DNA from: Verrucomicrobiales bacterium
Lineage (GTDB): Bacteria > Verrucomicrobiota > Verrucomicrobiia > Verrucomicrobiales > DEV007
NCBI GenBank assembly: GCA_029213065.1
Contig: JARGPH010000007.1
Location: forward strand, 9,355-73,354
DNA: 64,000 nt
Direction of reading: 5' to 3'
A program made the position numbers and the translations under genes. Below, piece by piece: positions 1 to 64,000 of this stretch. The notes beneath the pieces are model-generated. The model worked only from the letters and a program-made list of their open reading frames with translations, had not been told where the DNA came from and did not search any database. Position 1 is the stretch's first letter; every line of letters begins with the position of its first letter.

Positions 1-280
1 CGCTGAAAGGCCCGTTCATCCACGCGTCGAAAAGGGGAGACATGTCGAGATCCCCGCCTCCGGCAGCTTTGCGAATTGGACGCGCCTCGATCCCGAGCTT
101 CACCTCGGCCCCGGCCGCTTCAGCGAGCGCGATTGCCTCTGTCCATTCCCCGGCCGCCATTTTCTGCTGGGATTCCTCCAGCTGTGAATTCGCGAGGCGC
201 ATGTGCTGCCGCGTCGGGGTGGTGCAGGCTGATAAGGCGATCAATGCGAGAAGTCCGGTGAGGGCGTGTCTGATTTTCAT
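1..280 (-). CDS. Lipoprotein of unknown function (partial, runs off the left edge)
   Basis: The reading frame begins with ATG at 280 and stays open to base 1, giving about 93 visible residues without a stop. The N-terminus MKIRHALTGLLALIALSACTT is a signal peptide with a good lipobox (LSAC), so the product should be a lipid-anchored envelope protein. After the anchor there is a charged, probably helical stretch containing QLEESQQKMAAGEW. I recognise no family. It lies 135 nt downstream of arsS on the same strand and could be the tail of the arsenic cluster or a separate unit. The missing C-terminus prevents any functional call. Confidence 0.7.
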   Translation of the reverse strand, partial: MKIRHALTGLLALIALSACTTPTRQHMRLANSQLEESQQKMAAGEWTEAIALAEAAGAEVKLGIEARPIRKAAGGGDLDMSPLFDAWMNGPFS

Positions 281-415
281 GAATTATTTTTGAGAGAAAT
301 GGTCGGCGGCATCTGCGCAGGGACGAGTTCAGCGTTCGTGTATATCGTGTAGAGATCCACACCGGAAGGGAAGTCGCCTTTACCGCAAAGTGGGATTCGG
401 TGTTCGGCGACAAGC

Positions 416-1387
416 TTAAAGAATACCTTCCCAATCGTTGCCACTCTCAAGCGCCCCGCCACAACCGCTCCCGGCTCCGGCGGTGCATCCGAGGCAATGA
501 TTAGCGGTGAGGATGGGGTATTGCTCGATGCTTTGCGGGGTGACATCCCAGAGAAAGAGGTCTTTGCCATTTCGCTGCTGCATTTTAAGCATCTGATTGA
601 AGTCGCAATCGAAGACCTCGCCCGCCATGCCGATGTTGATGGTGCTGCGGCACATGAGGTCATCGACCGTGGCGGGATTGAAACTGTTCGCGAGCAGCTC
701 GAGGTAGGAATCCCAGTTCCCGTGCTCGCGCAGATCAGTGGCGAAGCGCGCGATCGGTAAATTGGTGATCGTGAAGAGCCGTGTGAACTCAATCCCGTAG
801 CGTCGTCGCAGCTCTACTTTGTATTCCGCTTCGAGTTCACCCTGGCTCGGCGGGAGCTTGGGGCCGATGGGATTGTAGACTAATGTGAGGGGCAGTTTCG
901 TCCCGTAGCCCACTGCGTTCAGTTTGCGGAGAGCACTGATGCTTTTGACGAAGACACCATCGCCGCGTTGCTCGTCCACGTTTTCCTCGAGGTAGCAGGG
1001 CAGCGAGGCGACGACTTCCACCTCATGCTTCGCGAGGTATTCGGGCAGATAGGCATGAGATTTGGTCTCAATGATCGTGAGGTTGTTCCGGTCGATCACG
1101 TGTGCTCCCACGCTGCGGGCGGTCTCGACGAAGTAGTTGAAGAACTCGCTCAACTCCGGCGCGCCTCCGGTGATGTCGACGGTGGCGGGCTTGTGTTCCT
1201 CGATCCACGCGCCGACGCGATGAGCGGTCGCTTCGTCCATCATCTCGGTGCGATGTGGACCTGCATCAACGTGGCAGTGGGTGCAGGTCTGGTTGCACTT
1301 TCGCCCGACGTTGATCTGGAGTGTTTCGAAAGTGCCGCGCCTGAGCGGAACTTGATGAAATTGGAGTTGGTTCTGGAATAGATTCAT
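416..1387 (-). CDS. arsS: Arsenosugar biosynthesis radical SAM protein ArsS
   Basis: A 323-residue radical SAM enzyme. The [4Fe-4S]/SAM motif CNQTCTHC (CxxxCxxC) lies at residues 31-38, and DITGGAPEL (about 110-118) fits the SAM-binding GGxPE region. The C-terminal third has extra cysteines (DLMC, DCDF, NHCLGC and a GSGCGG segment), matching the C-terminal domain of the ArsS family. In the known family ArsS acts after ArsM and links a 5'-deoxyadenosyl group to methylated arsenic on the way to oxo-arsenosugars. The start is 15 nt after the stop of the HEAT-redoxin gene and arsM is upstream on the same strand. The context therefore strongly supports arsenosugar synthesis. Family membership is confident; the exact product made here is inferred. 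Confidence 0.9.
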   Translation of the reverse strand: MNLFQNQLQFHQVPLRRGTFETLQINVGRKCNQTCTHCHVDAGPHRTEMMDEATAHRVGAWIEEHKPATVDITGGAPELSEFFNYFVETARSVGAHVIDRNNLTIIETKSHAYLPEYLAKHEVEVVASLPCYLEENVDEQRGDGVFVKSISALRKLNAVGYGTKLPLTLVYNPIGPKLPPSQGELEAEYKVELRRRYGIEFTRLFTITNLPIARFATDLREHGNWDSYLELLANSFNPATVDDLMCRSTINIGMAGEVFDCDFNQMLKMQQRNGKDLFLWDVTPQSIEQYPILTANHCLGCTAGAGSGCGGALESGNDWEGIL

Positions 1388-1402
1388 CGATTTGTGTGCC
1401 GG

Positions 1403-2563
1403 TTAGGGCAGTTTGAGGCGTTTGGGAGCGTTGTATTGGTAGTGACCGCTTTTGGTCATTTCGAGGACTTCATGAATGCTGGGTCGGTCGCCCCAGTAAG
1501 TCCCCTGATAGAGAAAGCGCAGAACGCCGTCCTTATCGACAATGGCAACGGTGGGCCGATTGATGTATTCGGCGTGAACGGCGAAGGTCATGGGCTGGAC
1601 GTCATACTTCACGCCAACTGCGGCGGCACGATCCGCGAGATGCGGCCACCAGACTTTTTCGGTGTAGCCCTTCCGGAAAGATTGACGTGAAAACCAGTGT
1701 TCCGGTGCCAGCTCTTTCCCCACCATGACCCGGGCCGCGAAATCGTCGTGGCATTCGAGGGTGACAACTTTAATACCGGCGGCATCGAACTCTTCGCGCA
1801 GATTCATGAGGTCGTTGAATTCCCCATGACAGACCGGGCACCAGACCGAGAAGATCCAAACGAGAACGACGGGATTTTCACCGGCGAAATCACTGAGCTT
1901 CCATGGGTTGCCCTCCGTATCGGTGAGACTGAAATCGGGGGCCTTTTCTCCGACTTTGGCAATCCCGAAGTCGGCTTCGTCGAGTCCTGCAAAGGCGGGC
2001 GCAAGCTCGGGCGTGGCGGTCTTGCCATGCTTGAGCGCGTGGATCGCGATTTCGGCCTGAAGCTTTACATCCCGATCGCCGTCTTTTTCCAACGCTGCCT
2101 GCATCGTCTCGAGACTCGATTTCTCTCCGATCTGGGAAAGGGCGATGGCCGCTTGTGAACGCACCGTGGAATCGGGATCCTCGCGGAGGAGACGCTCCAA
2201 CTGCGGGACCGCGGCTGTGGCCCGCTGCACACCGAGAGCCCTCGCCGCGAGATAGCGAACATGAACATTGTCGTCGTCGAGGGCATCAATCAGAGCGGGA
2301 ATACCCTTCGTGCCGGCCTGCACCATGTCGCGCAGAGCGAGGGTGCGCACTTTCCAATCGATATCGGCAAGATCGGCGACACCTGCTTTTTTCAGAGTCC
2401 GGTCTTTGGTGAAGCCTCCCGAGGTCGGGTGAAACTCGTGGGATCGGATTGCCGTGATCGCCGTTTTGATCTCGGCGGGTTCCGCAGATGCCGGGCTTTT
2501 CACAATCAGGACAGCCAGAAAGACTGCGCAGAATCCAAATTTGGTTAGAGATGGTGTTTTCAT
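1403..2563 (-). CDS. Secreted HEAT-repeat and redoxin (TlpA/AhpC-type) fusion protein
   Basis: 386 residues. Residues 1-27 form a signal peptide ending ASA, so the protein is periplasmic or otherwise exported. Residues about 70-185 contain HEAT/PBS-lyase-type repeats (VRYLAARALG, VRSQAAIALSQIG). Residues about 203-370 are a thioredoxin-fold redoxin domain beginning GEKAPDFSLTDTEG, with the redox pair C242-P-V-C245 inside VWCPVC. The tail includes IVDKDGVLRFLYQG, typical of TlpA-like proteins. It lies between the HPP protein (89 nt upstream) and arsS (15 nt downstream). That position suggests a thiol-redox role linked to arsenic handling, but this is inference from context only. The HEAT-redoxin combination is unusual. 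Confidence 0.85.
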   Translation of the reverse strand: MKTPSLTKFGFCAVFLAVLIVKSPASAEPAEIKTAITAIRSHEFHPTSGGFTKDRTLKKAGVADLADIDWKVRTLALRDMVQAGTKGIPALIDALDDDNVHVRYLAARALGVQRATAAVPQLERLLREDPDSTVRSQAAIALSQIGEKSSLETMQAALEKDGDRDVKLQAEIAIHALKHGKTATPELAPAFAGLDEADFGIAKVGEKAPDFSLTDTEGNPWKLSDFAGENPVVLVWIFSVWCPVCHGEFNDLMNLREEFDAAGIKVVTLECHDDFAARVMVGKELAPEHWFSRQSFRKGYTEKVWWPHLADRAAAVGVKYDVQPMTFAVHAEYINRPTVAIVDKDGVLRFLYQGTYWGDRPSIHEVLEMTKSGHYQYNAPKRLKLP

Positions 2564-2652
2564 GATGTCGATATTAATTAGGGCCGGGAGAGGTGAGAAG
2601 TGAATCGAGGAGACTGTTTTTCTATCCTGACGGAACCAGATTCAGTTAGTCG

Positions 2653-3735
2653 CTAGGCGCAATTTCCCGTTTCTGAAGGAGAGCGACGGCGACCGCCCCA
2701 ATTGCGACGAAGCACGGAGCGGTAGGAGAGAAATACGAAGGCGAGAACGATGCTTCCCCCCAAGACAGCGAGAGGGTAGTTCCATCCCGGTTTCTCCAGA
2801 ATTTGCGGGATCAATCCAATCGCGAGAGCCGGTGGCATGTGCAGGTCAAAGGCGCGGAGAATGAGAATCCCCGCCGCCATCGAAAGTAGAGTCGCGACGA
2901 CTCCGGGACCTAAGGTGATAACCGCGGCAGTTCCGACGAGGGCAGAGAGAAATGCCGCGAGCGGAAATCGGGCGGGACGACGGGCCCAGGGACAGATGTG
3001 CGGGTGCGCGAACATCTCGAACGCGATCACGACAAGCGGCGGGTAGAGGATCATACGTTCCCCGGTGAGCACGACGAGAGCAGACACTCCTGTGACGAAG
3101 ATCAACAACGCCGGAATCCAATCCCACCGTCTCGGAATTCTCTCCAGCTGATCGTCGACTCGTTCCCGTTCGCTCGCTTCCAGATGCGGCATTCGCGGGA
3201 TCGCGAAACGCTTCCAGACGAAAAGGGACAAAGCCAGGGCACCGGTTCCACACAGTATCGCAGGCGGATACCACCAGCTTCCCAGTCCGGTCATGAGAGG
3301 CAGAATACCCGCCGAAATCGCTGGAGCCACCGGTGAACGAAGGATCTGCACGATGAAGACACAGAGGACTGTCACGAGGAGGATGGAAACGATACCGAAG
3401 GGCAACCAGTTCGTGATCGCGACTCCGACAATTGCGGTGAGAACAGGTGTGAATGTCAGGAAGCCGAGAGCCGATGCCCAGGTTCCCCGTGGCCGCGCAT
3501 ATCCATCGTAAGCCAATGCCGCGAGCTCGGGGAAAAAGAGCAAGCCGGCACCGGAAAGCGAAGACAAGAGCGAAATCAATGCGAGGTATCCTATCGAAAG
3601 CAGCTGCGCGACTGCCGCAAGTGGACCGCGGAGGGTCGATACCAACTTAGGCCCGAGTGCCGAAGCGTCTCGAGCCTGTTGCTTTTCTTCCCCGGGATGA
3701 ATCACCGGGTTTTTAGGTTGGGGCACAACAGCCAT
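2653..3735 (-). CDS. HPP-family integral membrane protein
   Basis: 360 residues from the ATG at 3735, which lies 10 nt after the arsM stop. A longer in-frame extension exists but would run deep into arsM, so I reject it. About ten hydrophobic segments are visible from residue 25 onward. The C-terminal half contains FAHPHICPWARRPARFPLA and LHMPPALAIGLIP, resembling the signature of the HPP membrane family (some members transport nitrite). A cytoplasmic charged loop (about residues 170-200, RMPHLEASERERVDDQLERIP) splits two membrane halves. Its position between arsM and the redoxin/arsS genes suggests transport of an arsenic species or precursor, but no sequence evidence fixes the substrate. 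Confidence 0.65.
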   Translation of the reverse strand: MAVVPQPKNPVIHPGEEKQQARDASALGPKLVSTLRGPLAAVAQLLSIGYLALISLLSSLSGAGLLFFPELAALAYDGYARPRGTWASALGFLTFTPVLTAIVGVAITNWLPFGIVSILLVTVLCVFIVQILRSPVAPAISAGILPLMTGLGSWWYPPAILCGTGALALSLFVWKRFAIPRMPHLEASERERVDDQLERIPRRWDWIPALLIFVTGVSALVVLTGERMILYPPLVVIAFEMFAHPHICPWARRPARFPLAAFLSALVGTAAVITLGPGVVATLLSMAAGILILRAFDLHMPPALAIGLIPQILEKPGWNYPLAVLGGSIVLAFVFLSYRSVLRRNWGGRRRSPSETGNCA

Positions 3736-3745
3736 ATCGTTTCGA

Positions 3746-4909
3746 TCAGCAGCAGGAGCCGCCGTCGCAGCACTGGGAGGGGTCAGAGGTGAGATCGTAT
3801 TCTTCACCCTTGGTTTCTTTCGGATGGCGAAGTCGCATTCCGTCACATTCGAACGGTAAGGCTTCGTTTGGCGGAATCTCTTCCCGTGGTTCGACCATTT
3901 CGAAATGGCCCAGGTAAGGAGCTTTACGATAGAGGTTGAACGTTTTGTCGCAGACGGCGTAGCGCTTGCCTCGCTCCATGACATGACCATCGTCATCCTT
4001 CACTTCCGAAAAGGGTCCCCGGTAGACTACTGCCTGATTGCGCTCAAAGCAGGGACCCTGTTTACCTTTCCACGCTTGAATCGTGACGCTGCGGAACTCG
4101 ATCCCTTCGACGGTTTGCCATGGTTCCGGGTCCCGCTTCAGAATTTCGATTCCGTAGAACCCGGCATCGACGAAGGCCTGCAGGAATCCGTCCTCGGTGA
4201 GTGCTCCGCTGATGCAGCCGCTCCAGAGATAGGGATCATTCTGCATTTCCTCGCTGACTTCTTCATCGCTGACGATATCGGAAATCACGGCGCGACCGCC
4301 CAGTTTTAAGACTCTGAATATTTCTTCGAAGAGACGTCTCTTCTGGTTGGATTCGACAAGGTTCAGGACGCAGTTGGAGACCACCACATCAACCGAATCG
4401 GAATCAACGAGCGGGTGTTTGACCCGCAGCTCCTCCGCCAATGCATCGGCGGACAAAAACGAGGTGACGTCATTGATCGGCCGCTTCTTCAGTTCGGTGT
4501 CGAGAATTTCCAAATCCAGAGCGAGGTCCTGGATCCGGCCTTTGCGGAACTCGACATTGGCGTAGCCTGTCTTTTCCGCCACGATCGGTGCATTTCGACG
4601 GGCGACTTCCAGCATATCATCGGTCATGTCGATGCCGATGACCTTGCCCCCGGCTCCGACCACCTGAGATGCGATAAAGCAGATCTTGCCGGTGCCACTC
4701 CCGAGATCGAGCACGGTTTCACCGGGAAGGAGGTATTGGGACGGATCCCCGCAGCCGTAGTCTTTTTCGACGACCTCATCGGGAATGATTTCGAGATACT
4801 TCGGATCGTATTCCACGGGGCAACAGAGGCCGGCTTCGGAGACCGCCGCCGCGGCTGCGTAGCGGTCGTGGGTAGCGTGTTCGGGTGTGACAGACTGGGA
4901 CTGGTTCAT
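3746..4909 (-). CDS. arsM: Arsenite S-adenosylmethionine methyltransferase (ArsM, arsenosugar type)
   Basis: 387 residues from the ATG at 4909; upstream in-frame codons give a basic extension with no family likeness. The SAM-binding loop LDLGSGTGK lies at residues 67-75. The As(III)-binding cysteines expected in ArsM are present: C53 (YGCGD), C180 (VVSNCVLNL) and C232 (SGCISGAL), plus a CC pair at 29-30 and a C-terminal cysteine cluster ending CCDGGSCC. The enzyme should methylate arsenite in steps, feeding ArsS. It is followed after 10 nt by the HPP membrane gene and preceded by two small genes. No ArsR gene is visible in the window. Confidence 0.92.
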   Translation of the reverse strand: MNQSQSVTPEHATHDRYAAAAAVSEAGLCCPVEYDPKYLEIIPDEVVEKDYGCGDPSQYLLPGETVLDLGSGTGKICFIASQVVGAGGKVIGIDMTDDMLEVARRNAPIVAEKTGYANVEFRKGRIQDLALDLEILDTELKKRPINDVTSFLSADALAEELRVKHPLVDSDSVDVVVSNCVLNLVESNQKRRLFEEIFRVLKLGGRAVISDIVSDEEVSEEMQNDPYLWSGCISGALTEDGFLQAFVDAGFYGIEILKRDPEPWQTVEGIEFRSVTIQAWKGKQGPCFERNQAVVYRGPFSEVKDDDGHVMERGKRYAVCDKTFNLYRKAPYLGHFEMVEPREEIPPNEALPFECDGMRLRHPKETKGEEYDLTSDPSQCCDGGSCC

Positions 4910-5082
4910 ATTGGATCGAGCTGACTTGCTTTTGGTTATCGATTGGTTCCGTCTATGTCGACCGCGCGACGCGACCATTAACAAAGAAATCACTTTTTCT
5001 GAAACGCCGCCGATCCCGCAGCCTGAAGAGGGTTGAGTCATTGATGAAACCCTCTTCAATCAGTGCCTGAGAATTCTCTCGA

Positions 5083-5424
5083 TCAGTTGGCTATGGAATG
5101 GTTGAGCCAATAGACGACACTGGCGCCGAGCAACCAGCCGGACCCTGCCTGCACGCACAGGATGACGAGGTAATACCAGAGCCGGTCGTGCCATCCCAGG
5201 GGCAGCAAAATCATCAGTGTCGCTATCGCGAGCAAGCCCAGTGAATAAACCGGGAAGCGGTATCCTCCATCAGTCACCTGACCGGTCAGGAAAAACAGGC
5301 TCACGTTCACCATCACGAGAACATTGCCGGTTCGTGAGAGCGCGGCCCAGAGAATGGCATGCTGCTGAAGAAAAGCGTTCTCGCACTTCTGCCAAAATCT
5401 TCCGGAGGCACACCGCAAATTCAT
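5083..5424 (-). CDS. Small membrane protein, unknown
   Basis: 113 residues with three or so hydrophobic segments (about residues 34-48, 58-77 and 83-105). Its ATG overlaps the stop of the preceding 75-residue gene in an ATGA arrangement (5421-5424), which implies translational coupling. The next gene downstream is arsM, about 170 nt away on the same strand. I do not recognise the family; the pattern fits a small inner-membrane protein. Its place at the head of the arsenic cluster may be functional or accidental. Confidence 0.55.
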   Translation of the reverse strand: MNLRCASGRFWQKCENAFLQQHAILWAALSRTGNVLVMVNVSLFFLTGQVTDGGYRFPVYSLGLLAIATLMILLPLGWHDRLWYYLVILCVQAGSGWLLGASVVYWLNHSIAN

Positions 5425-5648
5425 GAATCTTCAGGGGTCATGATTCTGTCGATGTCGAGAATGACTTCGTCGATGTCGAACTTGGGATGCGGTGAGGTGT
5501 CAAACTCGTTGGTGGAAATATAGCAATCCACTTCGTTGCACGTTAACGGATCGTGGGCGGAATCGGCTTCGGCAGCCGGCACGGCCCGATCAAGATCAGT
5601 TGAAGTGAGGCGAACGGGGGGATCCATGTCATTTTCGGATGTCTTCAT
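5421..5648 (-). CDS. Small acidic protein, unknown, coupled to a membrane protein
   Basis: 75 residues, strongly acidic (D/E-rich, especially the C-terminal segment FDIDEVILDIDRIMTPEDS), with two cysteines in TCNEVDC. It has no signal peptide or membrane segment, so it is probably cytoplasmic. Its stop codon overlaps the start of the 113-residue membrane protein (ATGA at 5421-5424), so the two are likely translated together. Family not recognised. It is the first minus-strand gene of the arsenic region and is divergent from the peroxiredoxin-like gene at 5909. Confidence 0.5.
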   Translation of the reverse strand: MKTSENDMDPPVRLTSTDLDRAVPAAEADSAHDPLTCNEVDCYISTNEFDTSPHPKFDIDEVILDIDRIMTPEDS

Positions 5649-5908
5649 ACTTTTTTAGAAGTGGGTTAGTGATTAGGGGCCTGCGGGAACGACTTTATTC
5701 GCGGGGCTCACTAACTGAGTCGCTCCGCAGCGGAAGCCGTTAACCAAAATCCGTAGAACGGAAATCCCTTGAATCACCGGGCACCGAAATGCTGCCGGAA
5801 GGTTCGGTAAGTTTGAAAAAGAGTCAGGAGCGAACCGGAGTCAATTTTCATGATCTGGTTGTAAGAAAATCCGCCCCCTCGCGACTAAAGGCTCAGGACC
5901 CAACCGAC

Positions 5909-6589
5909 ATGGCCATGCAAGAAAATCACGGTGAACCTTCCGCCCCGCTTCGCGAGAAAATTGAGCTTTGGGCAAAGAAGCACGCTGCGGAGTATCCTCC
6001 GGAAGTCCTACGGCTGTTTGCTGATAAATCGGAAGAAGTCCTCAAATCCGGGATTCTTTCCAAAAGTCCCGTGATTGGTCAAAAAGTAGACGATTTCGAA
6101 CTCCAAAGCCCGGATGGCTTAACGATCAGGCTCAGCGAAAAGGTGAAAGAAGGTCCCGTTATCCTGAATTTCTATCGCGGATCCTGGTGCCACTTTTGTA
6201 CGATGGAATTTCAATTACTGCTCGAAAAACTGCCGCAATTTCAATCACGCGGCGCATCGATTTTGGCGATCAGTCCGCAGGTCAACGAGACCAACGAAAT
6301 TCCAGAGGAAGCAGCCGGTGGGTTCATTAATCTCTCCGATCGCGGCAACGAAGTCGCTCGTCGATTCGGGCTTGTCTACCCGCTCGGTGACGAAATTCGC
6401 AAGGTTTACGAAGCCTTCGGAATCCGGCTCGACATTTTAAATGAAGACGATCGCTACGAAGTTCCCGTTCCCGCCAGCTACGTCGTCGACAGCGAGATGA
6501 CGATTCGTTATGCCTTTGCCAGTGTTGATCTGACCGAGCGCGCCGAGCCCGAAACACTTCTCGCGGAGGTCGCAGCATTGGCAGCTTGA
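5909..6589 (+). CDS. Peroxiredoxin-like (AhpC/TSA family) protein
   Basis: 226 residues from the ATG at 5909; the frame extends further upstream to 5789, but the extra 40 residues look non-conserved. The thioredoxin-fold core starts near GQKVDDFELQSPDG. The active-site segment NFYRGSWCHFC carries C94 and C97 as a CxxC, as in 'peroxiredoxin-like' proteins that have RGxWCPYC. An alpha-helical region of about 50 residues precedes the domain, as usual in this subgroup. The likely role is reduction of peroxides or a thiol partner in the cytoplasm. It is divergent from the arsenic cluster and followed by a DoxX gene, so both may belong to an oxidative-stress unit. Confidence 0.8.
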   Translation: MAMQENHGEPSAPLREKIELWAKKHAAEYPPEVLRLFADKSEEVLKSGILSKSPVIGQKVDDFELQSPDGLTIRLSEKVKEGPVILNFYRGSWCHFCTMEFQLLLEKLPQFQSRGASILAISPQVNETNEIPEEAAGGFINLSDRGNEVARRFGLVYPLGDEIRKVYEAFGIRLDILNEDDRYEVPVPASYVVDSEMTIRYAFASVDLTERAEPETLLAEVAALAA

Positions 6590-6641
6590 GCCAGGCAAGC
6601 AGTTCTTAAAAAAACAAACTCTCACCAGTTCAAAAATAACG

Positions 6642-7031
6642 ATGATCAAAAAAATTACGAAGATGAGCAATCAGGCGATGGCCTATCACATGGCTCGACT
6701 TGCCTTTGGGGCGTCAATTTTGGTTCACGGAGCGGTGCGATTCCCCAAACTGTCGGCGTTTGCCGAAGGCCTCTCGGGCCAGTTTGACGAGACCATCGTT
6801 GCCGGTTTTCCGGCGCTCGCCTTGGCCTATATCATCCCATTCGTGGAAGCAGGAGCGGGCGTGATGATTTTGGCGGGCCGCCCCCTTGTCCGATACGGCC
6901 TCGCCGTGGTCGGTTTACTGATGGGCGTCCTCATGGTGGGTACCGGCCTGATTGAAAACTGGGCGATACTTCCCTCGCAGCTGCTGCACCTCGTTTTCGC
7001 CTACCTTCTGCTCTATCATCTGGAGGACTGA
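6642..7031 (+). CDS. DoxX-family membrane protein
   Basis: 129 residues (or 122 from the internal ATG at 6663). Four transmembrane helices are visible: FGASILVHGAVRF, then a segment near ALALAYIIPFVEAGAGVMIL, then YGLAVVGLLMGVLMVG, then a C-terminal one ending LLLYHLED. The pattern and length match the DoxX family, whose members are often associated with thiol or oxidative stress proteins. It lies 52 nt after the peroxiredoxin-like gene and ends 7 nt before the stop of the converging glycosidase gene. Function is inferred from family and neighbour only. Confidence 0.75.
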   Translation: MIKKITKMSNQAMAYHMARLAFGASILVHGAVRFPKLSAFAEGLSGQFDETIVAGFPALALAYIIPFVEAGAGVMILAGRPLVRYGLAVVGLLMGVLMVGTGLIENWAILPSQLLHLVFAYLLLYHLED

Positions 7032-7038
7032 AGAACTG

Positions 7039-8622
<1,584 letters not shown>

Positions 8623-8814
8623 ACCAAGGCTTCTATCAGATTAAGGAAAGGAAATCCAGTTTCCGCGGAATTATCCGAGTCGTCTGGGAAACGGTCGCAT
8701 TAAAAATATTTTGGCTGTTCGACTTCATCCTGCACTTCCTTCTCGGCATGCACAAACTGACCGCATGTAAACAGGACGGAATCTGTCATCGAATGCCCGG
8801 GAAAAGGATAGCCC

Positions 8815-10281
8815 TCAGGCCTCCAGCAAGAGATGGAGGACATTATCGGTAAAGGTGGGGTCGCTCGTGAGACCGAGGTGATCCGCGGCGATGAAAGTGG
8901 CATGGGTCCAATCCACGGGAGACGAATAAGGCGAATCCCCGGTGGGGGCTTTGGTCGAGCGCAGTGCCGAATTTCGGGTCACGGTTCCGTCTCCCAAGGC
9001 GGTGGATTTCATTTTCAGGGAACCGGGTCCAGTGATCTCGACGACGTCGGTCGTATCCGTGGCGTCTCCGGCGAAGAGATAGAGTCGAGTGTGTGCGGGG
9101 AGTTTCGCAGGGCGATCGAGGGTCCGGTGAAATTGGTCGGCGTTGGCGAGACATTTTTCGAGATGATCCCGGGCGATCACGCTCCGCTCGTTCGATGAGG
9201 TCGTGGCAGGTAGTAAGCGTTCGAGGGATTTGTCCTGCCCGGGGCCGAACAATCCCAGTTCGCGATTCACCCATTGCTCGGGATCGAGGAGGTCGACCGG
9301 CGCGCCGCCAGGCCCGAGAACCTTTCCTTCACGACTTCGGGGAAGGAGTTCGTAAATCGAAGGCATCGTCGCGAGGAGTGCGGGTGGAAATTCCTGTAGA
9401 ATGACAGCGGGGCGCCAACCGTTGGTGAGTTGGTCAGCGGCGAGTGAAGAGCCGCCGTTCGGTGTCCCGACGAGGATCGTCTTTTCCACATGTCTGGCTC
9501 CGGCCCAGGTTATTGGTGGGAGTCCCCCGTTTTTCGGGAGAGGGGCCGATCCGTGGCGCAGGTAATACCGCGCCACGAGACCGCCCATGGAGTGAGCGAC
9601 GAGATCAAAACGAACCGGGTTTGTCCTGCCGAATCGGCGGCGATTCTCGTTCTCGACATAGATCTTTTTTTCCTGAATGAACCGGTCGAGTCGCCGGGCG
9701 TTTTCTGCTGAGGACCTGCGCCAGTCGTAGCCAAACTGGAAGCAGGTGAAATGCTCGTCTCCGTAGTCAACCGCTCCGGCTCGTCCGAGTGTTTCGTCAC
9801 GATATCCGCCGACACCGAGAGCGCTGAGAAGTTGCGCGTAGGCCTTTACCTGGAGGGTGGCACCGACCCGGACGCCGAGGCGATCGAGGACATCTCCGGG
9901 AACGGTCGTGTCAGTGAGATCGGCAAGAGAGCGACCCTTTTTCATGGGGAATGCGAGGTGCTCAAACTGCTTCCGAATGTAGCCACCACCGAGCAGTCCC
10001 CACACCGTTTCCTCTGTCTCCGAATCGGTGAGTCGCGAACCGAGGATCCCCGGAATGACGATGATAGGATTTCGATTCGGTCCGTGTCTTCGCGCCGCAG
10101 AACTGTAGATTTCGCCGAGGTGCTGATGCCTCATCCCGGGTAGACATGAGGTTCCTAACATTGATGCGGCGCCGACCGCGCCGAGAGCGAGGACATCCCT
10201 CCGGCGCATCCTGTCCGACGACCGTTTCCCATCGTCTTGAACCTGTCGCGCCTCGAAGGACTCTCGTTGCCCCTTCCTCAT
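8815..10281 (-). CDS. Exported LCAT/phospholipase-type alpha/beta hydrolase
   Basis: 488 residues. The start at 10281 is chosen because it overlaps the anti-sigma stop codon as ATGA. Residues 25-46 (RMRRRDVLALGAVGAASML) look like a twin-arginine signal followed by GTSC, a possible but non-canonical lipobox. The hydrolase core has an oxyanion-type segment IIVIPGILGSRL and the nucleophile elbow VAHSMGG with Ser231. Later GDGTV and THATF could supply the Asp and His of the triad. The layout matches lecithin:cholesterol acyltransferase-like lipases. Coupling to an ECF sigma/anti-sigma pair suggests that it is the effector, or part of the regulon, of that switch. Confidence 0.8.
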   Translation of the reverse strand: MRKGQRESFEARQVQDDGKRSSDRMRRRDVLALGAVGAASMLGTSCLPGMRHQHLGEIYSSAARRHGPNRNPIIVIPGILGSRLTDSETEETVWGLLGGGYIRKQFEHLAFPMKKGRSLADLTDTTVPGDVLDRLGVRVGATLQVKAYAQLLSALGVGGYRDETLGRAGAVDYGDEHFTCFQFGYDWRRSSAENARRLDRFIQEKKIYVENENRRRFGRTNPVRFDLVAHSMGGLVARYYLRHGSAPLPKNGGLPPITWAGARHVEKTILVGTPNGGSSLAADQLTNGWRPAVILQEFPPALLATMPSIYELLPRSREGKVLGPGGAPVDLLDPEQWVNRELGLFGPGQDKSLERLLPATTSSNERSVIARDHLEKCLANADQFHRTLDRPAKLPAHTRLYLFAGDATDTTDVVEITGPGSLKMKSTALGDGTVTRNSALRSTKAPTGDSPYSSPVDWTHATFIAADHLGLTSDPTFTDNVLHLLLEA

Positions 10282-10676
10282 TTAGCTTCCTTTCCGGGAA
10301 AGCCGGAGCCTTCAATCCGTTCGAGAATCCGCATGCGGGCGTCATTGCCGAGTGGCGCTTCTTCGGTGTCACTGACCGCCCCGAGTTCTTTTTCAGCGAT
10401 GTCGGCCTCGGTCTCTGAACACACGTAGCAGGTGTCCATCGCATCCCGGATCGCGTCGAACTGCCTCGGAAGGCGTCGGCATACACCGCACATCAAGGCA
10501 TGAAAGTGGTAACGCAGAGATTCTGAGAATGTCAGGGGACGGTCGAGCTTCAGCGAACACAGTTCGGCAAAGTCACGACAGGACAGTCTCATTGGTTTCA
10601 TCACCGGTCCTAAGATCGCCTGCATCAGACGATAACTGCGCGGTGGCTTGGGGTGGCTTTTGGAGGAGCAACTCAT
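10278..10676 (-). CDS. Zinc-binding anti-sigma factor (ZAS-type), soluble
   Basis: 132 residues from the ATG at 10676, which overlaps the sigma factor stop as ATGA. The motif HALMCGVC is the HxxxCxxC zinc-binding signature of ZAS anti-sigma factors. A second CxxC (CYVC) lies about 30 residues later. No transmembrane segment is seen, so this would be a cytoplasmic anti-sigma, perhaps sensing thiol oxidation or metal. Its start overlaps the sigma gene and its end overlaps the lipase gene, so the three are coupled at both borders. The partner is inferred to be the sigma factor directly upstream. Confidence 0.8.
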   Translation of the reverse strand: MSCSSKSHPKPPRSYRLMQAILGPVMKPMRLSCRDFAELCSLKLDRPLTFSESLRYHFHALMCGVCRRLPRQFDAIRDAMDTCYVCSETEADIAEKELGAVSDTEEAPLGNDARMRILERIEGSGFPGKEAK

Positions 10677-11260
10677 GATGGTTCGATACAATGACTTTGG
10701 AGGCAGGCCCGCATTTGATGACGGGCCCGGGTGAGTAATACGGCAGCGCTTCCAGTGGTGACGCCTGCCGCTGCGGCAGCTTCAGCGACGGAGAGCTGAT
10801 CAATTTCCCGCATCGAAAACAGCATGCTGAGGCGCTCGGGCAATCCCTCCATGCATTTTTGTATGTATAAAAAGATGTCGCTGCGATTCGCGTCGTCAGC
10901 TGGTGTGTTGGACACCGATTTCATTCCGAAGTTCGGATCACTTTTCCAGGCGCCTTTTCCGTCGAAGAGAGAATCGAGTGGGTCATTGCCCCAGCCGTCG
11001 AGGTCGGCCGGTTCAGCCCTCATTTCAGTGGGAGTGCGACGTTTCGACCGATAGTGATCGAGTATTTTGAATCGCATAATGCCAACGAGCCAGGTTCCCA
11101 GTTTTGAGCGACCTTCGAAGTTTTCACGATTTTCCCAGGCCGCCACGAGCACGTCCTGGACGAGGTCTTCCGCTTGTTGGCGATCGTTCACCCGTTTCAG
11201 CGCGTAAGCGAATAGTCGATCTGCTTCGGTCATGAGTCGTTCAGGTGTGATAGATGGCAT
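10673..11260 (-). CDS. ECF-type RNA polymerase sigma factor
   Basis: 195 residues. Region 2 is clear: AEDLVQDVLVAAWENRENFEG followed by LGTWLVGIMRFKILDHYRSKRR. Region 4 begins near GLPERLSMLFSMREIDQLSVAEAAAAAGVT, with a helix-turn-helix ending in LLTRARHQMRACL. The linker between the regions is long (about 60 residues). It is followed by a ZAS anti-sigma gene through an ATGA overlap. It should direct RNA polymerase to a small regulon that likely includes this operon. Start at 11260; the gene lies 109 nt downstream of another sigma gene. Confidence 0.92.
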   Translation of the reverse strand: MPSITPERLMTEADRLFAYALKRVNDRQQAEDLVQDVLVAAWENRENFEGRSKLGTWLVGIMRFKILDHYRSKRRTPTEMRAEPADLDGWGNDPLDSLFDGKGAWKSDPNFGMKSVSNTPADDANRSDIFLYIQKCMEGLPERLSMLFSMREIDQLSVAEAAAAAGVTTGSAAVLLTRARHQMRACLQSHCIEPS

Positions 11261-11369
11261 GGGAGGATAGGGCGCTTAGCTGTTCTGGTGAGTCGTCGGC
11301 GTCGGGAAAAAATTAATGACTTTTTTAAGATTCTTATTCGAGCCGTTTTTAAGCGCAGAGGAAGCGAGA

Positions 11370-12035
11370 CTACCCGAGAGGGACGAGGCAGCGTGAATGG
11401 GAATGACAGTCTTTGGTGACAACCGAGTGGATGAAATTACCGGATTGTCTCATCGCGGTCGACCACCGGTTCTCTGCTGTTTCAGTGTCGGGACGTTCGT
11501 TGCGGGACAGCGTTTCAGAGAGCCTTCCCCTCAGTTCGCTCTTGCCGCGCGAGAGACGGGACATCACGGTTCCGATCGGCACTTCGAGGATTTTAGAAAT
11601 TTCGCGGTAGCTCAGGGACTCAAGATAAAATAATGCCAGCGGTTCACGAAAGACTTCCCGCACTCCTTTGAGCGCCTCCATCACGAACGCTGCGTCTGTC
11701 GCCTGCGCCGCATCATTTTCGATTGTTTCTGCTGCCACTGGCTCCGGAGCATTTTCCTCGTCGATGGAAATGAACCGTCCGCTTTGCTTTCGCAGGCTGA
11801 GGAATTCGCGTCGCAAGGTTGTGAAGAGCCAGGCTTTGGCTTTTTTCAAATCCCGGATCTGACCACCTCTAGTTGAGAGGGTGAAGTAAGTCTGCTGAGT
11901 GAGATCGGCCGCCTCGGCTTCGTTACGTGTCAGGCTGAGGGCGAACCGATACAGGTTGGCATAATGTTCTTCGACAAGGTGCTCGAGAACGGATTGACTC
12001 AGCGTTCTCGAGCGGGGCGGATTTGGGTCTGTCAT
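11370..12035 (-). CDS. ECF-type RNA polymerase sigma factor, second copy
   Basis: 221 residues. Region 2: YANLYRFALSLTRNEAEAADLTQQTYFTL with KAKAWLFTTLRREFLSLRKQ. Region 4: VREVFREPLALFYLESLSYREISKILEVP then IGTVMSRLSRGKSELRGRL, a clean helix-turn-helix. A C-terminal extension of about 50 residues (from ETLSRNERPDTE) has no clear domain. Unlike the sigma gene at 10673 it is not followed by an anti-sigma gene. The start codon overlaps the end of a short upstream frame as ATGA. It differs strongly in sequence from its neighbour, so it is not a recent duplicate. Confidence 0.9.
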   Translation of the reverse strand: MTDPNPPRSRTLSQSVLEHLVEEHYANLYRFALSLTRNEAEAADLTQQTYFTLSTRGGQIRDLKKAKAWLFTTLRREFLSLRKQSGRFISIDEENAPEPVAAETIENDAAQATDAAFVMEALKGVREVFREPLALFYLESLSYREISKILEVPIGTVMSRLSRGKSELRGRLSETLSRNERPDTETAENRWSTAMRQSGNFIHSVVTKDCHSHSRCLVPLG

Positions 12036-12184
12036 GGGACGGCGAAAGTGAAATCGAATCGTTCGATCGCTTTCTTAGTCCCCTCATGAGTATCCACTCT
12101 TAACAAGTTTCGAACATTTTTTTCTAAAGGCCTCGCCAATACTGCGGGAGAAGGGATTCCATCTATCGCCCTCAGGGCTGCCAC
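12032..12184 (-). other. Possible short coupled ORF between DUF3179 and the second sigma gene
   Basis: A frame of about 50 codons from a GTG at 12184 ends with TGA overlapping the sigma start as ATGA. The predicted end KKAIERFDFTFAVP looks protein-like. However, codon use is AT-richer than in the neighbours (ATA, TTA, GTA, AGA), and the segment could instead be a promoter and leader region. It overlaps the last bases of the DUF3179 gene. It may be a small real gene, a translational coupling leader, or chance. Confidence 0.25.
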
Positions 12185-13137
12185 AGCGTCGTGTCCGGAT
12201 AGAATGCCTGCCACGCGAACCAATAGACATGCACGACGGGCAACTCGTTACCGGTCGCTCGATCTGTCACTTTTGCCGCCCGGGAATCGACCTTGTATTG
12301 AATGAGGAGTCCTTTCCCGCCCACTTCGATTTCCACTTCTGAAGATCCATTTTCAGCGACGGAGGTAAGTGATTTCTCGGGGAGAGCGATTGAGGCGTCA
12401 CCATGACGCACCCCGAGAATCCATTCCTTGTTGCCCAATTCTTTGCGATGTTCAGGCACGGGGAATATGGTTTCCGGTCGATCCTCGTATCCCTCGTAGG
12501 GCATCCGGTCGTAGTCGCGCTGAAACCCGGTTTTGCGGGAGAGAACCTTTCCCCGGGGATGTTCGGCCTTCCACGACTTCCATGTCTGCAGCCGCGACGG
12601 GATCCACTTCAGTTCCTCCTCCACGAATTTACCGCTTAGGCTCTTCATCGCCAACTGCGACCAGAGTGATTCGGTTTCGCGGTCATACATGAGAACGTCG
12701 CTTTGGTAGAGTAAACCGGAGACGCCAAAGGTGAGTGTTTTCCCATCGTAAACTCTTGAAAAGGTCATCGCGGTGCCACAGAGCGGGCAATAGGTGATTG
12801 CGAGCGGCGTTCCACCGACGGTGTCGTTCACGATTTCGTGCCAGACGAGAATGCGGAGTGGGTAGGCGCGCTGTTCGTCCCCGACTTCGACCGCGACAAT
12901 GAGATCTTCATCCTTCAGCCAATCCGCTTCGTCGACCTTCTCAAAGGCCGGCGCGTCGATGGAGGGGATTCCGTCCCGTGGAGGGCCTCCCTGGAAGATT
13001 TCATCGATCGGTATGATCGCTTTGGTCAAATTGAAACCGTTTCTCGCCCGGCTTCCTTCCGGAAGCACGAGGAGGAAGAGTAACAATAGAAATCCGGATT
13101 GGCTCAAGCCGATGAAAGGAAGGAAGGAACGGTTCAT
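12172..13137 (-). CDS. DUF3179-family exported protein
   Basis: 321 residues from the ATG at 13137; the frame runs on upstream only by reading antisense to the repeat tail of the thioredoxin gene. Residues 1-32 are a signal peptide (FLLLLFLLVLPEG). The conserved DUF3179 core is present: YPLRILVWHEIVNDTVGG, then ITYCPLCGTAMTF with a CPLC motif, then FGVSGLLYQSDVLMYDR and ETESLWSQ. The family is widespread in Verrucomicrobia and related groups, with no established activity. It lies 58 nt downstream of the thioredoxin-like gene, and the CPLC pair could be its redox client; that is inference. Confidence 0.85.
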   Translation of the reverse strand: MNRSFLPFIGLSQSGFLLLLFLLVLPEGSRARNGFNLTKAIIPIDEIFQGGPPRDGIPSIDAPAFEKVDEADWLKDEDLIVAVEVGDEQRAYPLRILVWHEIVNDTVGGTPLAITYCPLCGTAMTFSRVYDGKTLTFGVSGLLYQSDVLMYDRETESLWSQLAMKSLSGKFVEEELKWIPSRLQTWKSWKAEHPRGKVLSRKTGFQRDYDRMPYEGYEDRPETIFPVPEHRKELGNKEWILGVRHGDASIALPEKSLTSVAENGSSEVEIEVGGKGLLIQYKVDSRAAKVTDRATGNELPVVHVYWFAWQAFYPDTTLWQP

Positions 13138-13195
13138 TTTGGATTGGTTGCTTCCTTCGGGATTTTTCCGGATGTGATCGTTCTGTCGAAAGAAT

Positions 13196-13738
13196 TCAGG
13201 AGCTCTTGCCCGATCCCTGCTTCGAGCCGCTGCCCTGTTTCGAACCGCTGCCTTGCTTGGATCCACTGCCTTGTTTCGAACCACTGCCGGCGGGTTTCTT
13301 CGCATCGGCTAGAACGTTGTCGAGAATTCCGACAAATTGGTCCGGAGAAACGGCTCCTGCGAATTGTCCTATCGGAGATCCGTCTGAGCGGAGGAAGGCA
13401 AGGTGTGGAATTCCGGAGACGCCGAACTTGCCCGCGAGCGCACTGTTCTTGTCCTCATCGGCATCAAGGTAGGCCCACACAAAAGAATCGTGATAGGGCG
13501 TTACCGTTTTGCTTGGGTAGACCTCCTTTTTCATTTGCTGACAGGGAGGACACCATGAGGCGGAGAAAATCACGATGAGCGGTTTGTTCTCCTTTTTTGC
13601 TACTGCGGAGGCTTTTTCAAAATCATGCTCAAAGTGCGGCGCGCCGTCGGCGGCTTCACCTCTGCCCGGTGCGAGGGAAAGCCCTGCAGCAATGCTCATG
13701 ATAGATGCTGAAATACGAATTCGAGAAGATAAGTTCAT
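13196..13738 (-). CDS. Exported thioredoxin-like protein with GSGSKQ repeat tail
   Basis: 180 residues. Residues 1-30 form a signal peptide. The thioredoxin fold runs from about 35 to 145, with the active site WCPPC at C63/C66 and the cis-proline in SGIPHL. After residue about 147 the protein ends in a low-complexity tail of nearly identical GSGSKQ units. Membership is of the DsbD-gamma/thioredoxin_7 type, so it should act on periplasmic thiols. It starts 12 nt after the stop of the glycosyltransferase gene and precedes a DUF3179 gene. The tail resembles that of the lipoprotein encoded earlier in the same operon (QGSG units). Confidence 0.88.
   Translation of the reverse strand: MNLSSRIRISASIMSIAAGLSLAPGRGEAADGAPHFEHDFEKASAVAKKENKPLIVIFSASWCPPCQQMKKEVYPSKTVTPYHDSFVWAYLDADEDKNSALAGKFGVSGIPHLAFLRSDGSPIGQFAGAVSPDQFVGILDNVLADAKKPAGSGSKQGSGSKQGSGSKQGSGSKQGSGKSS
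13205..13288 (-). repeat. 18-bp in-frame tandem repeat coding GSGSKQ
   Basis: The 3' end of the thioredoxin-like gene is made of about four to five near-identical 18-bp units with synonymous differences, coding GSGSKQ. Unit number could vary between strains through slippage. It is a coding repeat, not a CRISPR, since the units are contiguous without spacers. Confidence 0.8.
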
Positions 13739-13750
13739 AAGGAATTTAGT

Positions 13751-15595
13751 TTAGGATTCAGAAGAAGAGAGAGCTTCGGCCGTCTCTTTATTCCCGGAAA
13801 GTTTCATTCGGGCGAGTTTCTTTCCCCGAAATCGGGACCGGAGTCGATAGCCCGCTACCGCTGCCAGCGCCAGTAAGACGGGGCCGTGTTCGAACCAGAT
13901 CACGATTTCATCGAAGAAGCGTTGTCCGGTGTAGTTTTGAAAAAACGGTTCGGGAAACTGATAGATGAGCCAGAAGCGGGCATAGTAGAGCAGTGAAATT
14001 CCCGATACGAACGACCACACTTTCGACCGGGCGAAGCCGATGAAGGGCAGCCCCCAAGTCCAATACCAGGGATTCTGGGTCGCGGAGAGTAACCAGCTTG
14101 CAGCAAAGACGATGAAGAGCCTTCTTCCCAAATCGATCGCGTCGGTGTTGTCCCCGTCCCATTTTCGGAGTGACGTCCACGCGATGATTAGAAGCAGTAA
14201 AATACCGCAGACGAGCTGAGCCCCGACGAAATCCGGCAACGGGATCGATACCTTCCCGTCGAGGCGGGTTTCCAGATTCCTGACTGCTTGATGCCACCCC
14301 AGTCGCCACGCGTTGGGTGTAACGGCATACCATGGTTCTGGTCTTGTTAGTGAGGCTTCGCCCTCATCGACGGGGCGCAGGTTTTCCCGCACCAGGCTGA
14401 AGATGAGATCGTTCATTTCCCAGCGCGTCAGAAAAGTGCGGAGGCCGGAACTTGTCTCGACCGCGTCTGCTCTGTCCGCTTCACTGCGCTCGTTTTCCCG
14501 GTCGGGACCGGGCCCGAGGGTAAGCGCAAGAAGGGCAACTGCGACGACGATCCCCGGAACCGCCGCGACGAGGCTTTTCCATCGGAGGCGACTCCAGGCA
14601 TACGAAGCGAAAACGGGAACGACGATGAGAGGATACCATTTCGCAAAAATGGCGAGGACGAGGAGAATGGAGGATGCCGCGATCCAAACCGCTTCGCCGC
14701 CCCGTCTTCGAATCGAGGGCCCTCCCTTGTTGAATTCATCGAGATACTCCCGCCGGTCCGGTGATCGCTCCGGGTAGAGCAGTGCGAAAAGTGACGCCAC
14801 CGTGAAAAATACCGGTATCGCATCCATGTGCGAGGCGTTGGCAAATTCCTTGAGAACGAGTGGGCACCACGCATATAAAATCACGAAACCGACGGGCAGT
14901 CGCAGTCGCTTCGCTAAAAGGATAAGGAGAACAATCGTCGCGATATCGAAGAGCGTGATGAGTCCCCGCAACACTGCCATTTGCACAAAGATCGAAGCCT
15001 TTTCCGGTGTCATGAACGCTGCCGTCGCGAAAACGGCTTCTGCGACGACTGGGTAGACCGTCGGCACCTCGCGATGGTCGATTCTCAGAAAGATCGTTTC
15101 GACGTGCTCGGATCGCTCGAGAAGAGTGAGGAGCTTCGCTGCGGATTCCGGGACCCTGTTTAACTCCGATACCTCGCCCACTGTTTCATCAACAGGAGCG
15201 CGAAACCGGTCGAGCGCCGCTGGTGGAAATTGATAGGGCGAGACACCTTCCGCGGCGACGCGTCCGTCCCACAAATAACGATAGTAGTCGATTTCCTGAA
15301 CCGGATGCGAGAAGAGCAGCAGCGGCAGTCGCATCAACACTGCAAAGAGTATTACCTCGATGCCGTGAATCCATTTTCCGTTTTTTTTGCAGCCCAACGA
15401 GATGGCGCCGAGATAGAATACGAAACTGATCGCAACGGTCGCGGCGAGCAATCCGAAAGGCCGATCTTCTGAAGTCGTTCCGTAGGCGAATTCACGCGAG
15501 ATCAGCGCGATCCCCGTCCAGAGAAAAACGGAGATGACCCCGAACGCCCGCAGGAAGGAGCGGGCGTCCGGAGTTTTGAATTGGGGGTGCTTCAT
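13751..15595 (-). CDS. GT-C fold membrane glycosyltransferase (mannosyltransferase-like)
   Basis: 614 residues from the ATG at 15595; the frame extends 128 codons further but that part lies over the lipoprotein gene. About twelve or more transmembrane helices are present. A loop after the early helices holds the sequence DYYRYLWDGRV, followed by GVSPYQFPP, the typical acidic-loop signature of polyprenyl-phosphate-dependent GT-C enzymes related to alpha-mannosyltransferases. SHMDAIPV later in the chain also fits. The product likely transfers a hexose from a lipid carrier to an envelope glycan. It lies 23 nt after the lipoprotein gene and 12 nt before the thioredoxin-like gene, so these are one operon. 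Confidence 0.8.
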   Translation of the reverse strand: MKHPQFKTPDARSFLRAFGVISVFLWTGIALISREFAYGTTSEDRPFGLLAATVAISFVFYLGAISLGCKKNGKWIHGIEVILFAVLMRLPLLLFSHPVQEIDYYRYLWDGRVAAEGVSPYQFPPAALDRFRAPVDETVGEVSELNRVPESAAKLLTLLERSEHVETIFLRIDHREVPTVYPVVAEAVFATAAFMTPEKASIFVQMAVLRGLITLFDIATIVLLILLAKRLRLPVGFVILYAWCPLVLKEFANASHMDAIPVFFTVASLFALLYPERSPDRREYLDEFNKGGPSIRRRGGEAVWIAASSILLVLAIFAKWYPLIVVPVFASYAWSRLRWKSLVAAVPGIVVAVALLALTLGPGPDRENERSEADRADAVETSSGLRTFLTRWEMNDLIFSLVRENLRPVDEGEASLTRPEPWYAVTPNAWRLGWHQAVRNLETRLDGKVSIPLPDFVGAQLVCGILLLLIIAWTSLRKWDGDNTDAIDLGRRLFIVFAASWLLSATQNPWYWTWGLPFIGFARSKVWSFVSGISLLYYARFWLIYQFPEPFFQNYTGQRFFDEIVIWFEHGPVLLALAAVAGYRLRSRFRGKKLARMKLSGNKETAEALSSSES

Positions 15596-15618
15596 GTTCC
15601 CAATCCAAAGAATTAAAT

Positions 15619-15921
15619 TTAGCGGGAGCCGGATCCTTGAGGAACGGAGGTGCCCGACCCTTGTGGCATTGTCGATCCTGATCCCTGTGGTGCTGTGTAG
15701 GAGGGGACGGAAGACGAGGACCCGGAGCCCTGAGGTCTCGTGGTGCTGGAACCTTGAGGAGAGCTGGATACGGGTGCTTTTTCCGGGCTCGACGGGGGAA
15801 CTGGCTCGGAGATCGTTGTGTCGGAGGTCGGAGTCGATTGACACGCGACGAGGAAGCCGAGTCCGCTCAAGATGGCAAGCGCGCCGGGGAAGAAAGTGGA
15901 TTGGATGATTCTGGATTTCAT
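15619..15921 (-). CDS. Small lipoprotein with PQGSG-rich tail
   Basis: 100 residues from the ATG at 15921 (a start 10 codons earlier is possible). The N-terminus MKSRIIQSTFFPGALAILS leads to a lipobox at LVACQS, so it is lipid anchored. The rest is low-complexity: Ser, Pro, Thr and Gly with repeated PQGSG units (PQGSGSS, APQGSG, MPQGSG, VPQGSG). No globular domain is seen. It is the first gene of the operon with the GT-C enzyme. The QGSG motif recurs in the tail of the thioredoxin-like protein two genes downstream. Confidence 0.7.
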   Translation of the reverse strand: MKSRIIQSTFFPGALAILSGLGFLVACQSTPTSDTTISEPVPPSSPEKAPVSSSPQGSSTTRPQGSGSSSSVPSYTAPQGSGSTMPQGSGTSVPQGSGSR

Positions 15922-16129
15922 GATGATGTTTTCGATGGATTGAAATTTCAAATGAGAGAAAAGCGGCCGGCCGTCTCAACTCTCCCCACTTACCGGAAAA
16001 ATCAGGCAGCGGGAGAGCCCGGGAATCGGTCCGCTATGAGGGAGAGGGGAACCGCCCCGAATCTATTCCCGGAAAACTTCATAAACATTTTTGGGAATAG
16101 AATCCCTCTCCGTTTCCTCTTTACCTTCG

Positions 16130-16960
16130 ATGAGATTTTCCTCACCTAAACTGATCGCCCCGCCTATCAATCTCAGGACCCGGTTGCCTCGCGGTATTGC
16201 CGTCGTGATGCCGGCGCTGGACGAGGAGGAGTCAGTCGGTGCTGCCGTCCGTCATTGGAAGGATTGGGGAGCCGATACGGTTATCGTGGTCGACAATGGA
16301 AGCCGCGATGCCACTTCCCTCCGTGCCCGCGCCGCCGGAGCACAAGTCGTCCGGGAGGAGCATCGAGGATACGGAGCCGCCGCATGGACGGGGGCGCAGC
16401 ACCTTCCCCGTGATGCGGAGTGGATCCTCTTCGCATCCGCCGACGGCAGTGATTTCCTCGATGAAAAGTCGGCGCAAAATCTTTCCGCGGCGATGGAGAG
16501 CGGAGCTGATCTCATCGTTGGTGACCGGACCCGACATTCAGAGTCCCGCCGACATCTTACGGGGCCGCAACGCTTTGGGAATCGACTTTCCTCGCTCCTC
16601 ATCGCGGTTGGCTGGGCCGCCCCTGTCTATCGGGATATGGGTTCGCTCAGGGTCGTGGAGCGCGAAGCCTTCGAGCGGCTCGCCTTGCGCGACCGCGGCT
16701 TCGGCTGGAACATCGAGATGCAAGTTCGCGCGATTGAGGCGGAACTCATCATCACCGAGGTTCCAGTTCGCTACCGGCCACGCACCGCCGGAGAACCCAA
16801 GATTTCCGGCAACCTCCGCGGCGCGATTCGTGCCGGTCGTGACATCCTCGCGATGATCGCCCGACTCTGGTGGATGCGTCACAATCCTCTCGCGGTAAAA
16901 GCCAGCGAGCCGCCTGCATCGAGCCGTGGGATTGAAGCGCTTTCAATCGTTAAAAAATAA
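16130..16960 (+). CDS. GT2-family glycosyltransferase (dolichyl-phosphate mannosyltransferase-like)
   Basis: 276 residues from the ATG at 16130; an in-frame TTG at 16091 would add 13 residues. The GT-A fold begins IAVVMPALDEEESVGAAV, with VIVVDNGSRDAT binding the nucleotide, then FASADGSDF (DxSD metal site) and GADLIVGDRT. A YRDMGSLRV segment and a C-terminal VRYRPRTAGEPKISG follow, as in DPM1/DPG-synthase-like proteins without membrane helices. It probably makes a polyprenyl-phosphate sugar, a plausible donor for the GT-C enzyme encoded divergently at 13751. That link is inference. Confidence 0.85.
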   Translation: MRFSSPKLIAPPINLRTRLPRGIAVVMPALDEEESVGAAVRHWKDWGADTVIVVDNGSRDATSLRARAAGAQVVREEHRGYGAAAWTGAQHLPRDAEWILFASADGSDFLDEKSAQNLSAAMESGADLIVGDRTRHSESRRHLTGPQRFGNRLSSLLIAVGWAAPVYRDMGSLRVVEREAFERLALRDRGFGWNIEMQVRAIEAELIITEVPVRYRPRTAGEPKISGNLRGAIRAGRDILAMIARLWWMRHNPLAVKASEPPASSRGIEALSIVKK

Positions 16961-16998
16961 TCGTTAAGCATTTCCCGCTGTCCTCGACTCATACATAG

Positions 16999-17028
16999 CA
17001 TAAAACGGACAGACTTGTCTGTTTTATG
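16999..17028. promoter_or_regulatory. Palindrome resembling a TetR-family operator
   Basis: A 30-bp near-perfect inverted repeat with outer arms CATAAAAC and GTTTTATG and inner GACAGAC/TTGTCTG, about 57 nt upstream of the outer-membrane protein start. The layout and the ACAGACTTGTCTGT core resemble TetR/AcrR operators. It lacks a T-run directly after it, which argues against a terminator for the preceding GT2 gene. No TetR gene is seen in the window. Confidence 0.5.
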
Positions 17029-17084
17029 ATTATTCCGTCGAACAGCGAATACAAACCCAAACCTGAAATCCAAAAAAATACGTT

Positions 17085-17768
17085 ATGAAACCAAGCCTGA
17101 TCTTGAAGTCCTCTCTCCTTGCCCTCCTCGGCGGAGTTTTTCTGTCACCCTTAGCCAATGCCGGTGACTACAGCCTGCCGTCGAAAGCGATTATCACGTC
17201 GTCCCCGGTCGAGACCGGTTTTTACTTCGAGGGCTTTGGTGGTGTCCTCTTTCTCGATGACATCAATGGCACGGGAGCCGCGGCGATCGATGCTGAGTTC
17301 GATACTGGCTGGATCGCAGGCGGAACCCTGGGCTATGAACTGACCCCCGCGCTCTCTCTCGAAATTGAGGGTGCTTCCGGTGAAGCCGACCTCGACGAAC
17401 TCGGCGTCAATGGAACCCGCCAGGGCGTCTTTTCCGGAGATCTGACCTATTCACAGGTGGCGATCAACCTGATCTACGAATTCGGACCGGATAACCGGAT
17501 CACACCCTATGTCGGCGTTGGAATCGGTGCCGGCTTTGCCGACGCGGACTTTGCCTACACCGGCGGACGCGTCAACGACGATGATTCCGCATTCCTCTAT
17601 CAGCTCATTGGCGGTGTCAAAATGGACCTCAGTCCGCGCGCCGAGTTGTTCGCTGAATACCGGTTCGGATCACTCGACGAATTCACTCTCCAAACCGGAG
17701 CCGGTGACGTCACTTTTGACGAGCTCCAATCCCATCAGGTTGCCGTCGGAGTCCAGATCAAATTCTAA
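17085..17768 (+). CDS. Outer-membrane beta-barrel protein (OmpA/Omp25-like porin family)
   Basis: 227 residues with a signal peptide (residues 1-26, ending ANA). The mature part is a short eight-strand-type barrel: alternating aromatic strands such as TGFYFEGFGGVLFL, LGYELTPALSLEIEG, ITPYVGVGIGAGFA and AELFAEYRFGS, with a C-terminal phenylalanine in VGVQIKF, as required for BAM recognition. There is no peptidoglycan-binding OmpA domain. Acidic loops dominate. It stands alone, preceded by a strong palindrome and followed by two hairpins, the second with a T-run. Confidence 0.85.
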   Translation: MKPSLILKSSLLALLGGVFLSPLANAGDYSLPSKAIITSSPVETGFYFEGFGGVLFLDDINGTGAAAIDAEFDTGWIAGGTLGYELTPALSLEIEGASGEADLDELGVNGTRQGVFSGDLTYSQVAINLIYEFGPDNRITPYVGVGIGAGFADADFAYTGGRVNDDDSAFLYQLIGGVKMDLSPRAELFAEYRFGSLDEFTLQTGAGDVTFDELQSHQVAVGVQIKF

Positions 17769-17785
17769 TCGGCCACGTCGATGAC

Positions 17786-17806
17786 GGCACTCTTTCGGGG
17801 AGTGCC
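17786..17806 (+). repeat. Hairpin after the outer-membrane protein gene
   Basis: A 7-bp perfect stem GGCACTC/GAGTGCC with an intervening loop, 18 nt after the stop. It has no T-run and probably protects the mRNA end or works together with the next hairpin. Confidence 0.5.
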
Positions 17807-17815
17807 ATCCAAAGT

Positions 17816-17843
17816 GGGCGGCTCAATGAGTCGCCCTTTTTTT
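17816..17843 (+). terminator. Rho-independent terminator after the outer-membrane protein gene
   Basis: The stem GGGCGGCTC/GAGTCGCCC (8 of 9 pairs) with a 3-nt loop is followed directly by seven T. It closes the single-gene unit at 17085 and separates it from the Verru_Chthon cassette. Confidence 0.85.
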
Positions 17844-18053
17844 GTGTCGGGTCGGAATCGGTGAGATTAGCCGGTGGTAGCAGCGGTATGCCTTTTTCCG
17901 TGAGGAAATCGGCGTGTTCGAATGATCGAAGAGCGAAGTCGCGGCGATCGCCTACAGGGTGTGAGAGCGTGATTGGAGGGAGGCCCCAACTGATACCGGA
18001 TTTCGGTGTCTTTTTTTTCCAACTTCCTACAGTATGACTGCTGACCTCGATTA

Positions 18054-18668
18054 ATGTCGTTCATTCATTCCAATTCCCGGGTATCGAATAACTGCAGCGG
18101 ATTCTCTCTGCTGGAGTTGATGGTCGTGTTGGGAGTGATGGGATTGCTCCTCGCGATGAGTGTCCCGGCGTTACTGACCGCGCGCTCGGTGAGCCTCGAT
18201 ACGGCGGCGCGCAATGCAGGGGCTTTCTTTGAAGTGGCCCGGTCCCGGGCGGTGACACTGGGACGTCCTGTCCGGGTCATGATTCATGATAAGCCGGGGA
18301 ATTCGGGCTATTTCAGGCAGAAGTTGATTCGGGCCGTGGGAGCCGGGAACGGGACTTGGGAGGTGGAGGGGACTCCGCTTCTTTTGCCGCCCGATGTGGT
18401 TTTTGACGCGAGTTCACCGGACGCTGCGACCCTGAGGATGGAGTATGCGGTCGGCCGGGAGACGCCGCATTTCTGGCGCTACTATGAGATCGGGGCGGAT
18501 GGCACGATGGGGGAACGGGGGAGAAATTTTGTGATCGCTTCGGGTAATGCGGCAGGAGGGCGCATTTTCATTCCCGACCCCGATGCGGTGCGGGGTTTCC
18601 GGATCAGCAGGAATGCACGCCTTCTTTACTTCCGGAAGGCGGATGATATTGAGGAGGTTCTGAAGTGA
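18054..18668 (+). CDS. Verru_Chthon cassette protein D (pseudopilin-like)
   Basis: 204 residues. A type IV pilin-like N-terminus is clear: GFSLLELMVVLGVMGLLLAM with the conserved Glu at +5, so a prepilin peptidase could cleave after the glycine. The remainder (about 160 residues) is a GspH-like globular domain with RNARLLYFRK near the end. It matches the family described as Verru_Chthon cassette protein D, seen in arrays in Verrucomicrobium and Chthoniobacter. First gene of the set D-B-C-A; its stop overlaps the next start by one base. Function in the family is unknown. Confidence 0.85.
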   Translation: MSFIHSNSRVSNNCSGFSLLELMVVLGVMGLLLAMSVPALLTARSVSLDTAARNAGAFFEVARSRAVTLGRPVRVMIHDKPGNSGYFRQKLIRAVGAGNGTWEVEGTPLLLPPDVVFDASSPDAATLRMEYAVGRETPHFWRYYEIGADGTMGERGRNFVIASGNAAGGRIFIPDPDAVRGFRISRNARLLYFRKADDIEEVLK

Positions 18669-19255
18669 TGCGTCAGGAAACCGGACCTGTCGAAAGGGCT
18701 TCGATGATGATAGAGGCAGTGCTTGCTGTCGGGATCGTCAGTATCGGGGCTTTGAGTATCATTGGAATGCTGGGGCAATCGAACACCTTCTCCAGTGAGA
18801 ATCGGAACAGGGAGGAGGCGATTGAGAATCTCGGATTTGTGAAGTCGAAGCTTCAGGAGATTCCTTTTGAAGAGGCTTATGAGATGTTGAAGGGTCAGAC
18901 AGCGCCGTATTACTCGTATCAGTACTCGGCGAATCCTGAATCGCTGCGCAGTGATGGATCGGCTGAGCCGGAGCGCGGGGAGGGGAGCCGTCTCCGGAGA
19001 GGTTTCCGTCGTGGCGATGACCCGCTTTTGAAGAAGGATCTCGAATTTCGTGAAGGAGGTGTGTTCCGAATACGGATTTCACAGTTGCTTGCCAATGGCG
19101 CGGCGCCGGCTCCCCTCCCGCCACCTGATAAGTTGTTGTCACCCGGATTCAGTATGGCGCTGGAGTTTTTTATTGATCCCCTGCCCGGTGAAAATGAGGG
19201 GGAGTGGGTGGAAGTGAACCGGGTTCTCAGGGTGCCGGTGTCGATTACAAGATGA
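18668..19255 (+). CDS. Verru_Chthon cassette protein B (pseudopilin-like)
   Basis: 195 residues from the ATG at 18668 (TGATG overlap with gene D; a GTG one codon upstream is also possible). The N-terminus ASMMIEAVLAVGIVSIGALSI keeps the hydrophobic helix and Glu of pseudopilins but lacks a classic Gly-Phe cleavage site. A charged middle ([16 protein letters not shown]) and a beta-rich end follow. The architecture resembles PilV/GspI-type minor pilins. It overlaps the next gene by ATGA at 19252. Confidence 0.8.
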   Translation: MRQETGPVERASMMIEAVLAVGIVSIGALSIIGMLGQSNTFSSENRNREEAIENLGFVKSKLQEIPFEEAYEMLKGQTAPYYSYQYSANPESLRSDGSAEPERGEGSRLRRGFRRGDDPLLKKDLEFREGGVFRIRISQLLANGAAPAPLPPPDKLLSPGFSMALEFFIDPLPGENEGEWVEVNRVLRVPVSITR

Positions 19256-20070
19256 GGAATCCCCAAGGTAAGAATTGGTGTTCAGTGAGGGCGACAACTC
19301 TGATCGAGTTGCTCGTCTCGGTCGCGGTGACGATGTCCGTCATGGTCCTTCTCGCGATGATCGTTACAACGGTTTCGAATCAATGGACGCGCGGTTCTTC
19401 GCGCTTTTTGCTGAATACTGAGGCGGGTGTTGCGCTCGATTACCTGGCTCAGGATTTGAGATCAGTTGTCAGAAAAGGGGATGGTTCGCAGTGGCTTAGA
19501 ATCAGGAAGCCGAACCCGGGCGGGGTGAATCAGGGTTTTCTGATTCTCCTTCTGGCTCAACCGCTGGACGGGCAGGGGAAGGTGGTGACAATTGCCTACC
19601 GGCTCGGGGTTCACGATCCGATGGGTGGCAATGAGGATCGCCCGGTGATGTATCGATGTGTCTTTTCCCCGGAGGACACGATTGAGCATCTCGGTGCGGA
19701 GGATCTTGAGGCGGCTTGGTACACCCGGCTGGATGAGGTCCTCGATGATGACTGGTTTCTTGCTGAGAAGGTGATCGAAGCGAATCTTACGTTTCATCTC
19801 AGGGATTCGGACGGGAAAAGTGTCATCGTTGAGTGCCTGAATAATGCGAGTGGCGGAGAGGCTTTGGTGGTTGATGGAAAACCGGTCGATGTCGCCGGAA
19901 CGACGTTGGAAAGCGTCACGGTGAGGCTCCTTTTGTTGGATGAGACCGGGCTGGAAGTGTTGCAGAAGGGAACCCTGCCAATACCTGAAATTCTTACCCG
20001 CTACGGGAATGAGTATGTGGAGGAAGTGAAGTTCCCGGGGACAATCGGTGAGATCAAGTATGATATTTAA
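19252..20070 (+). CDS. Verru_Chthon cassette protein C (pseudopilin-like)
   Basis: 272 residues from the ATG at 19252, chosen because it overlaps the stop of gene B as ATGA. Near the N-terminus is the pseudopilin helix TTLIELLVSVAVTMSVMVLLA with the conserved Glu. The following 220 residues are like PilW/GspJ-type minor pilins (WTRGSSRFLLNTEAGVALDYLAQDLRSVVR). The C-terminal part contains beta strands and YGNEYVEEVKFPG. Its end overlaps the start of gene A by 11 nt. Confidence 0.8.
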   Translation: MRNPQGKNWCSVRATTLIELLVSVAVTMSVMVLLAMIVTTVSNQWTRGSSRFLLNTEAGVALDYLAQDLRSVVRKGDGSQWLRIRKPNPGGVNQGFLILLLAQPLDGQGKVVTIAYRLGVHDPMGGNEDRPVMYRCVFSPEDTIEHLGAEDLEAAWYTRLDEVLDDDWFLAEKVIEANLTFHLRDSDGKSVIVECLNNASGGEALVVDGKPVDVAGTTLESVTVRLLLLDETGLEVLQKGTLPIPEILTRYGNEYVEEVKFPGTIGEIKYDI

Positions 20071-23000
20071 TCGACATTGTCAGTCGCGCAGGGGATTTGC
20101 GCTGATCACCACTTTGCTATTGTTGGTGTTGGCGGTCATGCTCGTGGTCGCTCTCCTGAGCCTCCGGATGAAGGAGGGTAGTAAGGTTTCAAGTGATCGC
20201 GAGCTGGCGGCGGCGCGGGCCAATGCCCTCTATGCGCTGGATCTCGCGATGGGTGAATTGCAGCGCTACGCGGGACCGGATCAGGCGGTCTCGGGATCGG
20301 CTTCGCTTCTTGAGGAGAGCGCTGTTCCCAATCCTCATTGGACCGGTATTTGGAGCTCGACTGAGGCGGGGCGATCGAACGAATCCGTCGGCGCTTTTCT
20401 GGTTAGTGGAAATGAGAAATTCGATCTCAATGAAACCACCGTTGCCTATCCGGCGGGGTATCTGGATCCCCTTAATCCGCTCGATCCGGGTGATCCCGAT
20501 GTCCTCGAGCTTGTCAAAGAGACGACGAATTCCCCGGCGCGTCAGGTTCTTGTGGAAAGGCAGGATGTTCCCGCCGATGCGGATGCGGTGCGGAGGGGGC
20601 ACTACGCCTACTGGGTTGGAGATGAGGGCGTGAAGGCTCGCGTCGATATAAGGGATCCTTTTCGGAACGATTCATCTGACGAGGCGAAATCGAACCGTTT
20701 GCGACTTGCCCAGCGGGTGGGGAGCGAGGCTGTGCTCCCTGATCTCAATACCAACGATGAACGCCTCGACTCGGTCACGAGTCTGGAGGAGATCGAGTTG
20801 TTGCAGGCTTCCGGTGCGGCGCCGGGGAGTGATGTCGCGCGTGAGAAACTTCACGATTTGACGACGTTGAGCACCGGTCTTTTGACGGATCTTAGGAAGG
20901 GCGGGTTAAAGCAGGATCTGACTTTGGCTTTCGAAAATGATGAAGTTTTCGAACGTCTTTTCGGAGCTGAGAAGACCGGGGTGATATCAACCACCGCAGT
21001 GTCGAAGGAAGACGTCTATAAACTGGATCTTTCGAGGTTGAATGATTTCTACCTCGTGCCTGAAATTCTTGAGACAGCGACGAAGGAGTATCCTTCTGAA
21101 GGTGCCTGGGTCGGTGGTCCGAACTGGGGCAATCTGCGTGAGTATTTCCTGCTCTACAGAGAGCCGGAGACGCATTTTCCGTTTCTTCCCCATCCCCGCT
21201 GTGCGGTTCGGATGCGCCAGTATGCTTTCAATCCTTACAAGCATGCCAACGGGGCCAGCGCGAAGTATGATTACTACCAGCGCAACAGTCCTGTCTCACC
21301 GGTTCTGTCGCGGGCGCAAATGAATGTGCGGCTGCGATCACGAAAGGTGGGGACTACCGGGGCGGGTGACGATGAAGAGGACCTCTATGAAATTGATCTC
21401 GAGATCCAACCCGTCATCGGAATCTGGAATCCTCACAATATCGCATTCACTGATAGAATTTACCGCTTTGACTGGGAAATTTCGGTGTATCTGGATTTGA
21501 AAGTTAACGGGACTACTCGCCGGTATGATCTCTATCGGTTGTGGAACAATGATACCCCCTGGTTTTCGCTGAATACTCAGCAGGTGAACCTTCAACCGGG
21601 TGAGATGCGGTTGTTCACGATCGATACGCGTCGGTCACTTTCGCAGCGAGTGACGCTCGTTCCGAGGTGGAGTGACAACGGGGCTTTTCGAATCGCTTTG
21701 CCGGAGACGCCACCTGCCTACAGGAAGGCTGCGGGCCCGGCCCTTCGAGTTACCGGAAGTCAATCCGTTGAGATCGAAGAGGTGGGTCTCGTCGCCCCTC
21801 CTGCGAGTGAGGGCTGGTCCGGGGCGCTTAAAGATCTCCAGAAGCACAATACTTTCATGGCGATCAAGTATGGTGAGAGCGTTGGTTCCGCATCCAGTGC
21901 GGTCGAGAGCTCCAGTGTGAGAATGAATAACCTCTGGAAAGCGGATGATGAGTCCGGTCCGGCAGTGGTGCCGGCGCCGGGAGATGCGATCCCCCCGTTT
22001 CAAGCGGCACGCCATCTCGAGGAACCTGCACATCTTGCCGCGTGGTCCTACACGATGAGGACAAGTCGGGAGGATGATCTCGGGCATCGCAATTTTATCG
22101 ACAGCAACGTCCGCGCGATCGCGGCGAGCTCAAGGTGGGATGGCTCCGTTGAAGACCGGGGCTGGCGTTCGATGGGGTGGCTTAATGACGGGGCCGAAAG
22201 GGCGCTTCTTCCTCCGGGGAATGTTGAACCGGAGGCGGATGGCCTCGACCGGTATCGTGCTTTCGGGGGGAATGCGATCGGAGCGGGAGGTCAGAATCAT
22301 CTCATCCTCTTCGACGTGCCACGCGAACCTCTCGTCAGTGTCGGGCAATTGCAGCATGCCAATATCGGGCGTTACAATAACGAGCCCTCTTTCGTGGTCG
22401 GAAATTCTTATCAGAATGTCAGGATACCGCTCGATCAAACTGAAGTGCGTGATTTTGCGGATCACGATGACAATGGGATTGGATACGAAACCAAAAAGCT
22501 TGATGTCTTTGATTTGTCCTATCTCGTGAACGAAGTGCTCTGGGATTCCTGGTTCTTCTCGACCTTTGAGTATTCTGACGTGGTGCAGCAGTTCGCTGAT
22601 CTCAAGGCCGCCCAGCCTCTCCCTAATTCCCGTTACCGATTGTACGATCCTGACGAAAGCCTCGAGGGGGACGACTTCGGGGCTGCGGTAGGTGACGATG
22701 AAGCATACCGGGTGCTGGGAGCGAGGTTTCTTGTCGAGGGGGCTTTCAATGTGAACTCCACCTCGGTTGAAGCGTGGAAAGCGGTGCTGCACTCGATGAG
22801 CGATTTGGTGATACCTGAATATGATGTGCACACCGGAAGTTATTTAAAAGAGGAGAGGGGAAAGGTTGTCTTCAGCCGGTTTGTGCGTCCGTTTGGTGGA
22901 GCGTTCCATTCGAGTCAAAGTCCATCGGACGAGTCCTATTGGAGGGGTTACCGGGAGCTTGATTCCAATGCGATTGATGAGTTGGCGGTAGAGATCGTGC

Positions 23001-23587
23001 GTCAGGTGAAAATGAGGGGGCCGTTTCGCTCGATGGCGGATTTTGTGAATCGATCTCTCGTCGATTTGGATTCGTCGTCAGCTCCGCAAGATGACACCCG
23101 GCTCTCGGGTGCCCTGCAGTCTGCTTTGGATCGGGTCGATTCGATCAACGCCGCGATCGATCCCGGAATTGCCTCACCGGTGGCTCCGATCCCGGATCCG
23201 GGAAATGAGTTCCACGATGTTCCGGAAGCAGCTACGCAGGGAACCGGATTTCCGGGATACCTGCTGCAGGGTGATATTCTGCAGGCTCTCGCCCCTACCT
23301 TGACGGCACGTTCTGACACCTTTCGGATTCGCACGTATGGGGACAGAGTGGTAACGCCGGGAAGCAGTGGAGGTGTCGAGGTGCCCACCGCGAGAGTTTG
23401 GTGTGAAGCGATCGTGCAGCGTCTCCCGGAACCGCTTGAGCCGCTTGATGCGGGTATTTCTGAGGCACGAAATTTGATCCAATCGCCGGAGGATGTGGAT
23501 AGTTTTTACACAGCGAAAGGGCGGACCTATTTTGGAAGACGCTTTCGTGTTATTTCTTTCCGTTGGCTGAGAGAGGAGGATCTCTAG
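20060..23587 (+). CDS. Verru_Chthon cassette protein A (very large pseudopilin-like protein)
   Basis: 1175 residues from the ATG at 20060; a GTG at 20048 would add four codons. The N-terminus RRGFALITTLLLLVLAVMLVVALLSL resembles a GspK/PilX-type pseudopilin helix with a Gly-Phe junction but no +5 Glu. A second helix, AAARANALYALDLAMGELQRYAG, is the usual follow-up. The rest is one very large exported region of beta-rich character, and I recognise no enzymatic motif. Length and order match cassette protein A. Pseudopilins normally have 100-350 residues, so a member over 1100 suggests a structural tip or adhesin role; this is inference. Confidence 0.85.
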   Translation: MIFNRHCQSRRGFALITTLLLLVLAVMLVVALLSLRMKEGSKVSSDRELAAARANALYALDLAMGELQRYAGPDQAVSGSASLLEESAVPNPHWTGIWSSTEAGRSNESVGAFLVSGNEKFDLNETTVAYPAGYLDPLNPLDPGDPDVLELVKETTNSPARQVLVERQDVPADADAVRRGHYAYWVGDEGVKARVDIRDPFRNDSSDEAKSNRLRLAQRVGSEAVLPDLNTNDERLDSVTSLEEIELLQASGAAPGSDVAREKLHDLTTLSTGLLTDLRKGGLKQDLTLAFENDEVFERLFGAEKTGVISTTAVSKEDVYKLDLSRLNDFYLVPEILETATKEYPSEGAWVGGPNWGNLREYFLLYREPETHFPFLPHPRCAVRMRQYAFNPYKHANGASAKYDYYQRNSPVSPVLSRAQMNVRLRSRKVGTTGAGDDEEDLYEIDLEIQPVIGIWNPHNIAFTDRIYRFDWEISVYLDLKVNGTTRRYDLYRLWNNDTPWFSLNTQQVNLQPGEMRLFTIDTRRSLSQRVTLVPRWSDNGAFRIALPETPPAYRKAAGPALRVTGSQSVEIEEVGLVAPPASEGWSGALKDLQKHNTFMAIKYGESVGSASSAVESSSVRMNNLWKADDESGPAVVPAPGDAIPPFQAARHLEEPAHLAAWSYTMRTSREDDLGHRNFIDSNVRAIAASSRWDGSVEDRGWRSMGWLNDGAERALLPPGNVEPEADGLDRYRAFGGNAIGAGGQNHLILFDVPREPLVSVGQLQHANIGRYNNEPSFVVGNSYQNVRIPLDQTEVRDFADHDDNGIGYETKKLDVFDLSYLVNEVLWDSWFFSTFEYSDVVQQFADLKAAQPLPNSRYRLYDPDESLEGDDFGAAVGDDEAYRVLGARFLVEGAFNVNSTSVEAWKAVLHSMSDLVIPEYDVHTGSYLKEERGKVVFSRFVRPFGGAFHSSQSPSDESYWRGYRELDSNAIDELAVEIVRQVKMRGPFRSMADFVNRSLVDLDSSSAPQDDTRLSGALQSALDRVDSINAAIDPGIASPVAPIPDPGNEFHDVPEAATQGTGFPGYLLQGDILQALAPTLTARSDTFRIRTYGDRVVTPGSSGGVEVPTARVWCEAIVQRLPEPLEPLDAGISEARNLIQSPEDVDSFYTAKGRTYFGRRFRVISFRWLREEDL

Positions 23588-23608
23588 TTTCTTTGTTTTA
23601 ATTGTTCG

Positions 23609-24331
23609 ATGTCCCCGTTTCAAAAAATTTCCAAGATAGTGCGACTTCTCGTCGTGATCCTCGCGGTTGCCCTCTCAAGTCACGCGCAGGAGCAGGACGG
23701 CTTCGTGAAGGCGGAGATTCTGACTTTATCTCTCTCCGGCGTCGTTTCAGATCTTCACTACCTATCGAAAGAGGGGCTTGCCCGGACAACGGTTTACAGC
23801 CGCGGGTTCGGCATTCCGATTGAATACGAAGGACCGCAGGAAATGATCTTTTTCCGCCCGACCGCGAATCCGGAGGGGTTCTCCGGTGGCGACAGGAAGA
23901 TCGTTTCCCGCGTTACTCTGCCTTCCGGGGTGAGCCGTGTCCTTCTCCTCTTTGAGAAAATTGAGGGAGCTGATGATGAGGCCTACAGGATCATTCCGAT
24001 TAACAATGATCCGGGAAAAATGCCGGCCGGTGCCTATCGCATCCTCAATCTTTCCACGGTTCCGTTTGTGGGAAAGATAGGAGGTAGTCGCATTAATCTG
24101 GCGCAGGGAAAAACCACGATCGTTTCTGATGGCGGAGATGAGAACGGGAATTTCGAAGTGCGTTTCTTCTCAACCGAAAAGGGAAAGGAAGGTGTCGTCT
24201 ACAGCTCGGTGTGGCAGACGAAAAAGACGAGGCGAACGACGGTCTTTCTTCTCGCCTCCACCTCGGATCGACAGGATCTCGAGGTGCGGAAATTTATCGA
24301 GCCCTTCGTCGAGAAGAAAAAGAAGAAGTGA
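23609..24331 (+). CDS. Exported protein linked to the Verru_Chthon cassette, unknown
   Basis: 240 residues, 21 nt after gene A on the same strand. Residues 1-27 are a signal peptide ending SHAQ. The mature protein is beta-rich (IIPINNDPGKMPAGAYRILNLST, FVGKIGG) and ends in a run of lysines (EKKKKK). No pilin helix is present, so it is a soluble or surface protein rather than a pseudopilin. I cannot name a family. The AYRILNLS-type segment resembles small beta-sandwich domains. Its position suggests it works with, or is exported by, the cassette. Confidence 0.7.
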   Translation: MSPFQKISKIVRLLVVILAVALSSHAQEQDGFVKAEILTLSLSGVVSDLHYLSKEGLARTTVYSRGFGIPIEYEGPQEMIFFRPTANPEGFSGGDRKIVSRVTLPSGVSRVLLLFEKIEGADDEAYRIIPINNDPGKMPAGAYRILNLSTVPFVGKIGGSRINLAQGKTTIVSDGGDENGNFEVRFFSTEKGKEGVVYSSVWQTKKTRRTTVFLLASTSDRQDLEVRKFIEPFVEKKKKK

Positions 24332-24344
24332 CGGGTCAGGTGGT

Positions 24345-24962
24345 TTAAGCCTGCAAATACGGGTTGGTCGCCTTTTCCTCACCGATTGTGGTGGTGGGAC
24401 CGTGGCCGGGAAGCACGTGTGTTTCGTCGGGCAGCGGCCAGAGCTTTTCTTTGATCCCGTTGATGAGTTGCTCGTGGCTGCCGTTGGGGAAATCGGTGCG
24501 TCCGATGCCCTGTTTAAAAAGAACGTCCCCGCCGAACATGACGGGTTGGCCGGCGATACGGAAGCAAACGCTGTCCGGTGAGTGACCCGGAACGTGATAC
24601 AATTCGAGTTCGAGTTCTTCGAGCCTGAGCGTGGTTTCACCTTCGAGAAGGTGGTCGACCCGGTAAGGTTCCAGCTCGCAGGGAACGCCCGTCATTTCTT
24701 CAAGGCGCTTCGCGAGAGTGAGTTCTTCGGAAGGTTCCGACCAGGCCCAAATCGGACAGTCCGACTGGACCTGAGCAGCACCTGCTCCGATGACGTGGTC
24801 GTGATGCTGATGGGTCAAAATGATGCCATCGAGCTTGATGTTTTTGGACTCAATCCACTCGCTCACTCCCTCGGGAGCATCGAAGAGCCATGCTTTACCA
24901 TTGGCTTCAAAGAGGTAGCCGTTTGTTTGGAAAAGTCCGCCGCAATAGATATCGATTTGCAT
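24345..24962 (-). CDS. MBL-fold metallo-hydrolase (glyoxalase II-like)
   Basis: 205 residues. The metal-binding motif HQHHDH is at about residue 51 (THQHHDHVIGAG), with GHSPDSVCFRI and GGDVLFKQGIGRTDFPNG carrying the further ligands and HVLPGHGP the last histidine. This is the compact type of glyoxalase II-like hydrolases, which hydrolyse thioesters. No signal peptide. Its stop lies 13 nt from the converging cassette gene. It starts 33 nt after the RidA gene, so the two form an operon. Confidence 0.88.
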   Translation of the reverse strand: MQIDIYCGGLFQTNGYLFEANGKAWLFDAPEGVSEWIESKNIKLDGIILTHQHHDHVIGAGAAQVQSDCPIWAWSEPSEELTLAKRLEEMTGVPCELEPYRVDHLLEGETTLRLEELELELYHVPGHSPDSVCFRIAGQPVMFGGDVLFKQGIGRTDFPNGSHEQLINGIKEKLWPLPDETHVLPGHGPTTTIGEEKATNPYLQA

Positions 24963-24995
24963 GAGGAGTCGGAGTAGGAGTGGAGGGGCGCCTGC

Positions 24996-25433
24996 TTAGA
25001 GAATTTCAAAAACGGCCTCGACCTCAACGGCGACTCCGGTGGGGAGGGCGGAGAAACCGACCGCGCTGCGGGCGTGGTAGCCGTCACCGTCTTTGCCGTA
25101 AAGTTCGTGGAGAAGGTCCGATGCCCCGTTGATGACGAGATGCTGATCGGTGAAGCTCTGATCTGAATAGACCATTCCGAGGAGTTTAATGACACGGAGA
25201 CCGTTGATGGTGCCGTGTTCGTTGTGGACGGAGCGGAGGATTTTCTCGCAGCAGTTTTTGGCGGCTTCGTAACCCTCTTCGACGCTGACGCCTTTTCCGA
25301 GAATCCCCTTGAGGTCACTGACGTGGCCCGAGGTGATGAGCTGGTTTCCGCTGCGGATACAGAGATTCAGGTATCCTGCTTCCTGAGGTGAGAGATCGAT
25401 TCCGAGTTCGTTGGCTTTTTCTTCCGGTGACAT
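24996..25433 (-). CDS. RidA/YjgF-family protein
   Basis: 145 residues from the ATG at 25433; an upstream in-frame start would add a basic non-conserved segment. The family features are clear: GNQLITSGHVSDLKG, EGYEAAKNCCEKILRSV, VIKLLGMVYSDQSF and the C-terminal ARSAVGFSALPTGVAVEVEAVFEI, which includes the Arg and Glu of the active cleft. RidA-type proteins hydrolyse reactive enamine/imine intermediates, but this subgroup (LGIDLSPQE N-terminus) is less studied. It is followed by the MBL hydrolase. Confidence 0.88.
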   Translation of the reverse strand: MSPEEKANELGIDLSPQEAGYLNLCIRSGNQLITSGHVSDLKGILGKGVSVEEGYEAAKNCCEKILRSVHNEHGTINGLRVIKLLGMVYSDQSFTDQHLVINGASDLLHELYGKDGDGYHARSAVGFSALPTGVAVEVEAVFEIL

Positions 25434-25566
25434 GGCTCGGTTGTAATGCGGGCGGGGCAGTTTTTCCAGTGGAAAGCGCGTTCCTTTGCGCCGTGATGGT
25501 GCAATGGGGGCTCGCAAGGTGGAAACAAAGTAGTATCATTGAGGAGGACCTTTACCCGCTGTGATT

Positions 25567-25878
25567 ATGAAATATCTCTTTGTTGCTTTCCTTTTTGCTT
25601 TTGGATTTACCTCATGTGAAACGACGGACTCCGCTGCTCCGGGAGTTGCCGATTCCGCGCAGACGTCTACCGCTGCATCGACAAACGAGTCTCCTTCCGT
25701 TTCATCCGGCGTGAAATCGTACCCCCGGGATACCTGTCTCGTAACCGGTGAAAAGCTCGACGCGAGAGGAACGCCGATGAGCTTCGTTCATAAGGGGCAG
25801 GAAGTGAAAGTGTGCTGCGCGGCCTGTGAGATGGCTTTTAAAATGACCCCGGGAACTTACCTCGCGAGGATTCAATAG
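25567..25878 (+). CDS. Small lipoprotein with a cysteine-rich (YHS/TRASH-like) metal-binding domain
   Basis: 103 residues from the ATG at 25567 (a GTG two codons upstream is possible). The signal MKYLFVAFLFAFGFTSC carries a lipobox ending C17, then a Ser/Thr/Ala-rich linker. The last 50 residues hold CLVTGEKL and VCCAACEMAF, a cysteine arrangement like TRASH/YHS metal-binding domains. Such domains often bind Cu or heavy metals. It is a lone plus-strand gene between RidA and the DUF1549 operon. Metal type cannot be told from sequence. Confidence 0.7.
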   Translation: MKYLFVAFLFAFGFTSCETTDSAAPGVADSAQTSTAASTNESPSVSSGVKSYPRDTCLVTGEKLDARGTPMSFVHKGQEVKVCCAACEMAFKMTPGTYLARIQ

Positions 25879-26055
25879 GTTTCAGGTTCTGCGGGGGGAA
25901 CGGCGCGCAAAATGGCGATCAATCAGCGCGATCACGCGCCCATGCAGTGGTGTCAATGCGCAGGCCGTTGAGGTAGCTTTCTTACCCTGATTGGTCACAT
26001 CGGCGAGGGACGAGCCCTTTTGCCTTTGAGCACGATCAGTAAGCCTCCGGTTTTC

Positions 26056-28911
26056 ATGATTGATTTTACCCTCCATCGCGCTTCCGCCATTCTGGCAGTG
26101 ATGTGTCTTTTCGGCGCGGCTGAATTGCGGGGAGATGACCTCGAGTTTTTCGAAAAGAAGATCCGTCCGGTCCTTGCGGAGAAATGCTACAAATGTCATG
26201 CCGCCGATTCCGAGAAGCTCAAAGGCGGGCTTCAGGTCGATCACCGTGAGCATTTGCTGGCCGGTGGTGAAACGGGGGCGGCAATTGTTCCGGGGGATAT
26301 CGAACAGAGTCTCCTCATCGAATCGATTCGCTATCACAACGAGGATTTGCAAATGCCTCCGAAGGAGAAGCTTTCAGAGGAAGTGGTGAAGGACTTTGAA
26401 AACTGGGTCACTGCGGGAGCCCCGTGGCCGGAGGAGCCGGTGCCGGAGCGCGATGGCGAAGCGGCGGGTGAAAGCTTTGATTTGAAACAGCGCTTTGAGG
26501 AACACTGGAGTTGGCGTCCCGTTGAGAAGCCCGAGTTGCCACAGGTCACCCAATCGGACTGGCCGCGAAGTGATCTCGATCGATTCATTCTGAAGCGGGT
26601 CGAGGATGCGGGGCTCGAGCCGGCTGAGGAAGCGGACCGGCAGACCTGGTTGAGACGGGTTTATTTCGACATCATCGGGTTGCCTCCGACGCAGGAGCAA
26701 CAGACCGCATTTTTAAACGACACCTCTGAGGGAGCTCGCGAGGCAGTGGTCGATGAGCTCCTTGCTTCGCCTCATTTCGGGGAAAAGTGGGCGCGTCACT
26801 GGATGGATCTGGTGCGCTATGCGGAGACTTACGGGCACGAGTTTGATTACCCTATCGCGAATGCCTATCGTTATCGGGACTATTTGATTCGAGCCTTCAA
26901 CGCCGATGTTCCCTACAACGATTTCATCATCGAGCACATCGCGGGTGATTTGTTAGAGAAGCCGCGACGGAATCCTGAGAACGAAGTGAATGAATCGGTG
27001 CAGGGGACTGGATTCTGGTATTTCCACGAAGCGACTCACGCCCCTACTGATGTGCTCGGGAATGAAGCCGACATCATGGACAATCAGATTGATGTTTTCG
27101 GGAAAACTTTTCTCGGGCTCACCGTGGCTTGCGCACGCTGTCACGATCACAAGTTCGATGCGATCTCGACGGCTGATTATTATGCGCTGACATCCTACCT
27201 GCATGGGAGCGCGCGGCAGGAGGTGCCTCTTGACCCCGGTCGGATGCGTGAGAAGACGCGTTCGAAACTTTCCGCCTTGAAGGAGAAGGCGGATGCCCTG
27301 ATTGACCCGGAAGTGACGTCTCCTGAGAAAGTGGCTCCGATACGCGACGGCGAGACCGTTTATGAATCGTTCTCCGACGGGAAGATCCCGGCGGGTTGGA
27401 GCACTTCAGGCGTTGCCTTCAGCGGAACCGGTTCGAAACCCGGTATTCGCTTCAGTGCTGGGGATTCTGTGAGCGCTCCGGGTAAAGTGGATAGCGGACT
27501 CTACGGAGAAAAGCAGGTGGGGATTCTCCGTTCGCCGACTTTTACGATCGAAAGTGAGTTCATTCACCTTCTCGTGCGAGGCAGGGCGAAGGAGATTCGG
27601 GTGATCATCGATAATTACCAGATGGCGAGATTCAGTGGTCTTCTATTCAACGGGACGGTGAGGAAGAATCTCGATACGGAGGGTGAATACAATTGGATCA
27701 CGATGAGGTCCGAGTTGGCAAAATACGGTGGTCACAAAGCGTATCTGGAATTTTCGGACGCGGGTAATGGCTCGCTGATCATTGATGAAATTCGATTCTC
27801 CTCTTCGAAGGATGCTCCGGAGTTGCCTCTTACGGGGAGTCAATCCGCTCTCCCCGCTGCGGCTATCAAGCTCGTGAAAGAGGGCCTCGAGTTGGAAGCC
27901 GCGCTGCCAAAACCTGAGTTCGCCGTCGCGATGGCGCAGGGGACTCCCGAGAGTGCGCATGTTTATGTGAGGGGAAGTCACAACAGCCCCGGAAAGGAAG
28001 TGCCGGGCCGGTTTCTCGAAGCCCTCGGTGGTGAAACGGGGGATCGATTGTTCTTCGCAAATAAAGTCGCCGACCCTGACAATCCTCTCACTTCACGGGT
28101 CATCGTGAACCGGGTCTGGCATTATCTTTTCGGAAGGGGGCTGGTTGCTTCGGTCGATGATTTTGGTCCCATGGGAACAGCGCCGACGCATCCTGAGTTA
28201 CTGGATTTTCTCGCCTCTGAATTTGTAGAGAAAGGCTGGTCGATTAAAACACTGGTCCGGGAAATCGTTCTTTCGTCGACTTACCGGCAGTCATCGGAAT
28301 TGAACCCGGATGTCTCGCCCGGTTATTTCGCCGGGGTTGATCCCGACAACCTTCTTCTTTCAAAAATGCCGGTGAAGCGTCTTCCCGGTGAGGCGATCAG
28401 GGATAGTATTCTTGCTGTGTCAGGGGAGCTGGATGCAAGGTTGTCAGGACCGTCGGTTCCCACTTATAAAACGCGGTTCATGACGGGGCGTGGAGGGAAG
28501 AAAAGCGGGCCGCTCGACGGAGACGGTCGACGCAGTGTCTACGGTGCGGTTTACCGGAATTTCCTTTCGCCGTTTATGCTCACCTTTGATGTCCCGGGCC
28601 CGTTCGGACCAAAGGGGCGGCGCAGTGTTTCGAATGTTCCGGCACAGGCCCTTGTTTTGATGAACGATCCCTTTGTCGTCGAGCAGAGCCGGAAGTGGGC
28701 GGAAAAACTGGATCAGTCCAAAGCGGATCACAGTGAGGTGATTCGCAGAATATTTCTGTCAGCGTTAGGGCGTGATCCGCGTGAATCGGAAAGGGAGCAT
28801 CTTGAACAGTTTTTGAAGAGCGAGGTCGAAGGCGGGGCGACGAAGGTCGACGCTCTTGCTGATCTGGTACACGTCGTCATGAACATGAAGGAGTTCATCT
28901 TCATACACTAA
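26056..28911 (+). CDS. DUF1549/DUF1553 protein with planctomycete-type cytochrome c domain
   Basis: 951 residues from the ATG at 26056 (a TTG at 26020 is less likely). After a signal peptide (residues 1-26) comes a PSCyt1-type heme site, KCYKCH, in a C-terminal LKGGLQVDHREHLLAGG context. The DUF1549 domain follows (WPRSDLDRFILKRVEDAGL, FGEKWARHWMDLVRYAE, and CARCHDHKFDAI with a second CxxCH). A 150-residue insert from about 430 to 580 looks like a beta-sandwich. DUF1553 closes the chain (SRVIVNRVWHYLFGRGLV). It always pairs with DUF1501 proteins, as here. Suspected roles lie in oxidative polysaccharide or small-molecule metabolism. Confidence 0.9.
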   Translation: MIDFTLHRASAILAVMCLFGAAELRGDDLEFFEKKIRPVLAEKCYKCHAADSEKLKGGLQVDHREHLLAGGETGAAIVPGDIEQSLLIESIRYHNEDLQMPPKEKLSEEVVKDFENWVTAGAPWPEEPVPERDGEAAGESFDLKQRFEEHWSWRPVEKPELPQVTQSDWPRSDLDRFILKRVEDAGLEPAEEADRQTWLRRVYFDIIGLPPTQEQQTAFLNDTSEGAREAVVDELLASPHFGEKWARHWMDLVRYAETYGHEFDYPIANAYRYRDYLIRAFNADVPYNDFIIEHIAGDLLEKPRRNPENEVNESVQGTGFWYFHEATHAPTDVLGNEADIMDNQIDVFGKTFLGLTVACARCHDHKFDAISTADYYALTSYLHGSARQEVPLDPGRMREKTRSKLSALKEKADALIDPEVTSPEKVAPIRDGETVYESFSDGKIPAGWSTSGVAFSGTGSKPGIRFSAGDSVSAPGKVDSGLYGEKQVGILRSPTFTIESEFIHLLVRGRAKEIRVIIDNYQMARFSGLLFNGTVRKNLDTEGEYNWITMRSELAKYGGHKAYLEFSDAGNGSLIIDEIRFSSSKDAPELPLTGSQSALPAAAIKLVKEGLELEAALPKPEFAVAMAQGTPESAHVYVRGSHNSPGKEVPGRFLEALGGETGDRLFFANKVADPDNPLTSRVIVNRVWHYLFGRGLVASVDDFGPMGTAPTHPELLDFLASEFVEKGWSIKTLVREIVLSSTYRQSSELNPDVSPGYFAGVDPDNLLLSKMPVKRLPGEAIRDSILAVSGELDARLSGPSVPTYKTRFMTGRGGKKSGPLDGDGRRSVYGAVYRNFLSPFMLTFDVPGPFGPKGRRSVSNVPAQALVLMNDPFVVEQSRKWAEKLDQSKADHSEVIRRIFLSALGRDPRESEREHLEQFLKSEVEGGATKVDALADLVHVVMNMKEFIFIH

Positions 28912-28929
28912 TTAAACGAATCTGAATTG

Positions 28930-30363
28930 ATGCATTGCGGAAAATTTGAACATCAACCTTTGTCGAGGCGTGAGATGTTGCGTCGCGGCGCGATGGGGTT
29001 CGGCGGAGTCGCTCTCCAGGCGCTCATGGCGGATTCAGCATCGGGTGCCATCGTGAATCCACTCGCGCCCAAGGTTCCTCATTTTCCCGCCAAAGCGAGG
29101 AACGTTATTTTCCTCTACATGGATGGCGGGCCCTCCCAGGTCGACACCTTTGACTACAAACCGTTGCTCAAAAAATACAACGGTCAGGATCCCCGCGAGG
29201 TGATCGGTAAACTCGCGCCGACCCAGTTTGACAATGTGGGGAAGGTCCTTGAGGCGCAATGGGATTTCAAACAGCGCGGAGAGAGCGGAAACTGGGTCAG
29301 CGATTTGTTTCCCCATCTCGCTCAGTCGGAAGTGATCGATGAACTCGCCTTTGTGAAGTCGATGACCTCGAAATTTTCGGAGCACACCTTCGCGAATTAT
29401 TTTCTCCACACTGGCAGTGCCTTTCAAGGTCGCCCCAGCATGGGAGCGTGGACTGGATACGGGCTCGGGACGGAAAATCAGAATCTACCCGGCTTCGTGG
29501 TCCTCAATGGCGGGCTGATTCCTCCCGGCGGATTGGATTGTTTCGGCTCAGGCTTTTTGCCGGCGAGTTATCAGGGGTCCGTTTTTCTCCCGAAGGCGGA
29601 GCCGATTGCGAATATTCACCGTCAGGAGAAAACGGCGGAGGAGCAGATTCGAAAACTCGATTTACTCAGGGAGCTTGATGGCGGGGCGGTTCGAGAGGCC
29701 TATCCCGATCCTCAGATTGAGGCTGCGATTCAGAATTACGAGACGGCCTTCCGCATGCAGACGGCGGTGCCGGATCTGATGGATCTGCGAGGCGAATCCG
29801 ATGCGGTGAAAAAGCTTTACGGCTTGGATGCTGACTTTGAGAACACGAAGACCTTCGGGTTGCAGTGTCTTCTCGCGCGAAGGCTGGTTGAGCGGGGGGT
29901 GCGCTTCATCGAGTTGACCTGTCCGTCAGGAAACGGGGACCGATGGGATCAGCACAAAAATCTCGTCGATGGTCATGACAAAAACTGCAAGACGGTCGAT
30001 CAACCCATTGCCGGGCTCATCACGGATTTAAAACGGCAGGGGCTTCTCGATTCGACTCTCGTGGTCTGGGCGGGAGAGTTCGGCCGGACCCCCTTCGCCC
30101 AGGGGGGCGACGGTCGCGACCACAATCCGTTCGGCTTCACAATCTGGATGGCCGGAGCCGGAATCAAAGGCGGCGCCTGCGTCGGCGAGACCGACGAGTT
30201 CGGTTACAAGGCCGTCCGTGATCGCTACGAGATTCACGACCTTCACGCGACAATGTTGCATCTCTTGGGAATCGAACACACCCAGAGCACCTTCCGCTTC
30301 AGCGGCCGCGACATGCGTCTCACCGATGTCCACGGGCATTTGATCGACGGGGTTTTGGCGTAG
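28930..30363 (+). CDS. DUF1501 Tat-exported protein
   Basis: 477 residues. The start region LSRREMLRRGAMGFGGVALQ is a twin-arginine signal, so the protein is exported folded. The phosphatase/sulfatase-like core has VIFLYMDGGPSQVDTFDYKP with Asp as a possible metal ligand. Later come GEFGRTP and GRDHNPFGFTIWMAGAGIKGG, both hallmarks of DUF1501. The preceding DUF1549/1553 gene ends 18 nt upstream, giving the usual two-gene operon. The biochemical activity of the pair is not established. Confidence 0.92.
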   Translation: MHCGKFEHQPLSRREMLRRGAMGFGGVALQALMADSASGAIVNPLAPKVPHFPAKARNVIFLYMDGGPSQVDTFDYKPLLKKYNGQDPREVIGKLAPTQFDNVGKVLEAQWDFKQRGESGNWVSDLFPHLAQSEVIDELAFVKSMTSKFSEHTFANYFLHTGSAFQGRPSMGAWTGYGLGTENQNLPGFVVLNGGLIPPGGLDCFGSGFLPASYQGSVFLPKAEPIANIHRQEKTAEEQIRKLDLLRELDGGAVREAYPDPQIEAAIQNYETAFRMQTAVPDLMDLRGESDAVKKLYGLDADFENTKTFGLQCLLARRLVERGVRFIELTCPSGNGDRWDQHKNLVDGHDKNCKTVDQPIAGLITDLKRQGLLDSTLVVWAGEFGRTPFAQGGDGRDHNPFGFTIWMAGAGIKGGACVGETDEFGYKAVRDRYEIHDLHATMLHLLGIEHTQSTFRFSGRDMRLTDVHGHLIDGVLA

Positions 30364-30941
30364 CTGCTCCCTTTTTCTTTTTCATAATCCTACTCTTAAT
30401 CTTCCCGTTGCGCCGCGGTGCGACGGCGGGGCGCCAAAGCCGGTCACTGCGCGCAGAGGAAAGAGTTTACCTGCCATCTTATGTCATTCGGGCAGGAGCC
30501 CCGATGACCCTGACTCTTGCCAGAGTGTCAGGAGTTGATCATCTGAAGTAAGATGGGTTTTCAACCCGTATTCTCTGCCTATCGGGGCGGAGGCAGTGGC
30601 GGATAGGCTCAACGTACGGATTGAAAACCCATGCTACTTTCTCGATGTGTCCATAATGGCAACTTTTGTATCTTATTGATTGAACGAATTCTGCGGAGGG
30701 CTGTCTATTTATATAACGGCGCTTCCATCGTGAAGCGCAGAAGTTTAACCCCAATCATAATAGAATAGATAAAACAAACCTCGGCGATTTGCCGCCCGCA
30801 TTGGAGTCGAGGTGCCCTGAAACAAAGATCGAGATACTCACAGATGAGCCTCCTTCCTAAGTCCCGACTGCAATGGGTCGGGATCACGAGGACACCCCGA
30901 AACCCTTTAAAGGCTGCCGTCGCCACTCACGCGACACGAAC
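30364..30941. other. 578-bp intergenic region with a complex palindromic repeat
   Basis: No convincing gene is seen between the DUF1501 stop and the patatin start. The central part (30547-30640) is a long hairpin described separately. The left part is GC-rich; the right part (30700-30900) is AT-rich and could hold the promoter of the lipid operon, but I cannot fix boxes. Confidence 0.6.
30547..30640. repeat. REP-like nested palindromic element (copy A)
   Basis: Outer arms at 30553-30570 and 30615-30632 are complementary with one mismatch (left arm begins ATGGGTTTTCAA). An inner pair GCCTATC/GATAGGC lies between them. It carries GGATAGGCT at 30601-30609, also seen in two other intergenic elements here. 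It sits between the DUF1501 and patatin genes. Confidence 0.65.
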
Positions 30942-31934
30942 ATGGCAGCCTTATTACATTTCTTCAGATTCTCCCGATGCAACGAGGAGAATCCCAAACC
31001 CGAACCGGACAGAGATCGTCCCCGTATCGGGATAGCCCTTTCCTCCGGCGGTGCGAGAGGGCTCGCTCACATCGGCGTCATTCAAGTCCTTGAGGAGAAT
31101 AATATCCCAGTCGATGCCATCGTCGGAACGAGCATGGGTGCCTACGTCGGTGGTCTCTGGGCCTCAGGTCTTTCGGGCATCGAGCTCGAATTGCTCGCTT
31201 CAAAGATTCCCGGAAAACGCGATCTCTGGAAATTGGTCGATCCGGTCTTTCCACCTCGAAAAGGGTTCATTCGGGGGCGGGCGATTCACGGTCGCCTCGA
31301 TACCACTTTGGACGGAAAAGAATTCAGTGATCTGAAGACGCCTTTCCTTGCCGTGGCGACTGAGTTGGACAGTTTGAAACGCGCCTTGCTGGATGACGGC
31401 GAGGTTTCCTCCGCCATTCTCGCGAGTCTCGCCGTTCCGGGAGTGGTCGTTCCCGTTGAGCGCAATGGTATCGAATACATCGACGGCGGCGTCTGTGATC
31501 CCTTCCCTGTCCGTCTCGCTAAAGAATACTTTGATCTCGATTACGTTATTGGAGTCAATGTGCTTCCACCGGTGGGGGCGCTGAAGGTCAGTCGAAACAA
31601 AAAGGAGAACCCCGGGTGGATTCGCCAGGGTCTTCGCTGGTTGAACCAGCACCTCAATTATTTCGCCCGGGGCAACCTGCTCGACATTCTTCGCAACGCT
31701 GCGATGGGATCGCAGATGCGCCTCGTCGATCGAAGCGCGGCCGTCGCCGATGTCTATATACCCGCGATCAGCAACACGGCAGGTTGGCACGATTACCATC
31801 GCTACCGCGACTACATCGAGATCGGAAGAGAAGCGGCTGAGGCGGCGCTCCCTGAGATTCGGAAACTTCTTAGCGTGCCGGTGGAATCGGCAGGCGGTCT
31901 CAACCCGAATATGGAGGAACTGACATGCGTATAA
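30942..31934 (+). CDS. Patatin-like phospholipase (RssA-type)
   Basis: 330 residues from the ATG at 30942. IGIALSSGGARGLAHIGVI holds the oxyanion loop (SGGARG), followed by IVGTSMGAYVGG with the GxSxG nucleophile serine. YIDGGVCDPFPV carries the catalytic Asp of the Ser-Asp dyad. This matches bacterial patatin phospholipases; it lacks a signal peptide and should act on membrane or intracellular lipids. It ends inside the next gene (10-nt overlap with the acyl-CoA ligase-like gene), so it heads the fatty-acid degradation operon. It would supply free fatty acids for the next steps. Confidence 0.88.
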   Translation: MAALLHFFRFSRCNEENPKPEPDRDRPRIGIALSSGGARGLAHIGVIQVLEENNIPVDAIVGTSMGAYVGGLWASGLSGIELELLASKIPGKRDLWKLVDPVFPPRKGFIRGRAIHGRLDTTLDGKEFSDLKTPFLAVATELDSLKRALLDDGEVSSAILASLAVPGVVVPVERNGIEYIDGGVCDPFPVRLAKEYFDLDYVIGVNVLPPVGALKVSRNKKENPGWIRQGLRWLNQHLNYFARGNLLDILRNAAMGSQMRLVDRSAAVADVYIPAISNTAGWHDYHRYRDYIEIGREAAEAALPEIRKLLSVPVESAGGLNPNMEELTCV

Positions 31935-33451
31935 AAAATGACCGACTCACCAACTGCTGGGACTCTCTCGGCAGGGACGAAATGAGAGATCTGCAGGGGC
32001 GGCGATTGCATTCCTTTCTCACCAATCACGTCGTTCCGTTTTCCGAATACTACCGGAAGCGCTTTGCGGAAGCGGAGGTTGATCCCCATTCGATAGACTC
32101 GCTTGAGGATCTCGCCCGTCTCCCCTTCAGCTCCAAACGCACTTTGATTTCCGAAGTCGATGGAACGCCGTTGACGCGGGATTTTATTCTCGTCCCCGAT
32201 GAAAAGGTGCTTTCGAAACGACCTTCCACGGTTCTCAAAGCGATCACGCGCGGCCGTGCCCGCGTGAAATCCGATTTTGAAAAAGAGTATCGTCCTATTC
32301 TCATGACGAGCACGACAGGCCGCTCCGCCGAGCCGGTTCCGTTTCTCTACTCGCAGTATGATTTGGACAATCTCGAAATGACGGGGCGTCGACTCATGGA
32401 AGTTTGCGATTCCCGGAAGGATTTCAAACATTTCAATCTCTTCCCCTTTGCTCCGCATCTCGCCTTCTGGCAGGCGCACTATGCCGGACTCGGCTACAAC
32501 ACTTTCACTCTTTCAACCGGGGGTGGAAAAGTGATGGGGACGGATGGAAACGTTCGCCTCCTCGGAAAGATCAAGCCGAATGCTCTCATCGGAATGCCGA
32601 CTTTCATTTACCACGTCCTCCAGGTCGCGGTGGAGGAGGGGCACGAAGTTCCTGACATTCGTCGAATTGTTCTCGGTGGTGAGAAGGTCCCTGACGGCCT
32701 CCGTCGCAAACTTAAAGCGCTTTGTGCGAATCTCGGTTCAGGCAATGTCGAGGTCATGGCGACCTACGGATTCACCGAAGCGAAGATGGCCTGGCCGGAA
32801 TGCCCTGCCGGGGATTTGGATGAGCCAACCGGCTACCACCTTTACCCTGATCTGGGCATCGTCGAAGTCGTCGATCCGGAGACAGGAAAAGTGGTCGGCG
32901 ATGGCGAGCCCGGAGAGATTGTTTTCACTCCGCTCGACAGCCGGGGAAGTGTCGTTCTCCGCTATCGCACCGGTGATCTCATTTCAGGTGGGCTCGTCTA
33001 TGAACCCTGCCCCGGATGCGGGCGGGTTGTTCCGAGGCTCGTGGGAAGAATCTCCCGGGTCAGCGATATCCGGCGTCTCAATATCGGAAAGGTGAAAGGC
33101 ACTCTCGTGAATTTCAACGAACTGGAACACGTTCTCGATGATCTCGACGCGGTCGGGACCTGGCAGATCGAACTCCGGAAGCGGAACGATGATCCACTCG
33201 AATGCGACGAGATCGTCGTTCACGTCGCGCCTTCGAGGCGCGGGGAGCGAGACAAGCTCATCGAGAGTATCAACCGACGCTTCGCGGCGGCGACTGAGAT
33301 TCACCCGAACCGGATCGAATTTCACGATGCTGAAGACCTTCGCCGTAGACACGGCGTCGGCAAGGCGCTCAAAGAGGAAAAGGTCGTCGATCATCGGGAG
33401 CTTAAAGCGGCTCCGGATATGACGACTGCAACCACCACTATCAAATCATGA
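31925..33451 (+). CDS. Phenylacetate-CoA ligase-like AMP-dependent acyl-CoA ligase
   Basis: 508 residues. A PaaK-like layout: N-terminal FLTNHVVPFSEYYRKRFAE, a P-loop-type motif MTSTTGRSAEPVPF, ATYGFTEAKMAWPECP (adenylate-binding region) and YRTGDLISGGLVYE. The cysteine-containing CPGCGRVVPRLVGR and the small C-terminal domain follow. It likely activates a fatty or aromatic acid as acyl-CoA; the true substrate is not fixed by sequence. The first 10 nt overlap the patatin gene and the stop overlaps the thiolase start as ATGA, so it is translated with its neighbours. Confidence 0.82.
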   Translation: MRIKNDRLTNCWDSLGRDEMRDLQGRRLHSFLTNHVVPFSEYYRKRFAEAEVDPHSIDSLEDLARLPFSSKRTLISEVDGTPLTRDFILVPDEKVLSKRPSTVLKAITRGRARVKSDFEKEYRPILMTSTTGRSAEPVPFLYSQYDLDNLEMTGRRLMEVCDSRKDFKHFNLFPFAPHLAFWQAHYAGLGYNTFTLSTGGGKVMGTDGNVRLLGKIKPNALIGMPTFIYHVLQVAVEEGHEVPDIRRIVLGGEKVPDGLRRKLKALCANLGSGNVEVMATYGFTEAKMAWPECPAGDLDEPTGYHLYPDLGIVEVVDPETGKVVGDGEPGEIVFTPLDSRGSVVLRYRTGDLISGGLVYEPCPGCGRVVPRLVGRISRVSDIRRLNIGKVKGTLVNFNELEHVLDDLDAVGTWQIELRKRNDDPLECDEIVVHVAPSRRGERDKLIESINRRFAAATEIHPNRIEFHDAEDLRRRHGVGKALKEEKVVDHRELKAAPDMTTATTTIKS

Positions 33452-34722
33452 ATTTACAAGACACTAACCGATCGAAAAAATCACTCGTCATTGTCGATGG
33501 CGTGAGAACTCCCTTTTTAAAAATGGGCACCGACCTCGCGTCACTTGATGCGACTGAACAGGGTAAGGTTGTGGTCCAAACCCTCTTAGGTCGGGTTGGG
33601 ATCGATCCTGCTTTGATTGATGAGACTGTCTTCGGCTGCGTTTCCCAACCGGCTGATGCGGCAAATATTGCCCGGGTCATCGCACTGAGAGCAGGGATAC
33701 CCGAATCAGTCCCTGCGGTGACGGTTCACCGGAACTGCGGGAGCGGGCTTGAGGCCCTCACTGTTGCCGCTGAAAGAATCGCGGCAGGTCGGGGAGAAAT
33801 TTTTATCGTTGGCGGAACGGAAAATATGTCACGTATTCCTTTGTTCTTTTCAGCTGTCGCGGCTGCCAAATTCAACGCATTATCGCGGATGAAATCTGCG
33901 GGCGGCAGGGTGGCTGCGGCACTGAAATTCAATCCTTCAGATTTTGCCCCCGTGATCGGGCTCAAGCTCGGTCTCACCGACCCCGTCTCGGGAATGAATA
34001 TGGGTGAGACAGCGGAGCTGTTGGCGAGAGACTTTGAAATATCCCGCGACGATCAGGATTACTTTGCCCTCGAATCCCATCGCAAAGCAGCGGCGGCCCG
34101 TGAACACTTTAAAGAGGAAATCTGCCCGGTCTACTTGCCCGGCGGAACGTTTGCAGAGGCGGACAATGGCATACGCGAAGCGCAGTCGATGGAGGCCCTC
34201 GGGAAACTCAATCCGGTCTTCGAACGTGGAACCGGAACGGTCACGGCGGGAAACAGTTCTCAAATTACGGACGGTGCGGTCGCCATGCTCGTGATGACAG
34301 AGGAGCGGGCTGAGAAGTTGGGTCTCACCCCTCTCGGACGTCTCGTCGATTTTGCCTACAGTGGATGTGATCCGAAACGAATGGGGCTTGGTCCTGCTTT
34401 CGCGATTCGGAATCTGCACGAAAGAACAGGTCTCCGTCCTCATGACGCGGCGGTCGTGGAGGTGAACGAGGCGTTCGCGGCGCAGGTCATAGCGGTGGAG
34501 AAACTTCTCAAGACGCCGGCATTCGACGGCCTTGAACTTCCGCAGGGGCGGCTCAATCCGAATGGAGGGGCAATCGCCCTCGGGCACCCCGTGGGAGCGA
34601 CCGGAGCGCGTCTCGTTCTCACCACTTTACTCGAACTGAAACGCCGCAAGGAAAAGAGCGGCCTCGTCAGTCTCTGCATCGGAGGCGGCCAGGGTGCGGC
34701 GGCGTGGTTGGAAACCCTTTAA
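33448..34722 (+). CDS. Acetyl-CoA C-acyltransferase (thiolase, FadI-like)
   Basis: 424 residues. The nucleophile lies in VHRNCGSGLEAL, the His in NGGAIALGHPVGATGARL, and the second Cys in SLCIGGGQGAAAW. All three catalytic elements of a degradative thiolase are present. Length and layout are closest to FadI (about 436 residues), which pairs with FadJ-type enzymes; the next gene is FadJ-like. It performs the last step of beta-oxidation, releasing acetyl-CoA. The start overlaps the ligase gene as ATGA. Confidence 0.92.
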   Translation: MNLQDTNRSKKSLVIVDGVRTPFLKMGTDLASLDATEQGKVVVQTLLGRVGIDPALIDETVFGCVSQPADAANIARVIALRAGIPESVPAVTVHRNCGSGLEALTVAAERIAAGRGEIFIVGGTENMSRIPLFFSAVAAAKFNALSRMKSAGGRVAAALKFNPSDFAPVIGLKLGLTDPVSGMNMGETAELLARDFEISRDDQDYFALESHRKAAAAREHFKEEICPVYLPGGTFAEADNGIREAQSMEALGKLNPVFERGTGTVTAGNSSQITDGAVAMLVMTEERAEKLGLTPLGRLVDFAYSGCDPKRMGLGPAFAIRNLHERTGLRPHDAAVVEVNEAFAAQVIAVEKLLKTPAFDGLELPQGRLNPNGGAIALGHPVGATGARLVLTTLLELKRRKEKSGLVSLCIGGGQGAAAWLETL

Positions 34723-34740
34723 GTTAACCCGGATAGAAAA

Positions 34741-36807
34741 ATGGAAACAGAAATACTGAGAGAGAAATCACCCGAAGAGAAGGGCGGACCGTCTGCGGGC
34801 CGTCGTCAGGAGAAGCATGGGATCCATATCGAGTTAACGAACCGGAATATTGCCGAGGTGATCTTTGATAATCCTGACAAAGCGGCCAACATCTTTGATG
34901 AGGCGACACTGGATCAGCTCGATATAGCGCTTAATGCGGTTGAGCGAATCGAACCCGACGCAGTGGTCTTCCGGAGCGCAAAGCCGAAAGTTTTCATTGC
35001 CGGCGCCGATCTCGATTCCCTTGCAAGTGCAAACGAAGAGTTGCTTGAGCATCTCATCGTCAAAGGACAGCAGGTGTTTCAGCGCATTGCCGCCTTGCCG
35101 ATGCCGACGGTTGCGGCGATTCATGGTGCCTGTCTCGGTGGCGGTCTGGAGCTGGCGCTCGCCTGTGATGCTCGAATCGCGAGTGATGACAAAGTTACCA
35201 AAATCGGTTTGCCCGAAACACTCCTGGGGATCATACCCGCCTGGGGAGGTTCCACGAGATTGCCGCGATTGATCGGGCTCCCCAAAGCGCTTGCCGCGAT
35301 CCTGAGCGGGAAAGCTTACGCTGCCAAACACGCGAAGAGTGTCGGGATCGTTGACCGGGTTGTTCCCCGCGAGCGCCTCAATGCCGCTGCCGTGAAAATG
35401 GCGGGTGGCCCGGCCGTGTCGAGGAAGTCATTTTTCCTGACGAACAATCCCCTTTCGAGTGCTGTCATTCGCGGCTTTGCCCGTCGCAATCTACTCCGAA
35501 AAACACGGGGGAACTACCCGGCTCAGGAAGCCGCTATTGCAGTGGCGGGCCGGGGTGGAAATGGTCCCGTCGATCGCTCATTGAAACGCGAGCGGGAAGC
35601 GGTCATGAAACTCGCCCGCTCGGGTGAAGCTCGCAATTTGATGCGCCTCTTCCGGTTACAGGAGCGCTCGAAGAAGTTCCGCTACGATCCGAAAGTGAAT
35701 CGTGATGCGCTTCCTCCCGTTACCCGAACGGCTGTGATCGGCGCCGGTGTGATGGGTTCGGGGATAGCGCAATGGTTCGCGGCACGGGGCGCCTCTGTGA
35801 TTCTTCGTGACATTGATCGCGGCAAAGTGGCTGCGGGAATGGAATCGGTGAGGAAGCTTTTCAGCGGAGCGGTTCGCAAGCGGATCCTGACGAAACACGA
35901 AGCGATGAGAAAAATGGATCTCATCACGCCCTCGGCGGAGGCGGTTCCGTTGAGCCGTTGCGATCTCGTCGTTGAGGCGGCAGTGGAGAATCTGGAGATT
36001 AAGAAAAAGATCTTCGCTGATCTCTGCGCGCGTGCTTCGGATGAAACGATCCTCGCGACGAATACCTCGGCCCTTCCGATTTCGGAACTGTGTGAGGCCG
36101 ACGGCGTGACTCATCCGGAGCGGATCATCGGACTGCATTTTTTCAATCCGGTGAGCCGGATGAAACTGGTCGAGGTAGTCGTGACAGAATGGACTTCTCC
36201 CGAAGTGGTCGAGCGGGTTCTCTCATTCGTCCGCGGTATCGGGAAGCTCCCTGTCGTGGTCAAAGACTCGCCTGGATTCCTCGTGAACCGTATTTTGATG
36301 CCTTATCTGATTGAAGCCGGGAAGCTGGTCGATAAGGGCTACACGCCTGCTTACATCGATAAGGCGATGCTCGATTTTGGAATGCCGATGGGGCCGTTGC
36401 GCCTCCTTGATGAAGTCGGCCTCGATGTGGCCTCTCACGTCGCGGCGACGATGGGAGAATCGTTCGGGGCTCGATTTGCCCTCCCGGTTTGCATCAAGGG
36501 GCATCTCGCCTCCGGAAATCTCGGTAAGAAATCCGGTCGTGGATTCTACCCCTACGAAAAGGGAGAGCCGGTTGTGGTCATGAAGCCGGATTTGCCTCCG
36601 GTCGCGCTGAGTCGAAGCGCGATCGCCGAACAGCTCGCAGGTCTCATGTCGAGGGAAGCGGCGCTCTGTTTGGACGAAGGTATCGCCCTCGATGCCGACG
36701 ATATCGATTTTGCCATGGTCATGGGAACCGGTTTTGCCCCCTTCCGGGGTGGACCGCTTGAATATGCCCGCGGCAGAAAAACCCTGAAACTGGAAAGGAA
36801 TCTGTGA
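34741..36807 (+). CDS. Fused enoyl-CoA hydratase/3-hydroxyacyl-CoA dehydrogenase (FadJ-like)
   Basis: 688 residues. The N-terminal crotonase domain has KVFIAGADLDSL, GACLGGGLELALACDARIA and LPETLLGIIPAWGGSTRLP. The NAD-binding domain starts AVIGAGVMGSGIAQWFAARG at about residue 332. The C-terminal HCDH domain contains GLHFFNPVSRMKLVEVV and DSPGFLVNRILMPYLIEA. Both halves look intact. It catalyses hydration and oxidation of enoyl-CoA to 3-ketoacyl-CoA. It starts 18 nt after the thiolase and ends 1 nt before the acyl-CoA dehydrogenase gene. Confidence 0.92.
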   Translation: METEILREKSPEEKGGPSAGRRQEKHGIHIELTNRNIAEVIFDNPDKAANIFDEATLDQLDIALNAVERIEPDAVVFRSAKPKVFIAGADLDSLASANEELLEHLIVKGQQVFQRIAALPMPTVAAIHGACLGGGLELALACDARIASDDKVTKIGLPETLLGIIPAWGGSTRLPRLIGLPKALAAILSGKAYAAKHAKSVGIVDRVVPRERLNAAAVKMAGGPAVSRKSFFLTNNPLSSAVIRGFARRNLLRKTRGNYPAQEAAIAVAGRGGNGPVDRSLKREREAVMKLARSGEARNLMRLFRLQERSKKFRYDPKVNRDALPPVTRTAVIGAGVMGSGIAQWFAARGASVILRDIDRGKVAAGMESVRKLFSGAVRKRILTKHEAMRKMDLITPSAEAVPLSRCDLVVEAAVENLEIKKKIFADLCARASDETILATNTSALPISELCEADGVTHPERIIGLHFFNPVSRMKLVEVVVTEWTSPEVVERVLSFVRGIGKLPVVVKDSPGFLVNRILMPYLIEAGKLVDKGYTPAYIDKAMLDFGMPMGPLRLLDEVGLDVASHVAATMGESFGARFALPVCIKGHLASGNLGKKSGRGFYPYEKGEPVVVMKPDLPPVALSRSAIAEQLAGLMSREAALCLDEGIALDADDIDFAMVMGTGFAPFRGGPLEYARGRKTLKLERNL

Positions 36808-36808
36808 A

Positions 36809-38668
36809 ATGAAAAAAGTAGCGAATGACAAAAATGACAAGTCTTCCGGAGGCGTCATCGATACCTCGAAAATGTCGGCAGAGGAGCGTGCTGCTCTGGA
36901 GCTGGCCGAGGATTCGCGCGTCGAGGCGGGGGAGGTCGGAAGCTTCGGAAGCTCGCTTTTTATGGGGAATCCTCATTTCAAATCGATGTTTCCTTTTCCC
37001 GCTCAAACGGTCGAGGACGAGGATCAGGGCGACGCCTTCCTCGAAAGGCTCGAGACCTTCCTCAAGGAGAACGTCGATCCCGATGAGATCGACCGTACCG
37101 GTGAGATTCCGGATGAAGTCATCAAAGGGCTCGCCGATCTGGGCGCCTTCGGAATTAAGATTCCCCGTCGCTATGGCGGGCTCGGTCTTTCCCAGACGAA
37201 TTACTCACGCGCCGCGATGGTGCTCGGGAAATATTGCGGGAACCTCACTGCGCTGCTTTCGGCTCACCAGTCGATCGGAGTGCCTCAGCCGCTGATTGTT
37301 TTCGGCACCGAAGCGCAGAAACAGAAGTTTTTGCCCCGTTGTGCGAAAGGGGAGATTTCGGCATTTGCCCTCACCGAGCCAAACGTGGGTTCGGATCCAG
37401 CCAAGATCGAGACGACCGCGACGGTTGATCCCGATTCGGGTGACTACATTATCAACGGTGAAAAGCTCTGGTGCACGAACGGCGTTAAGGCCGGTGTCAT
37501 CATCCTGATGGCGAGAATGGCGGACTCCGATCCGGCGAAGCCTAAGATCAGCGCATTCATCATCGAGATGGATACGCCCGGTGTGGAAGTAACCCGGCGC
37601 TGTCATTTTATGGGGCTGAAGGCTCTCTACAATGCGGTGATTACTTTCACCGATGTGGTTGTTCCAAGGGAGAATCTCGTCCTTGCGGAAGGGCGGGGGT
37701 TGAAGGTAGCGCTCACAACTCTGAACACCGGGCGGATTACCCTGCCCGCGGCCTGTGTCGGCCTGGGTAAGCGATGCCTCGAATGGTCTGTGGCCTGGGC
37801 GGGACGACGTGTCCAGTGGGGTGCGCCGGTGGGGCGTCACGATGCGATCGCTCAAAAGCTCGCGGCGATGAAAGCCGACACGTTTGCGATCGAGGCAATG
37901 GTTCGATATGTGTCCTTGTTAGTCGACCGCGATAAGAAGTCCGACATTCGGATTGAAGCCGCATTCGCTAAGATGTGGGGAACCGAAAAAGGCTGGGACA
38001 TCGTCAATGAGACGATGCAGGTCCGCGGCGGTCGCGGATACGAAACCGCTCAGTCGCTCGCTGCCCGTGGGGACGAACCGGTTCCGGTTGAGCGCTTTCT
38101 GCGCGACAGCCGGATCAATACGATCTTCGAAGGTTCGAGTGAGATCATGCGACTTCTCATCGCCCGTGAAGCGCTCGATCCTCATTTGAAAGTGGGCGGT
38201 CCCGTTTTGAATTCGATGCTGCCGATGGGTGACCGGGTCAAAGCGGCGATGCGTTCGGCCTGGTTCTATGGCCGTTGGTATCCGATGCTGTGGTTGCCTT
38301 CGTTCGGAGGCGTCGGGGATGCCTTGCCCGAGTTTGGAGGTGATGCCCGCAAAGTGCGCGCGTTGAGCAAGAAGCTCGCACGGAAGCTTTTCCATTCGAT
38401 GCTCCGCTATGGACCGAAGCTGGAGAAGAAGCAGGTTTTGCTCGGTCGCTTCGTTGAGGGCGGTGCGGAGCTCTTCGCGATGAGCGCCTCGATGGGCTAC
38501 GCAAAGCAGTTGATCGAAGCCGGAAAAGCAGATCGCGACGATCTCGTCGAAACGGTTCGATTCTTCAACAAGTCGTCCCGTGGCAAAGTGGACAACCTCT
38601 TCCACGACATGAGCGAAAACGCTGATGTCGAAGGTTACCGCCTCGCGAAGCGGATGCTGGAGGAATAG
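36809..38668 (+). CDS. Acyl-CoA dehydrogenase
   Basis: 619 residues, longer than the usual 380-400. The extra length comes from an N-terminal extension (about 55 residues) and a C-terminal domain after residue about 450. FALTEPNVGSDPAKIET and CTNGVKAGVIILMARM are the FAD and substrate loop, and VRGGRGYETAQSLAARGD the C-terminal signature. The long form resembles the FadE/ACAD9-VLCAD-like group. It would catalyse the first oxidation of acyl-CoA. It is the last gene in the lipid operon, followed by a palindromic repeat at 38673. Confidence 0.9.
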   Translation: MKKVANDKNDKSSGGVIDTSKMSAEERAALELAEDSRVEAGEVGSFGSSLFMGNPHFKSMFPFPAQTVEDEDQGDAFLERLETFLKENVDPDEIDRTGEIPDEVIKGLADLGAFGIKIPRRYGGLGLSQTNYSRAAMVLGKYCGNLTALLSAHQSIGVPQPLIVFGTEAQKQKFLPRCAKGEISAFALTEPNVGSDPAKIETTATVDPDSGDYIINGEKLWCTNGVKAGVIILMARMADSDPAKPKISAFIIEMDTPGVEVTRRCHFMGLKALYNAVITFTDVVVPRENLVLAEGRGLKVALTTLNTGRITLPAACVGLGKRCLEWSVAWAGRRVQWGAPVGRHDAIAQKLAAMKADTFAIEAMVRYVSLLVDRDKKSDIRIEAAFAKMWGTEKGWDIVNETMQVRGGRGYETAQSLAARGDEPVPVERFLRDSRINTIFEGSSEIMRLLIAREALDPHLKVGGPVLNSMLPMGDRVKAAMRSAWFYGRWYPMLWLPSFGGVGDALPEFGGDARKVRALSKKLARKLFHSMLRYGPKLEKKQVLLGRFVEGGAELFAMSASMGYAKQLIEAGKADRDDLVETVRFFNKSSRGKVDNLFHDMSENADVEGYRLAKRMLEE

Positions 38669-38672
38669 GAAT

Positions 38673-38753
38673 GTGGCGGCGAGTGGAGTGCGCATTAACC
38701 TCCGTGCGGCGTGGCCGTCATCTGGACAGGCTTCGTCGTCCACTCGCCGCCAC
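38673..38753. repeat. Inverted repeat after the lipid operon (element B)
   Basis: A perfect 15-bp inverted pair GTGGCGGCGAGTGGA (38673-38687) and its reverse complement (38739-38753), separated by 51 nt. No T-run follows. It may be a REP-type element or an mRNA end structure. Confidence 0.65.
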
Positions 38754-38820
38754 GCCGGAGTTCGGGGACGGGTTCAGGGACTTGTTGGAACCCGGTGTGA
38801 CCGGTTGAATCTCTTCGATC

Positions 38821-39651
38821 ATGATTAAAACGTTCCTCCTGTTTCTCTGTCTCTGCACGACGCCTCTGCTCGCCGAAGATCTTTCGGTGATGTCTTTCAA
38901 CATTCGTTTTGGAACCGCGAACGACGGTGACAATTCCTGGCCTCACCGAAAAGAGTTGGTCGCGGAAACGATTTCGCGCACTTCACCGGATTTACTGGGC
39001 TTGCAGGAGTCGGTTGATTTTCAGGTCGACTATCTCGCTGAGAAGTTACCGGAGTATCAAGTGTATTCGGTTCCCCGCACGCCGGATGGCGGTGAATCCT
39101 GTGCGATCTTTTTCCTGAAAAGTCGATTTGAAAAACTGGACGCGGGAACGTTCTGGCTCAGTGAAGCGCCGGAAGTCGTTGCTTCGAAAAGCTGGGATTC
39201 GAGTCTGCCCCGCATTGTCAGCTGGGTGCGTCTCAAGGTGAAGGATTCAGGGAAAGAACTCGTCTACGCGAACACCCATTTTGACCACAAAGGTGAGTTG
39301 GCCCGTGAGGAATCGGCGAAACTGATTCGCAAGCGCCTCCCCGAAATTGCGGGGGAAACCCCGTTCGTCATCACGGGAGACTTCAACTGCGTCGACGCGA
39401 GCCCTCCGCATCTTGCGCTGATTGGAGATGACGGAAAATTCGTCGACACCTTTCGCCATCTCAATCCCGAGGTCGTGCCTGAGAATGAAGGCACTTTTAC
39501 CGGCTTCGCCGAAAAGGATAACGGGAAGCGGATCGACTGGGTTGTCTGCTCGCCTTCGTTCGAAGTGAAGTCAGCGGCAATCGATCGCTATCGAAAAGAG
39601 AAGCGGCTGCCCTCGGATCATTATCCGGTGACAGCCGTTTTGAAGTTTTGA
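38821..39651 (+). CDS. Exported endonuclease/exonuclease/phosphatase-fold protein
   Basis: 276 residues with a signal peptide (residues 1-18, ending LLAED). Core motifs of the EEP superfamily are visible: SVMSFNIRFG, LLGLQES, YANTHFDHKG, FVITGDFNC and RIDWVVCSP with SDHYPVTAVL at the C-terminus. All expected metal and catalytic residues (Asn, Glu, His, Asp-Asn, Asp-His) are present. This family includes secreted nucleases and phosphodiesterases; the substrate cannot be fixed. It is a single gene between two palindromic repeats. Confidence 0.88.
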   Translation: MIKTFLLFLCLCTTPLLAEDLSVMSFNIRFGTANDGDNSWPHRKELVAETISRTSPDLLGLQESVDFQVDYLAEKLPEYQVYSVPRTPDGGESCAIFFLKSRFEKLDAGTFWLSEAPEVVASKSWDSSLPRIVSWVRLKVKDSGKELVYANTHFDHKGELAREESAKLIRKRLPEIAGETPFVITGDFNCVDASPPHLALIGDDGKFVDTFRHLNPEVVPENEGTFTGFAEKDNGKRIDWVVCSPSFEVKSAAIDRYRKEKRLPSDHYPVTAVLKF

Positions 39652-39653
39652 TG

Positions 39654-39748
39654 CGCAAAGTCCGTAGAGGAAGGAGGACTCCTTCCCTCAGGGGCTCCGG
39701 CTGGATAGGCTGAGATGCGGAACGAGTTTCGTTCCTCTACTCTTTGCG
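39654..39748. repeat. REP-like nested palindromic element (copy C)
   Basis: Outer arms CGCAAAG...GTAGAGGAA (39654-39672) and TTCCTCTAC...CTTTGCG (39732-39748). Nested pairs are GGAAGGAG/CTCCTTCC and GGAACGA/TCGTTCC. GGATAGGCT occurs at 39703-39711. It lies between two converging genes and could act as a bidirectional terminator. Confidence 0.65.
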
Positions 39749-39752
39749 TCGC

Positions 39753-40871
39753 CTACCAGGCTGCGTCGAGATTCCACTTCGCGAGCATCGGCTCAAGCTC
39801 GGGGCGCATCGGCCAGTGATCGGGCTGAGGTTCGATGCCCTCGTGACGCGTGCTCGCTCCTTTGAGGACCATGCAGCCTTCGTTGTCGCCGATTTTGCGA
39901 ATCTCCTCGACTTCCTCGGCGGACAACGTCACATCGGGAAGCGCCGCGAATTCGCTGATCTTGTCTTCGATGGGGCGGGCGTCGTCTCCGGCTTCCTGAA
40001 CAAAGGTCGGGCCGACTGACTTCACCGGCGCCTGACTGAGGTCCCACGCGCAGGCAAGCTGAAGCATCGTGAGACCGTGCTTCTCGGCGATGGGGCGCAT
40101 TTTCTCGAGCTTCTCGTTTCCGTGCTCGATCCATCCTTCAGGGCGATAGGTTCGGTGGTCACCGTCTTTGAAAAAGTGACCGGGCTTGACGTCGTCGTGG
40201 AAAATGCCGCCGAAATCAACGACGCGAGCGAGAATGTCGATGTCGAATTCCTGAGCGATCGGGAGCACGTAGCGGCCGGGCCATGGCTCCATCGGATTCA
40301 AGATGATCATCGCCGAATCAATTTCCGAATGGAAATTTTCCATGCAATACGCCATGTCGATTGCGAAGCCATTTGCAGGCCCGGGTGCGATTCCGGTGTT
40401 CTCAGTGAGCCCTTTTCCGCGAAGCGTTTTCATGGCTTTCCAGACGTCGGGGCTGGAGTAGCCGATCGAGTCGGGGTTGTGCAGCATCACGATGTCGAAG
40501 TGATCGGTTCCGCAGCGGTCAGCGCATTTCTTCGTGGCGCGCTCGAGGTATTCCTCGTAGCCGTCGGGGCCGCGGAGTTCGGGATGGGTGAAGCGGGCGT
40601 AGCCTTTGGCGCCGGCGCGCTGGCCGTCGTAAATGTCGTGCCCGATCATGGCGACGAGGCAGTAGTTGTCGCGGTCGATGCCTTCGAGAGCTTTACCGAG
40701 GAGTTCATCTCCCTGCCCGATTCCGTAGACGTCTGAGGTGAGGAAAGTGCGAACACCTTCGTCGTAGGCCTGGCGGGCAAGCTTGACCCAGCGGTCTTCT
40801 TCGATGCGCTGCCCAAAGTGCATGAAGCGGCCACCACTCCATGATCCAAATGCGGTTTTTGTGAGATCCAT
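39753..40871 (-). CDS. Aldo/keto reductase family oxidoreductase
   Basis: 372 residues. An (alpha/beta)8 AKR fold is suggested by VRTFLTSDVYGIGQGDELLGKAL (catalytic Asp and Tyr), FDIVMLHNPDSIGYSS and the later MLQLACAWDLSQAPVKSVGP. The final third includes EEVEEIRKIGDNEGCMVLKGAS, close to the usual C-terminal helix. There is no signal peptide. It probably reduces a carbonyl or oxidises an alcohol with NADPH in the cytoplasm. The substrate is unknown. It converges with the secreted nuclease-fold gene and is divergent from ilvC. Confidence 0.85.
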   Translation of the reverse strand: MDLTKTAFGSWSGGRFMHFGQRIEEDRWVKLARQAYDEGVRTFLTSDVYGIGQGDELLGKALEGIDRDNYCLVAMIGHDIYDGQRAGAKGYARFTHPELRGPDGYEEYLERATKKCADRCGTDHFDIVMLHNPDSIGYSSPDVWKAMKTLRGKGLTENTGIAPGPANGFAIDMAYCMENFHSEIDSAMIILNPMEPWPGRYVLPIAQEFDIDILARVVDFGGIFHDDVKPGHFFKDGDHRTYRPEGWIEHGNEKLEKMRPIAEKHGLTMLQLACAWDLSQAPVKSVGPTFVQEAGDDARPIEDKISEFAALPDVTLSAEEVEEIRKIGDNEGCMVLKGASTRHEGIEPQPDHWPMRPELEPMLAKWNLDAAW

Positions 40872-41036
40872 CTGAGACAGTCGCGAAGAGTTGCCGAACC
40901 GTCAAGAAGCAGAAAAACGGGAGTGCCTTTTGCGCTGAAGTTGTCGTAGCGAAGTTGCTCCTTATGTACCGCTTACAATACATGTTGACCATTCTCCTGT
41001 TTGAGCGGAACCTACGCGCCTTACAAAATCGTAGAA

Positions 41037-42065
41037 ATGGCAGCAAAAATCTATACAGACAAAGACGCGGACTTGGCAGTGCTTAAAGACAAGACCTGTG
41101 CAGTGATCGGTTTCGGATCACAGGGTCACGCACACGCCCTCAACTTGAAAGACAGCGGAGTGAAGGTCATCATCGGCCTCTACGCAAAAAGCAAATCACG
41201 TGCAGTGGCTGAGGAATACGGCTTCGAAGTCATGGACACAGCTGATGCTGTCAAAGCAGCGGACGTGATTTTCATCGCGACTCCTGATACGAAAATCGCA
41301 GCGATTTACAACAGTGACATCGCTCCTCACCTCGAAAAAGGTAAGACACTTCTTTTCTCACACGGCTTCGCGGTTCACTTCAAAACCATCGAAGTGGATC
41401 CAAACGTCAACGTGATCATGGTTGCTCCTAAAGGACCTGGACACATCGTTCGTCGTCAGTTCGTTGAGGGCAAAGGAGTTCCTTCTCTCATCGCGATCCA
41501 CCAGAACAAGGATCGTCAGGCGAAGAAAATCGCTCTCGCATGGGCCAAAGGAATCGGCGGCACCCGTGCCGGCGTTTTCGAAACCACTTTCGAAGAAGAA
41601 ACTGAAACTGACCTTTTCGGAGAGCAGACCGTTCTTTGCGGTGGTGTCAGCCAGCTCATCACAGCCGGTTTCGAAGTTCTCGTGGAAGCGGGATACCAGC
41701 CTGAGATGGCCTACTTCGAGTGTCTTCACGAGCTCAAGCTCACGGTTGATCTCATCAACGAGTCAGGAATCGGCGGAATGCGTTTCTCAATCTCCGACAC
41801 TGCAGAGTGGGGTGATGTCAAAACCGGTCCTACCATCATCGATGCTTCTGTGAAGAAGAAAATGGAGCGTGCTCTCAAGAATATCCAGTCCGGCAAGTTC
41901 GCCAAAGAGTGGATCAAAGAGTCCGAGACAGGTTGTAAAAACTTCAAAGAGCTTCGCAAAGAAGGTTCACAGCACCAGATCGAGAAGGTCGGTAAGCGTC
42001 TCCGTAACCTCATGCCATGGCTCAAGAAGCGTGACATCAAAGGTTCACAGGCTTCTTACAGCTAG
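41037..42065 (+). CDS. ilvC: Ketol-acid reductoisomerase, class I
   Basis: 342 residues from the ATG at 41037; the in-frame upstream stretch would add 12 unlikely residues. The NADPH-binding loop is AVIGFGSQGHAHALNL. VAPKGPGHIVRRQFVEGKGVPSLIAI matches the KARI signature, and ETDLFGEQTVLCGG and ESGIGGMRFSISDTAEWGD carry the metal-binding Asp/Glu. It is a short (class I) form. It converts acetohydroxyacids in valine/isoleucine synthesis. No ilvB or ilvN lies next to it. Codon use differs visibly from its neighbours (more CTT/TCA/GGA), consistent with a highly expressed gene. It ends in a strong terminator. Confidence 0.96.
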   Translation: MAAKIYTDKDADLAVLKDKTCAVIGFGSQGHAHALNLKDSGVKVIIGLYAKSKSRAVAEEYGFEVMDTADAVKAADVIFIATPDTKIAAIYNSDIAPHLEKGKTLLFSHGFAVHFKTIEVDPNVNVIMVAPKGPGHIVRRQFVEGKGVPSLIAIHQNKDRQAKKIALAWAKGIGGTRAGVFETTFEEETETDLFGEQTVLCGGVSQLITAGFEVLVEAGYQPEMAYFECLHELKLTVDLINESGIGGMRFSISDTAEWGDVKTGPTIIDASVKKKMERALKNIQSGKFAKEWIKESETGCKNFKELRKEGSQHQIEKVGKRLRNLMPWLKKRDIKGSQASYS

Positions 42066-42090
42066 TGTCTAATTCGTTAGATTAATTTCG

Positions 42091-42125
42091 AAAAAGCCGG
42101 GGCAGAGATGCTCCGGCTTTTTTTG
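42091..42125 (+). terminator. Rho-independent terminator after ilvC
   Basis: The stem AAGCCGGGGC/GCTCCGGCTT with a short loop is followed by seven or more T. It lies 25 nt after the ilvC stop. Confidence 0.9.
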
Positions 42126-42230
42126 TGGGGTGATGGGAAGCATTCTTATCTTGTCGGAGGAGATCCTCTCAGAGAATAAGCCGTGTTTCGTAAGGTTGTG
42201 GTCTCTCGCAAGTGATTTTAGATCAGTAAG

Positions 42231-42253
42231 AAAGTAGCCTTAAAGGCTACTTT
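42231..42253. promoter_or_regulatory. Palindrome upstream of the toxin-antitoxin operon
   Basis: Inverted arms AAAGTAGCC (42231-42239) and GGCTACTTT (42245-42253), about 43 nt upstream of the toxin start. This position and symmetry fit an operator bound by the antitoxin, as is usual for HigA-type repressors. It could also be a weak terminator since four T follow the arm. Confidence 0.5.
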
Positions 42254-42295
42254 TAAATTGAGAAGTGAGATCTTTGCGGGTACATTTCCCAGAGG

Positions 42296-42613
42296 ATGAA
42301 ATTCCTGTTTCGCTACTCCCGCCGCTTCCTCTCTGATGCTGGAAAACTTTTTACGGAAGAGGAATTACAAGCACTGGGAATTGCCCTGCTACGCAACCCA
42401 ACGATTGGCGATGTGATTCCCGGTGGGTCGGGACTTCGTAAGATGCGCTTCGCTGCTAAGGGGATGGGGAAGCGCGGTGGCAGCAGAGTGATTTATCTCC
42501 TCAAGATTTCTGATGATCAAATCATCCTTCTGGCCGCTTACGGCAAGAATTACAAATCGGATTTGAGCAAAGATGAAATCAAAAACCTTATTGAAGAAAG
42601 TAAAAAATCATGA
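42296..42613 (+). CDS. RelE/HigB-type toxin
   Basis: 105 residues. The RelE-like fold is suggested by MKFLFRYSRRFLSDAGKLFTEEE, IPGGSGLRKMRFAAKGMGKRGGSRVIYLL and IILLAAYGKNYKSDLSKDEIKNLIEE. The basic GSGLRKMRFA segment and the Tyr near the end are as in HigB-2 (COG4737) mRNA interferases. The stop overlaps the antitoxin start as ATGA (42610-42613). Toxin-first order is the HigBA arrangement. Activity is inferred from family. Confidence 0.85.
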   Translation: MKFLFRYSRRFLSDAGKLFTEEELQALGIALLRNPTIGDVIPGGSGLRKMRFAAKGMGKRGGSRVIYLLKISDDQIILLAAYGKNYKSDLSKDEIKNLIEESKKS

Positions 42614-42972
42614 CCAAAAAAGAACTCGAACAACTCAAGGCTGAAGGAGACGCCATCGTTCGCGGTGAATCCGTGGCGGCGCGGGTTGTTCAATACACTG
42701 AGGATGCGGATGGTAACCTTGTTCGAGGCGAGTTAGAGCCGGAACAAGAGCGTGCTCATGCCCGGAGAGCCTGGGCGGCAAAGAACGATGTGGCGCGCCT
42801 GCGTCATCGTCTCGACCTCACTCAGGAGGCATTTGCTCAAAGGCTTTGCGTCAGTGTCTCCACTCTGCGCAAGTGGGAAACTGGTGCCATAGTTCCCAGT
42901 GGGGCTGCTGCTGCTTTGTTGCGAATTGTGGCGGCGCGTCCCGATGTCATGGAAGTGCTGTCTGAGGCGTAG
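42610..42972 (+). CDS. HigA-type antitoxin with HTH domain
   Basis: 120 residues. The C-terminal half is an XRE-type helix-turn-helix: DVARLRHRLDLTQEAFAQRLCVSVSTLRKWETGAIVPSGAAAALL. The N-terminal half is a charged region likely to bind the toxin. It overlaps the toxin by four bases. It should neutralise the toxin and repress the operon, perhaps through the palindrome at 42231. Confidence 0.88.
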   Translation: MTKKELEQLKAEGDAIVRGESVAARVVQYTEDADGNLVRGELEPEQERAHARRAWAAKNDVARLRHRLDLTQEAFAQRLCVSVSTLRKWETGAIVPSGAAAALLRIVAARPDVMEVLSEA

Positions 42973-43048
42973 TGTTTGGGCTTTCCTCTCCTGATGGAGT
43001 TCTTGCGAAATCGGAAAAAATCTGAATCTATACTCGCTGAAAGTTTCA

Positions 43049-43330
43049 ATGACCTCCTCCGATTTCAAATGCCCTGAATGCGACGCTGACGTCTCTCCGA
43101 ATGCGCGCGGCTGTCATGCCTGCGGCGCTCGTAAGGAGAATGGCAAGTGGTTGCGCTCAGCGATCTACGACGGCATCGGCGTGGACGGGGATGACGATTT
43201 CGACTACGACGACTTTGTCGAAAGGGAATTCGGTTCGGGGCGGAGTCGGAAAACGCCCAAAGAGAAATTCTGGTGGGTCGTAGCCGTGTTTGTTCTCCTG
43301 GTTTTTATCTGGATGGTGACGGGCTGTTGA
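43049..43330 (+). CDS. Zinc-ribbon protein with a C-terminal membrane anchor
   Basis: 93 residues. CPECDADVSPNARGCHACGA is a two-CxxC zinc ribbon at residues about 8-27. An acidic linker (DGDDDFDYDDFVERE) follows, and a single hydrophobic helix at the end (FWWVVAVFVLLVFIWMV) gives a membrane-tail topology with the ribbon in the cytoplasm. Function unknown. It ends 2 nt before the stop of the converging phoD gene. Confidence 0.7.
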   Translation: MTSSDFKCPECDADVSPNARGCHACGARKENGKWLRSAIYDGIGVDGDDDFDYDDFVEREFGSGRSRKTPKEKFWWVVAVFVLLVFIWMVTGC

Positions 43331-43332
43331 GG

Positions 43333-44898
43333 TCAGGCCCGCTTCGCGCCGGGTTTTCCATTTTCGACGGTGTAGGTTGCCTTGGTCTCCATCGGTGCGC
43401 CGGGTTTGTCGACATAGGCAACGGTGCGGAAGTATGAGGTCCAGAGTTTCGGCGTGAGTTCGCAGGAGACGTAGCCGCGATTTGAATTGTACCATTTCAC
43501 AAAATCATTCTGCGCGGCTGCTCTCTCGTATTCGGGGATGACGTTGCCACCATTGCCTGCCGAGGTCATCGAGGTGCCTACGAATTCGGTTCCCACGAGT
43601 GGTGATTTGGGATCTTCAAAGTTCAATTGCAGGTCGTTCACCCAGTTGAGGTGGATGTCGCCGGTGAGGACGATGGGATTGGGGATTTGCCTGTCGTGGA
43701 AAAACTGGAGGAGGCGTCGGCGGCTCACTTCATACCCGGGCCATTGATCCATTGAGTAGCGTTTGTCTTCTCCTTCTCCCCGGTTCAGAGGAGCCATCAT
43801 GACTTGCTGCGCGAGCACGTTCCAGGTCGAGGGAGACTGGAGGAGGTTTTTCATGAGCCATTGCTCCTGGGCTTTTCCGAGCATGGTGGCCTTCGGGTCG
43901 AAAACTTTTCCCTCCATCGGTTTTTGATGATCGCCGTTTGGCTGGTCGGTCCGGTACTGGCGGGTGTCGAGGACGTGAAAATTGGCGAGGGTTCCGAATT
44001 GGCATTCCCGGTAGAGTTTCATCTTGGGCCCCTGAGGAAATGACCTGCGGCGAAGCGGCATGAATTCGTAGTAGGTTTGATAAGCGTTCATACGGCGAGC
44101 CAGAAATGCCTCGGGTGAAATGCCCTCCTCCTCTGAGACGAGGTTGGCGCAGTTGTTATCAAACTCGTGATCGTCCCAGGTCACGAGCCAGGGAAAAAGG
44201 CGGTGAGCTTCCTGGAGTTCCTTATCGAGGCGGTACTGTGAGTAGCGGATTCGGTATTCGGCGAGAGTTTCGACTTCCTTTCCGATGTGCTTTCGCGGTT
44301 TGTTGTCGATGCCTCCGTACTCATAAATGTAGTCGCCGAGATGAACGACGAGATCGAGGTCTTCTTCTGCCATGTGCGGGTAGCCGTTGAAATACCCCGT
44401 TTCGAAATGCTGGCAGGAGGTGAAAGCAAAGCGCATTTTGTCCGGGCTCGCATTTCGCGGTGGTGCCGTTCGGGTGCGGCCGGTCGGGCTCGTTTCATTG
44501 CCAGTGTGAAATCGGTAATAGTACCAGCGATGAGGCTTCAGTTTCTCCACCTCGACATGGACTGAGTGGCCCAGTTGCGGCATCGCAAGGGCGTTTCCCT
44601 TCTGTGAAATCTGAGTGAATGCTTCGTCTTCAGCGACTTCCCACCGGACCCGGACAGGTTCTGATGGCATGCCGCCTCCATCGAGCGGGTTCGGCGCGAG
44701 CCGCGTCCAAATCACGACCCCATCCGGCTCGGGATCGCCGGAGGCAACACCGAGGGTAAACGGATCGGAGGAAAAAGTGGGGGACTCGAGAATCTGGCCT
44801 GAGGCGTAGTCCGGAAGATAGGGGATTGCCGAAACGGTGGCGAGGTAGCTGAGAAACTGACGACGTTCGATCCCGTAGCGGCGGTTCTTTTTTTGCAT
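43333..44898 (-). CDS. phoD: PhoD-type alkaline phosphatase/phosphodiesterase
   Basis: 521 residues. The Tat-type N-terminus has ERRQFLSYLATVSAIPYLP. The PhoD pattern is intact: ASGDPEPDGVVIWTRL, WYYYRFHTG, FAFTSCQHFETGYFNGY, VHLGDYIYEYGG, VTWDDHEFDNN and VLTGDIHLNWVNDL, which together provide the metal ligands (Asp, Cys, Asp, Asn, His). It hydrolyses phosphate esters in the periplasm, mainly under phosphate limitation. No pho box is obvious upstream. Single gene converging on the zinc-ribbon gene. Confidence 0.92.
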   Translation of the reverse strand: MQKKNRRYGIERRQFLSYLATVSAIPYLPDYASGQILESPTFSSDPFTLGVASGDPEPDGVVIWTRLAPNPLDGGGMPSEPVRVRWEVAEDEAFTQISQKGNALAMPQLGHSVHVEVEKLKPHRWYYYRFHTGNETSPTGRTRTAPPRNASPDKMRFAFTSCQHFETGYFNGYPHMAEEDLDLVVHLGDYIYEYGGIDNKPRKHIGKEVETLAEYRIRYSQYRLDKELQEAHRLFPWLVTWDDHEFDNNCANLVSEEEGISPEAFLARRMNAYQTYYEFMPLRRRSFPQGPKMKLYRECQFGTLANFHVLDTRQYRTDQPNGDHQKPMEGKVFDPKATMLGKAQEQWLMKNLLQSPSTWNVLAQQVMMAPLNRGEGEDKRYSMDQWPGYEVSRRRLLQFFHDRQIPNPIVLTGDIHLNWVNDLQLNFEDPKSPLVGTEFVGTSMTSAGNGGNVIPEYERAAAQNDFVKWYNSNRGYVSCELTPKLWTSYFRTVAYVDKPGAPMETKATYTVENGKPGAKRA

Positions 44899-45126
44899 TC
44901 CCGAGGGTATCGGAGCGCGGGGAGGGGGCTCAATCTAATTTTTAGAACTGATCGCGTGTAACGGGCCGGGGCGAGAGACGAATGCGAGCGCCTTCCGGGA
45001 TCATTGCCGGGGGGGGATTCGATCGATTGCGAGGGACTGGCGGATTCCCACCCGCTTTCACTGAGGCTTTGCATTTACTCAAAGATTTCCATTGTTTCAG
45101 ACGCCGGTTCGAGGGAAGATTGGCGC

Positions 45127-45507
45127 GTGTTCCAGGTAATTTTTAACGAAATCAGTGCAGCCGAGATCTCACAACTGTCCACCCTTGAGCAGTTGGAGGT
45201 CTTGAGTGAATTTCAGGTCCGTCCTGAGGATCTTGAAGGGATCGAAGATCATCCTGCCGATGCGCCGTTTGGTGAGATTCAGCGCGATGGGAAAAGTCTT
45301 TATCGCTACCGCGCGAGTGATGTCCGGATCTATTTTGAAGTGTCCGATGATCATCAGTCGGTCATCGTGCATCGTGTTTTGAGCAAAAATACTTTCCAGG
45401 ATTTCCTCTACCGCGCCAATCTGCCGGTTGAGGATGATGAGGAGCTGGCCGGCTCAAAGCAGTTTTGGGAATTGATTGAGGAAGGTGAGCGCGCCCGCCG
45501 CGTCTAA
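45127..45507 (+). CDS. RelE-like protein without a neighbouring antitoxin
   Basis: 126 residues from the GTG at 45127; an SD-like GAGGGA lies 10 nt upstream. A TTG at 45004 is possible but the added segment looks non-coding. The middle part GEIQRDGKSLYRYRASDVRIYFEVSDDHQSVIVHRVLSKNTF resembles a RelE/ParE toxin core (a basic strand followed by a VxxRxxY region), while the C-terminal part is acidic. No antitoxin gene is adjacent; the next gene, 6 nt downstream, is an aminotransferase. It may be a co-opted RelE-fold protein rather than a toxin. Confidence 0.6.
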   Translation: MFQVIFNEISAAEISQLSTLEQLEVLSEFQVRPEDLEGIEDHPADAPFGEIQRDGKSLYRYRASDVRIYFEVSDDHQSVIVHRVLSKNTFQDFLYRANLPVEDDEELAGSKQFWELIEEGERARRV

Positions 45508-45513
45508 TCCGAT

Positions 45514-46692
45514 ATGTCCGAACTTATTACCCGTCTCGAATCCGACGAATCTTTTCGTCAGGAGGCTTTTCCCGCCTGCCGTGATCGTATTTTCATGGCT
45601 CATGCGGCAGTCACTGCGATTCCGCAGGTTGCCATCAGCGCGATGGACGAGTTCAATCGTGCCTCTGCCACGGGGGAGCTTGATTATTCCAAAGTCCTCC
45701 TTAAGGACATGGATAAGGTGCGTGTTTCCGCCGCCAATCTTATCCAGAGCAGTCCGGATGAAATCGCTCTGCTCGGGCCGACGAGTCTGGGCTTGAGTCT
45801 CGTTGCCAACGGGATTTCCTGGAATGAAGGCGACGAGATCATTACCTATCTCGATGACTATCCGGCGAACGTATATCCCTGGAAATTTCTCGAGCGAAAA
45901 GGCGTCAAAGTCGTTTATCTCCAACCCGCTGAAACCGGGGCGATCACTCCTGAGCTGGTCGAAGCGGCGATGACGCCGAAAACCCGCCTCCTTGCGCTCG
46001 CATCGAATAATTTCCTGACCGGTTTCCGGCTTGATACCGAAGCGATCGGTGTTCTCGCTCGCAAACACGGAGCGCTTTTCTGCCTCGACGCGATTCAGAC
46101 CTGTTGTGCCTTTGAGACGTTGGCAAAGGACGTTGATTTCATGAGTGCCGATTCCCATAAGTGGATGCTCGGGCCAATGACCGCGGGGATTGTCTACGTG
46201 GATAAAAATCGATTTGAAGAGCTGGAGCCGAGTCTTCTCGGGGCCTGGAATGTGAAATCACCGAACTTTATTGCTCAGGATGCGGTCGATTTTGAACCCG
46301 GAGGCCGGCGTTACGAACCCGGTGTGTTGAATGCTCAGGGCCTCGTGGGAATGAAAGCCTCGCTCGATATGCTGAATGGCATCGGGATTTCCGCGGTCGC
46401 GGCCCGTCTCCTCGAGTTGAAGGCGGCGATTTGCGGGGGGCTCCGATCGATGGGCTTTTCGGTTGCCGGCCCTGAGACGGGCATCAATGCGTCAGGAATT
46501 ACCTCCTTCACTGACCCCGCCAATCCGAAGAGGATCGAGTCGCTTTACCCGTATTTGCTCGAAAAAGGGATCATTCTCAGCTTCCGTCATGACCGTGCGG
46601 GGGTGCCGTATTTGCGTCTCAGCCCCCATTTCTACAATACTCACTTCGAAATTGAAGCGGTAATGGCGGCGATAAGCAACGGTCGCACTTGA
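45514..46692 (+). CDS. Class V aminotransferase (cysteine desulfurase-like fold)
   Basis: 392 residues. The PLP lysine lies in MSADSHKWMLGP. FCLDAIQTCCAF holds the Asp that pairs with the pyridine nitrogen, and FEPGGRRYEPGVLNAQGLVG is the family C-terminal region. Features favour the CsdA/isopenicillin N epimerase-like branch; no clear cysteine-persulfide loop is visible. The reaction could be desulfuration or transamination. It starts 6 nt after the RelE-like gene, so the two may be cotranscribed. Confidence 0.82.
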   Translation: MSELITRLESDESFRQEAFPACRDRIFMAHAAVTAIPQVAISAMDEFNRASATGELDYSKVLLKDMDKVRVSAANLIQSSPDEIALLGPTSLGLSLVANGISWNEGDEIITYLDDYPANVYPWKFLERKGVKVVYLQPAETGAITPELVEAAMTPKTRLLALASNNFLTGFRLDTEAIGVLARKHGALFCLDAIQTCCAFETLAKDVDFMSADSHKWMLGPMTAGIVYVDKNRFEELEPSLLGAWNVKSPNFIAQDAVDFEPGGRRYEPGVLNAQGLVGMKASLDMLNGIGISAVAARLLELKAAICGGLRSMGFSVAGPETGINASGITSFTDPANPKRIESLYPYLLEKGIILSFRHDRAGVPYLRLSPHFYNTHFEIEAVMAAISNGRT

Positions 46693-46808
46693 CGAAACGC
46701 TCAGATGCGTATTCTATCGGGCTGATTTTAGCGCTGGCGTCCTGTCACTATTTACGTGAGAATACGGCGCGCCAGTCGCAAATTGTAACTTAACTGAGAG
46801 GGATCGCA

Positions 46809-47291
46809 TTGGACTTCAAAGAAATTAAAAAAATTGTAGAGCTCATGGACGAACATGGGCTTTCCCAGTTCAAACTTGAGCAGGACGAAACTAAGCTCGA
46901 ATTGAAAAAAGGGGGCGACGTTGATATGCAGGCTATTCAGCAACTGATGGCCAGCGCTCCGGCTCCTCAGTATGCAGCTCCTGCACCGGCCCCTGCTGCC
47001 GGTGTCGCTGCTCCTGCTGCTGCGCTTGACCCGTCCGGGCTTCCTGCCGGAGTGGAGGAAATCACTTCTCCGATGGTGGGAACTTTCTATGCGGCGCCGT
47101 CACCGGATTCGGATGATTTTGTGAAAGTCGGCTCGAAAGTTTCCGCTGATACACCTGTCTGCATCGTAGAGGCGATGAAGGTGATGAATGAAATTCAGGC
47201 CGAGATTTCCGGTGAAATCGTCGAGATCCTTATCGAGAGCGGAACTGCGGTTCAGTACGGGGAAGCGCTTTTCCGTGTCAAAACATCCTGA
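46809..47291 (+). CDS. accB: Biotin carboxyl carrier protein of acetyl-CoA carboxylase
   Basis: 160 residues with a TTG start at 46809. The N-terminal [20 protein letters not shown] is conserved among AccB proteins, and a downstream ATG would cut it away, so TTG is strongly preferred; a GAGAGGG SD lies upstream. An Ala/Pro-rich linker ([13 protein letters not shown]) joins to the biotinyl domain, with the biotinylation motif [10 protein letters not shown]. It carries biotin for the first step of fatty acid synthesis. accC follows 50 nt downstream. Confidence 0.94.
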
Positions 47292-47341
47292 TCGGCGGCT
47301 ATCAAGCTGATTAGAACCCCATCCATCGGGAGCCAGACGTC

Positions 47342-48733
47342 ATGTTTAAAAATATTCTCGTAGCCAACCGGGGGGAAATTGCCCTCCGTGTCATTCGCGC
47401 AGCAAAAGAACTCGGAGTTCGGACCACTGCGATTTATTCCGAAGCGGATGCGGATTCGATGCACGTGCACCTCGCTGATGATGCGATCTGCATCGGGCCG
47501 GCGGCGAGTGCTGACTCGTATCTGAAGATGGAAGCGATTCTGTCGGCTGCCGAGATTGCCAACGTCGACGCGATCCACCCGGGTTACGGGTTTCTTTCTG
47601 AAAACCCGCGCTTCGCCGAACTCTGTGAGAGCTGCAATGTGAAGTTCATCGGACCGTCAGCCGAGATCATCAAGATGATGGGTGACAAGAATCAGGCCCG
47701 TGCCACCGCGACCAAATACGGTGTCCCGGTGACTCCCGGGACGGATGGGATTGTCGATTCAGAAGAGGAGGCGATCAAAGCGGCTGATGAAATCGGTTAT
47801 CCCGTCATGATCAAAGCCAGCGCCGGTGGCGGTGGTCGCGGGATGCGTCCCGCCCTGAACAAGGCGAGTTTTGTGAGCGCTTTTCATGCGGCTCGTCAGG
47901 AAGCCCAGGCTTGTTTCGGCAACCCGGATGTTTACATCGAGCATCTCGTTGAGAACCCTCACCACGTCGAGTTTCAGATTGTCGCTGACAGTCACGGAAA
48001 CGTGAAAGAACTCGGTGAGCGCGATTGCTCGATGCAGCGCCGGAACCAGAAAATTATCGAAGAGACCCCGTCTCCACTCCTCAGTGACGAGCTTCGCCAG
48101 CGCATGGCTGAAGCGTCCGAGACACTTGTCAAAAATATCGGATACGAGAACTGCGGAACGATCGAGTATCTCGTTGATGATAACGAAAATTTCTACTTCA
48201 TGGAGATGAACACCCGGATTCAGGTGGAACATCCCATTACCGAGGAAGTTCGAGGTTGTGATCTCATCAAGGAGCAGATCCGCATCGCTGCAGGGCACCC
48301 GCTTTCTGATCACGTCGTCTACAGCGAGCCGCGCGGCCACTCCATCGAGTGCCGTATCAACGCTGAAGATCCCTACAACAATTTCGCACCGAGCCCCGGC
48401 AAGATTAATCTATTTTACGCTCCCGGTGGTCGTGGTGTGCGTGTTGATACGCACGTCTACAGCGGCTACGAGGTGCCGCCGAATTACGATTCAATGATCG
48501 CCAAGCTGATCGTGACCGGCGCGACGCGCGAAATCGCGATTGCCCGCATGATCCGCTCTCTCAATGAGTTTGTGATTAAAGGCATTAAGACGACGATTCC
48601 TTTTCAGGCGTCAATCTTGAAGCACAACGCTTTCCGTTCAGGCGATTACAACATCGCCTGGGTCGAGAAGTTCCTCGCTTCACAGCCTGCGCCTCCGGAG
48701 GGGCTTCCGGAGATCATGCTCGAAGAAGAGTAG
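47342..48733 (+). CDS. accC: Biotin carboxylase subunit of acetyl-CoA carboxylase
   Basis: 463 residues. The ATP-grasp enzyme begins [38 protein letters not shown] is the ATP-binding Gly loop, [16 protein letters not shown] and [18 protein letters not shown] are active-site motifs. Full length with a short C-terminal tail (EIMLEEE). It carboxylates biotin on AccB. accB and accC form the operon; accA and accD are not in the window. Confidence 0.96.
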
Positions 48734-48755
48734 GATTCCTGCGCAGGATTCCCGC

Positions 48756-48926
48756 TCAGTAAAGCGATCTGGAAGACGCGCCCAGTTGATTCTGGAGATT
48801 GACGGCGCGGTCGACCGGTCTCACCGGCTCTGTGGAATAGTATCCGCCACCGCCGGAATCAGTATCGTTTGTGGTGCATCCTGCGAGGGTGAAGAACGCG
48901 AGCGATAAGAAAAGTGCCATTTTCAT
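48756..48926 (-). CDS. Very small lipoprotein
   Basis: 56 residues, below the usual gene-finder limit. The N-terminus MKMALFLSLAFFTLAGCTTN has a textbook lipobox (LAGC). The short mature part is Gly-rich (SGGGGYYSTEPVRPV) and ends GASSRSLY. No domain is recognised. It is divergent from a small secreted protein at 49009 and lies just after accC. Confidence 0.65.
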   Translation of the reverse strand: MKMALFLSLAFFTLAGCTTNDTDSGGGGYYSTEPVRPVDRAVNLQNQLGASSRSLY

Positions 48927-49008
48927 CGTCACTACTATGGCGATGGCCCGGATAGGGCGTCAATCGGAAAGCTGGCCCTCTGTGTCGGAGCAACCGCAAT
49001 TCGGAGGC

Positions 49009-49173
49009 ATGAGAGTCCTGCTTTGCCTCCTCATACTTTCCGCCTTGACGCTTCCATTCGCAGCCGTCTGCCAATCGGGATCTTGTTCGGGCGACCGGAT
49101 CGGCTATCCCTGCAGCGGAAAGAATAAAAAGAAAATGCCCTATGCGGAGGAGAAATATCTTCGCCCGCGATAG
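49009..49173 (+). CDS. Small secreted protein
   Basis: 54 residues from the ATG at 49009. The N-terminus MRVLLCLLILSALTLPFAAV is a signal peptide. The mature part has three Cys (QSGSC, YPC and the Cys after the signal) and a basic middle (GKNKKKMPYAEEKY). It could be a metal-binding or envelope peptide. The SD-like GGAGG lies very close to the ATG, so the start is uncertain. Confidence 0.45.
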   Translation: MRVLLCLLILSALTLPFAAVCQSGSCSGDRIGYPCSGKNKKKMPYAEEKYLRPR

Positions 49174-49204
49174 GACACTTTAAGTGATCGTGCTGTCCCA
49201 CAGA

Positions 49205-50530
49205 TCAGTGGGCGTGATTCGCGTGGCTGCCTCCGAGGCCACCCCACTGAATCTGAACCTGAAGCCACGCCGCGTGCTCGCCGCCGATGTCGTCGTTCAT
49301 GGTGTAGTCATACTGAATTCGAGTGCGAATTCGCTGACCCGGATCAACAAATGCGGTGAGGGCGGCTGAGATGCGCTGAGACTCTGATAGTTCGGCGATT
49401 TCGACGCCGGTGATCCAATCGTGGCGAAGGGAGAGTGTCGCCTTGTCACTCAAACCGTAGAGGAGGCTTGTTGAGATACCGTAGTCATCGAAACTCAAAG
49501 AATCCCCGTCTTCGTCATAAGCGTTGACCTTGCGACCGATAAACTCGGATTGAAGCATAAGGGCCTCGCTGCAAAATTCAGGGCCAGCTCCGTGGTCATG
49601 GCCATTCCAGACTTTCTGGAAACCGAATCCGTAGGCGGTGGTGTCGCGATTGAATCCGTTTTCACCAAAGGCGAGTGAAGTTGACAGCACGACGCTGTCA
49701 TCAAAGGGAAGGCGGAAACGGTAGTCGGCGGAAACGATGAAGTTGGCGAATCCCGCGTCATCTGCCTCGAAGTGATGTTCACCTTCTTCATGATCGTGCT
49801 CGTCATGATCGTCGTCGTGGTCATCATGATCGTCGTCGTGCTCGTCGTCGTGATCGTGCTCATCATGATCGTCTTCGTGGTCATCGTGCCCGTGATCATG
49901 ATTGTGGGAGTGAGAGCGCACCCCTCCGCCTCCAAGAGTGAGAAGGCCGCCGTTTCCAGGTGTTTTGAATAGAATCTCTCCGCCGTGAACGATCAGTTCG
50001 CCTTCGTTGAGGACGCGGCTGTTGACGAGGTTTTGGTTCACGAATTGCCAGTCGTGGGCGTGATTGGTTGCTTGAAATCCGAACCGGCTCAGAAACTGGC
50101 CGCCGCCGATTGCGATATTGTCGGTGATCCAGTAGTGAAGAAATGCTTCTTCGAGTTCGGCTTCCCAGACGCCTTCCGCACCCATGTGGCCGAATCCCGC
50201 GATCATACCGGTGACGACATCATCGAGATTGATTCCGAGATGCATCTCAATACTCTGGATTCCGAGATCATTCTGCGGATCGTGCCCACCGGTCGCGTAG
50301 TCTTCCGCTCCTGTGCTGCCATCGAAAACACCCCAGGTGCCGGCGGCGTATAATTCAGGAAAAATGAAGCCGCCGATGTTGGCGTTGTCGCCCATGACGG
50401 CGTTGAAACCACCTGCTTCGTATTCGAAGACTTCCTCCTCAGCAGAGGCGGGCGTCAGGAGACAGGTAGAAGCGAGGACAAGGGGCGCAACCTTTGCGAA
50501 TGCCCGGAACTGATGTGGAAGTGAATTCAT
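49205..50530 (-). CDS. Outer-membrane protein with a His/Asp-rich loop (metal-linked)
   Basis: 441 residues from the ATG at 50530. A signal peptide (1-30, ending ASA) precedes a beta-barrel-like sequence with strands such as SVVLSTSLAFGENGFN and RTRIQYDYTMND. Residues about 205-250 are a striking low-complexity tract of His, Asp and Glu (DHGHDDHEDDHDEHDHDD and so on), typical of Zn, Ni or Co binding. A second His group ends the chain (SHANHAH). Barrel and His-rich loop together suggest metal uptake or storage at the outer membrane. It is divergent from an HMA protein gene and a metal ABC transporter. Confidence 0.8.
   Translation of the reverse strand: MNSLPHQFRAFAKVAPLVLASTCLLTPASAEEEVFEYEAGGFNAVMGDNANIGGFIFPELYAAGTWGVFDGSTGAEDYATGGHDPQNDLGIQSIEMHLGINLDDVVTGMIAGFGHMGAEGVWEAELEEAFLHYWITDNIAIGGGQFLSRFGFQATNHAHDWQFVNQNLVNSRVLNEGELIVHGGEILFKTPGNGGLLTLGGGGVRSHSHNHDHGHDDHEDDHDEHDHDDEHDDDHDDHDDDHDEHDHEEGEHHFEADDAGFANFIVSADYRFRLPFDDSVVLSTSLAFGENGFNRDTTAYGFGFQKVWNGHDHGAGPEFCSEALMLQSEFIGRKVNAYDEDGDSLSFDDYGISTSLLYGLSDKATLSLRHDWITGVEIAELSESQRISAALTAFVDPGQRIRTRIQYDYTMNDDIGGEHAAWLQVQIQWGGLGGSHANHAH
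49780..49915 (-). repeat. Low-complexity HD-repeat coding tract
   Basis: The His/Asp tract is encoded by an imperfect run of short CAT/GAC-type repeats. Copy number may vary by slippage. It is coding and contiguous, not a CRISPR. Confidence 0.75.
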
Positions 50531-50576
50531 AGGGAAATCGCAGATCATGCTGCTAATGCAAACGAATTGCAAATTG

Positions 50577-50599
50577 TTAATGCAATTTTTATGCATTAA
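50577..50599. promoter_or_regulatory. Perfect palindrome between the divergent metal genes (Fur/Zur-like operator)
   Basis: Perfect 8-bp arms TTAATGCA (50577-50584) and TGCATTAA (50592-50599) surround a 7-nt spacer. It is 46 nt upstream of the outer-membrane gene and 38 nt upstream of the HMA gene, so it can control both. The AT-rich symmetric layout is like sites of Fur-family regulators (Fur, Zur or Mur), though the consensus does not match a known one closely. Confidence 0.55.
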
Positions 50600-50637
50600 C
50601 TTGATTAGTTCATAAATGTGTATTAATCTTATGGTAA

Positions 50638-50958
50638 ATGCAAAAGATTATTACTGTTTTCGCGATTGTCGTTCTGGGATTTGTGGGCCAACTCCACGCA
50701 GATTCAGTTGTCACCTACACAGGGAGCCTCAGCGGTATCGACTGTGATGGTTGCAAACGCACCATTGCCTCCTCGATTGCGAAGATTAAAGGGGTCAAGA
50801 CCATCAAAATCGTGAAGAAGTCCGAGGGTTCCCATGTTTTGACCGTGGTAACGAATGGATCTAAAGCGATCTCCAAGTCGGAGGCTTCGAAAGCGCTCGG
50901 TAAGGATTCGCACTACAAAATCAACTCCTGGACTTCCAGCAGCAAGCATTCCCACTAG
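50638..50958 (+). CDS. Secreted heavy-metal-associated (HMA, MerP-like) domain protein
   Basis: 106 residues. A signal peptide (1-21, ending HAD) is followed by a single HMA domain: TYTGSLSGIDCDGCKRTI with the metal-binding pair C36/C39. The C-terminal tail is Ser/Lys-rich and ends KHSH. MerP-like proteins carry Cu, Zn or Hg in the periplasm. It stands 66 nt before a metal ABC ATPase gene, in the place where a ZnuA-type binding protein would be expected. A role as metal donor to the ABC permease is inferred. Confidence 0.82.
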   Translation: MQKIITVFAIVVLGFVGQLHADSVVTYTGSLSGIDCDGCKRTIASSIAKIKGVKTIKIVKKSEGSHVLTVVTNGSKAISKSEASKALGKDSHYKINSWTSSSKHSH

Positions 50959-50983
50959 GGCTTATTATTCACAAGAGCCATTC

Positions 50984-51018
50984 AACCCTGTTGAGTCTTT
51001 CACCAAACCCTGTTAAGT
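50984..51018 (+). repeat. Tandem direct repeat before the ABC ATPase gene
   Basis: AACCCTGTTGAGT (50984-50996) and AACCCTGTTAAGT (51006-51018) recur with a 22-bp period, two DNA turns. One base differs. It could be a pair of regulator half-sites, as it ends 6 nt before the GTG start. Confidence 0.4.
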
Positions 51019-51024
51019 GACGGG

Positions 51025-51816
51025 GTGAGCACTCCTGATAACGAATTGGCAGAGAAGCGGATTGTCGTCCAATGCGACGACCTCTGTTTTCGCTATGGAA
51101 AGCCGTGGGTGCTCGAGGAGGTCTCCTTTGAAGTAACGGAAGGGGAGTCGCTTTGCGTGATCGGCCCGAATGGCGGGGGCAAATCGACTTTGCTGAAAAT
51201 ACTCCTCGGGCTGCTTGATCCCGGACGGGGATCTTTGCGGATATTCGGGGAGTCCTGCGAGAAGGCCCGCTCCCGCATCGGATACGTGCCGCAGTCGATG
51301 CAGTTCGACCGGATGTTTCCGATCTCGGCTCTCGATATCGTTCTCATGGGGAGGCTCGATCGTCTCCGCGTGGGACGTTTTTCCAGGGAGTGCCGGGCTG
51401 TGGCGATGGAGTCGCTGGATGAGGTCGGGTTGGCTGATATCGCGCAGCGCCCTTTTTCCGATCTTTCCGGAGGTCAGCGACAGCGTGTCATGATTGCGCG
51501 GGCCCTCGCCTGTGAACCGGAGCTGCTACTGCTCGATGAGCCGACTGCGAACGTTGATCTTTCGGTGGAGGAACAGTTTCTCGAGACACTGGTCGAGCTT
51601 CGCAAAAAAATGACCATTCTCGTGGTGACACACGATCTCGATATTGTGTCATTGATAGGAGACTCCGTTCTCTGTGTGAATCATCGTGTTCACCGTCATT
51701 CTCTTCCGCTTTCGGGTGACACGATCAAAGAAATTTACAGTGGTCGAAGACGTCTCGAACACGACCGCCGCACCCGCCACGTTCAGGGAGATCATTCCGC
51801 CTGTCAGCATGACTGA
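51025..51816 (+). CDS. Metal ABC transporter ATP-binding protein (ZnuC/MntB-like)
   Basis: 263 residues with a GTG start at 51025. Walker A is GPNGGGKST, the signature motif LSGGQRQRV, Walker B LLLLDEPTANVD, then the H-loop VVTHDLD. The sequence is like the ATPases of the Zn/Mn/Fe ABC-3 permeases. The C-terminal end GDHSACQHD is His/Cys-containing, as seen in ZnuC-type proteins. The ABC permease gene overlaps its last 8 nt. No substrate-binding protein is adjacent. Confidence 0.88.
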   Translation: MSTPDNELAEKRIVVQCDDLCFRYGKPWVLEEVSFEVTEGESLCVIGPNGGGKSTLLKILLGLLDPGRGSLRIFGESCEKARSRIGYVPQSMQFDRMFPISALDIVLMGRLDRLRVGRFSRECRAVAMESLDEVGLADIAQRPFSDLSGGQRQRVMIARALACEPELLLLDEPTANVDLSVEEQFLETLVELRKKMTILVVTHDLDIVSLIGDSVLCVNHRVHRHSLPLSGDTIKEIYSGRRRLEHDRRTRHVQGDHSACQHD

Positions 51817-52642
51817 GTTTCTTGAAGCTATTCAAAATGTGCCGCTGATCCGCTACGCGCTTCTTGCGGGAATCGTCTCCAGTCTCACCTTCGGGGTTGT
51901 GGGGACGTTTGTCGTGACCCGTCGTATCGGCTACATCGCGGCGGCGATAGCCCACAGCATTCTCGGTGGAATCGGGGCCTCGATTTACTTCAGTCGTGTC
52001 TATGAGCTCGCCTGGCTCACCCCCATGGTCGGAGCGGTCATTGCGGCGCTCCTTTCCGCAGGGGTGATCGGTTGGGTCAGTCTCCGGACGAGTGAGCGGG
52101 AGGACACCATCATCGGTGCCATCTGGGCCTTCGGGATGGCAGCGGGGTTGCTCTTTATTCACTACGCTCCCGGCAAAGCGGTGAATCTCGAGAGCTACAT
52201 TTTCGGAGACATCCTCCTCACCTCGAAGAGTGATGTCATCGCGACGGTGGTGCTGGCTGCGATCATTTTAACACTCGTTGGCTTGTTTTATCACAAGCTG
52301 GTTGCGGTGTGTTTTGATGAGGAGTTTGCGCGCTTACGGGGTATTTCCTCCGATTTCTATTACCTTCTCCTTCTTATGATCACCGCGATCAGCATGGTTC
52401 TGCTGGTCAGGGTCGCGGGAATTATTTTGTCGCTCGCTCTGCTGGTGTTGCCCGCCGCGACCGCTTCGCGATTTTCGCGTCACATGTGGGTCGTCATGCT
52501 CATCGCGCTGGGGCTGGCGCTTGTCTACAACGCGGGAGGACTTGCGGTCAGTTTCGCACTCGATACGCCGACGGGGCCGTTCATCGTTCTTGTTGCTTCG
52601 GTCGTTTACGGGCTTTCGTTTTTGCTGAAGGGACGGCGGTAG
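51809..52642 (+). CDS. Metal ABC transporter permease (ZnuB-like, ABC-3 family)
   Basis: 277 residues from the ATG at 51809; the longer in-frame version reads through the ATPase gene and is rejected. About eight transmembrane helices are present. TFGVVGTFVVTRRIGYIAAAIAHSILGG is the family N-terminal helix with His, and the motif LGG is intact. Domain organisation fits zinc or manganese uptake permeases. It overlaps the ATPase gene by 8 nt. Metal choice (Zn versus Mn) is not fixed by sequence. Confidence 0.9.
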   Translation: MTEFLEAIQNVPLIRYALLAGIVSSLTFGVVGTFVVTRRIGYIAAAIAHSILGGIGASIYFSRVYELAWLTPMVGAVIAALLSAGVIGWVSLRTSEREDTIIGAIWAFGMAAGLLFIHYAPGKAVNLESYIFGDILLTSKSDVIATVVLAAIILTLVGLFYHKLVAVCFDEEFARLRGISSDFYYLLLLMITAISMVLLVRVAGIILSLALLVLPAATASRFSRHMWVVMLIALGLALVYNAGGLAVSFALDTPTGPFIVLVASVVYGLSFLLKGRR

Positions 52643-52758
52643 TATTCAAGGAGTGGCTGCATCCTGCTGCCAGCGGAGACTCGGTGCGGAGGTCCTGGCG
52701 GGAGTCTAGACAGGCGGCTGGAAGCGCGCCTCTCCATGGGGGCGTTTCTTCTGTGCAC

Positions 52759-52795
52759 GAAAAAACCGGCGGCCTCTTGCGAAGCCGGCCGGTTT
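52759..52795 (-). terminator. Rho-independent terminator after trxA
   Basis: Read on the minus strand, AAACCGGC and the matching GCCGGTTT flank a GC-rich loop and are followed by six T. It lies 25 nt after the trxA stop. It may also end the permease transcript from the other side. Confidence 0.7.
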
Positions 52796-52819
52796 GTTCA
52801 GGAGGGAAGTCGAGAAAAA

Positions 52820-53158
52820 TCAGGATTCGACAGATCCGGCAGCCGCCTGCTCAATTAAGGATGCGAGGGCTGCTTTGGGTTGTGCGCCGCGGGTTCCCAC
52901 GACCGCTTCGCCGTCTTTAAAAACGATCAGGGTCGGGACCGATCGCACTTCAAAGCGGGCTGCGAGGTCTTTTGCTGCATCGATATCGACCTTGGCGATA
53001 ATCGCTTCGCCGTCCTTTTCTTCAGCGAGTTGCTCAAGAACCGGAGCGAGCATTTTGCAGGGGCCGCACCACTGGGCGTGGAAGTCCACGAGAACGGGGA
53101 GCGTCGTGTCGGCAAGGGTCTTGTCGAAATTTTCGGAGGTAAGTTCGATTGTCTTCAT
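52820..53158 (-). CDS. trxA: Thioredoxin
   Basis: 112 residues. The classical active site WCGPC lies at C31/C34 in VDFHAQWCGPCKML, with the cis-proline VRSVPTL and C-terminal helix. All of the fold is present, with no signal peptide, so it is the cytoplasmic thiol reductant that works with thioredoxin reductase. It is a single gene followed by a terminator. Confidence 0.95.
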   Translation of the reverse strand: MKTIELTSENFDKTLADTTLPVLVDFHAQWCGPCKMLAPVLEQLAEEKDGEAIIAKVDIDAAKDLAARFEVRSVPTLIVFKDGEAVVGTRGAQPKAALASLIEQAAAGSVES

Positions 53159-53239
53159 AATAGTTGAGGAAGAATTGCTTCCTTCTATTCAGTCGTTTTT
53201 TGCTGCTATTCCTTACAGGCTTGTGAGATAAGTGAGGGT

Positions 53240-53602
53240 ATGAAGCGCGATGATTCCTCTCCCGAAGCTTATATCGCCTCGATCGACGAGCCGCAGAAAT
53301 CCCTTTTCCTGGCGATTCGTGAATTGATCGTCGAAGTCGCTCCCGATGCGGAAGAGGGAATCGAATACGGGATGCTCGTCTTCGGAGATATTGCGAATCT
53401 GGCAGCTCAGAAAAACTACGTGAGCCTCTATATCCCGCCCGCTGCGATGGCTCCGTTCAAGCAACGGCATCCCTCGCTGAACTGCGGCAAGTGCTGTCTC
53501 CGTTTCAGTTCCGCTGCTAAATTTGAGGCGCTGGGGCGTGATGAGATCCGAAACCTGATCAAGGCCGTCGTCGCCTTGCCGCCTGATCAGCGGGGCTGTT
53601 GA
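53240..53602 (+). CDS. DUF1801-family protein
   Basis: 120 residues. EEGIEYGMLVFGDIANLAAQKNYVSLYI and the CGKCCLRFS motif fit DUF1801 (YdhG-like), which has been linked to iron handling in some members. It is a small cytoplasmic protein divergent from trxA, converging with the MIF-like gene. Its stop lies 3 nt from that gene's stop. Confidence 0.8.
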   Translation: MKRDDSSPEAYIASIDEPQKSLFLAIRELIVEVAPDAEEGIEYGMLVFGDIANLAAQKNYVSLYIPPAAMAPFKQRHPSLNCGKCCLRFSSAAKFEALGRDEIRNLIKAVVALPPDQRGC

Positions 53603-53605
53603 GAA

Positions 53606-53950
53606 TCAATACACCTTCCGGTTTCCCGCCCAGTTGCCGCGAGGGACGTTGGTGAGTTTCACGAAGACACGATCTGCGGGGACCTGCAGATGACTTTCAG
53701 CGAGATCTGAAAGAGCGAGGCAAAGAGCGTTCGCAGGCCCGGATGAAAGTTCGATCCCTTCGATTTCGAAAAGGGCGGTCGGCCCGTCGGTTCCTCCAAA
53801 GAGCATCGCGGCTCCGGCCGAAGCCGTCGCCATCATGATGGACTCAGGCTTGCCGAGTTCGCGGGCGGTGATGGTCGTGGCCTCTCTCAAGAGAGCGTTG
53901 GTCTGCTCGTTCGAAAGCGAAGCGTTCGTGCGAATTTGAATGAGTGGCAT
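53606..53950 (-). CDS. MIF/4-oxalocrotonate tautomerase-superfamily protein
   Basis: 114 residues starting MPLIQIRTN, so after Met removal the catalytic N-terminal proline is exposed. LFEIEGIELSSG and the C-terminal WAGN match MIF-type phenylpyruvate tautomerases. The length equals MIF. It may tautomerise aromatic keto acids. Single gene next to alaS on the same strand. Confidence 0.82.
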   Translation of the reverse strand: MPLIQIRTNASLSNEQTNALLREATTITARELGKPESIMMATASAGAAMLFGGTDGPTALFEIEGIELSSGPANALCLALSDLAESHLQVPADRVFVKLTNVPRGNWAGNRKVY

Positions 53951-54334
53951 AGAGGTAGACGTTATTTGGTTTCGCTTCTTTCTGTCAATCCGGTTTGAAC
54001 CGGAGGTTCATAAGAATCTCAGCCGGTGGTGAAACCACCGGGATTCGGATCGCGAAAAGCATGCTGCCCCTCGCGGGGGCGCAGAATCGCGCGGAGAGCT
54101 TCTGCGACCCTTTCAGGGCCGTGTTTCGATTTCAGATGTTCACCCCGGCGTTTCGCTGCGCTTCACACCGCGCTACATTCTTTCGAGCCTCCGGCTCAGT
54201 GGGGATTCCGCCGTGCGCTGCAATCGTTCACCGATTGGTAGCTGAACGAGATTCGACGGGGGGGAACTGTAACTCAGCAAAACAGGGCGGTATTGAGCTG
54301 GCGATTCACTTTCAGAATCACCAGCTGATGCCTG
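53951..54334. other. 384-bp intergenic region with hairpins, probably a non-coding repeat
   Basis: Palindromes CCGGTGGT/ACCACCGG (54023-54041) and GCCCC/GGGGC (54066-54080) are visible. A plus-strand frame crosses it but gives an atypical Arg/Ala/Phe-rich product that runs into alaS antisense, so I do not call a gene. The composition resembles a dispersed intergenic element. Confidence 0.5.
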
Positions 54335-57157
54335 TTACCCCAACAGCTCTGCCGCCTTCGCGACAATCGCATCGACCTGATCGGCTGCGTTTTGTGCGGC
54401 TCCACGGGCCATCCCGGGTTTGCCACCGCCTTTGCCTCCGGCGACGGCGAGCGCTTCGCGGACGATGTCACCGGCCTTGTATTGATCGGTGGCGTCCTTT
54501 GAAACGACCGCGCCAAGGTGAACCGTTCCATCTGCGACGAGCGCAACGGCGACAGCACCGCTGAACTGACGCGCATTGATCACGTTCATCGCCTCCTGGA
54601 GGAGAGCGGGGGAATCACCGGGAAGGATTCCTGCGTAGGTCTTGCCTTCGAGGGAGGCGAGGGTGTCGTCATACCACTGTGAGGCGATCGCGGCGGCGGC
54701 ACCGGCGGAGGCTTTCTTCACCGTTTTCTCAGCGTCGACAGCGGCGGTTTTGAGGGTGTCGCGATAGGACTCGAAACGGATCAACGCGCCATTGGCTGAG
54801 GCGAGATCGCCTTTCTCCAGTGCGGCGGTGATGTCTCCGGCGAGATCGCCGACGCTCTCAACGGCTACGGCTTCTTTTCCGAGTGACTTCAGTTTGAGGT
54901 TCGCTCCCTCGAGCTTGGCGGCCGCTTCGCTGACTTCGGTGGAGACGGCTTCCGTTTGATCGTGAATCAATTCGGCCGCGGCGCTTCCGCAAACCGCTTC
55001 GATCCGACGAATCCCGGCGGCGACAGCGCCTTCGCTCTTCACTTTGAAAAAGCCGATTGAACCGGTCGCGGGGACGTGGGTCCCGCCGCAAAGTTCCATT
55101 GAGTAGCCGTCGAATTTTCCGGCTTCTCCGCCGATTTGAACTACGCGGACGAGGTCTCCGTATTTGTCGCCGAAGAACTGCATGATCTTCGGGTTGTCCT
55201 TGATCGCTGCTTGCGGGACTTCAGAAATAGCGACGGCACTGTCGTCGACAATGCACTGATTGACCTTCGCTTCGATCTCGGAGAGCTGCTCGCCTGTGAG
55301 CGCTTTGGAATTGAAGTCAAAGCGGAGACGGTCAGGAGCAACGAGCGATCCCTGCTGAGTGGCATCGGGGTCGACTACTTCGTGAAGGGCCCAGTGAAAG
55401 AGGTGCGTCGCGGTGTGGTGCTTCTCGATGCCGCGGCGGCGTTCGGTGTCGACTTTGAGGGTTACTGTTTCGGCAGCGATCTTCTTTTCGACCTGGAGCA
55501 CGGTGGCTTCGCCGACTCCGATGGCACTGAGCACAGGAATCGACTCTCCGTCGGAAATCATCTCGCCGATGTCGCCCTGCTGTCCGCCTTTCTCAATGTA
55601 GAAGGGGCTCTTGTCGACGATCGCGAAAATGCCGGCGTCGTTTTCGATCCACTCGACGATGGTTGCTTCGGTCTCGTCGTGTTCGAATCCGACGAATTCG
55701 GTAGCGACTTTGGTCTCGATGGAAACGGCTTCGACGACGCTGGTGGTTTGACCTTCTGCCCCGGTGTTTTTGTGCGCTTCGACGAGGCGTTCGACTTCGT
55801 CCTCATCGGCGGCGATGGAACGCTCGTCGAGGAGGAGTTGGGTCAGGTCGGTGGGAAATCCAAAGGTCTCCCAGAGTTTCACGACAGTGGCAGCGGGGAA
55901 ATTCTCGCCCGTTTTGACTTTGTCCGCGGCGTCATTGAAGAGCTTGAGGCCGCGGTCGAGAGTGCGGTTGAATTGTTCCTCTTCAGCGAGAAGAACGGCT
56001 TCGATTTTTTCCTGACGAGCGGCAAGCTCGGGAAAGACGCTGCCCATTTGCTCGACGAGAACGGGAACGAGCTGATGGAGGAACGCGCTCTCGGCATCGA
56101 ATCCGAGGATACGGCCAAAGCGGACCGCGCGTCGGAGAATGTTGCGGATCACGTAGTTGCGACCTCCGTTTCCGGGTTCGATCCCGTCTGCGATCGCGAA
56201 ACTGGTCGTGCGGATGTGATCTCCGATGACACGAAAGGCGATGTCGATTTGCTCCTGCTCGGAGAGTCCGCCCCGGTTGCCGTCCTGAGGAACCGTAGAG
56301 GTGTATTTCTTTCCGGTGAGCGCCGAGAGTTTTTCAAAAATCGGGGAAAAGACGTCGGTGTCGTAGTTCGAGGCGAGGGTGCTGAAATCGGTGAGCCCTT
56401 TGGTGCACTGAATGATGGAGCAAACGCGCTCGAATCCCATGCCGGTATCGACGTGACAGGCCGGAAGGGGACGGAAGGTGCCGTCTTCGTTCGCGTTGAA
56501 CTGAATGAAAACGAGGTTCCAGATCTCAATGCAGCGTGAGTCGTCGGCGTTGACGAGGCTGCCCTTGGTGTCGCCCTCGGGCGTAAGGTCGATGTGTAGC
56601 TCCGAGCAGGGGCCGCAGGGACCGGTCTCGCCCATCATCCAGAAGTTGTCCTTCTTGTTGCCGTTGACGATGTGGATTTTCGGATCGAGTCCGGCTTTTT
56701 CAAAAATCGCGGCCCAGAAGTCGTGCGCTTCCTGATCAAATTCAGCGGGATCGCCGTCGGCGGGGGCATAGACGGTCGCGTAAAGACGCTCAGCGGGAAG
56801 TTTCCATCGCTCTGTGAGGAGCTCCCAGGCCCAGTTGATCGCTTCCTCTTTGAAATAGTTGCCGAACGACCAGTTCCCCAGCATCTCGAAGAGAGTGTGG
56901 TGATAGGTGTCGTAGCCGACATCCTCAAGGTCGTTGTGTTTTCCTCCGGCGCGGATGCATTTCTGTGTGTCTGCGGCGCGTGGGGGATCATACGGCGCCG
57001 CTTCGCTCCCGAGGAAATAGGGGATGAACTGGTTCATTCCCGCGTTCGTGAAGAGCAGGTTCGGAGAGGTCGGCATCAACGATGCTGAAGGCACGATGGT
57101 GTGCTTTTTCTCTTCGAAAAAGTCGAGAAACGATTGCCGTATTTCACTTGAGGTCAT
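54335..57157 (-). CDS. alaS: Alanyl-tRNA synthetase
   Basis: 940 residues from the ATG at 57157; an 11-residue longer start is unlikely. The class II core begins MTSSEIRQSFLDFFEEKKH, with LFTNAGMNQFIPYFLG. GRNYVIRNILRRAVRFGR lies in the tRNA-binding region. The editing domain has HHTATHLFHWAL and CGGTHVPATGSIGFFKV, supplying the zinc ligands. The C-terminal C-Ala domain ends in GGGKPGMARGAAQ, as expected. It charges tRNA-Ala in the cytoplasm. Confidence 0.96.
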   Translation of the reverse strand: MTSSEIRQSFLDFFEEKKHTIVPSASLMPTSPNLLFTNAGMNQFIPYFLGSEAAPYDPPRAADTQKCIRAGGKHNDLEDVGYDTYHHTLFEMLGNWSFGNYFKEEAINWAWELLTERWKLPAERLYATVYAPADGDPAEFDQEAHDFWAAIFEKAGLDPKIHIVNGNKKDNFWMMGETGPCGPCSELHIDLTPEGDTKGSLVNADDSRCIEIWNLVFIQFNANEDGTFRPLPACHVDTGMGFERVCSIIQCTKGLTDFSTLASNYDTDVFSPIFEKLSALTGKKYTSTVPQDGNRGGLSEQEQIDIAFRVIGDHIRTTSFAIADGIEPGNGGRNYVIRNILRRAVRFGRILGFDAESAFLHQLVPVLVEQMGSVFPELAARQEKIEAVLLAEEEQFNRTLDRGLKLFNDAADKVKTGENFPAATVVKLWETFGFPTDLTQLLLDERSIAADEDEVERLVEAHKNTGAEGQTTSVVEAVSIETKVATEFVGFEHDETEATIVEWIENDAGIFAIVDKSPFYIEKGGQQGDIGEMISDGESIPVLSAIGVGEATVLQVEKKIAAETVTLKVDTERRRGIEKHHTATHLFHWALHEVVDPDATQQGSLVAPDRLRFDFNSKALTGEQLSEIEAKVNQCIVDDSAVAISEVPQAAIKDNPKIMQFFGDKYGDLVRVVQIGGEAGKFDGYSMELCGGTHVPATGSIGFFKVKSEGAVAAGIRRIEAVCGSAAAELIHDQTEAVSTEVSEAAAKLEGANLKLKSLGKEAVAVESVGDLAGDITAALEKGDLASANGALIRFESYRDTLKTAAVDAEKTVKKASAGAAAAIASQWYDDTLASLEGKTYAGILPGDSPALLQEAMNVINARQFSGAVAVALVADGTVHLGAVVSKDATDQYKAGDIVREALAVAGGKGGGKPGMARGAAQNAADQVDAIVAKAAELLG

Positions 57158-57226
57158 AGCGCGTGGACGGTAGCGCGATAAAGCGATCACGCAAGCGTGT
57201 CGCTTTGCGCTGTGGGAAAGTAATCA

Positions 57227-57325
57227 GGTAGGAAAGTAAGAAGGTCGGATAGGCTCTGCTTAATCTCTCGGAGCGAGATTGCCCCTATCGTGATGAGTCG
57301 CAGACTCCCTACCTTCTCACTTCCT
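57227..57325. repeat. REP-like palindromic element (copy D) between alaS and tal
   Basis: Imperfect arms AGGAAAGTAAGAAGGT and ACCTTCTCACTTCCT flank an inner palindrome AATCTC/GAGATT. GGATAGGCT occurs at 57247-57255, as in two other elements. It lies downstream of tal and upstream of alaS. Confidence 0.6.
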
Positions 57326-57356
57326 TACTTTTCCACCTTTTTACGGCGCTTCGCGC

Positions 57357-58313
57357 TTAAAGCTTCGATTCCACGAGGGCTTCCATCTTGACGATGTCGG
57401 CTGAGAAGGCGCGGATTCCTTCGGCGGTTTTCTCGGTCGCCATGGCGTCTTCGTTGAGAAGGAAACGGAAGGTCTTTTCGTCGATTTCGAGGCGTTCGAT
57501 ATCGGCGTTGGCCGCTTCGCTTGCGTCGAGCTTCTTCTCGAGGGTGCCCTCGGTGTTCTGGAGCTCTTCGAGGAGACCGGTTCCGATCGTGAGGAGGTCA
57601 CAGCCTGCCAGTTCGATGATCTGGCCGGTATTGCGGAAGCTCGCGCCCATCACTTCGGTGTCGTAGCCGAACTTGCGGTAGTAGTTGTAAATTTCCTGCA
57701 CGGATTGCACGCCGGGATCATCAGCTCCGGTGTATTCGTTGCCGGTTGATTTTTTATACCAATCGTAAATGCGGCCAACGAAAGGCGAGATCAGTTTGAT
57801 GCCGCCTTCGGCACAGGCAACCGCCTGAGCGAGCGAGAACATGAGGGTGAGGTTGCAGTTGATGCCTTCTTTCTGCAGCTTCGTCGCGGCCTGAATCCCT
57901 TCCCAGGTCGAGGCGATCTTGATGAGAACGCGCTCGCGGTCGATCCCGGCTTCTTTGTAAAGGTCGATGATGTCGTGCGCTTTCGCGATGGTTCCGGCTT
58001 CGTCGAAGGAAAGACGGGCGTCGACTTCGGTGGAAACGCGACCGGGGACGATATTGAGGATTTCTTTTCCGAAGGCGATCAGCACTTTGTCGATGATCGC
58101 CTCAGTTAGTGCGGAACCGTTCAGTGAAGATCTCTTCCCTTCGACAACCGCCTCGTCGACGAGTGATGCGTATTGCTCCTGCTGAGAGGCTTTGAGGATG
58201 AGGGAAGGGTTCGTGGTGGCGTCCTGCGGCTGATACTCAACCATCGACTCAAAGTCTCCGGTATCTGCTACGACGGTGGTGAACTGCTTCAGTTGCTCAA
58301 GTTGATTGGCCAT
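57357..58313 (-). CDS. tal: Transaldolase
   Basis: 318 residues, the TalB-type length. [48 protein letters not shown] (Schiff-base lysine), [18 protein letters not shown] and [15 protein letters not shown] are all classical. It moves a dihydroxyacetone unit in the non-oxidative pentose phosphate pathway. Single gene upstream of alaS, separated by a repeat. Confidence 0.96.
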
Positions 58314-58534
58314 CCCTCATCGTGAAAGAGAATCGTGAAACTGTCCAGTGATTCTCCTGTCACCTACCCTTGAAGATAGTCATTGAGGGCATGAGAAAGT
58401 CTCATCCATTTTCTAATTGCTATCAATTTCTCTCTGTCTCAAGCCGGGCTGGCGACTGCGGTCGATTTCGAGGCGATCAGAGAGAAGATAGGGATGGCGA
58501 AAAAGAAAAGGGGCTCTGCGAAGAGCGGGCGAGA

Positions 58535-59086
58535 TCAGCTTGGGAGGGACCACTGAACCGGAATCTCGAGAGACTGGTTGAAGCGGTTCTTGTATTTGAT
58601 GATCCCGTGTTTGACGCCGAATTCGTGGACCATCTTGGTCACTTTTACGTCGAAACAGCAGTATTCGGCGATGTCCATGATGCGGCCCTCCTGCCACCAT
58701 TTGATCGCATCGGTTCCCACGGCCGTTTTGCTTTCGCCGAGTGAAGACTCCGCGACCGCATCGAGTTTGGGGCGATGCTGGATCTCTTTCTCGAGGTCGA
58801 GCATGAGATCGAGATTCGTGGTCTGCTCTTTGAGATCGAGAATCGTGTATCCCATGAGCACTTCGTAGTCGAAGTAGATGTGGTTGTAGCCGATCACGAG
58901 GTCGGCCTCACACAGTTCGTCAATGAGCGCCTGGACGTTGGATTCGTCGTAGATCATGTAGGCGCCCTTGGCGGTGCTGTAGGTCACGCCGACGGACATT
59001 TTCATGTCAGCCTTGCGATCCCAGCCTCCGACATCATTCGCGGAGCGCTGGGTTTCCAGATCAAAATAGACGTAATTTTCCGCCAT
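58535..59086 (-). CDS. DEDD-type 3'-5' exonuclease-like (RNase H fold) protein
   Basis: 183 residues. VYFDLETQ gives the Asp-x-Glu, VIGYNHIYFDYEVL the second Asp and YCCFDVKVT the last, so three of the four metal-binding acids of DEDD exonucleases are visible. It resembles the YprB RNase_H-like group. It may degrade nucleic acid 3' ends. It starts 18 nt downstream of the branching-enzyme stop and follows it on the strand, so it may be in that operon. Confidence 0.75.
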   Translation of the reverse strand: MAENYVYFDLETQRSANDVGGWDRKADMKMSVGVTYSTAKGAYMIYDESNVQALIDELCEADLVIGYNHIYFDYEVLMGYTILDLKEQTTNLDLMLDLEKEIQHRPKLDAVAESSLGESKTAVGTDAIKWWQEGRIMDIAEYCCFDVKVTKMVHEFGVKHGIIKYKNRFNQSLEIPVQWSLPS

Positions 59087-59104
59087 CAGCTCGTTCTCCG
59101 GAAA

Positions 59105-60712
59105 TTACTGATACGGTTCAAAAAGATTCCACGGCAGATCCGCAAAAATCGGATTCATCGCTTCGATGTCTGAGAGCTCTTCATCATTTCCACCCTTGGT
59201 CATGAGATTCCAGACGCGGTCAAAGTTTTCGAGGTGCCCGTTGGTGCGGCCTTCTGCGTAGTCTCTCGAGGCTTCGTTCAACATCAGAAATCCCCAGTCG
59301 CTCGATTGCGAGAGCAACAGTTCGCGTGTCAGTAACTGAATGCATCTCTGATACCGTGCGATCGCTTCGTCTGAGTATTCGCTGCGGTTGGTTTCGAACA
59401 GTTTTACAAACCGGGCAAGGCGCTCCGACCGTTTCTGAAGCTCGGCTTGAACCCAGCTGTTCTGCTCATTTGTCCACGTTTCAAAGTAACCGCCTTCACC
59501 CCAGGATGAGGAAACAGGCGATGCGAAAGGCCACTCCTGTTCATCATTGGCCGCAAGGTATTTGGACGGAGTCGTGAAAGCAAAGTCCTCACGTGCTGCC
59601 GTTTTCCGGAAAATTCTTTCGAGGAACTCGGTCCCTTCATACCACCAGTGCCCGAAGAGATCGGCGTCGAAGGCGCAGACGATGTTCGGATTTTCGACAC
59701 CGCTTGCTTCGAGGGCTGCGAGCTGCGCGCCCCGGCTGCTCACGAAACGAACCGAATGCTCTTCGAGCGCTTTGGATGCGAGATCGGTATCGTAGGGGAG
59801 GCTGTTGTCGCCGTCGCGTTCCGAGCGGTAATACTTGATCCCCGTGAACTGGCGTTCATTGCTTTTTCCGAGGTAATCGGCGAGGTATTCGGGAGGCGCT
59901 TCGAGACCGATATCACGAAGGAAATCGCGGTAGCGGCTGTCGCCGGGGAAGCCTTCGTCGGCGTTCCAGATTTCGCTGCTGCTCGCCTGATCCCGTCCGA
60001 AGACCATGAGATCGTCGGCAGTGATTCCGGGAACGAAAGGAAATTCGTCCGCGGCCTGAGGGGAAGTGGTGAGGCCGTGTTCTTCGACGAGGGTCCAATC
60101 GATTCCCTCTCCTTTGAGAAGGCGGCTCAACGCGGGAGCGTAAGCGCACTCAGGCAGCCAGAAGCCGCGGGGCATGCGTCCGAAAGACTGAACATACTGA
60201 CGAATCCCGGCTCTGACCTGCGCCTGGACCGTTTCGGGAACCCGCAGGTGAAGAGGGAGCAGGCCGTGGGTCGCTGCGCTCGCGGTGAGCTCAAGGTGAC
60301 CACTGTCGCGGAGATCGGCAAAGGCTTTGATGAGATCACCCTGCCATTCGTCGACGAAAAGGGAGCGAAAGCGGAAGAAGCGATCTTCATACATTTCGGC
60401 GAGTTTGCCGAAACCGGTGATGTCGCCTCTTTCGACCTCGTCGCGACAAAGGCGGAGGGTCCGGTCGAGGTAGGCGAGGGTTCTCCGCTTGAGTGAACGA
60501 TCACTCATCATCGCGAGAAGCGTGGGGGACAGGTTGAGAGTCAGATGAAAAGGGACCTCTTCACTTCGGAGGCGGAAGAGCATCTCCAGCAGGGGGAGGT
60601 GGGTTTCGACGATCGCACTGTGCAACCAGTCTTCTTCGAGACAGTGCTCGACATTGGGGTGCTTCACCCATGGGACGTGGGCGTGAAGTACGATGGAACA
60701 ATTTCGACTCAT
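59105..60712 (-). CDS. GH57 1,4-alpha-glucan branching enzyme
   Basis: 535 residues. The N-terminal SIVLHAHVPWVKHP is GH57-typical. FWLPECAYAP carries the Glu nucleophile (about residue 188), and AFDADLFGHWWYEG the Asp (348-360). The C-terminal helical domain has SSDWGFLMLNEASRDYAEGR, as in branching enzymes of the DUF1957 class. It builds alpha-1,6 branches in glycogen. Its start overlaps the stop of the RDD gene as ATGA. A branching-type activity is confident; no other glycogen gene is near. Confidence 0.85.
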   Translation of the reverse strand: MSRNCSIVLHAHVPWVKHPNVEHCLEEDWLHSAIVETHLPLLEMLFRLRSEEVPFHLTLNLSPTLLAMMSDRSLKRRTLAYLDRTLRLCRDEVERGDITGFGKLAEMYEDRFFRFRSLFVDEWQGDLIKAFADLRDSGHLELTASAATHGLLPLHLRVPETVQAQVRAGIRQYVQSFGRMPRGFWLPECAYAPALSRLLKGEGIDWTLVEEHGLTTSPQAADEFPFVPGITADDLMVFGRDQASSSEIWNADEGFPGDSRYRDFLRDIGLEAPPEYLADYLGKSNERQFTGIKYYRSERDGDNSLPYDTDLASKALEEHSVRFVSSRGAQLAALEASGVENPNIVCAFDADLFGHWWYEGTEFLERIFRKTAAREDFAFTTPSKYLAANDEQEWPFASPVSSSWGEGGYFETWTNEQNSWVQAELQKRSERLARFVKLFETNRSEYSDEAIARYQRCIQLLTRELLLSQSSDWGFLMLNEASRDYAEGRTNGHLENFDRVWNLMTKGGNDEELSDIEAMNPIFADLPWNLFEPYQ

Positions 60713-61560
60713 GAAAATTTAAGTGATTGTAACATGATTAAAACGAAAAATGCGCCAATGGCCAGCATTATCCTGACACCACCAAGTTTCGTATATTCGA
60801 CTTTGTTTCCGAGATGTTGATCCCAGAGACAGTCTCCGGTCGACATCAGCCTGAAAAAGCTGAACACCATGCCGATCAGAATAAACGGAACTTGATAAAA
60901 GCCAACGCCTAATAGGTATATGTAGAATGATCTCCCTACTGATTTGAGTGGCTGTAGTCTCGAGCCATCAAGTTGCCTCACTCGAATCCCGAAAAGCGCC
61001 TTTCCCGGGGTTGTTCCGAGCACGTGCAGGAGAATTCCCTCGAGGAAATGCCATCCAATCATCGCGAAAAACTGGGTTCGAGCGAGGAGGAGTGCTTCCG
61101 GCTTTTGCATCTCGGCAATGTAGCGGGTCAGGAGATCGTTGACGGATTCGCCCTCAAGCGGTTGGGGCATCGCTACATCGGAGAGCAAGAATACAATCAC
61201 GGAGACGAGCGTGTAATCGAACATCCTCGCCCAGAAGCGCAGGAACGGCCTTACGTTGGTCGCAATGTGGACGGGCGAAGCCTCCATCGTCGCTGTGGCG
61301 GCACCCGAACTGTCCGGAGTCTCTTCCGGGACCGGAGGCATTTCGTAGGTTTCCTTTTCCGGAGGAGTGGTTTCTTTCGGCTTCACGTGTTCGAACACGT
61401 TCTCCAGCGCGGGGACGTCTTTGAGAGGCTTCCAGCCGGTCATGCCGACGTGCCAGACGAGGGTGTCATCGGTCACTTCTTTGCTCTCTATGAGCTCTGA
61501 GACTTTGAAGATAGAGTAGGGGCCCTTCTTCGTGCCTCCGATCGAAAGATAAAAGTCCAT
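60709..61560 (-). CDS. GYF-RDD membrane protein
   Basis: 283 residues from the ATG at 61560. The N-terminal domain YLSIGGTKKGPYSIFKVSELIES with WHVGMTGWKPL is a GYF_2-type module. After a Pro/Glu-rich linker the C-terminal half is an RDD domain: FLRFWARMFDYTLVSVIVFLL and GTTPGKALFGIRVRQLDGSRL, with about four membrane helices. RDD proteins are thought to transport or sense small solutes. It overlaps the branching-enzyme start by four bases. The start is preceded by a run of eight C. Confidence 0.85.
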   Translation of the reverse strand: MDFYLSIGGTKKGPYSIFKVSELIESKEVTDDTLVWHVGMTGWKPLKDVPALENVFEHVKPKETTPPEKETYEMPPVPEETPDSSGAATATMEASPVHIATNVRPFLRFWARMFDYTLVSVIVFLLSDVAMPQPLEGESVNDLLTRYIAEMQKPEALLLARTQFFAMIGWHFLEGILLHVLGTTPGKALFGIRVRQLDGSRLQPLKSVGRSFYIYLLGVGFYQVPFILIGMVFSFFRLMSTGDCLWDQHLGNKVEYTKLGGVRIMLAIGAFFVLIMLQSLKFS

Positions 61561-61572
61561 GTATAGTAAAAA

Positions 61573-61580
61573 GGGGGGGG
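61573..61580 (-). promoter_or_regulatory. Homopolymer run upstream of the RDD start
   Basis: Eight G on the plus strand (C on the coding strand) lie 12-19 nt before the start codon of the RDD gene. Homopolymers near a start can change length by slippage and alter expression. Confidence 0.35.
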
Positions 61581-61616
61581 TATGAGACGCCAACCGGCGG
61601 AGGGAGACTGCGGGAA

Positions 61617-62975
61617 TTACTCGCTGCGCAGTGCCTTGGCAGGTTGCATCTTCGCGGCGATCATGGCCGGAATCAATGAAGCAAACGTGCAGGCGAGGAA
61701 GGCTCCGATCGAAATGATCGCAAAATCCTCCGGCGTTTTCTTAGCGGGAAGGCCTCCATCGACTTTGTAAATAGCCTCCGAGAAGATATCGACCCCGAAG
61801 GTGCTTCCAATCCAGCCGGCCATGTGATTTCTAAAATGAAGAGTGAATTCGGCCATGAGAAGGCCGACAACGACGCCGACGACGCCCACGAGGACCCCCT
61901 GAAAGAGGAAAACCCACGCGATCTGGCCTTCGCGTGCACCGAGGGCCTTGAGGAGGCCAATCTCGGACCGTTTCTGAAAAGTCACCGTGATCATTGTGTT
62001 CATGATCGTGAATCCGCCCACGATCATGATCATGAAAAGGATCAGATACATCGCCTGCCGCTCCGCTGCTACGGCATCAAAGATGAGCTTGTTCATCTCC
62101 GACCAGGTCACTGCCTGATACTTTTCCGGAAGGAGCTCGTGGAAGGTTTTCTGAAATTCATTCGCCCTGAAGCCGTCAACCGTTCTCACGCCGATCCCGT
62201 GGCACTGATCGAGGTCAAAATTGTAAAGGACCTGCGCCGTTTCGAGATGAACAAAAACGATGTTGCTGTCAAAATCCCAATGCCCCGAGTCAAAGATCCC
62301 CGTGACGGTGACCTCCTGCGGAGCGGTCATTTCACGAATTTCGTTGAGTCCTTCCTTTCTCTTTGTCTCCGAATCGGAATCCTCGGCGCGATCCAGTGAA
62401 TCGAGCAGTCTCGTCACGTCGGCTGTGGAATAGAGAAGGATCGTATCGCCGACCTCAATCCCGTGGGCTTCAGCAAGGCCATCTCCCACCACGGCTGAGT
62501 AGAAGCCATTCACATCAAAATCTCCACGCGGGACGGTTTTCTCAAGATCGGTGGGGAATTCAGGATCCTGGCGCTGCGCGAGCTTCCCTCTCATCCGCTC
62601 CAGCTCGTCGCCTTCAGGAGGAAGGATTCCGCGAATCATCGGTGCTTTTCGGAAAGTGCCGCGCTCGTTCGTGACCTCCATGATGACCTGGCCGGTGACG
62701 AAAGGAGATAGCGAGGTGACGCCCTCGACCTCCTTCAGTATTTCGTAGGGCTCGGGCCAATTGTCGATAATGCCGCCCGCTCCGACGACAAGGTGGGGCT
62801 CGAATCCGAGAATACTGTCCTTAATTCGCTCCCCGTAGCCGGTGAAAACGGCGATCACGACAGCGAGAAGCCAGACGCCGAGAGCTACGCCGAGAATCGA
62901 AATAACGGTGATGATGGAGACAAACGTCCGCTTCGGTTTGAGGTAGCGGGACGCAAGAAAAGGGCTGAAAGGCAT
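61617..62975 (-). CDS. LolC/LolE-type ABC permease
   Basis: 452 residues. The N-terminal helix is RTFVSIITVISILGVALGVWLLAVVIAVFTGY, followed by a large periplasmic domain with VVGDGLAEAHGIEVGD. Three further helices include MIVGGFTIMNTMITVTFQKRSEIGLLKALGA and the ending IPAMIAAKMQPAKALRSE. This is the lipoprotein-releasing permease type, which moves lipoproteins out of the inner membrane. No LolD ATPase gene is adjacent. It precedes the RDD gene (56 nt). Confidence 0.86.
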   Translation of the reverse strand: MPFSPFLASRYLKPKRTFVSIITVISILGVALGVWLLAVVIAVFTGYGERIKDSILGFEPHLVVGAGGIIDNWPEPYEILKEVEGVTSLSPFVTGQVIMEVTNERGTFRKAPMIRGILPPEGDELERMRGKLAQRQDPEFPTDLEKTVPRGDFDVNGFYSAVVGDGLAEAHGIEVGDTILLYSTADVTRLLDSLDRAEDSDSETKRKEGLNEIREMTAPQEVTVTGIFDSGHWDFDSNIVFVHLETAQVLYNFDLDQCHGIGVRTVDGFRANEFQKTFHELLPEKYQAVTWSEMNKLIFDAVAAERQAMYLILFMIMIVGGFTIMNTMITVTFQKRSEIGLLKALGAREGQIAWVFLFQGVLVGVVGVVVGLLMAEFTLHFRNHMAGWIGSTFGVDIFSEAIYKVDGGLPAKKTPEDFAIISIGAFLACTFASLIPAMIAAKMQPAKALRSE

Positions 62976-63059
62976 AGCTTCGGGAAAAATTTACAATAAT
63001 GTTACGCTTTTCTAAGGAATTCGATAGTGTAATTCCCTTTTTCGATCCATTGACAGAAT

Positions 63060-63692
63060 ATGATTGGCGAACGCCCTGACAAATACAAAGCCGTGATTTT
63101 CATGGGCGCCCCCGGTTGCGGGAAAGGCACTCAGGGAGGCATTCTCGGAATCATCCCGCGTTTCTATCATTTCTCGATGGGCGACGCCTTTCGTTCGATG
63201 GACACGAGAACTCCGATCGGGCAGGAATTTGTCTCCTACTCGCGAAAAGGGGAGCTCGTTCCCGACGAGTTGACGGTTCGCTATTTTAAAACCCAGATCG
63301 ATGCGCGTGCCGATTTACACATGTTCAAGCCGGACATCGATGTGCTCATCCTCGACGGGATTCCCCGCAGTGTGAGCCAGGCGAGGTTGCTCGAAGAGCA
63401 CATTGAAGTGGTGCAGCTCTTTCACCTCTCCTGCCCCAATCGCGAGGAGCTCATCACCCGGATTCGGAAGCGTTCCCTCAAGGAGGGGCGCATGGACGAC
63501 GCGAGCGAAGAAACGATCAAGCGCCGCATCCAGACCTACGAGGAAGAGACCAAAGAACTTCTCGAGTATTACTCCGACCGGCGCGCCGACATCAACGCGA
63601 ACCAGACCCCGATCAAAGTCACTCACGATATTCTCGGCACCATCCTCGAACAGCCCGAGTGGCAGCACTTCGTGAAGGCGGGGGCCGAGTGA
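63060..63692 (+). CDS. adk: Adenylate kinase-family nucleoside monophosphate kinase
   Basis: 210 residues. The P-loop GAPGCGKGTQ is at residues 16-25. The AMP-binding region has FHFSMGDAFRS-like YHFSMGDAFRSMD. DGIPRS replaces the usual DGFPRT, and the lid is short (EGRMDDASEETIKRRI). All catalytic Arg and Asp are retained. It converts AMP and ATP to two ADP. Single gene divergent from the permease, closed by a hairpin. Confidence 0.85.
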   Translation: MIGERPDKYKAVIFMGAPGCGKGTQGGILGIIPRFYHFSMGDAFRSMDTRTPIGQEFVSYSRKGELVPDELTVRYFKTQIDARADLHMFKPDIDVLILDGIPRSVSQARLLEEHIEVVQLFHLSCPNREELITRIRKRSLKEGRMDDASEETIKRRIQTYEEETKELLEYYSDRRADINANQTPIKVTHDILGTILEQPEWQHFVKAGAE

Positions 63693-63714
63693 GTCGATGA
63701 ATGGTCTGAGGTAG

Positions 63715-63739
63715 ATGCCTTTTGCCAAAAGGCATTTTT
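63715..63739 (+). terminator. Rho-independent terminator after adk
   Basis: The stem ATGCCTTTT/AAAAGGCAT (9 bp, 3-nt loop) is followed by a T-run of five, 22 nt after the adk stop. Confidence 0.88.
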
Positions 63740-63891
63740 ATTGAAAACGCCTCCTGGTAAGGAGCGTCTATCTTTTTAAGTTTCATGGTGCGATCTAACC
63801 CTGTTGGGTCCAGGACCTGACAGGGTATGATGCAGCCTTTTCTCATCAGGTTCCCACTTGCGGCCACCTCTCGAAAATCGTATCCAATAGC

Positions 63892-64000
63892 GTGAACTCT
63901 GACCGCGCTTTTTATGACAGCTTGCACCCGACGGTGGGGAAGTGGTTCCGTAAGACATTTCGGAAACCGACCGAGGCGCAGCGGCTTTGTATTCCTGACA
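63892..64000 (+). CDS. N-terminus of an Lhr-type DEAD/DEAH helicase (partial, runs off the right edge)
   Basis: A GTG at 63892 opens a frame with no stop to the edge (36 codons). The sequence FYDSLHPTVGKWFRKTF then PTEAQRLCIPD closely resembles the start of Lhr-type helicases, where the pattern HPxxxxWF...PTxxQ precedes motif I. The frame upstream is open to 63799, but no ATG is found in it. The rest of the gene would lie outside this window. Confidence 0.5.
   Translation, partial: MNSDRAFYDSLHPTVGKWFRKTFRKPTEAQRLCIPD

Follow-up and report, generated by a model that had tools for sequence, protein, structure and literature searches.

Genes of the locus

The DNA analysed here, in the following called the window, is a stretch of 64,000 nucleotides from the genome of a Verrucomicrobiales bacterium. 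It contains five genes, designated D, B, C, A and E, in this order on the forward strand. D (18054..18668) and B (18668..19255) join at TGATG, with the ATG of B at 18668, and B and C (19252..20070) at ATGA, with the ATG of C at 19252. C and A (20060..23587) overlap by 11 nt, A starting with the ATG at 20060, and E (23609..24331) follows A after a gap of 21 nt. These reading frames, overlaps and coordinates had been proposed in an initial annotation and were confirmed on the sequence. The order D-B-C-A-E was found again in five other genomes (G007, G061, G062, G064 and G052) besides the window genome G000, and since it is identical in all of them, the layout is far from chance.

Prepilin-like N-termini had been ascribed to the first four gene products, and a prepilin-type site is indeed present in each of them, for example G^FSLLE in D (204 aa) and A^SMMIE in B, with glutamate at position +5 in D, B and C only. 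Among homologues, Glu+5 together with a prepilin-type signal was found in six of six D, six of six B and all 14 C proteins. The gene order D-B-C-A is that of gspH-I-J-K in E. coli K-12. The best model for D was GspH (TIGR01708, 7.4e-9), below its cut-off, and B gave weak matches to PilV/ComGE. In hhalign comparisons with E. coli Gsp proteins, whose scores derive mostly from the N-terminal helix, D aligned best to GspG/GspH, B to GspI, with GspJ nearly tied in local mode, and C to GspJ. Profile searches against PDB sequences matched D to pilin helices, while those with A, B, C and E yielded nothing useful, apart from C weakly matching a pilin helix. Sequence and gene order identify D, B and C as predicted GspH-, GspI- and GspJ-type subunits, and the GspH/I/J/K-like layout suggested earlier is thus backed by gene order, Glu+5 pattern, profile comparison and the fold of A.

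The A protein, 1175 aa in length, contains the prepilin-type site, but Glu+5 is absent from all 38 homologues inspected. Absence of this residue is expected in the GspK family. An AlphaFold model of A (pLDDT 77.9, pTM 0.84) was similar to GspK of the GspK-I-J complex (3ci0_K; Z 11.3, rmsd 3.2, 237 of 280 residues aligned), and the alignment spans residues 45-1176 of the model, reaching the C-terminus of A. The next structural match had a Z of 4.3, a plain Foldseek search with the model returned no significant match, and the GspK model NF037980 scored 24.9 bits against an equivalog cut-off of 130. Weaker structural matches cover a beta-rich part at about residues 415-700, which is therefore probably an insertion relative to GspK. 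By sequence, gene order and modelled fold, A is identified as a putative tip subunit of the GspK type that owes its great size to the insertion of beta-rich domains. The earlier proposal of an outsized tip protein is in agreement with this fold, with the missing Glu+5 and with the last position of A in the H-I-J-K order.

The fifth gene had been described as specifying an exported, beta-rich protein ending in lysines, and E (240 aa) has a signal peptide, is rich in beta structure and ends in KKKKK. Two beta-sandwich domains were predicted by AlphaFold (pLDDT 91.7). Structural similarity was seen between E and the PepT2 ectodomain (Z 13.9), and between the second domain of E and both AlgF (Z about 8) and transthyretin-like folds; as these are common folds, they give no indication of function. 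E of the window matched no Pfam family at E<=0.1 and no PilY1-type domain, and its homologues gave stray single-member matches only. Whether relatives keep the fifth gene beside A had been set beforehand as a test of the proposed complex. Eight genomes contain 69 copies of A, of which 61 are followed on the same strand by an E homologue within 420 nt, and the seed E profile matched 57 of the 61 downstream exported reading frames at 2.9e-5 or better (GTDB sample, window included). At four loci (L112, L113, L115 and L127), E lies divergently upstream of A. By this conservation, E is identified as a predicted exported partner encoded beside A. As suggested earlier, E may be a substrate or surface factor. 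It is not always needed, because in one genome, G082, no E could be detected although A is present three times. Two of the A copies in G082 without E are arranged head to head (L195:5587-12731). In other genomes, some E matches contain a stop codon.

From these features, the locus probably specifies a minor-pseudopilin tip complex of the type II secretion or type IV pilus kind, with a shared base, interchangeable giant GspK-E tips and the machinery encoded elsewhere.

Secretion and pilus machinery

Neither a secretion ATPase nor a secretin had been noticed near the genes. For the region itself this holds, but the same contig encodes GspE-GspE-GspF-GspG about 93 kb away, with no H-I-J-K genes adjoining. 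At G000:C73:125-131 kb (L054), the ATPases are two tandem GspE-type proteins with MshEN domains, followed by GspF and a GspG-type pseudopilin. The genome has one prepilin peptidase. It also encodes a secretin of the Amuc_1098 family (999 bits, cut-off 750) and a PilM of the Amuc_1101 family just under the cut-off (605 versus 650 bits). The pilus locus to which these two belong (L060, G000:C1:101-108 kb) resembles Amuc_1098-1102 and is adjoined by genes for dephospho-CoA kinase and Rho, and this synteny matches that given for the Akkermansiaceae MUL2 pilus in excerpts of the corresponding report (PMC13174399). A canonical Verru_Chthon cassette is located some 15 kb away from this locus. Accordingly, a core of ATPase, platform protein, secretin and prepilin peptidase is present in the genome, none of it adjacent to D-B-C-A-E, which bears out the earlier suggestion of shared machinery.

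The closest known counterparts are the minor pseudopilins GspH-I-J-K of type II secretion systems (enterotoxigenic E. coli, 3ci0; XcpUVWX, PMC6211770), which share gene order, Glu+5 pattern, overlapping genes and the GspK fold with D-B-C-A. In contrast to these, A is about four times larger, an additional exported partner is encoded, the genes lie away from type II core genes and the NCBIfam equivalog cut-offs are missed. The locus could nevertheless specify the tip of a classical type II pseudopilus, with A recognizing exported enzymes and E serving as periplasmic chaperone or substrate. The H-I-J-K order and the fold of A would fit, as would the GspE/F/G genes on the same contig and the exported sulfatases and glycoside hydrolases among the neighbours of A-E pairs. 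Against it, neither GspC/L/M nor a GspD-type gene was observed in the vicinity of GspE/F/G, the secretin passing its curated cut-off belongs to the Amuc_1098 type IV pilus family, and conservation of one substrate for every tip throughout the order would be unexpected. This explanation is considered rather unlikely.

Verru_Chthon cassettes and distribution of the genes

D, B, C and A had initially been labelled a complete Verru_Chthon cassette. Membership was judged by the curated NCBIfam cut-offs of TIGR02596, TIGR02598, TIGR02599 and TIGR02600, and all four proteins scored below them: D with 31.1 bits (cut-off 70; TIGR02596, E 2.3e-7), B with 11.6 (51.4), C with 28.3 (256.5; TIGR02599, E 1e-6) and A with 17.5 (332.3), the matches being confined mainly to the N-terminal part. 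TIGR02600 was detected at E<=0.01 in 25 of 38 A homologues (best 3.4e-7). The label was thereby not confirmed. Two cassettes passing the cut-offs are present elsewhere in the same genome, with the orders B-C-D-A (C1) and A-B-C-D (C4), both different from that in the window. The two kinds have in common four prepilin-like proteins including a giant A, with homologous N-terminal helices, whereas E is found only in the window set. In the literature searched, no paper naming Verru_Chthon was found. A third, divergent D-B-C-A set (L011, G000:C74:119-126 kb) is followed by an exported gene seemingly unrelated to E; it differs from E by eye, was missed by the E-family profile and had no NCBIfam match, and was rejected as an E homologue.

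D, B and C are homologous to their canonical counterparts (hhalign 96-98 percent), and both cassette types coexist in the genome, as would be the case if D-B-C-A were a divergent, slowly eroding Verru_Chthon paralogue with the same function. This explanation is very unlikely, as A aligns with canonical A over about 67 N-terminal columns only, has its own partner E, is 59-62 percent identical over its whole length among relatives and is present in 232 of the 387 genomes surveyed in the order.

In the family of the window organism, strong A-type matches were obtained in seven of 75 genomes (G000, G007, G052, G061, G062, G063 and G064), and strong C-type matches in the same seven only; G038 gave one marginal A-type match (4.9e-4). 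D-B-C lie beside A in the six relatives. Five of these show all five genes in order, and in G063 the locus is divided between two contigs, the first carrying D-B-C and the larger part of A, the second carrying E. Over the 387 genomes, in searches scoring few candidates per genome, both A and C types were found in 213, A only in 19, C only in eight and neither in 147 (phi 0.86, uncorrected for phylogeny).

Outside this family a different arrangement prevails. Searches with window-type profiles detected stand-alone triads in seven genomes: six single-contig genomes (G162, G079, G146, G218, G252 and G082) have one stand-alone D-B-C triad each, and in G148 the triad is accompanied by another copy of C, located immediately after an A-E pair. 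Alongside the triads, the other families tested contain three to 20 A copies per genome, scattered and mostly in A-E pairs; in G218 and G252, one pair is close to the triad. A and E together form a widespread module of two genes that usually has no D-B-C next to it, and D-B-C is often a stand-alone triad. Variations on this theme include three tandem A-E pairs (L080:167-12065), three D-like genes ahead of B-C-A (L126 and L141) and, in G148, the additional GspJ-type C gene directly behind an A-E pair, which is unaccompanied by D and B (L186:7193-12282).

That most A-E copies lack D-B-C beside them could point to a free-standing surface adhesin pair, the prepilin-type helix being only a membrane anchor that never enters a filament, but this is very unlikely given that A co-occurs with one D-B-C type, shares an operon with it in the window family and is GspK-like to its C-terminus.

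A proposed shared base with alternative tips

The interpretation with the best support is a pseudopilus base used in common, fitted with a giant tip of the GspK type and its partner E. After cleavage by prepilin peptidase, D, B, C and A would assemble in the inner membrane and prime a pseudopilus, the GspG-type major subunit being polymerized by a GspE/GspF-type motor. The filament would leave the cell through a secretin encoded elsewhere, most likely in the Amuc_1098-type locus, and E may fold with, cap or extend A, in the periplasm or at the surface. Relatives generally retain a single D-B-C triad alongside numerous A-E pairs. From these copy numbers and the gene order, A-E is most likely an interchangeable tip module, which would determine what is bound or moved by the filament. 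As two true Verru_Chthon cassettes and the C74 set are also present in the window genome, the machinery may be the object of competition between several tip sets.

Alternative tips have a precedent in Myxococcus xanthus, in which three complete minor-pilin/PilY1 clusters operate on one machine (PMC7541494). There, as here, FimU-PilV-PilW-PilX-type subunits are combined with a non-pilin exported partner, and several sets are present per machine. Unlike PilY1, E has only about 240 aa and no Pfam match, and it is usually the tip subunit with its partner that is multiplied rather than the entire set. A likewise expanded family in Verrucomicrobiota is formed by the 67 PulG-like pseudopilins of Verruconatronum alginivorum, one of which sits in an alginate-induced gene cluster (PMC13274419); these are PulG-like proteins and need not correspond to A or E.

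With this arrangement, A and E, two large co-conserved families with no Pfam match and no NCBIfam cut-off passed, would be placed in a known machine. If the tips are interchangeable, it would also be apparent how a single filament can act on many targets. The nature of these targets is the weakest step of the model: the best guess is glycans or large secreted polymers, and glycan capture or polymer export as a function is a guess. The type IV-like pilus of Akkermansiaceae MUL2 is reported to mediate attachment to fucose-rich glycans, and tip subunits are not named in the excerpts of that report (PMC13174399). We infer a link to D-B-C-A-E, and interchangeable tips would then be candidate glycan-binding tips for this pilus. 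A far-reaching version of the model, put forward tentatively, is a type IV-like glycan-capture filament of Verrucomicrobiota with a single H-I-J base that accepts any one of as many as about twenty giant GspK-E tips, each suited to a different polysaccharide or secreted polymer. The window would then contain the rare complete operon from which the relation of the parts can be read.

The surroundings of A-E pairs were inspected with regard to neighbouring genes. At three loci of G252 (L210, L211 and L212), giant PATR-repeat proteins adjoin A-E pairs. A regular association with such autotransporter-like proteins was rejected, since they account for three of 68 neighbours versus two of 70 in random G252 regions, which is no enrichment. 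In a hand-picked sample with no control, GH1, GH16, sulfatases, polysaccharide lyases and sugar regulators were among the neighbours; because of the way this sample was chosen, the signal from carbohydrate-active enzymes and sulfatases is taken as a hint only. In G252, sulfatases and glycoside hydrolases were found, in small numbers, beside A-E pairs and were absent among the families shown for random regions.
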